From a virus, in IMG/VR virus record IMGVR_UViG_3300010970_000060, positions 1 to 20,843 of that record: 20,843 bases of DNA; one strand, written 5' to 3'. Position numbers and translations under genes: made by a program. The notes under the pieces are model-generated. The model had not been told where the DNA came from. It saw only the letters and a list, made by a program, of their open reading frames with translations, and did not search any database. Each line of letters opens with the position of its first letter. The first letter of the stretch is position 1. Positions 1 through 20,843 of the stretch are shown piece after piece.

Positions 1-398
1 AATGGTCTTGAATAGTCAGGATGGTGTCCTTCAACTTCTTCATTTCCACAAATAAAGCATGGGTGTTTCAAAACTTTTCCGTCTTTTACTGCGTTATTTA
101 AAGCTACATGAGCAAAATATCTATCAGTATGTTTTTCTCGATAACTATTTAAAGCCTTTGCTTTTGCTTTTTTACCATCCTCAGTTTTAGCGTAATCCTT
201 TCTTGCTTTAACTCTTTTTGGTAGCATTGCCCTTTTTTTATCGTATTCACGCACATATTTAATATTTTCTTCTCTATGTTTTGAAACCCTTGATTTGGTA
301 CATTCTTTGCAAAAATTCAAATAACCATCTGACATTGCTTTATGAATATAAAAATCTTTAAAGGGCTTCTCCACATTACATCTTTTGCACATTTTCAT
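1..398 (-). CDS. HNH-type endonuclease, partial (C-terminus beyond window)
   Basis: The reading frame is open from an ATG at 398 to the window edge, about 132 codons, and its 3' end is missing. The start has AAGGA six bases upstream. The N-terminus carries two CxxC pairs (CKRC near residue 4, CKEC near residue 31), then a lysine-rich stretch. A further CFIC pair near the edge is followed by GHHPDYSRP. A CxxC pair followed by HHxDYS is typical of small free-standing HNH (endonuclease VII-like) nucleases carried by phages. It is the last visible gene of the leftward early operon, 38 bases after the 85-aa gene. The catalytic part lies at the very edge and is incompletely seen. Its role is probably as a selfish homing nuclease, although a recombination or packaging nuclease is possible. 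The family call is fairly safe; the biological role is inferred. Confidence 0.75.
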   Translation of the reverse strand, partial: MKMCKRCNVEKPFKDFYIHKAMSDGYLNFCKECTKSRVSKHREENIKYVREYDKKRAMLPKRVKARKDYAKTEDGKKAKAKALNSYREKHTDRYFAHVALNNAVKDGKVLKHPCFICGNEEVEGHHPDYSRP

Positions 399-409
399 AA
401 ACAATCCTT

Positions 410-433
410 AAAAAGGTATGTTTATTATATACC
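410..433 (-). terminator. Weak terminator-like hairpin before the HNH gene
   Basis: On the minus strand GGTAT, a nine-base loop and ATACC form a five-base-pair stem followed by five T residues. The stem is short and AT-rich, so this is at best a weak terminator or attenuator between the 85-aa gene and the HNH gene. The same bases contain TATAAT, so a -10 box for the HNH gene is an equally possible reading. No convincing -35 box precedes it. Confidence 0.25.
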
Positions 434-436
434 ATT

Positions 437-694
437 CTAGAAAGGCACATCTTCTTTGATGTTTGTGTAATCTTTTGATACTTGCTGCGTAGGAATTGCT
501 TTATCTTCAGGTGGGTTTAAATAAGCCAATAAACCGCCTTCTTTCATTGCAAACAAAGGCAATGTTTCTAGCTTTAACATCAAACCATGCTTGGTTTCCA
601 TGATTACGCCAATAGACTGATAGCGTTTCTTGGTCGTACCGTCTTTGTCTTGGTACTCTGATACTGCTGCTTTTACAAAATGCGTGATAGCCAT
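437..694 (-). CDS. Small protein with SSB-like acidic C-terminal tail
   Basis: This is an 85-residue protein of unrecognised fold. The start ATG at 694 shares one base with the exonuclease stop (TAATG) and has GGAG eight bases upstream. Residues 1-50 alternate polar and hydrophobic positions, as in a small beta domain (RYQSIGVIMET, LMLKLETLPLF). A polar linker follows. The protein ends in KEDVPF, closely resembling the acidic-Pro-Phe tip (DDIPF-type) by which bacterial single-stranded DNA-binding proteins recruit partners. The length is half that of a normal SSB and no OB fold can be confirmed by eye. It directly follows an exonuclease and an annealing protein, so a role as a minimal ssDNA-binding or adaptor protein in phage recombination is plausible but inferred. 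Confidence 0.6.
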   Translation of the reverse strand: MAITHFVKAAVSEYQDKDGTTKKRYQSIGVIMETKHGLMLKLETLPLFAMKEGGLLAYLNPPEDKAIPTQQVSKDYTNIKEDVPF

Positions 695-1302
695 TATTGA
701 TTCTCCATTAATTTAACTTCTGCTTCTACTTCACTTAAAAACTGCTTAATTTCTGTTTCCATGTACAAAATGAACTCAGGGTCTCTTGGTACATTAACAA
801 TCAACAACTGACTGCGTTCAGGCATCCTTGGGTCAAAACTGACAAAATCGCACCATTTAGCTTCAGTTACAGCCATTTGAGCTTGCATCTGAATAAAGTA
901 TTTCTTAGGTGGTTCTTTGCTTTTAAAGTATTCCCAATGGGTAGCTGAATTAGGGCATTTGATTTCTAAAAGACCGTCAGCACCTACTAAACCATCAGGA
1001 CTACATCCAAACCATTCAATACTGGGATGGTCAATGAATGGCACTTGGTCTACAAAGTTATTGGTTTCAACTTCATAAGCTACCCTAGCTTGTGGCTCTG
1101 TAGCTGTTCCCCAGGCCATAGCATCATTGGTATATGATGGTTGAATGGTCTTGGTGATTCTTTGCAAGGCAAGCTCAATCAGATAGTTTTGCCGACTAGC
1201 TGAAGGCCCAGTCTTTGTCTTTGCAAGGATGTCAGCTACTCTAGAAGCGGTTACTTTGCCTCTGCGTAGTTCATGCCATTCAGCCGTTCCTTGTTCAATC
1301 AT
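694..1302 (-). CDS. YqaJ/lambda-exonuclease-family recombination nuclease
   Basis: This 202-residue protein shows the YqaJ nuclease motifs in order: the N-terminal GTAEWHELRRGKVTAS block (residues 5-20), GTATEPQAR with Glu69, CSPDGLVG with Asp103, LLEIKCPN with Glu113 and Lys115, and the QMQAQM helix near 138-143. Asp103, Glu113 and Lys115 form the D...ExK metal-binding core of PD-(D/E)XK nucleases. Family members degrade one strand of duplex DNA ends and leave 3' tails for an annealing protein. That partner is encoded immediately upstream: the start ATG at 1302 overlaps its stop by four bases (ATGA), so the two are translationally coupled. The length is normal for the family and all key residues are present. 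Confidence 0.92.
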   Translation of the reverse strand: MIEQGTAEWHELRRGKVTASRVADILAKTKTGPSASRQNYLIELALQRITKTIQPSYTNDAMAWGTATEPQARVAYEVETNNFVDQVPFIDHPSIEWFGCSPDGLVGADGLLEIKCPNSATHWEYFKSKEPPKKYFIQMQAQMAVTEAKWCDFVSFDPRMPERSQLLIVNVPRDPEFILYMETEIKQFLSEVEAEVKLMENQ

Positions 1303-1835
1303 GACAACTCTACCTTTTTTAAATCTTTAGCGTTAGCAATCATTTGGACTGCGTTTTTGTCTTTAGAAAGGACTGTGTAGGCATTGCTATAAGCCTGTTT
1401 AAGCTCTTCCATAGTTGTGCATTTATTGATGTTTGCTACCCAAAAATTAGCACCTTCAGTTAAATCAGGTGTTGGCTCGTCAGGTACATCCTCACCAGCG
1501 TAAATGTATAAACCTAGACCATGTAAAGCAATAGCTTTAGCTAGGCATCGTTGCATAGCCGTGTTTACATCCATAGCGTTAGGATTAGATATAGCTTTGT
1601 TTTGATGGTTTAGAACAGGTAATTGGGCAGTCATAGTCTTGTCAAAAGCTGTAACTGAGCAAAATACCATCAAAGTGTCACCAAACTGCATAGGTGCTTG
1701 GTAATCCCAAGTAGCTTTAGGGTCTAGTTGTAGCAACTGGTCTACTGCCCATGCCCATGAAAGGTAGGTAAATTTACCTTTTTTGTCAGTATGTTCATTT
1801 ACATTAATCTTGCGAATTTCGTTGTATGTGGTCAT
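1299..1835 (-). CDS. DUF1071/Sak3-type single-strand annealing protein
   Basis: With the chosen start this is 178 residues. Conserved landmarks are YLSWAWAVDQL (about residues 24-34) and NTAMQRCLAKAIALHGLGLY followed by IYAGEDVP (about 91-118). Together they mark the DUF1071 (Sak3-type) annealing proteins of phages. Such proteins coat ssDNA and pair it with complementary strands, working with a 5'-3' exonuclease; here a YqaJ nuclease overlaps its 3' end. The frame opens at a GTG at 1838, but the adjacent ATG at 1835 is preferred because AAGGA lies seven bases upstream. The C-terminal 50 residues are variable and charged. The family assignment is good; the exact subgroup name is from memory of the motifs. 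Confidence 0.88.
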   Translation of the reverse strand: MTTYNEIRKINVNEHTDKKGKFTYLSWAWAVDQLLQLDPKATWDYQAPMQFGDTLMVFCSVTAFDKTMTAQLPVLNHQNKAISNPNAMDVNTAMQRCLAKAIALHGLGLYIYAGEDVPDEPTPDLTEGANFWVANINKCTTMEELKQAYSNAYTVLSKDKNAVQMIANAKDLKKVELS

Positions 1836-1845
1836 CACTTATTCC

Positions 1846-2115
1846 TTAGTTTGTTAAATGAGATTCTGCCATTGCTTCTTGGTACTCTAGGCTAATTGTG
1901 TACAGCTTTAAACCTAATTTAGCCCAATCTTTTTGTTCGATGTAATCCCTAATAATTTGTTGGTTTTCATCGCTAGTCTGTTGGATTGCTTCGCCAAATG
2001 CTACTGTTTCGGTGCAATCAAAATCAGGGTCATATTTGAGCAAGTCATCAATTTCAGCTTGTAAATGCTCATGTTCTGCTTGGTCATCGTATGGGGCTTC
2101 GTAGTAGTTGTTCAT
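1846..2115 (-). CDS. Acidic 89-aa early protein, unknown
   Basis: The frame is open from 2175, but the ATG at 2115 is the better start. It shares one base with the stop of the 26-residue micropeptide gene (TAATG), and the extra upstream residues would duplicate that gene in another frame. The protein is acidic, with an N-terminal MNNYYEAPYDDQ stretch, a Glu/Asp-rich segment (residues 12-35) and predicted helical segments around DENQQIIRDYIEQKDWAKLG. No catalytic motif is visible and I do not recognise the family. It lies directly upstream of the annealing protein in the same transcript, so a recombination or host-takeover accessory role is possible but unsupported. Confidence 0.6.
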   Translation of the reverse strand: MNNYYEAPYDDQAEHEHLQAEIDDLLKYDPDFDCTETVAFGEAIQQTSDENQQIIRDYIEQKDWAKLGLKLYTISLEYQEAMAESHLTN

Positions 2116-2195
2116 TAAACACCTAACGCAAACATCACGCCCAATGTAATGCCAAGAAGAATTACGCCTACCCAATCAATTACTGTTGTTTTCAT
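2115..2195 (-). CDS. 26-aa single-membrane-segment micropeptide
   Basis: A short frame begins at ATG 2195 with AAGGAG seven bases upstream, one of the best ribosome sites in the window, and stops at TAA 2115-2117. That stop overlaps the next start as TAATG. The product begins MKTTVIDW and continues as one hydrophobic stretch (VGVILLGITLGVMFALGV), enough for a single membrane helix with a basic residue near the N-terminus. It lies in the early recombination operon. The strong ribosome site and stop-start overlap argue that it is translated. The role is unknown; small phage membrane peptides can act in superinfection exclusion or membrane modulation, but nothing here proves that. Confidence 0.6.
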   Translation of the reverse strand: MKTTVIDWVGVILLGITLGVMFALGV

Positions 2196-2205
2196 CACTT
2201 ACTCC

Positions 2206-2373
2206 TTATTTAATAGATAAAATCTGTGCTACTCGTTTGGCAATATAAGCCCAATTTTGAACATCAAGATTGCTATAAATATTGTGTTTGCTAGTTTTTT
2301 TCAAATATTTTGAATAATCAATATTTGTTGGCAAACCTTTTGTTGCTAAAACTAAAGTTTCTTCGTATGTCAT
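2206..2373 (-). CDS. 55-aa early protein, unknown (first gene of leftward operon)
   Basis: The frame runs from ATG 2373 to TAA 2206-2208. AAGGAG lies six bases before the start, inside the recurrent AGTGATG context. The 55-residue product starts MTYEETLVLATKGLP and is basic and aromatic in its second half (KKTSKH, NWAYIAKRVAQILSIK), which could be a helix. I do not recognise a family. It is the first gene of the leftward operon, about 32 bases from the candidate leftward -10 box, and lies 10 bases upstream of the micropeptide gene. First-position early phage genes often encode small host-interaction or regulatory proteins; that is context only. Confidence 0.6.
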   Translation of the reverse strand: MTYEETLVLATKGLPTNIDYSKYLKKTSKHNIYSNLDVQNWAYIAKRVAQILSIK

Positions 2374-2404
2374 CACTAACTCCTTTACTGTTGAACTAGA
2401 CTCT

Positions 2405-2435
2405 ACTATACATGAAAAATATAGATTGGTATAGT
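2405..2435. promoter_or_regulatory. Back-to-back -10 boxes of divergent early promoters
   Basis: ACTATAC (2405-2411) and GTATAGT (2429-2435) form an inverted repeat with 17 bases between the arms. Each arm contains TATAGT pointing outward, five of six matches to a sigma-70 -10 box: leftward at 2410-2405 and rightward at 2430-2435. The rightward box is preceded by TGG, an extended -10. Neither has a good -35. The positions fit start sites about 25 bases before the 55-aa gene and about 70 bases before the regulator gene. Function is inferred from position and symmetry. Confidence 0.5.
2420..2433. repeat. Control-region direct repeat, copy 1
   Basis: TATAGATTGGTATA recurs 53 bases downstream with one inserted T. 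This copy overlaps the rightward extended -10 box, so it could be a repeated promoter element or a repeated binding site for the regulator. Confidence 0.45.
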
Positions 2436-2442
2436 TTTTTTA

Positions 2443-2457
2443 TAGGGACTTTCCCTA
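2443..2457. promoter_or_regulatory. Candidate operator dyad
   Basis: TAGGGA and TCCCTA are perfect six-base inverted arms around CTT. The dyad begins about eight bases after the rightward -10 box, so it would cover the transcription start. That is a usual operator position for a Cro-like repressor, and the regulator gene starts at 2511. A short RNA hairpin in the leader is the alternative. Confidence 0.4.
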
Positions 2458-2472
2458 GGGTGCGTAACTTCT

Positions 2473-2487
2473 TATAGATTTGGTATA
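2473..2487. repeat. Control-region direct repeat, copy 2
   Basis: TATAGATTTGGTATA matches copy 1 except for one extra T. It runs on into TATGAT (2486-2491), itself a near-consensus -10 box. A start from here would leave only a very short leader before the regulator's ribosome site, so a protein-binding role is as likely as a second promoter. Confidence 0.4.
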
Positions 2488-2510
2488 TGATAGCGAAAAA
2501 GGAGAATTAC

Positions 2511-2708
2511 ATGAACCCATCAGATTTACTAAAAATTGAGTTTGGCAGTTTGATTAACCTGGCTGAAAAGCTAGGAATTCAGCCTCAGACCATCTATTTA
2601 TGGAACTCTACCAAGATTCCATTTAAGTATTTAAGGAAAATTGAGGAGCTTTCAGAGCTTCGTTTAACAAGAGAACAGTTAAGACCAGACCTATTTAAGA
2701 AGGACTGA
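2511..2708 (+). CDS. YdaS/Cro-like helix-turn-helix regulator
   Basis: This 65-residue protein starts at ATG 2511, six bases after AAGGAG. The frame is open from an ATG at 2487, but that one has no ribosome site and overlaps the promoter region. The segment LINLAEKLGIQPQTIYLWNS (about residues 13-32) is a helix-turn-helix. It is followed by KIPFKYLRKIEELSELRLT and the terminal LRPDLF motif typical of YdaS/Cro-type prophage regulators. It is the first gene of the rightward operon, one base before the DUF1376 gene. It faces the recombination operon across the divergent control region, whose dyad and repeats are its likely targets. No CI-type partner or integrase is visible. Confidence 0.82.
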   Translation: MNPSDLLKIEFGSLINLAEKLGIQPQTIYLWNSTKIPFKYLRKIEELSELRLTREQLRPDLFKKD

Positions 2709-2709
2709 G

Positions 2710-3366
2710 ATGCACTATTACCAACACAATATCGGTGATTACCGCAGAGATACATCGCATTTAAGCCTTGTAGAGCATGGTATTTATCGTCAGTTGATGG
2801 ATAGCTATTACCTTGATGAACAGCCGTTATCTGCTGACCTTTCGAAACTTATGCGTTCGCATAGCGTTTGTAGTGCGGATGAACAACAATCGCTTAAAAA
2901 TGTATTAGCTGACTTCTTTGAGCTTACAGAAAATGGCTACATTCACAAGCGTTGTGATGAAGTTATTGCTGAATATCATGGCAAATCTGATAAGGCTAGA
3001 GCTTCTGCTATGGCTCGTTGGGGCAGTAAACATAAGAATGTTGATGCGAACGCATTGCCAACGCAAACCGAACGCAATGCGAAGGGTATGCTAACCAATA
3101 ACCATAAACCAAGAACCAATAACCAATATACAGATGAGTTTGAGTCTTTTTGGAAGTTATACGATAAACCAGCAGGCAAAGCTAATGCGTTTAAGATTTG
3201 GAAAAGTATTAAGCCTGATACAGGATTAGTGCAAACCATATTTCAAAAAGCCACATTACAAGCTAAGAATGTAGAGCGTAAATTTCGTAAGGATGCTGAA
3301 AGATGGCTTCGCGATAAGCGTTGGGAAGATGAGATAGCAAGTAAGCCGTATAACGATATTTTTTAA
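2710..3366 (+). CDS. DUF1376 (YdaU-like) replication-initiation protein
   Basis: This 218-residue protein begins MHYYQHNIGDYRRDT and continues LSLVEHGIYRQLMDSYYLDEQPL, the signature of the DUF1376/YdaU domain (about residues 1-90). Next comes a basic ASAMARWGSKHK segment and a polar linker rich in Asn and Thr (about 98-135). The C-terminal part begins DEFESFWKLYDKPAGK and ends in a basic helical region (KFRKDAERWLRDKRWEDE). Both parts recur in phage replication proteins that sit in the position of lambda O. The helicase gene two genes downstream supports a role in origin recognition or helicase loading. AAGGA precedes the start by five bases. Origin-binding activity is inferred from family and context. 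Confidence 0.82.
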   Translation: MHYYQHNIGDYRRDTSHLSLVEHGIYRQLMDSYYLDEQPLSADLSKLMRSHSVCSADEQQSLKNVLADFFELTENGYIHKRCDEVIAEYHGKSDKARASAMARWGSKHKNVDANALPTQTERNAKGMLTNNHKPRTNNQYTDEFESFWKLYDKPAGKANAFKIWKSIKPDTGLVQTIFQKATLQAKNVERKFRKDAERWLRDKRWEDEIASKPYNDIF

Positions 3367-3376
3367 GGAGGAAGTG

Positions 3377-3736
3377 ATGATTGGTGAAAACCAAGTAATT
3401 GAGCATTTAGCAAAAGGTCAGAAGTTTGACGGTGTGTTTATCCTTGTTGGTAAACATAATGACTTCAACCCTGACGAACAATCTTTTGTGCAAAAAGACG
3501 AATATTTGCTGCCAGGTGAAGTGTTTAACAAAAAATATGTAGGAATCGCCAAAATCGTCACAGGCAAGCGTAGACCTAAAGTTGATACCTTACCCTACCT
3601 TAAGGGTCAAAAGGTTCACCTGATTCATTCTGACGGCTATGATAGCCTATTTGCATCATGGTATTCAGTCATAGTTGATAGCAAGCCTGATTTTTTAATT
3701 GCTTTGGATAGTGAAGGCGAAATTTATGTTAATTGA
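3377..3736 (+). CDS. 119-aa early protein, unknown
   Basis: The frame opens at GTG 3374, but ATG 3377 is preferred because AAGGAGG lies just upstream in the AGTGATG context. The product has beta-rich stretches (KFDGVFILVGKHND, YVGIAKIVTGKRRPKV) and a conserved-looking QKVHLIHSDGYDSLFASWYS segment, then DFLIALDSEGEIYVN at the C-terminus. There is no membrane segment, zinc motif or nucleotide-binding loop. I do not recognise the family. Its last 11 bases overlap the helicase start, so the two are probably translationally coupled. The position between the replication protein and the helicase suggests a replication accessory role. Confidence 0.65.
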   Translation: MIGENQVIEHLAKGQKFDGVFILVGKHNDFNPDEQSFVQKDEYLLPGEVFNKKYVGIAKIVTGKRRPKVDTLPYLKGQKVHLIHSDGYDSLFASWYSVIVDSKPDFLIALDSEGEIYVN

Positions 3737-4628
3737 TATTGACCTGCAAAAGTATGCTGAATACTCAGAAATACGAAATATGGTTAGCGAAAAGTCTGAT
3801 TTTGAAGATGAGTTACTTGAGTATTTTGAGGCTAGAAAACATGGCATTTTAGGTGACAAATTGCCTTTTGAATCTGCCGACCAAAAAATAGCTTTTAGAA
3901 AGAAAGAAGTGACTGTTCTTGCTGGTGTCAATGGTCATGGTAAATCGTTGCTTTTAGGTCAAATCTCTTTAGATATTGTTAGCAAGGGTTCTAAGTTGCT
4001 TATGGCTTCTTTGGAGATGCCTCCAGTATCTACTTTAGCAAGGATGACTAAGCAAGCTACTGGTATTTACATTCCTGAACCTAGAGATATTCACAAGTTT
4101 ATGGAATGGAAGTTAGACCATTTTTACTTGTTTAACCATGTTGGAAGCCTAGAGCCTTGGCAGGTTATTAGTTTATGCCGTTATGCAGCTATAGAGTTAA
4201 AAGTAGACCATGTAGTAGTTGACTCTTTGACTAAATGTACAAGAGGCGAACAAGACTATGACGGTCAAAAAGACTTTATGAATCGTCTATGTGAAGTAGC
4301 TAAAGAAATGAATATTCACATCTTTTTGGTTCACCATGTCCGTAAGGGTAATGATGAGGCTGAAACAGCTAATAAGTTTGATTTAAAGGGTTCAGGAGCT
4401 ATTTCTGACCTTGTAGACAATGTAATGATTATTGCTCGAAACATCAAAAAAGAACGAGATACAGAGATTCAAGGCATTAAAGACAATACGGTAGCAGATG
4501 CAGCTTTAATTGTTTCTAAGCAACGCCATGCTGATTGGACAGGAACTATAAAACTTTGGTTTGATGTAAAAAGCCAGCAGTTTAAAGAAGATGCTTTTGC
4601 TAGCACTAAATTATATTTGGAGGATTAA
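3726..4628 (+). CDS. DnaB-type replicative helicase (RecA-like core only)
   Basis: This 300-residue protein has a Walker A loop, GVNGHGKS (residues 67-74), and a Walker B strand, HVVVDSL (Asp166). A sensor-like IHIFLVHHVRK is followed by KGSGAISDLVDNVMIIARN, the counterpart of the DnaB RESGAIEQDAD region. A late SKQRHADWTG carries the basic finger residues. Only about 50 residues precede the ATPase core, so the DnaB N-terminal primase-interaction domain is absent or replaced. The ATG at 3726 is preferred over one at 3699, which would overlap further into the 119-aa gene; AAGG lies eight bases upstream. It would unwind the fork during phage replication. No primase is visible in this window. 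Confidence 0.88.
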   Translation: MLIDIDLQKYAEYSEIRNMVSEKSDFEDELLEYFEARKHGILGDKLPFESADQKIAFRKKEVTVLAGVNGHGKSLLLGQISLDIVSKGSKLLMASLEMPPVSTLARMTKQATGIYIPEPRDIHKFMEWKLDHFYLFNHVGSLEPWQVISLCRYAAIELKVDHVVVDSLTKCTRGEQDYDGQKDFMNRLCEVAKEMNIHIFLVHHVRKGNDEAETANKFDLKGSGAISDLVDNVMIIARNIKKERDTEIQGIKDNTVADAALIVSKQRHADWTGTIKLWFDVKSQQFKEDAFASTKLYLED

Positions 4629-4631
4629 GTG

Positions 4632-5714
4632 ATGAATAAAGTATTTTTTGGAGAGTGTAGAGATTCCATGAGGAAAATGGCTAAAGATGGCATAAAAGTG
4701 CAATCTTGCATAACAAGTCCACCATATTACGGATTAAGAGATTATGGAACTGGAACTTGGTTGGGCGGAGATGAAAATTGTTCTCATAAAAGAGATAGTA
4801 AATATTCTGAAAACACTATAACTGGTCATGCAAACAAAGAATTAACTGTAGGAGATGCTATTTACAAAACAAAATGCCCTAAATGTGGAGCTGTAAGACA
4901 AGATTTACAAATAGGATTGGAAGAATCGCCACAACAATTTATTGATAATTTGGTAGAGGTATTTGCTTGCGTATGGGATTTGCTAGAAGATGATGGAACT
5001 CTTTGGGTAAACCTTGGCGATAGTTATTACAACTATAGACCAGGCAAAGGACAGGCTTTAAGCAAGCAAACTGTAGCTAATAATGACCAAGATTTGCCAC
5101 AAAAATGCGCTAGAAGAGGCAACAAATTAGAAGAATACAAAGAAAAAGACCTTATGGGTATGCCTTGGAGATTAGCTTTTGCACTTCAAGATTTTGGTTG
5201 GCATTTAAGGCAAGACATTATTTGGCACAAACCTAACCCAATGCCTGAATCTGTTAAAGACCGATGCACTAAAAGCCATGAATACATATTTCTATTAAGT
5301 AAAAAGCCTCATTACTATTTTGATAACGAAGCCATTAAAGAAGATGCTCATACAACAGACGATACAAACAGGGACAGAGACAGCACAAGGTTAAACAATA
5401 CGCCTGGCAGAACTCGTATGGCTGGGTTAAAAACCAATCATTATGAAACTAAAAACAAACGAGATGTATGGACAGTAGCCACTAAACCATATTCAGGAGC
5501 GCATTTTGCTGTTTATCCTGAAGAACTTATTGAGCCTTGCGTATTGGCAAGCACCAAAGTTGGTGACATTGTTTTAGACCCTTTTTTCGGTAGCGGAACT
5601 ACAGGTGCAGTTGCTCAAAAATTAGGCAGAAAATGGATTGGATGTGAATTAAATCAACAATATGAGTCTTTGCAAAATGAAAGACTTAGCCAACAAAGCA
5701 TGGAGCTAATATGA
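4632..5714 (+). CDS. Beta-class N4/N6 DNA methyltransferase
   Basis: This 360-residue protein has the catalytic motif [13 protein letters not shown] (Ser29-Pro-Pro-Tyr32) near the N-terminus. The S-adenosylmethionine-binding motif [12 protein letters not shown], is near the C-terminus (about residues 315-325). This is the beta-class order of amino methyltransferases acting on adenine N6 or cytosine N4. An insert between residues 50 and 86 holds C50, H52 and CPKC (82-85), a probable zinc knuckle. [10 protein letters not shown] is also typical. The start is ATG 4632, with GGAGG upstream; the helicase stop is three bases before. No restriction partner is adjacent, so it is most likely an orphan phage enzyme that protects phage DNA. 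The recognition site cannot be read from the sequence. Confidence 0.92.
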
Positions 5715-6058
5715 AAGAAATGGAAGAAATTAACCCAAATGCAGCAGTAGACTTTTTACTTAAAAACGCAGGATTGTTTGCTAAAGCTAAATCCGAAAGG
5801 ATTTATTTAGAGGAGTTTCGCAAGTCTAAAAAGGCCTTATTGATGCAAGAAGCGTTCTGTGCTGGTGTAGACACTATGGCAGGGCAAGAACGCGATGCCT
5901 ACGCTAGAAGCGAATACAGAGAGCTTTTAGAAGGTTTAAAAGCAGCAGTAGAACAAGAAGAAGCATTGAAGTGGAAGATGACAGCAGCACAACTTAGAGT
6001 AGAAATATGGCGTACTACCCAAGCTAATAACCGACTTATTGAAAGGTCAACAACATGA
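5711..6058 (+). CDS. 115-aa helical protein, unknown, phage-conserved type
   Basis: The start ATG at 5711 overlaps the methyltransferase stop by four bases (ATGA). The protein is strongly helical and charged: [22 protein letters not shown], then [17 protein letters not shown], and a C-terminal half of [19 protein letters not shown] type that could form a coiled coil. Proteins with the same [14 protein letters not shown] and RVEIWR patterns are, from memory, common next to recombination and replication genes of podophages. Their function is unknown. No catalytic residues are evident. Confidence 0.7.
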
Positions 6059-6288
6059 AAGAACTAAATGTCACTACGGAAAAAGATGGAAGTCTTACTG
6101 TTAATGTGGAAAGTCAAACTCAAAATATGGATGAGAAATTGGCTATAGCAACTAATAGCACATTCAAATATTCAAGTGGGAGTGATGTAGCTAAGATTTT
6201 TAGGGCTTATGGATGGAAAGCACCTACTACTTATAGAAACGACTTTTTATTTAAGGATAATCGTTTAGCTTCAGGACTTAGCAAGTAA
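6055..6288 (+). CDS. 77-aa early protein, unknown (last gene of rightward operon)
   Basis: It is coupled to the gene before it by an ATGA overlap. The N-terminal 30 residues are polar. The rest is better ordered (STFKYSSGSDVAKIFRAYGW, then KAPTTYRNDFLFKDNR) and might be a small DNA-binding or adaptor domain. I do not recognise a family. Its last 18 bases overlap the endolysin gene tail to tail, so the early rightward and late leftward transcripts converge here. No terminator hairpin is visible. Confidence 0.6.
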   Translation: MKELNVTTEKDGSLTVNVESQTQNMDEKLAIATNSTFKYSSGSDVAKIFRAYGWKAPTTYRNDFLFKDNRLASGLSK

Positions 6289-6792
6289 TAAGGCTTTTTC
6301 TTTGACTTCAGCAGTCCTTCTACTCCAGCCCTTGCCAAATACAGGGAAGGATTTGAGGGATTGCAGAAACTCTAAGCGTCTAGCACAGAACAGGGAAATG
6401 ACTTTTTCAGGGTCTTTCTCTGCTTCTTTGACTAATGCAGCAGTAATGCTACCGTAACCACCATCAGGAGTAGCCCCAACAGTTTGCTGAAGAAGTTTAA
6501 TGGCTCGCCCAACACCTGAGTTAACAGAGACATCAAAAACGCAATAGTCAAGACCAGATATAAGCTCATCAGCTCTGCAAGCATCCCAATACTTTCTTTT
6601 ATAGAGTGGGGCTACCATTAATGGAGTAAGACTACGCATTTCTTTTTCAGATACAGGATGACCGACCCATTCTTCCCATGTTTTAATCGTAACGCCAAGG
6701 TTTGTCATTCCTCCGTTATCGCGACTGTCATTTACAAAACCGCCTTCATGCTTTAAAAGCAATTCTAAGCACTTCTCAAAATTTTCTTTCAT
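6271..6792 (-). CDS. GH108-type endolysin (peptidoglycan hydrolase)
   Basis: This 173-residue protein opens with LLLKHEGGFVNDSRDNGG followed by MTNLGVT, the catalytic signature of glycoside hydrolase family 108 with Glu16 as the catalytic acid. The middle and C-terminal part (GLDYCVFDVSVNSGVGRA, LLQQTVGATPDGGYG, FCARRLEFLQSL, GWSRRTAEV) matches the peptidoglycan-binding half of the same family. There is no signal peptide, so export should depend on the holin encoded just upstream. The start ATG overlaps the holin stop by four bases (ATGA). It would cleave the glycan strands of host peptidoglycan at the end of infection. The length is normal for the family. Confidence 0.93.
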   Translation of the reverse strand: MKENFEKCLELLLKHEGGFVNDSRDNGGMTNLGVTIKTWEEWVGHPVSEKEMRSLTPLMVAPLYKRKYWDACRADELISGLDYCVFDVSVNSGVGRAIKLLQQTVGATPDGGYGSITAALVKEAEKDPEKVISLFCARRLEFLQSLKSFPVFGKGWSRRTAEVKEKALLLAKS

Positions 6793-7157
6793 CCTGCTTT
6801 CTTTGCATAAAATAGCGTTCTATCGCCAAAAAGGTAAAAACCAACAGCAGAAGCAAAATTGGTCACAGATACAGAAGGTGTGCCGTTAAATTCTAACCAA
6901 CACCAAGTACCCAAGACAATAATGGTTACAGAAGGTCTCATAAGGCGCACAATGGCTTCTACCCATAGATAAGATGGATTAGTACCACCAGCATCATTCA
7001 TGGCTTTAAAGAAGTCTAAATCCATCTTACGCATATCAATGTATTCGTTGATATTGGCAGGTTTAAAAGTGTCTCCAGCAATAAACCGATTAATTAACGA
7101 TTTACCTAAATCAACTACAAAAGGTGCAAAGGTCGCTAGGATGGTAATAGGGTCTAT
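6789..7157 (-). CDS. Holin-like membrane protein with apparent AUA start
   Basis: A conventional ATG start at 7034 gives 81 residues and has no ribosome site. The same frame stays open for 41 further codons to ATA 7157-7155, six bases after AGGAG. Read from there the product is 122 residues and begins [M]DPITILATFAPFVVDLGK, which looks like the natural start of this holin type (MDPIT-like openings with an NRF...FKPANI...DAGGTNPSYLWVEAIVRLMRP core). It has three candidate membrane segments: residues 3-22, about 76-92 (SVTIIVLGTWCWLEF) and about 98-117 (NFASAVGFYLFGDRTLFYA). No ATG, GTG or TTG lies in frame between 7157 and 7034. It precedes the endolysin with an ATGA overlap, so membrane pore formation is likely. 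The start codon is inference. Confidence 0.65.
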   Translation of the reverse strand: MDPITILATFAPFVVDLGKSLINRFIAGDTFKPANINEYIDMRKMDLDFFKAMNDAGGTNPSYLWVEAIVRLMRPSVTIIVLGTWCWLEFNGTPSVSVTNFASAVGFYLFGDRTLFYAKKAG

Positions 7158-7705
7158 GATGCACTCCTAAATCCACTAATTCTTGGGGAAAAAACAAAAG
7201 TTGCTTGGTATTGGTCTGGTTTAGGATTTAAATTAGGGTCAGCTAAAGCAAAAATATTATGACCAAAATTGCAATACAAACACCGACTAAATCCAATTGG
7301 TTTAACCCAACGGAACTGAAATAAGCCGTTAGCAGTAACAAAACACCAACCAGCTTTAGCGTTATCGTTATCCTTAATTGATATATCGCCCTTAACAACA
7401 ACTTCATAAGGTGCAAAAAGGTATCTAAGCGCAAAAGAATAAGCAGGATTACGCCACAACCACTTAACTTTAGCAAAATATCCTGTTCCATTAAGTCTTT
7501 CAAAAGTAGCATCACCATTCAAAGTGTTGTCAGGTGTCATAAACCAATTAAGCCAAGAAGGCAAAACAGGGCCTACAGCAACATAACTGTGGTTATCGCA
7601 CCACCATGCTTTTTGTACAGCAAACAATGGTAATACAGGAGCTAAAATGACTGCTATTAGTGTTATTAATAAGTTAATTGGTACAAGAAATATGTAAGCA
7701 ATCAT
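7154..7705 (-). CDS. 183-aa membrane-anchored phage protein (DUF7338-like) in lysis cassette
   Basis: Residues 1-30 are strongly hydrophobic (MIAYIFLVPINLLITLIAVI) and form one long or two short membrane segments. The rest is a soluble domain rich in Trp, Tyr and Phe, with VLPSWLNWFMTPDNTLNGD, WLWRNPAYSFALRYLF and CLYCNFGHNIFALADPN. This pattern recurs in a phage family that I recall as DUF7338; its function is unknown. The start ATG overlaps the 83-aa gene by ATGA, and its TAG stop overlaps the proposed holin start as ATAG. Its place in the lysis cassette suggests an envelope-related role. A 91-codon frame nested at 7243-7518 looks like a hydrophobic shadow. Confidence 0.7.
   Translation of the reverse strand: MIAYIFLVPINLLITLIAVILAPVLPLFAVQKAWWCDNHSYVAVGPVLPSWLNWFMTPDNTLNGDATFERLNGTGYFAKVKWLWRNPAYSFALRYLFAPYEVVVKGDISIKDNDNAKAGWCFVTANGLFQFRWVKPIGFSRCLYCNFGHNIFALADPNLNPKPDQYQATFVFSPRISGFRSAS
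7164..7168 (-). promoter_or_regulatory. Ribosome-binding site deciding the holin start
   Basis: AGGAG on the minus strand ends six bases before ATA 7157-7155 and three before ATC 7160-7158. It lies inside the last codons of the 183-aa gene. No ATG, GTG or TTG downstream of it at a sensible distance opens a long frame, so its only sensible use is initiation of the holin at a near-cognate codon. Confidence 0.5.
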
Positions 7706-7953
7706 TTATCAGCCTTGTTGTCTAATTTGTCTGAAATTTTATCTAATTTAGCAAATATAGCGTGTGCCACTCGGTCAAAATCATCACGCTTTACATATTG
7801 TCCAGCAACCAAGACTTCTATTGAATTAACTTTTTCAGCTAATTCAGAATCAGTTTTTTTAAGTTCTTTATATGAATCCCAAATAGCTTTAATAAAGCCA
7901 CCTAAAATTAAATTAAAAATCCCAAAAGCCCAATTTAAGAAGTCTTGATTCAT
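7702..7953 (-). CDS. Small protein with N-terminal membrane anchor and coiled coil
   Basis: This 83-residue protein has a hydrophobic segment at residues 5-24 (FLNWAFGIFNLILGGFIKAI). A charged helical region follows (ELKKTDSELAEKVNSIEVLV, then DDFDRVAHAIFAKLDKISDKL), probably a coiled coil. This is the general architecture of small lysis-associated membrane proteins such as i-spanin-like or holin-partner proteins, but no specific family signature is visible. It sits just upstream of the 183-aa membrane protein (ATGA overlap) and the holin-endolysin pair, so a lysis-module role is inferred from context. Confidence 0.6.
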   Translation of the reverse strand: MNQDFLNWAFGIFNLILGGFIKAIWDSYKELKKTDSELAEKVNSIEVLVAGQYVKRDDFDRVAHAIFAKLDKISDKLDNKADK

Positions 7954-7962
7954 AGAATTTTC

Positions 7963-8166
7963 TTAGTTACTAGCTAAAGATTCACGCAACATAGTAAGAA
8001 AAGCGGTTTTTCCTACATTTAATTGGTCTAATTGAAACATTGAATTACCAATTTTGCGGTCTAAATCAATTAAGTGATTGACCATTTTTTTTTGGTCATC
8101 AGAAAAGTCATCAAATTCATAGCTTACATCGTCAATTACCACAGGGTTTGTTTTTTTCTCGCCCAT
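7963..8166 (-). CDS. Small DUF6447-like protein
   Basis: This 67-residue acidic protein contains VVIDDVSYEFDDFSDDQKKM and then a helical DLDRKIGNSMFQLDQLNVGKTAF stretch. The VIDxxxYxxDDxSD opening followed by a helix resembles the small phage proteins I recall as DUF6447, often encoded after tail-fibre genes. Their function is unknown. AGGAG precedes the start by seven bases. No membrane segment or cysteine is present. Confidence 0.6.
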   Translation of the reverse strand: MGEKKTNPVVIDDVSYEFDDFSDDQKKMVNHLIDLDRKIGNSMFQLDQLNVGKTAFLTMLRESLASN

Positions 8167-8201
8167 GTCATTCTCCTAGTTGTACTGCGGTTTAAAAACT
8201 A

Positions 8202-8429
8202 TTAAGCAGCGATAGCTGCCTCAAATGGTGTCAAGTCAAAGCCAGCGTAGTAGTCACCCTTAGCAATTTGAATCTCTAAGTGTTCTTTATTACGCTTAAC
8301 TGTGTCTAGCCAATCTTCAGCAGTCATCTGCTCTGGCTTACCAGCAGCTAATAGAGTTACTGAATCCATAGCGGCAGCATAGCTTCTTGCTACTTCTTCT
8401 GGGGTTACCATGTCGATTGTTGTTGTCAT
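8202..8429 (-). CDS. 75-aa protein downstream of the tail fibre, unknown
   Basis: The start ATG at 8429 overlaps the tail-fibre stop by four bases (ATGA), and AAAGGAG lies eight bases upstream. The product is a small acidic helical protein (VTPEEVARSYAAAMDSVTLL, MTAEDWLDTVKRNKEHLEIQ, ending FDLTPFEAAIAA). Similar short proteins follow fibre genes in many phages. Tight coupling suggests a fibre chaperone or assembly factor, but no motif proves it. Confidence 0.6.
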   Translation of the reverse strand: MTTTIDMVTPEEVARSYAAAMDSVTLLAAGKPEQMTAEDWLDTVKRNKEHLEIQIAKGDYYAGFDLTPFEAAIAA

Positions 8430-9940
8430 TTTAATTCTCCTTTAAGTAAGTCAATTTCTGTTTTAAGCTCTTTTACTGCGTTAATAAGATACCAAATCAA
8501 TGGGTCTGTATTAACTGTGTAAACACCTGTAGTTTCTTGTTTTACACATTCAGGCAATACTGCTTGTAGTTCTTGTGCAATTGCACCAAGTTGAATACCA
8601 GTTTTTTGAATTGCTTGGTCAGGTGATATTTCAGTAACTTCTTCAGGTAAACGATATTCAAAGTTACGCACTTGAATTGCGGTAATTGCACTTAAACCAG
8701 TTTTGTTATCAACAATATTCTTTTTAAGTCTTTGGTCAGAAGTAATAGACCATGCTGCTGAATTGTTACCTTGATATACACCACCACCAGCGGGGTTAAT
8801 AAAGCCAGTTTGACTACCTTTACCTGTTCCACCAGTTCCAATGACTATTTCATAATTTGCACCTACGGCAGAAGCTAGAGTGCTGTAACCAATATGAGTA
8901 TTACCTATTCCAGTTGTAATATTATTGCCAGTATCAAATCCTAAAAAAGTATTATTAGTACCAGTAGTAACTGCTAAACCAGCGTGATAACCTACGGCAG
9001 TATTAGCCGCTGCCGTAGTGTTTGAGTATAGAGCTTGCCAACCATGAGCCGTATTGTTTGAGCCTGTTGTGTTTGTGTATAACGAACCAACACCAAAAGA
9101 AGCATTTCTTATCCCCGATGTATTTGCACCTAAAGCATAATAACCAAAAGCTGCGTTTTCTGCACCTGTTGTATTTGCACTTAAAGCTAATGAACCAAAA
9201 GCTGTTGTTCCACTAGCAGTAGTATTACTATACCCAGCTTGATAACCTACTGCTGTGTTGTTAGATGCGGTGGTGTTTGACCTTAAAGCAGAATGTCCTA
9301 ATGCAACATTTGAACCACCAGTTGTATTACTAAATCCAGCTTGATAACCTAAAGCAGTAAGATTTCCTGTTGTAGTTGAAAATCCTGATTGGTAACCAAC
9401 GGCAGTATTAGCCGCTGCCGTAGTGTTTGAGTATAGAGCTTGCCAACCATGAGCCGTATTGTTTGAGCCTGTTGTGTTTGTGTATAACGAACCAACACCA
9501 AAAGAAGCATTTCTTATCCCCGATGTATTTGCACCTAAAGCATAATAACCAAAAGCTGCGTTTTCTGCACCTGTTGTATTTGCACTTAAAGCTAATGAAC
9601 CAACAGTAGTGTTTGTTGCAATAGCACCACCACCCTTACCAACAGTAAGACCTGATATAGAAGCATCGTTAGCTAATGTTAATGTAGTGCCGTTAAAGGT
9701 CATATTGGCAGAACCAACGACTAAGCCACTAGAGTTATATAGGACTTGAGTAGTAGTAGATGAGCCTACGCCACCTTTAGTGCCGATAACTTGTACAACT
9801 CCAGCAGAATCCTTGTAAAAGAGCTTGCCATCAGCAGTATTTATTGCTAATTCGCCAGCAACTAGGTTTCCAGCAGTAGGAGTGGCTGCAGCAGTAGAGC
9901 TATAGTAGATTGAAATGGGTGTGTAGCCTGTTTGTGCCAT
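8426..9940 (-). CDS. Tail fibre with 17-residue repeats and S74 chaperone domain
   Basis: This 504-residue protein has three parts. Residues 1-100 are an N-terminal region common to phage fibres (GNLVAGELAINTADGKLFYK). Residues 121-357 are about 14 repeats of a 17-residue unit (type NTTxxxNTAVGYQAGYS; one unit has 16), probably forming a trimeric beta-structured shaft like YadA-type heads. Residues 400-504 are a Peptidase S74 intramolecular chaperone. Its SDQRLKKNI motif gives Ser401 and Lys406 at the five-residue spacing of the known Ser-Lys dyad, so the trimer should fold and then cleave itself just before Ser401. A coiled-coil tail (NAVKELKTEIDLLKG) ends the protein. It would bind the host surface. 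An exact 205-bp internal duplication lies in the shaft. Confidence 0.9.
   Translation of the reverse strand: MAQTGYTPISIYYSSTAAATPTAGNLVAGELAINTADGKLFYKDSAGVVQVIGTKGGVGSSTTTQVLYNSSGLVVGSANMTFNGTTLTLANDASISGLTVGKGGGAIATNTTVGSLALSANTTGAENAAFGYYALGANTSGIRNASFGVGSLYTNTTGSNNTAHGWQALYSNTTAAANTAVGYQSGFSTTTGNLTALGYQAGFSNTTGGSNVALGHSALRSNTTASNNTAVGYQAGYSNTTASGTTAFGSLALSANTTGAENAAFGYYALGANTSGIRNASFGVGSLYTNTTGSNNTAHGWQALYSNTTAAANTAVGYHAGLAVTTGTNNTFLGFDTGNNITTGIGNTHIGYSTLASAVGANYEIVIGTGGTGKGSQTGFINPAGGGVYQGNNSAAWSITSDQRLKKNIVDNKTGLSAITAIQVRNFEYRLPEEVTEISPDQAIQKTGIQLGAIAQELQAVLPECVKQETTGVYTVNTDPLIWYLINAVKELKTEIDLLKGELK
8994..9198. repeat. 205-bp exact direct repeat in tail-fibre gene, copy 1
   Basis: Every base is identical to 9399-9603, with a period of 405 bases (135 codons, eight shaft units of which one is 16 residues). 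The copies are in the same reading frame and encode about 68 identical residues. Identity at silent positions marks a recent duplication or gene conversion. Confidence 0.95.
9399..9603. repeat. 205-bp exact direct repeat in tail-fibre gene, copy 2
   Basis: This is identical to 8994-9198. In the protein this copy covers the first units of the shaft, from just before residue 121. The flanking sequence diverges immediately on both sides. Confidence 0.95.
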
Positions 9941-9942
9941 GA

Positions 9943-10182
9943 TTAGTAAGTTCCGCCAAAGATGCCTGTCAAGGCTGTTAGTGTACCAACATTGTTTATA
10001 TTGTTAGTTGCCATATTTAAAGCACCAGACATAGGTGTTTGACCATCTGAAGCTACTGATTGAGTAAGGGCATCAGCAATGTTTTGCATAGTTGTATTAG
10101 CCCATGCTGAGTCGATTGTAGTGCCTGTGATAACAGGATTTCCTGAAGGCAACGTGTAAATACCAGAACCGTTCCGAGACAT
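9943..10182 (-). CDS. Short tail-fibre/baseplate-attachment-type protein
   Basis: This 79-residue protein begins MSRNGSGIYTLPSGNPVITG and continues TTIDSAWANTTMQNIADALT, QSVASDGQTPMSGALNM and NNINNVGTLTA. The same opening is found at the N-terminus of many long phage tail fibres, where it attaches to the tail. Here it is a free-standing gene ending two bases before the S74 fibre gene. It may be the attachment piece of a two-part fibre or the remnant of a longer fibre whose distal part was replaced. AAAGGA lies seven bases before the start. Confidence 0.75.
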   Translation of the reverse strand: MSRNGSGIYTLPSGNPVITGTTIDSAWANTTMQNIADALTQSVASDGQTPMSGALNMATNNINNVGTLTALTGIFGGTY

Positions 10183-10196
10183 ACTATTTTCCTTTC

Positions 10197-10210
10197 CCAG
10201 TAACTACTGG
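10197..10210. promoter_or_regulatory. Palindrome overlapping the HNH promoter
   Basis: CCAGTA-AC-TACTGG is a perfect inverted repeat whose right arm supplies the TGG of the extended -10 box starting at 10211. It is well placed to be an operator for the endonuclease gene, or a homing or insertion-site remnant. Confidence 0.35.
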
Positions 10211-10216
10211 TATACT
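10208..10216 (+). promoter_or_regulatory. Extended -10 promoter of the antisense HNH gene
   Basis: TGGTATACT joins an extended -10 motif to TATACT (five of six consensus). The -35 region is weak. A start near 10223 would give a leader of about 17 bases containing AGGAG before ATG 10240. It would let the endonuclease be expressed independently of the opposing late operon. Confidence 0.55.
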
Positions 10217-10239
10217 TAGATTTCTTATAGGAGAAATCA

Positions 10240-10851
10240 ATGAAGAACAAAACAAAACATAACCTTTATAAAACTTGGCAAAATATGATTGCAAGGTGCG
10301 AAATACCTGGCGCTTCACGATATAAAGATTACGGGGGTAGGGGTATTCAAGTTTGTCCACGATGGAGAGATTCTTTTGAATCCTTTGTTGAAGATATGGG
10401 AAAACGACCACAAGGTTACTCCATTGACCGCATAGACGTAAATGGTAATTACGAACCTTCCAATTGTAAATGGTCAACTCGCTCTGAACAAGCAAGAAAT
10501 ACCCGTAAAGCACGTTTAATTGAGATTGAAGGCAAGACTTACCATGTTGCTGAAATTGAAGAACAATACGGTGTAGATATGAGAACAATTTTTTACAGAG
10601 CTTCATTAGGAATGAGTTTTGATAAGATAGTTTCAAAAGAAAAACTTTATAACAATTCAGAGTCTCAGAAAAAAGCAACTTTAGCCCATGCTGAAAAAAA
10701 GAAATCCATGACTCATTGCAAAAATGGACACGAATTTTCTTCTGATAATACTTACGAATATCGCGGAACAAGGATGTGTAAAAAATGTCGTAGAGCATGG
10801 GATAGATTTTTATATTACAAACGTACTAGACCTTTATCTGATTTTCTTTAA
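10240..10851 (+). CDS. HNH homing-type endonuclease, opposite to late operon
   Basis: This 203-residue protein has three modules. Residues 9-88 carry the phage HNH pattern LYKTWQNMIARC, YKDYGGRGIQVC, RWRDSFESFVEDMG, YSIDRIDVNGNYEPSNCKW. Residues 92-130 (IEGKTYHVAEIEEQYGVDMR and following) resemble the helix-turn-helix repeat of intron-encoded nucleases and would contact DNA. Residues 156-192 form a zinc ribbon (CKNGH ... CKKC) as in a second HNH-type treble clef. AGGAG precedes the start by seven bases. It is the only plus-strand gene between 6289 and the right edge, and lies between the last ejection-type gene and the tail-fibre genes, so it is probably a free-standing homing gene that inserted there. 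Confidence 0.88.
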   Translation: MKNKTKHNLYKTWQNMIARCEIPGASRYKDYGGRGIQVCPRWRDSFESFVEDMGKRPQGYSIDRIDVNGNYEPSNCKWSTRSEQARNTRKARLIEIEGKTYHVAEIEEQYGVDMRTIFYRASLGMSFDKIVSKEKLYNNSESQKKATLAHAEKKKSMTHCKNGHEFSSDNTYEYRGTRMCKKCRRAWDRFLYYKRTRPLSDFL

Positions 10852-10862
10852 CGCTACCGTTT

Positions 10863-12512
10863 CTACTCATTGCCCACTCCTTTAGTTAATGAGTTACCAC
10901 TTTGTAACATCAACATTCTTGCCATTGCTGATTGTTCAGGGGTTATTTTCCCTTGTACAAGACGATTCTGTATAGGGCTTGATAATGCTGCAGCTCTAGC
11001 TCCTGGCCTTACACCTAAACTAGCCAATGCAGCAGGGTTTGTAAGTGAAGCCATTACACCAGCAGCCCCAATATCTAAAGGACTTGTTTGTGGCAAGCTA
11101 CCCATAGATTCAACTGTTTGAGCAGCTTTAGGAAATTGTGTAGCAAACTCAGCAGCAGTTTTTAGTTCTTCTGTAAGTGGTTTACCTTTTTTAAGCTCTC
11201 TAGCCAAGGCTTTAGCATCCACATTACCAGATACTGGGTTCATTGCTTTTTCTACTGTGTAGGTTTTTGCAATTAATTGACGAGCATTTCTAAACTCATC
11301 AAGCATTTTTTCTTGACCGCTAGATTTTAAATGGCGTTCAATCTCATCTTCTAATAGGTTTGCAGCCTTTTTATTGGCATTTCCTAATAGTTTTTGATTG
11401 GAAGCAAAAGCTGTATTAGCAGCATCTCTTAGGTCAATAATCTTAGCAAGGGCAGCAGAGCCATCAAAAGCATCAGATTTCAACGATTCAGCTAAATCAA
11501 TGATAGGGCTAGGCTTGGCGTTAGGAAAGCCTGCTTGAGCCTTTAAAGGCTTACTAGCTATCTGATTTAAGCCTTCTGTGTATTCTTTGCTTGGCTTAAT
11601 AGTGCCAATGTTTTCAATGTTTTCGTATGCTTTACCAGCAACTGTACGAATATTGCCCAATACTTCAGGAGCAAGCAGTTCTTCTTCAGGCAATCCTAGT
11701 GCTTTAGAAACTAACTTATTAGTTACCTCTTGGTTTTTAGCACTAGCGTTCTGTGCAGTAGAGGCTTTGCCAGCAGTACCTTCTAAGGCACGATTAACTA
11801 ATGAACCTCTAGCTTGACTAGGTGGAATTACATAACCAACATCCCTAGCTTTTTGTACTGCTCCAGCCATTTGAGGAGTTTGCTCAGGGCCACGCAATAC
11901 ACCAGCCATTTTTTGCAATGGAGTTAAAGCAGCACCTAAAGCACCGCCAATAAGTCCTTGTTTTGCTTGTTCTTTGTATAATTCTTGACCAGTTTTACCT
12001 GTTTCTTCAGGGGTCATAGCACCCAAAGCTGTACCCATACCCACATTTTGTACAAGTGGAGCAGCTTTAGCAAAAGATGGAATCTGACCAATAACATTAG
12101 CAGCACCCATAGCCGGGGCTACAGCACCAGCAACACGACCAGCTCCATAAGAAATAGGGTTTTCTTGTTGATACGGTTCTGCTTGTTGGCTTAATCTTTG
12201 GGCTAATTGACTTGTACCTAGATTGCCACCAGTAGCTAGTTGTGCAGCTCCTAAAGGCACATCTGTCATAGACTTAGTAAATGCAGCCATAGCTGACTCT
12301 AAAGGTCTAGGGCTTGCCAATACATTTCTTTGACCACGATTGATTGGTCTGCCTGTTGCAGCACCACCGCCAGTTTCTCCAAAAGACATAGGAGAAGCCG
12401 ATGTAGCTACTTGTTCTGCAATCATGGCTTGGGCTTGTTGTGGCGTAGTGCCTTCTGCAACTTCAAACCTTGCAATACGACCATCAGGCATTTCAAATCG
12501 AGCTATAGGCAT
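10863..12512 (-). CDS. Candidate ejection (internal virion) protein, 549 aa
   Basis: The N-terminal 36 residues (ARFEMPDGRIARFEVAEGTT, PQQAQAMI) match a short motif common at the start of phage internal and tail-associated proteins. Residues 105-205 are rich in Gly and Ala with several hydrophobic stretches (GAGRVAGAVAPAMGAANVIG, GLIGGALGAALTPL) that could insert into membranes. The middle is helical and charged. The C-terminus has a second hydrophobic patch (DIGAAGVMASLTNPAALASL). There is no enzymatic motif. The position after the head-tail genes and before the fibre, with three similar genes upstream, fits the ejection proteins that podophages use to build a DNA channel through the host envelope. 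It shares one base with the upstream gene's stop. The function is inferred. Confidence 0.65.
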   Translation of the reverse strand: MPIARFEMPDGRIARFEVAEGTTPQQAQAMIAEQVATSASPMSFGETGGGAATGRPINRGQRNVLASPRPLESAMAAFTKSMTDVPLGAAQLATGGNLGTSQLAQRLSQQAEPYQQENPISYGAGRVAGAVAPAMGAANVIGQIPSFAKAAPLVQNVGMGTALGAMTPEETGKTGQELYKEQAKQGLIGGALGAALTPLQKMAGVLRGPEQTPQMAGAVQKARDVGYVIPPSQARGSLVNRALEGTAGKASTAQNASAKNQEVTNKLVSKALGLPEEELLAPEVLGNIRTVAGKAYENIENIGTIKPSKEYTEGLNQIASKPLKAQAGFPNAKPSPIIDLAESLKSDAFDGSAALAKIIDLRDAANTAFASNQKLLGNANKKAANLLEDEIERHLKSSGQEKMLDEFRNARQLIAKTYTVEKAMNPVSGNVDAKALARELKKGKPLTEELKTAAEFATQFPKAAQTVESMGSLPQTSPLDIGAAGVMASLTNPAALASLGVRPGARAAALSSPIQNRLVQGKITPEQSAMARMLMLQSGNSLTKGVGNE

Positions 12513-13624
12513 TATTCAAATCCTAAAAATTTAGGTGCTTGGGATGTACCTTGAGGCTTCATGTTTGGCCCACCTGTTACTTCAGAAAGGCTTTGCTTAA
12601 CAGGGGCTGCATAAGGCTCAGATACTCGTTGTGGAGTAGCACGACCTGAAGCAATGTAAGCACCGCTTAGCAATGTTTCTAAGCGTTGTTTTTTAGCGTT
12701 TACAGCAGCGTTTGTATCACCCAGTTTAGGGAAATAAGTGTCACGCATACCGGATAACTGTTCTTTAGTATAGGCAGCACCTGTACGCAATGTTAAAGCA
12801 GCATCTAACACATCTAATTGAGAATCTTCAATAATTTGGCGTTGAGCAGGAGTAATAGAGCGAGATAGCAAATTAGGGCCAGCAATAGCCGATACTACGC
12901 TTGCAGGGACATTAGGCTTAACTGCACTTGGGTCTACACCCAAAGCTGTTTGCATTTGAGCAATGTTTTTATCCAAGATATTAGCCATAAAGCCAGCTTT
13001 TCTTTCTTCGGCTGAGGGCATATTAATGCTTACGCTAGAACGCTTAGAAGCATTTAATTGGTCAATCTTGGCATTTACAGCTTGTAGCTCTTGTGGGCTT
13101 AACTGCTCTAATGGCTTGTTAATACCTAACTGTTGCATAGCTTGTTTAATCTCAGGAGCAGCTTTCGTGCCACCTGTAGCTAAATTAATAGGTTGTCCAC
13201 CACCAATATTAGGCATTACGATGTTTTCATCAGCACCTAGTTTTTGTGGCTTCATCAAATCAGCCACTAATGGCTGTAAGAATTGGTTGTTAGCAGCAAA
13301 CTGCATACCTTGAGCACGAGTCTCAGGGTTAGCCATAAGCTGTTGAAACTTAGCAAGTGCTTCGCCTTTCTGACCACGCAATGCAGCAGCCAGTTCAAGC
13401 TCTTTCTTGTCAGCACTTTTAGCTGATTCTGAGCCTACAGCAGCTTTAAACAAAGGGTTAAGCTGTTGAGACCATGATGGGGGTACATAGTAACCGCTAA
13501 TCATTTGACCTTGTGGCTGGTCTAATCCCTGAGACATCAGCAACTCAGCAATCTTCTTTTGACGGCTTAAATCGGATACTTCAGGCGTAACGCCTAGGAT
13601 TTCTTGTTCAGGAGTAAGTGCCAT
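12512..13624 (-). CDS. Candidate internal virion/ejection protein, 370 aa
   Basis: The protein starts MALTPEQEILGVTPEVSDLS and contains LLMSQGLDQPQGQMISGYYV followed by PPSWSQQLNPLFKA, a pattern I recall from structural proteins of betaproteobacterial podophages. The remainder is mostly helical and Gln/Ala-rich, with a Pro-rich C-terminus (GGPNMKPQGTSQAPKFLGFE). No catalytic motif, signal peptide or long membrane segment is visible. It is coupled to both neighbours by one-base stop-start overlaps. It probably acts with the 549-, 380- and 483-aa proteins in the virion interior. Confidence 0.6.
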   Translation of the reverse strand: MALTPEQEILGVTPEVSDLSRQKKIAELLMSQGLDQPQGQMISGYYVPPSWSQQLNPLFKAAVGSESAKSADKKELELAAALRGQKGEALAKFQQLMANPETRAQGMQFAANNQFLQPLVADLMKPQKLGADENIVMPNIGGGQPINLATGGTKAAPEIKQAMQQLGINKPLEQLSPQELQAVNAKIDQLNASKRSSVSINMPSAEERKAGFMANILDKNIAQMQTALGVDPSAVKPNVPASVVSAIAGPNLLSRSITPAQRQIIEDSQLDVLDAALTLRTGAAYTKEQLSGMRDTYFPKLGDTNAAVNAKKQRLETLLSGAYIASGRATPQRVSEPYAAPVKQSLSEVTGGPNMKPQGTSQAPKFLGFE

Positions 13625-14766
13625 TATGACCTCAGTAAGCTAGAGAAAATCTTGTTTTGTTGTGCTGTGTTCAATGATGTACCCTGAGTACCTGATACAT
13701 CGTAAACACCGGGTTGTTTGTTTCCACCAGCTAAAGCACCAGCTAAAGGGTTTTGGAATGTAAACGGATTCTTGTTTGATTCGTATAAGCCACCAAATTG
13801 CTCTTGAGGAGCTATTGCAAGGTTTTGTCCAGCTTTAGCAGCCCATTCTTGTTGAGTAGGCATTTTTGCTGCTTTCACAGCATTACCAGCAGTACCTAAT
13901 AACTTAGCAAGTTGTTTGGCTCTGTTTACATTCTTTAAAACATCTTTAGCATTTAAGCCAGCAGCAGAGTCAGCAGCTACAGAATCAATACCTGTCCCAG
14001 CTAATTCTGAAGCGTTATATGAGTAACCTAATACTTGGTCAATAGTGGCAGCATCGTAACCTTGGGCAGCCAAATTAGCAGCATCAGCAGCTAACATTGG
14101 GTCTGTACCGTAGTTAATCATCATAATATCTTCTAACTGTGCAGCAGTTAGATTAGGATGAGACTGCATTAATTGAGCTAAATCTTCGCCTGCACTAAAA
14201 CCAGCAGCTTGACTTGGGCCACCAATAATCTGTGTGTAAGAAGCAAATTCTTCAGGAGTTAAACCTGCAATAGCGTTAATAGAACCAATAGGGTCTGCAG
14301 AAGCATTAGCATAAGCAATCATTTCAGGAGTTAATGCAGCACCACCTTCGGCTACCAATCCCATTCCTAATGCCTCTGAACCAGTAGCACCACCTGCTAA
14401 AGCATCAAAAAACGCAGCTTGACCAGCTTCAGTTGCTAATGTTGTTCCGGCTTCAGCACCAATAGCAGCCAATATCTCAGGAGCAAAATATAGACCAGTA
14501 CCACCAGCAGCTAGACCACCAACTGTGTACCATCCACCAGGGATTTCTTTATTTACAACTTTATCCACTTGAGCTAAACCTGCTCCAATAGCAGGGCCGG
14601 GGTCGATTGCTGCAAGACCACCCAAAACACCACCACCGCCACCATCAGTACCTAAAGCACTAGAAATAGGGTCTGTAATAGCAGCAATAGGATTCCATCC
14701 ACCGCCACCACCAAAAGGTGTGCGTTTGAGTTCCCATGTCCAGCCTGAATGTTTGCTTTTAAACAT
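13624..14766 (-). CDS. Gly/Ala-rich structural protein, 380 aa, unknown
   Basis: A short basic N-terminus (MFKSKHSGWTWELKRTPF) leads into a run of Gly residues. Gly/Ala-rich hydrophobic stretches follow (GVLGGLAAIDPGPAIGAGLA, TVGGLAAGGTGLYFAPEILA). Residues 160-290 are helical, with repeated short motifs of the type LTxxxLxxxM. The C-terminus is polar (GVYDVSGTQGTSLNTAQQNK). The composition suggests a membrane-active or flexible virion component like the other proteins of this block. The start overlaps the stop of the 483-aa gene (TAATG). I do not recognise the family. Confidence 0.55.
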   Translation of the reverse strand: MFKSKHSGWTWELKRTPFGGGGGWNPIAAITDPISSALGTDGGGGGVLGGLAAIDPGPAIGAGLAQVDKVVNKEIPGGWYTVGGLAAGGTGLYFAPEILAAIGAEAGTTLATEAGQAAFFDALAGGATGSEALGMGLVAEGGAALTPEMIAYANASADPIGSINAIAGLTPEEFASYTQIIGGPSQAAGFSAGEDLAQLMQSHPNLTAAQLEDIMMINYGTDPMLAADAANLAAQGYDAATIDQVLGYSYNASELAGTGIDSVAADSAAGLNAKDVLKNVNRAKQLAKLLGTAGNAVKAAKMPTQQEWAAKAGQNLAIAPQEQFGGLYESNKNPFTFQNPLAGALAGGNKQPGVYDVSGTQGTSLNTAQQNKIFSSLLRS

Positions 14767-16217
14767 TAGAATATTCCAAGGTCACCGTAAAGGCTGTTTA
14801 AGTAATCATTAGTAGACATAGATTGGTCAAACATTCCGCTACTTGTAGCACCAATGCTATTCATAAAGTCTTGTGAAGTCTGGCCTAAACCTAACAAGCC
14901 ACCTAATGTAGTAGCACCACCAAGGATAGATTGTCCTAAGTTTCCTAAACCGCCAGCACCTAATACGGCACTAGAACCTAAACCAAACAAGCCATTTTGC
15001 AAGTTTGCTGTTTTAGCAGCTTGAGCGTTAGATGCAGCAATATCAGCAGCTTTAGAAGTTGTGTAAGCACCAAGGTAGTCAGGGCCTGCAACTGCAGCTT
15101 GACTGTATGGGTTTACATAGCCCGGCTGAGTAGCTGTTTGGAAAGCACTTAACTGTTGTAATGGCAAGTTTCTTTGAGCCAATGCTTGCTGGTAATTTTG
15201 TTGTAAAGCAGCGTTATTAGCTTGAGTGCCTGATAACTGATTAGCAAATTGCTGTTGAGCAGCAGCATTGTTTTGTTGCAACATAGCTTGCTGATTAGCG
15301 TAATTCTGTTGTTGAGCTTGATTAGTAAATCCAAGATTAGACAGTTGAGCTTGATTACCGCTTAGTAAAGCAGCATTGTTAGCTTGTGTTGCAGCTAATT
15401 GATTCTGATAGCCTTGCTGACCTAATTGATTATTAAACCCAAGATTAGCTAACTGGTTTTGGTTTTGCTGAGTAAGGGCTGTATTGCCAAATTGACCAGC
15501 AGCCAAGTTTTGACCAAACATTTGATTTTGTACTTGTGAACCAGCCAACTGAGCTTGTGTAAGCAAATCATTGGTCTTTTGACCTTGTTGAGTCATGGCT
15601 CGGTTATAAGCCTCAGTACCCGGTGCAATACCTTGATTAGCTAATTGAGCTTGTAAACGCTCATTACCTTGCTCAATTTGTGGGCTAAGACGGCTCATTA
15701 ATAAGTTAGTAGCAGCATCCCATCCTTGCATCCCTGTACCTTGCACTTGAGTTTGCAAATTAGCAGCATTACCAATACCTGAAAACTGTGGGCCTTGACC
15801 TACTTGCCCTAAAGTTGGAGCATTTCCAATACCTTGTTGAGCAGTAGCAGCACCAAGACTCTGTAATTGTGGCCCTTGACCTACTTGACCAGCTTGATAT
15901 TGGCTTGCATCAAAAGGAGTAGCAGTAGAACTAGCTAATTGACCTTGAATATTGCTTAATGCAGACTGTAAAGGCTGTGCTAACGACTGATTAGCTGTCC
16001 ATGTAGGATTGCCATTAGCATCTACGCCTTGAGTGTAATTAAGGCTTGCATAAGGAGTGTTTTGGTTAACTCGGTTAGCAGAAGTAGCTTGTTGAGCACC
16101 AGCTAAGTTACCTAATGTAGTGGCATTAGCAGCCTGTACATAAGGGTTAGTAGTGCCAGCATAAGGGTTTGATTGCCCTGTGCTTGCTCCGCTTGAAAAA
16201 GTGCTTCCTGCTCCCAT
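14766..16217 (-). CDS. Gln/Asn-rich internal virion protein candidate, 483 aa
   Basis: Residues 1-100 contain ANRVNQNTPYASLNYTQGVD and NPTWTANQSL, a pattern shared by phage structural proteins near the ejection genes. Residues 101-160 repeat QVGQGPQ twice. Residues 228-355 are a low-complexity Gln/Asn/Ala region with imperfect repeats (NLGFNNQ/NLGFTNQ, TQANNAAL twice), probably long helices or a coiled coil. Residues 407-447 are Gly/Leu-rich and hydrophobic (GLFGLGSSAVLGAGGLGNLG), likely membrane-seeking. A strong AAGGAG site precedes the ATG at 16217. A polar coiled region followed by a hydrophobic C-terminus fits a DNA-ejection protein; that role is inferred. Confidence 0.6.
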   Translation of the reverse strand: MGAGSTFSSGASTGQSNPYAGTTNPYVQAANATTLGNLAGAQQATSANRVNQNTPYASLNYTQGVDANGNPTWTANQSLAQPLQSALSNIQGQLASSTATPFDASQYQAGQVGQGPQLQSLGAATAQQGIGNAPTLGQVGQGPQFSGIGNAANLQTQVQGTGMQGWDAATNLLMSRLSPQIEQGNERLQAQLANQGIAPGTEAYNRAMTQQGQKTNDLLTQAQLAGSQVQNQMFGQNLAAGQFGNTALTQQNQNQLANLGFNNQLGQQGYQNQLAATQANNAALLSGNQAQLSNLGFTNQAQQQNYANQQAMLQQNNAAAQQQFANQLSGTQANNAALQQNYQQALAQRNLPLQQLSAFQTATQPGYVNPYSQAAVAGPDYLGAYTTSKAADIAASNAQAAKTANLQNGLFGLGSSAVLGAGGLGNLGQSILGGATTLGGLLGLGQTSQDFMNSIGATSSGMFDQSMSTNDYLNSLYGDLGIF

Positions 16218-16227
16218 AAACTTCTCC

Positions 16228-16620
16228 TTATAACCACTTACAAAAGTGTGGTCTCATTTCTAGTATTACTAAATCCCCATCATTGTGAGCATCAGGGATA
16301 GTAGCAACATCTTTGAAACCAAGGTGTCGGTCTAATCGTAGGGCTTTTTCATTACTCCCTGCAACTGTACCGATTATAACCTTGAGTTTCAATTTATTAA
16401 ACGGATAATCAAATACTGCTCTTAAAAAACTTTTTGTTGCCCAATGTTGTCCTTGTGAACCTACATGAATCATGCAGGATTTACCAAAAAAACCACTATA
16501 AACAACTACTGCACGAATCTCGTTGTTGATAACCTGACCTAAATAATGAGCATCATCAGAAACAGGCATTTTATGTTTAATTGCCCAATCTTTAAGACTT
16601 TGCTCGTTAAGTAATATCAA
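16228..16620 (-). CDS. GNAT-family N-acetyltransferase, TTG start
   Basis: The frame is open from 16662. The best start is TTG 16620-16618, which overlaps the upstream stop as TTGA, the same geometry as this phage's ATGA junctions, with AGGTGG just upstream. This gives 130 residues. LGQVINNEIRAVVVYSGFFG is the central beta region. KLKVIIGTVAGSNEKALRLD followed by RHLGFKDVATIPDAHNDGD is the acetyl-CoA-binding region and last strands of the GNAT fold. Similar acetyltransferases sit among head-tail genes of many podophages. The substrate is unknown; virion or host protein modification are the usual suggestions. Confidence 0.78.
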   Translation of the reverse strand: MILLNEQSLKDWAIKHKMPVSDDAHYLGQVINNEIRAVVVYSGFFGKSCMIHVGSQGQHWATKSFLRAVFDYPFNKLKLKVIIGTVAGSNEKALRLDRHLGFKDVATIPDAHNDGDLVILEMRPHFCKWL

Positions 16621-18623
16621 ATTACCCCACCTCGCTCCATAATATAGTCTGTAGATGCCCAATGTAACTCAATGTTACGAGCTGCCACATTCAAATTGAT
16701 AGAGCCAGTAAAGCCTAAGCCTGTCACGCCTTGCCAAATCTTAGTAGTCGTAAGACCGCCTACCCAATTAGCATTGTCCCATTTTGAAAAGTCCCAGACT
16801 CCATCGCTCATAGCAGCAGGGTTAAATGAAACTTGTCCAAGATTAATCTCAGTATCAAAGTCTGTGCTTAAACCGCAATACACATTAGGTACACCGCCTG
16901 AAGATTGCAGGATTGGTCGTACCATTGTGAAGCGTTTTAACTGTCCGGGGCTGTCAAAGTACGAATAAGCCTGTTGTGCAGCAGCAGTAATGTTGTTGCC
17001 GTCATCAGAATTGGCTTGGTAAAAGTCTCCAATAATGCCATTTCCACCAAAGTGCATATCGGCATCGCCTGATACTTCCCAACAATGGGCTTCAATACCT
17101 GTAAAACGACCCCAAGACTTAGTAATGGTGTGCATTACATACTGCTCTGTGCCATTTGTAATTGGAATGTTCAGAATCAGCATATTCTCACTAGCAAAAT
17201 AGTTAATTTGCCAGCCAAAATTAGCAAAATAAACAGTTGCAGCTTGAGATACGGCAAAGTAAATCTTGTCTGTCAGGTTTACTCTAGGGTCTAAACGGCT
17301 AGATTGAAGTGCTGAAGAAAGAGGCACTAAACCGTCTTGAGTCAACAATAAAAGGTCTCCAGACCATTTAAAGAAGCATCTACGGCTAAATGTTTGACCT
17401 AATTGCCATACACCTTTTAATGCCCAAGTGTCTGCATTGTCAGGGTCAGTACCGTTATAAACAATGATTTCACCCATAGAAGTGACAAATACTGCATAGT
17501 CATCAGCACCTTGTCCAGCATCTAGTGTCCAAGTACCCATTGCTTGTAAATAACCACCATTACGAGCTATTCCACCAAAATACAATGGTGTAGCAGGGCC
17601 ACCAATAGAATCCACATCAAGATACCAGCAAGTAAGGCTTTGTTTTTCTGTGAAATACAGACGATTTTTAAACAAATTTACATTGGCAAAACGGCTAGAA
17701 TCCACGCCTGTAATGCCTATTACTGTATAAGTTCCTACTACTGTTGCATTAGCAGCAGGAGTTGAAGCCATTGTGTATTCAAAGGTACTAGCCCCAGTTA
17801 CATTAATGACATAAGTGCCATTGTATTCGCTAGAAGTAGCACCAGTAATAGTAACTCTGTTGTTATCTACCAATCCATGAGGTGCAGCAGTAGTTAAAGT
17901 GGCTACAGCTCCTACATGAGTAATTGTGCTAATTGTTTGAGCAGTTGAAGTTGTAGCTACATAAAACCAATTAGAACCATCGTAAATCATGGTTGGGTCT
18001 GCCCCATTACAAGCTACTAAATAGTGACCTGCAGTATTGGTAAGGTTTACAAATTCTAATTTATCGCTAGTTAGACCAGTAAATACAGGAACTGCTGGAT
18101 TTTGCTTAGATTCGTAAATAGTATCGTCAGCAACTGCAAATAGCTTATAAGACACATTTTCTGTGTAATTCATCAAAGTATTTACAGGTGTAAATGCTTG
18201 ATTTACATAAGTTCCTACAACTGTGGCATTACTAGAAACAGAAGAAGTTAGTCTATAAGTAAACGCTGTTGTGCTGATAACTGTAATTTTGTAAACACCG
18301 TTGTACTCAGTAGGAGTTGCACCTGTAATAGATACATAGTAGCCAGTAGTCAAATCATGAGGAGCAGCAGTAGTCAGAGTAGCAGTTGTGTCTGCATAAG
18401 TAATGCTAGAAATGGTTTGTACACCATCAGTAGTAGTCAGAATTGAGCCTGCTGTGTAGCCACTACGCATAGTTACATCAGTAGGGGTAGGAAACCAATT
18501 TACTAGCTGAACGGCATCCGTAGGGGACATATTAGCAAGGGAATCCCTAGCGTTCCATCCACCAATAGGAGCAGGAACAGAAGTGGTACTAGCAGTATTC
18601 TGTTTTGCTTTGCCGAATATCAT
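16617..18623 (-). CDS. Tail/packaged-DNA stabilization protein with two inserted repeat domains
   Basis: This 668-residue protein begins with the PAPIGGWNARDSLANMSPTD and NWFPTPTDVTMRSGY signature of phage stabilization or tubular tail proteins that close the short tail. Two copies of a roughly 70-residue beta domain (residues 69-140 and 229-300, offset 160) share about 40 of 72 residues in my hand alignment, including TLTTAAPHxL, ITGAT, EYNG and NATVVGTY. The same type of domain is often labelled FCCH-like in phages. The rest looks like beta-propeller strands (RLYFTEKQSLTCWYLD, SWGRF). The start overlaps the adaptor stop (ATGA). It should form the tail tube or plug below the adaptor ring. 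Confidence 0.8.
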   Translation of the reverse strand: MIFGKAKQNTASTTSVPAPIGGWNARDSLANMSPTDAVQLVNWFPTPTDVTMRSGYTAGSILTTTDGVQTISSITYADTTATLTTAAPHDLTTGYYVSITGATPTEYNGVYKITVISTTAFTYRLTSSVSSNATVVGTYVNQAFTPVNTLMNYTENVSYKLFAVADDTIYESKQNPAVPVFTGLTSDKLEFVNLTNTAGHYLVACNGADPTMIYDGSNWFYVATTSTAQTISTITHVGAVATLTTAAPHGLVDNNRVTITGATSSEYNGTYVINVTGASTFEYTMASTPAANATVVGTYTVIGITGVDSSRFANVNLFKNRLYFTEKQSLTCWYLDVDSIGGPATPLYFGGIARNGGYLQAMGTWTLDAGQGADDYAVFVTSMGEIIVYNGTDPDNADTWALKGVWQLGQTFSRRCFFKWSGDLLLLTQDGLVPLSSALQSSRLDPRVNLTDKIYFAVSQAATVYFANFGWQINYFASENMLILNIPITNGTEQYVMHTITKSWGRFTGIEAHCWEVSGDADMHFGGNGIIGDFYQANSDDGNNITAAAQQAYSYFDSPGQLKRFTMVRPILQSSGGVPNVYCGLSTDFDTEINLGQVSFNPAAMSDGVWDFSKWDNANWVGGLTTTKIWQGVTGLGFTGSINLNVAARNIELHWASTDYIMERGGVI

Positions 18624-19525
18624 GAGCCATAGCCTGTATCAGGGATGTTAGCGTAACCAATAAGAACTTTAGATGGGTAAGGAGCAAAGCTGAGGTTAGG
18701 AGCACCTTTATCAGAAGCCTTAGCAACGGATAAATAACGCTGATAATCTTGCATTAGTGCAGTTGTATCAAAGCCTTTAATAGCCCAATAACGCATCTTT
18801 GTACCTAAAACAATAACTCGGTCATCAAGTACAGTTGTATCTGAGTCAGCAGTAAAGCTAGTTTTTACAGTACCGTCATAGCCACGAACCCAGCCTTTAG
18901 ACTTGTACTCCCAGCCTAGATACTCTTGAGTGTTCATTGGAGGCCATACTTGAAATTGGTTATCCAAGATACGCCAGCGAATACGAGGGCCTGTAGAAAT
19001 ATAGCCAGACTTTAGCCATTGCCATTGTTGAGCATCTTCAGGGCCAAGAGCTTCCCAATGCTTTGTTTTATCCCATTGTGTACGGTCTGTAATGGATTCA
19101 AAGTCAAAAGGTAGGTCATAGGCTGTTTGAGCTAATACGATAGCTCCGTTACCTGTACCAGAAGCCATTTGGCTCATAGTGATGTCTTGACCACTTACAG
19201 AGACTACATTGGTGTCTTGGTTAATGTTGTAACCAGTAATCTGCCATTGGTTTGTAACGGATGTAATGTCTACACCGGGGTCTACAGCCAATAAAGTAGA
19301 GCCATTTACCGATGTTGCATTGCAATTAATTGCTTGAGTGTAGAAGCGATATTGAACCTGTAATGCTTGCCAATCGTATTCTTTAATCAAGTCGTAACCT
19401 TGACCGTTCATTAATGCCAGCACTTGCTGTACATCTTGAGAAGGGTTGCCTACTACGGCATTAGGGACTGCTAAGTTAAGCTCGGCAGTTACTTGCTGAA
19501 CTAATTGGAGCATTGTTGAGGACAT
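18620..19525 (-). CDS. Head-to-tail adaptor protein
   Basis: This 301-residue protein has N-terminal helices (MLQLVQQVTAELNLAVPNAV, QDVQQVLALMNGQGYDLIKE), then WQALQVQYRF, a beta-rich middle, and C-terminal WPPMNTQEYLGWEYKSKGWV and YDGTVKTSFTADSDTTVLDD. Helices (KMRYWAIKGFDTTALMQDYQ) end the fold. This layout is characteristic of the adaptor (tail tubular protein A-like) proteins that bind below the portal ring. It lies directly upstream of the stabilization protein with an ATGA overlap. The ribosome site is modest (AAAGG, seven bases away). The terminator-like hairpin upstream may lower its expression. Confidence 0.8.
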   Translation of the reverse strand: MSSTMLQLVQQVTAELNLAVPNAVVGNPSQDVQQVLALMNGQGYDLIKEYDWQALQVQYRFYTQAINCNATSVNGSTLLAVDPGVDITSVTNQWQITGYNINQDTNVVSVSGQDITMSQMASGTGNGAIVLAQTAYDLPFDFESITDRTQWDKTKHWEALGPEDAQQWQWLKSGYISTGPRIRWRILDNQFQVWPPMNTQEYLGWEYKSKGWVRGYDGTVKTSFTADSDTTVLDDRVIVLGTKMRYWAIKGFDTTALMQDYQRYLSVAKASDKGAPNLSFAPYPSKVLIGYANIPDTGYGS

Positions 19526-19587
19526 AATCGAGCCTTTACTTTAGAGTTGCACTCCAAGTAGTTAGAGTATGTTTAGGAATTATATAC

Positions 19588-19609
19588 AAAAAAGGGAGAT
19601 TTCTCCCCC
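19588..19609 (-). terminator. Rho-independent terminator after the 209-aa gene
   Basis: On the minus strand GGGAGA, an AA loop and TCTCCC form a perfect stem followed by six T residues (19593-19588). The stop codon of the 209-aa gene is six bases before the stem. Flanking A and T runs would let it work in both directions. It separates the capsid-region genes from the adaptor and later genes. Confidence 0.85.
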
Positions 19610-19614
19610 TTTTT

Positions 19615-20244
19615 TTATTCAGCTTCTACTTCTTCTTTAGGTTTACGACCTTTAGGTTTCTTTTCAGCCATCATAGCCATCAAAGAATCAATCTGAGCTT
19701 GTTGTTTAGCCATTTGTGCTTCAGAGGCAGCTTTAATAGTAGCGTTCTCTTGGCGTAGCTTTTCAATCTCAGCTTCACGCTGGTTAGTTTCACCAACTTG
19801 GTCAGCCAAATTAAGGAAAGCCTTAGCTTTATCTCTAAAAGCATATGGATTCATGCCTGCAGCCATGCCAATCTTCTGAATATGTTGGTCAGAAGCATGG
19901 GCAATAGCCTCTACAGTAGGGAACTTCAAGCCTTTTAGTTCTTCAGCTTGTGAACGAGTAATCTGAGTCCATTGCTCCAAAGGTGTACCAATTACATCTT
20001 GGTGGTCACCCACTTGGTTCTGATAGTGTGCCCATTGACGAGGAAAACGCTGTTTATGGGATTCATTTGCATAAGTATCAATCTCGGTCAAAGCATCACC
20101 AGGAACGATAATACGGACAAAATCAAATTCTTTGTAGATTGGTCTGCCAGCTTCAATAGAAGCATCGTCTTGCTTCATAGACCGTTTGTAGAAAGTTACA
20201 GATAATCGTGCATCTGCACCAATGTCATCGGATGGTAATGCCAT
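19615..20244 (-). CDS. Coiled-coil virion-region protein, 209 aa, unknown
   Basis: Residues 1-135 are a mixed domain with DARLSVTFYKRSMKQDDAS, VRIIVPGDALTEIDTYANES, RFPRQWAHYQNQ and GTPLEQWTQITRSQAEELKG. These patterns recur in proteins beside the capsid genes of podophages. Residues 150-195 are a heptad-like coiled coil (REAEIEKLRQENATIKAASE). The last 15 residues are highly charged (KKPKGRKPKEEVEAE). It might be a virion-associated or assembly protein. A scaffold would more usually precede the capsid gene, so that reading is weaker. AGGAG lies nine bases upstream, and hairpins lie on both sides of the gene. Confidence 0.65.
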   Translation of the reverse strand: MALPSDDIGADARLSVTFYKRSMKQDDASIEAGRPIYKEFDFVRIIVPGDALTEIDTYANESHKQRFPRQWAHYQNQVGDHQDVIGTPLEQWTQITRSQAEELKGLKFPTVEAIAHASDQHIQKIGMAAGMNPYAFRDKAKAFLNLADQVGETNQREAEIEKLRQENATIKAASEAQMAKQQAQIDSLMAMMAEKKPKGRKPKEEVEAE

Positions 20245-20273
20245 CTTTAATTCTCCTAAGTGGTTAGGGTTAT

Positions 20274-20309
20274 AAAAAGAAAAAGGGACACCCCTTTTGA
20301 GGGTATCCC
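20274..20309 (-). terminator. Rho-independent terminator after the decoration gene
   Basis: On the minus strand GGGATACCC and GGGTGTCCC pair over nine base pairs, one of them a G-U wobble, around a seven-base loop. TTTTTCTTTTT follows. The wobble pairs only in the minus-strand RNA, which shows the direction. It lies 21 bases after the stop of the 98-aa gene. Confidence 0.85.
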
Positions 20310-20330
20310 TAGGATACTACAAGTTACTGA

Positions 20331-20627
20331 TTAAACAGATGCTTTACCGAACCAGCCATAATCACCTGAAACCATTGAAACTGCTGGGGAGATATAAGCT
20401 CCACCAGTAGCTGCAACAGTAAAGGCTGTTGTGTCGATTGCACAAACAGTTGTGGATGGAGCGATAGTAGCTGCTGCTACTGCCCATACATAACGCAAAC
20501 CGTCATTAGCGAAAGTTTGTGCTCCGAGTGGGCCAAAGTTTGCAGGCTCGCCATTTACTGCGATTTCTGCTGCTGTTTGAACTACTTCTAGGTCAATACC
20601 AGCGATGGGTAATGTTGAATATGCCAT
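20331..20627 (-). CDS. Small capsid decoration-like protein, 98 aa
   Basis: This Ala/Val/Thr-rich beta-type protein includes VQTAAEIAVNGEPANFGPLG, GLRYVWAVAAATIAPSTTV and AVSMVSGDYGWFGKASV. It has no charged clusters and no membrane topology, which suits a small shell protein. It follows the presumed major capsid gene and precedes the 209-aa gene, the usual place for head decoration or capsid-stabilising proteins. AAGGA lies seven bases before ATG 20627. Hairpins flank the gene on both sides, so it may be expressed at a level of its own. The function is inferred from position and composition. Confidence 0.6.
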   Translation of the reverse strand: MAYSTLPIAGIDLEVVQTAAEIAVNGEPANFGPLGAQTFANDGLRYVWAVAAATIAPSTTVCAIDTTAFTVAATGGAYISPAVSMVSGDYGWFGKASV

Positions 20628-20664
20628 GATTATTTCCTTAAATTAATTGAGTAGACAAGATTAA

Positions 20665-20682
20665 ATAGGGGTTTCCCCCTAT
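20665..20682 (-). terminator. GNRA-loop hairpin after the capsid gene (attenuator or stabilizer)
   Basis: On the minus strand ATAGGGG-GAAA-CCCCTAT is a perfect seven-base-pair stem with a GAAA tetraloop, three bases after the capsid stop codon. Only a weak T-rich tract follows (TTTAATCTT). It could be a leaky terminator or an mRNA 3'-end stabilizer. Confidence 0.6.
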
Positions 20683-20685
20683 CTA

Positions 20686-20843
20686 TTAGGTTGTCAACAA
20701 GCCTTGCAAGAAGCGGTTAGAAGTAGTCAAGTTACCGGCCCAGCCGTATAACTTAACGATAGCATCTTGGTTAATCGCTTGGCGTTCGCCACCGATAGGT
20801 ACAAAGTTACGCTCTTTGTGTGGGCGTAGGAAGATGTAGTTAG
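20686..20843 (-). CDS. Presumed major capsid protein, C-terminal part
   Basis: The frame is open from the window edge to TAA 20686-20688 and covers the last 52 residues. The visible sequence includes NYIFLRPHKERNFVPIGGER, QAINQDAIVKLYGWAGNLTT and SNRFLQGLLTT. The VKLYGWAGNLTxSNRxLQGLL ending resembles the C-terminus of podophage major capsid proteins as I remember them. The location, first in the late block before a decoration-like gene and the adaptor, agrees with this. The N-terminal region and the portal and terminase genes expected before it lie outside the window, so the call rests on the tail end alone. Confidence 0.65.
   Translation of the reverse strand, partial: NYIFLRPHKERNFVPIGGERQAINQDAIVKLYGWAGNLTTSNRFLQGLLTT

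Follow-up and report, generated by a model that had tools for sequence, protein, structure and literature searches.

To our knowledge, AUA, AUC and AUU start codons are known from just a handful of bacterial genes, most of which are tied to IF3. The S. aureus genes infC and ccpN (AUA) and cvfC1 (AUU) start behind extended Shine-Dalgarno (SD) sequences, and reporters with the ccpN AUA, citZ AUA or cvfC1 AUU start yield approximately 10-30% of AUG output in S. aureus (PMC13009471). In Streptomyces, sigR has a GTC start that is repressed by IF3 and that sets the ratio of its product to its partner (PMC5472188). Re-initiation that is not assisted by an SD is inhibited by IF3 as well (PMC2268962), and some alleles of the C. 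difficile holin gene tcdE carry ATT in place of the M1 ATG (PMC6200909).

Here we analyze a putative holin gene in IMG/VR virus record IMGVR_UViG_3300010970_000060, using the whole 20,843-nucleotide stretch of positions 1 to 20,843, which we refer to as the window. This holin very probably starts with fMet at an AUA codon through SD-aided de novo initiation, with an IF3-discriminated codon keeping its output low.

Results

Read from 7169 onward on the minus strand, the holin frame of the window is TAG GAG TGC ATC ATA GAC CCT ATT ACC, and no ATG, GTG or TTG occurs between the ATA and the ATG at 7034, a stretch of 41 codons counting the ATA. ATG-based annotation of this gene gives a product of 81 aa only. 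Four-base ATGA overlaps lie at 7705-7702 and 6792-6789, and the ATAG at the holin start is likewise a true four-base overlap. A sequence-only reading of this DNA had located the TAG, AGGAG, ATA, ATG 7034 and the ATGA and ATAG overlaps, and all of its coordinates check out (Table 1).

Table 1. Features at and around the holin start in the window
Feature	Position	Strand	Remark
Inferred start codon (codon 0) of the putative holin gene: ATA	7155..7157	-	Homologue Met1 aligns; ATA recurs in many contigs
ATC codon directly 5' of the ATA, possible second tandem near-cognate start	7158..7160	-	ATC at -1 in relatives
Shine-Dalgarno AGGAG, 6 bases 5' of the ATA	7164..7168	-	Spacing of 6-8 nt kept in AUA representatives
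TAG stop, upstream limit of the holin frame; overlaps the SD (TAGGAG, also in L001-L003)	7167..7169	-	
Putative holin gene, 122 codons from the ATA plus stop, MDPITILATFAPF...	6789..7157	-	No Pfam, PHROG or NCBIfam match
First in-frame ATG, rejected as start	7032..7034	-	Stronger constraint on residues 1-40 than on the rest
TAG stop of the upstream DUF7338 gene, making the ATAG overlap	7154..7156	-	
Upstream gene DUF7338 (PF24027)	7154..7705	-	E 2.6e-31
Endolysin, glycosyl hydrolase 108 (GH108), start in ATGA overlap with the holin stop	6271..6792	-	

Read from the ATA, the gene encodes a protein of 122 aa with hydropathy peaks at residues 4-22 and 64-82 and a weaker one at approximately 94-112. 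No Pfam, PHROG or NCBIfam profile matches it. Its predicted structure is helical and of low confidence (pLDDT 58.8, pTM 0.35), and a viral fold search with this poor model gave no significant structure match. In every examined locus where the sequence was readable (L001, L002, L004, L083, L084, L101, L120, L140, L219 and window 6271-6792), the gene directly downstream encodes a cell-wall enzyme or a likely one, belonging to the GH108, GH24-type phage lysozyme, GH19, M15_3, M15_4 or DUF5675 families and mostly joined by a four-base overlap. Because of these adjoining cell-wall enzymes and the hydrophobic segments, the small membrane protein is most likely a holin.

Behind this one holin family there are at least five unrelated endolysin families in addition to DUF5675, a pattern that suggests modular exchange of endolysins; DUF5675 may itself be a cell-wall enzyme. 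Elsewhere the window encodes a Sak-type single-strand annealing protein (1299-1838), a YqaJ nuclease (694-1302), an N6/N4 DNA methylase (4629-5714) and an S74-chaperone tail protein (8426-9940), a gene content that identifies it as a fragment of a tailed phage.

Using the 121 residues that follow the ATA as a query, we found 271 relatives in viral contigs and kept the nearest 80. All 80 align across residues 1-119 or more, and in 69 of them an ATG stands exactly at the position of the window's ATA codon, which bears out the start site that had been proposed from the sequence alone and offered for checking against homologue Met1. A distant relative, in Vibrio phage D526, has its annotated ATG in the same position. 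Three contigs whose holins are 96-97% identical to the window protein (L001-L003) also have ATA, preceded by the same TAGGAG at the same spacing, and their upstream DNA is unrelated to that of the window.

Residues 1-40 are more strongly constrained than the remaining protein. Across the window, L001 and L002, pN/pS over these residues is 0.029 with a pS of 0.50, and the corresponding pN/pS values are 0.042 in another AUA group and 0.080 in an AUC group. Because this pattern of synonymous and non-synonymous change shows purifying selection, residues 1-40 are translated and a start at ATG 7034 is excluded; the conservation of residues 1-41 had been named beforehand as a point on which the AUA start could fail. 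An ORF finder limited to ATG, GTG and TTG does report the gene as beginning at 7034, with residues 1-41 left untranslated. Against this annotation, to which we assign next to no probability, stand the homologues that begin at codon 0, the loss of the most conserved part of the protein and the loss of its first membrane segment.

The AUA start recurs well beyond the closest relatives of the window. A pattern scan for ATA, ATC or ATT at codon 0 recovered 99 contigs, among which the distinct contexts numbered 60 for ATA, 14 for ATC and 10 for ATT. ATT was rejected as a third start class, since in nine of its ten distinct contexts the preceding codon is ATG or GTG. In a few ATA contexts a canonical codon (ATG, GTG or TTG) lies in frame 9-12 codons upstream, in a stretch that is interrupted by a stop in close relatives. 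When the relatives were clustered at 95% into 156 non-redundant representatives, the start was AUG in 112, AUA in 24, AUC in 11 and AUU in 1, with AUG or GTG at -1 in the other 8, and all of the non-AUG cases are metagenomic contigs, none being a cultured phage. Two further scans left the start codon unspecified. AUA was the commonest start in the window's own sub-clade (34 of 63 distinct contexts, the remainder being AUG 27, AUC 1 and GUG 1), and another sub-clade gave AUG 40, AUC 2, AUA 2 and GUG 1. Parsimony on the protein tree counts 23 switches between AUG and non-AUG, a figure that is indicative given the few columns and many open forks of the tree and the likely recombination of the upstream region; the starred branches by themselves force at least eight changes of the AUG label.

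This recurrence bears on whether the codon is genuine. In principle a single base change separates ATA from ATG, so that the window's codon might reflect faulty sequencing or assembly, or a damaged allele. Such an origin is scarcely credible when the same ATA is present in many contigs of different samples, the SD spacing is conserved and the coding sequence is intact and constrained. The possibility of a read error, which the sequence-only reading had itself raised, is answered by the independent contigs that share the ATA.

Two of the relatives are irregular in ways that may reflect frameshifts or assembly faults: the C-terminus of the L174 holin is divergent and shortened, and L151 carries a deletion following residue 27. 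Just two relatives, L181 and L182, were found in contigs of bacterial genomes; these come from a betaproteobacterial MAG and Hydrogenophaga and hint at the hosts of the family.

Among the genes on the same contigs, the non-AUG start is confined to the holin gene. For 1,193 proteins of these contigs that start at ATG, we checked which codon their homologues have at the Met1 position, and found no convincing AUH start in any other gene. The 684 aligned N-termini of other genes have ATG, GTG or TTG, with GUG (83) and UUG (46) as the alternative starts, and the endolysin uses ATG in 23 of 23 cases. The apparent AUH cases listed outside the holin were discarded on inspection as the holin itself one codon off, as antisense or overlapping frames, or as having a canonical start alongside. 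ATA does align at Met1 in one homologue each of window genes 694-1302 (YqaJ) and 13624-14766, both candidate cases. An altered genetic code was rejected, since ATA sits at conserved Ile columns and so is decoded as Ile, and a search for a phage initiator-like tRNA reading AUA gave no candidate: the window has no tRNA, and the tRNAs found among 42 related loci are all for Thr or His.

The choice of start codons in the holin also bears on whether the non-AUG start is a product of neutral drift, whereby a weak start is tolerated in a gene whose product is needed in very small amounts, and has no regulatory role. Such drift would fit the many changes between AUG and non-AUG seen on the tree, as well as the low expression that is sufficient for holins generally. 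We nevertheless consider it rather unlikely, if possible. GUG holin starts are rare (12 contigs, few distinct contexts) and no UUG or CUG holin starts were found in the family, although elsewhere on these contigs genes without an ATG start usually have GUG or UUG. Tight SD spacing and a shared AUC at -1, both described below, are also unexpected under drift.

For the AUA start that we favor, an SD match of at least 5 nt is present in 21 of the 24 AUA representatives, 12 of which have the full TAAGGAG. The spacing from SD to start is always 6-8 nt in the AUA representatives compared to 4-12 nt in the AUG ones. SDs of AUG representatives are often weaker than those of AUA representatives, a strong SD being present in about a quarter of the former, and this association of SD strength with start class is confounded with kinship (3:0 with 3 ties in phylogenetically independent pairs, median p 0.25). 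Some non-AUG members, namely L004, L084 and L156, have weak SDs. mRNA structure is weaker around non-AUG starts, where the regions are also less G+C rich, and RNA structure at the window start does not exceed that of shuffled sequences (z 0.34).

Initiation could also depend on the upstream gene. The sequence-only reading had held that the odd start is tied to the upstream stop, with ATAG kept by the bases that the two share, and that the holin arises by coupled re-initiation, in which case ribosomes that finish DUF7338 would go on to make it. The overlap does exist in the window, L084, L093, L107 and L140. However, it is absent from 19 of the 24 AUA representatives, L001 and L002 among them; all of L001-L003 keep the ATA with no stop overlap, and no upstream ORF of at least 55 codons ends nearby in L001 or L002. 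Among the 36 non-AUG representatives, five have the ATAG overlap, one is of the UAAUG/UGAUG type and 25 have a gap. A conserved stop-start overlap, tested as a coupling trait of the non-AUG starts, was not found: the upstream stop overlaps the start in 7 of these 36 compared to 93 of the 112 AUG representatives. The members that are coupled are the AUG relatives, 88 of the 112 having UAAUG or UGAUG, in which stop and start overlap by one base (e.g. L223, L230 and L181). Neither the proposed tie nor re-initiation as the mechanism holds up against these counts, and stop-start coupling appears quite improbable as the source of the window's holin. We therefore prefer to read the window's overlap as incidental, given that ATAG arises whenever an ATA start has Asp (GAY) as its next codon. 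From the overlap counts, with AUG members mostly of the UAAUG/UGAUG type and non-AUG members mostly with a gap, the family would appear to comprise two designs: AUG starts reached by re-initiation, and AUH starts reached by SD-driven de novo initiation.

The codon that precedes the start, in the window an ATC that is itself near-cognate, is a further shared feature, and one that the sequence-only reading had passed over. AUC stands at -1 in 28 of the 36 non-AUG representatives, in unrelated upstream contexts, and when representatives are grouped by upstream sequence it is found in 10 of 13 non-AUG groups compared to 2 of 11 uncoupled AUG groups (Fisher p 0.012). Because AUC occupies this position in most non-AUG cases, it could be the start used, or both codons could be, and it may act as a second weak start. 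Initiation at the tandem AUC (7160-7158 in the window), or at AUC and AUA both, as in dual-start holins (lambda S), is nonetheless doubtful, as is its corollary that use of both codons would give a short protein and another one residue longer. Several AUA members have no possible start at -1, where the codon is AAC in L001, GAC in L002, GCT in L093 and L107, and TCT in L140; since all of these keep the ATA at 0, codon 0 is the common element. In addition, the SD lies just 3-5 nt from the codon at -1, below the 6-8 nt kept for codon 0.

Discussion

The holin start has the features of an IF3-discriminated start: its Met1 codon is non-canonical with no usable canonical start nearby, a strong SD is well placed (weaker in a few members) and the non-AUG codon is conserved in relatives. 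In the mechanism that we propose, the 30S subunit would be placed on the AUA by the AGGAG SD, which lies 6 nt before it (6-8 nt across the family). fMet-tRNA pairs imperfectly with AUA, and IF3 destabilizes such complexes. AUA, AUC and AUU are rejected by IF3, so initiation would be inefficient, and by analogy the holin would be made slowly relative to the endolysin, whose ATG lies four bases before the holin stop. Other family members use AUG, usually within a UAAUG or UGAUG stop-start overlap.

Analogy with the described non-canonical starts leads us to infer that the AUA start is of low efficiency and sensitive to IF3, and an AUA or AUC start probably keeps the holin scarce. An intrinsically poor start that lowers holin synthesis, as first suggested from the sequence, agrees with the published AUA and AUU reporter data (PMC13009471). 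That a weak start would delay lysis, or tie lysis to the IF3-to-ribosome ratio of the host, is something we only infer. A more specific version, in which lysis is gated by this ratio and the tandem AUC-AUA or AUC-AUC start raises holin when IF3 becomes limiting late in infection, seems unlikely to us. As speculation, the two designs, AUH behind an SD and a UAAUG-overlap AUG whose SD is weak, might be alternative routes to the same IF3 sensitivity, since IF3 also inhibits re-initiation that lacks an SD (PMC2268962). Roughly one in four AUG members has a strong SD; these members do not fit IF3 gating and would have lost this sensitivity.

The AUA and AUC starts of this environmental phage holin family are repeated in tens of independent contigs, and the family is widespread. 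Its many switches between AUG and non-AUG constitute a natural series for asking what weak start codons do, and if holin synthesis is IF3-dependent, lysis timing becomes testable as a response to the translation state of the host. There is also a practical consequence, in that gene callers that admit ATG, GTG and TTG only will misannotate the holin in such phages or shorten it by 41 residues.

We found no earlier report of AUA or non-canonical starts in holin or phage lysis genes in the open-licence literature. The described systems each resemble the phage holin in part. Like the holin, infC (AUU in E. coli, AUA in S. aureus, AUC in Streptomyces) has a conserved AUH start that is discriminated by IF3 (PMC13009471, PMC5472188), but infC is an autoregulated housekeeping gene of the host, whereas the holin gene is a lysis gene of a phage, its product is not IF3 and its start, unlike that of infC, switches between AUG, AUA and AUC among relatives. 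ccpN and cvfC1 share with the holin a non-AUG start that has a strong SD and is conserved in relatives (PMC13009471); these are bacterial regulator genes with measured reductions in expression, whereas the phage holin is known here from sequence. In sigR, a non-canonical start sets the ratio of neighboring partner genes via IF3, with sigma low and anti-sigma high (PMC5472188), but the codon is GTC rather than AUH, and the partners in the phage would be holin and endolysin. Lambda S (S105/S107) provides a precedent for a holin whose start region, with two close starts, sets when lysis occurs, although these are two AUG codons that give distinct products, along with an inhibitor, and the AUA holin of the phage is a prediction from its DNA. 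The tcdE gene is of a holin family and has an AUH codon at the start position in some strains (PMC6200909), yet it has downstream ATG starts at M25 and M27 and use of the ATT is considered merely possible (PMC6200909), whereas the AUA holin has no alternative start and AUH is common in its family. An IF3-discriminated start with an SD is already known; what is new to the literature that we searched is that a phage lysis gene uses one recurrently.
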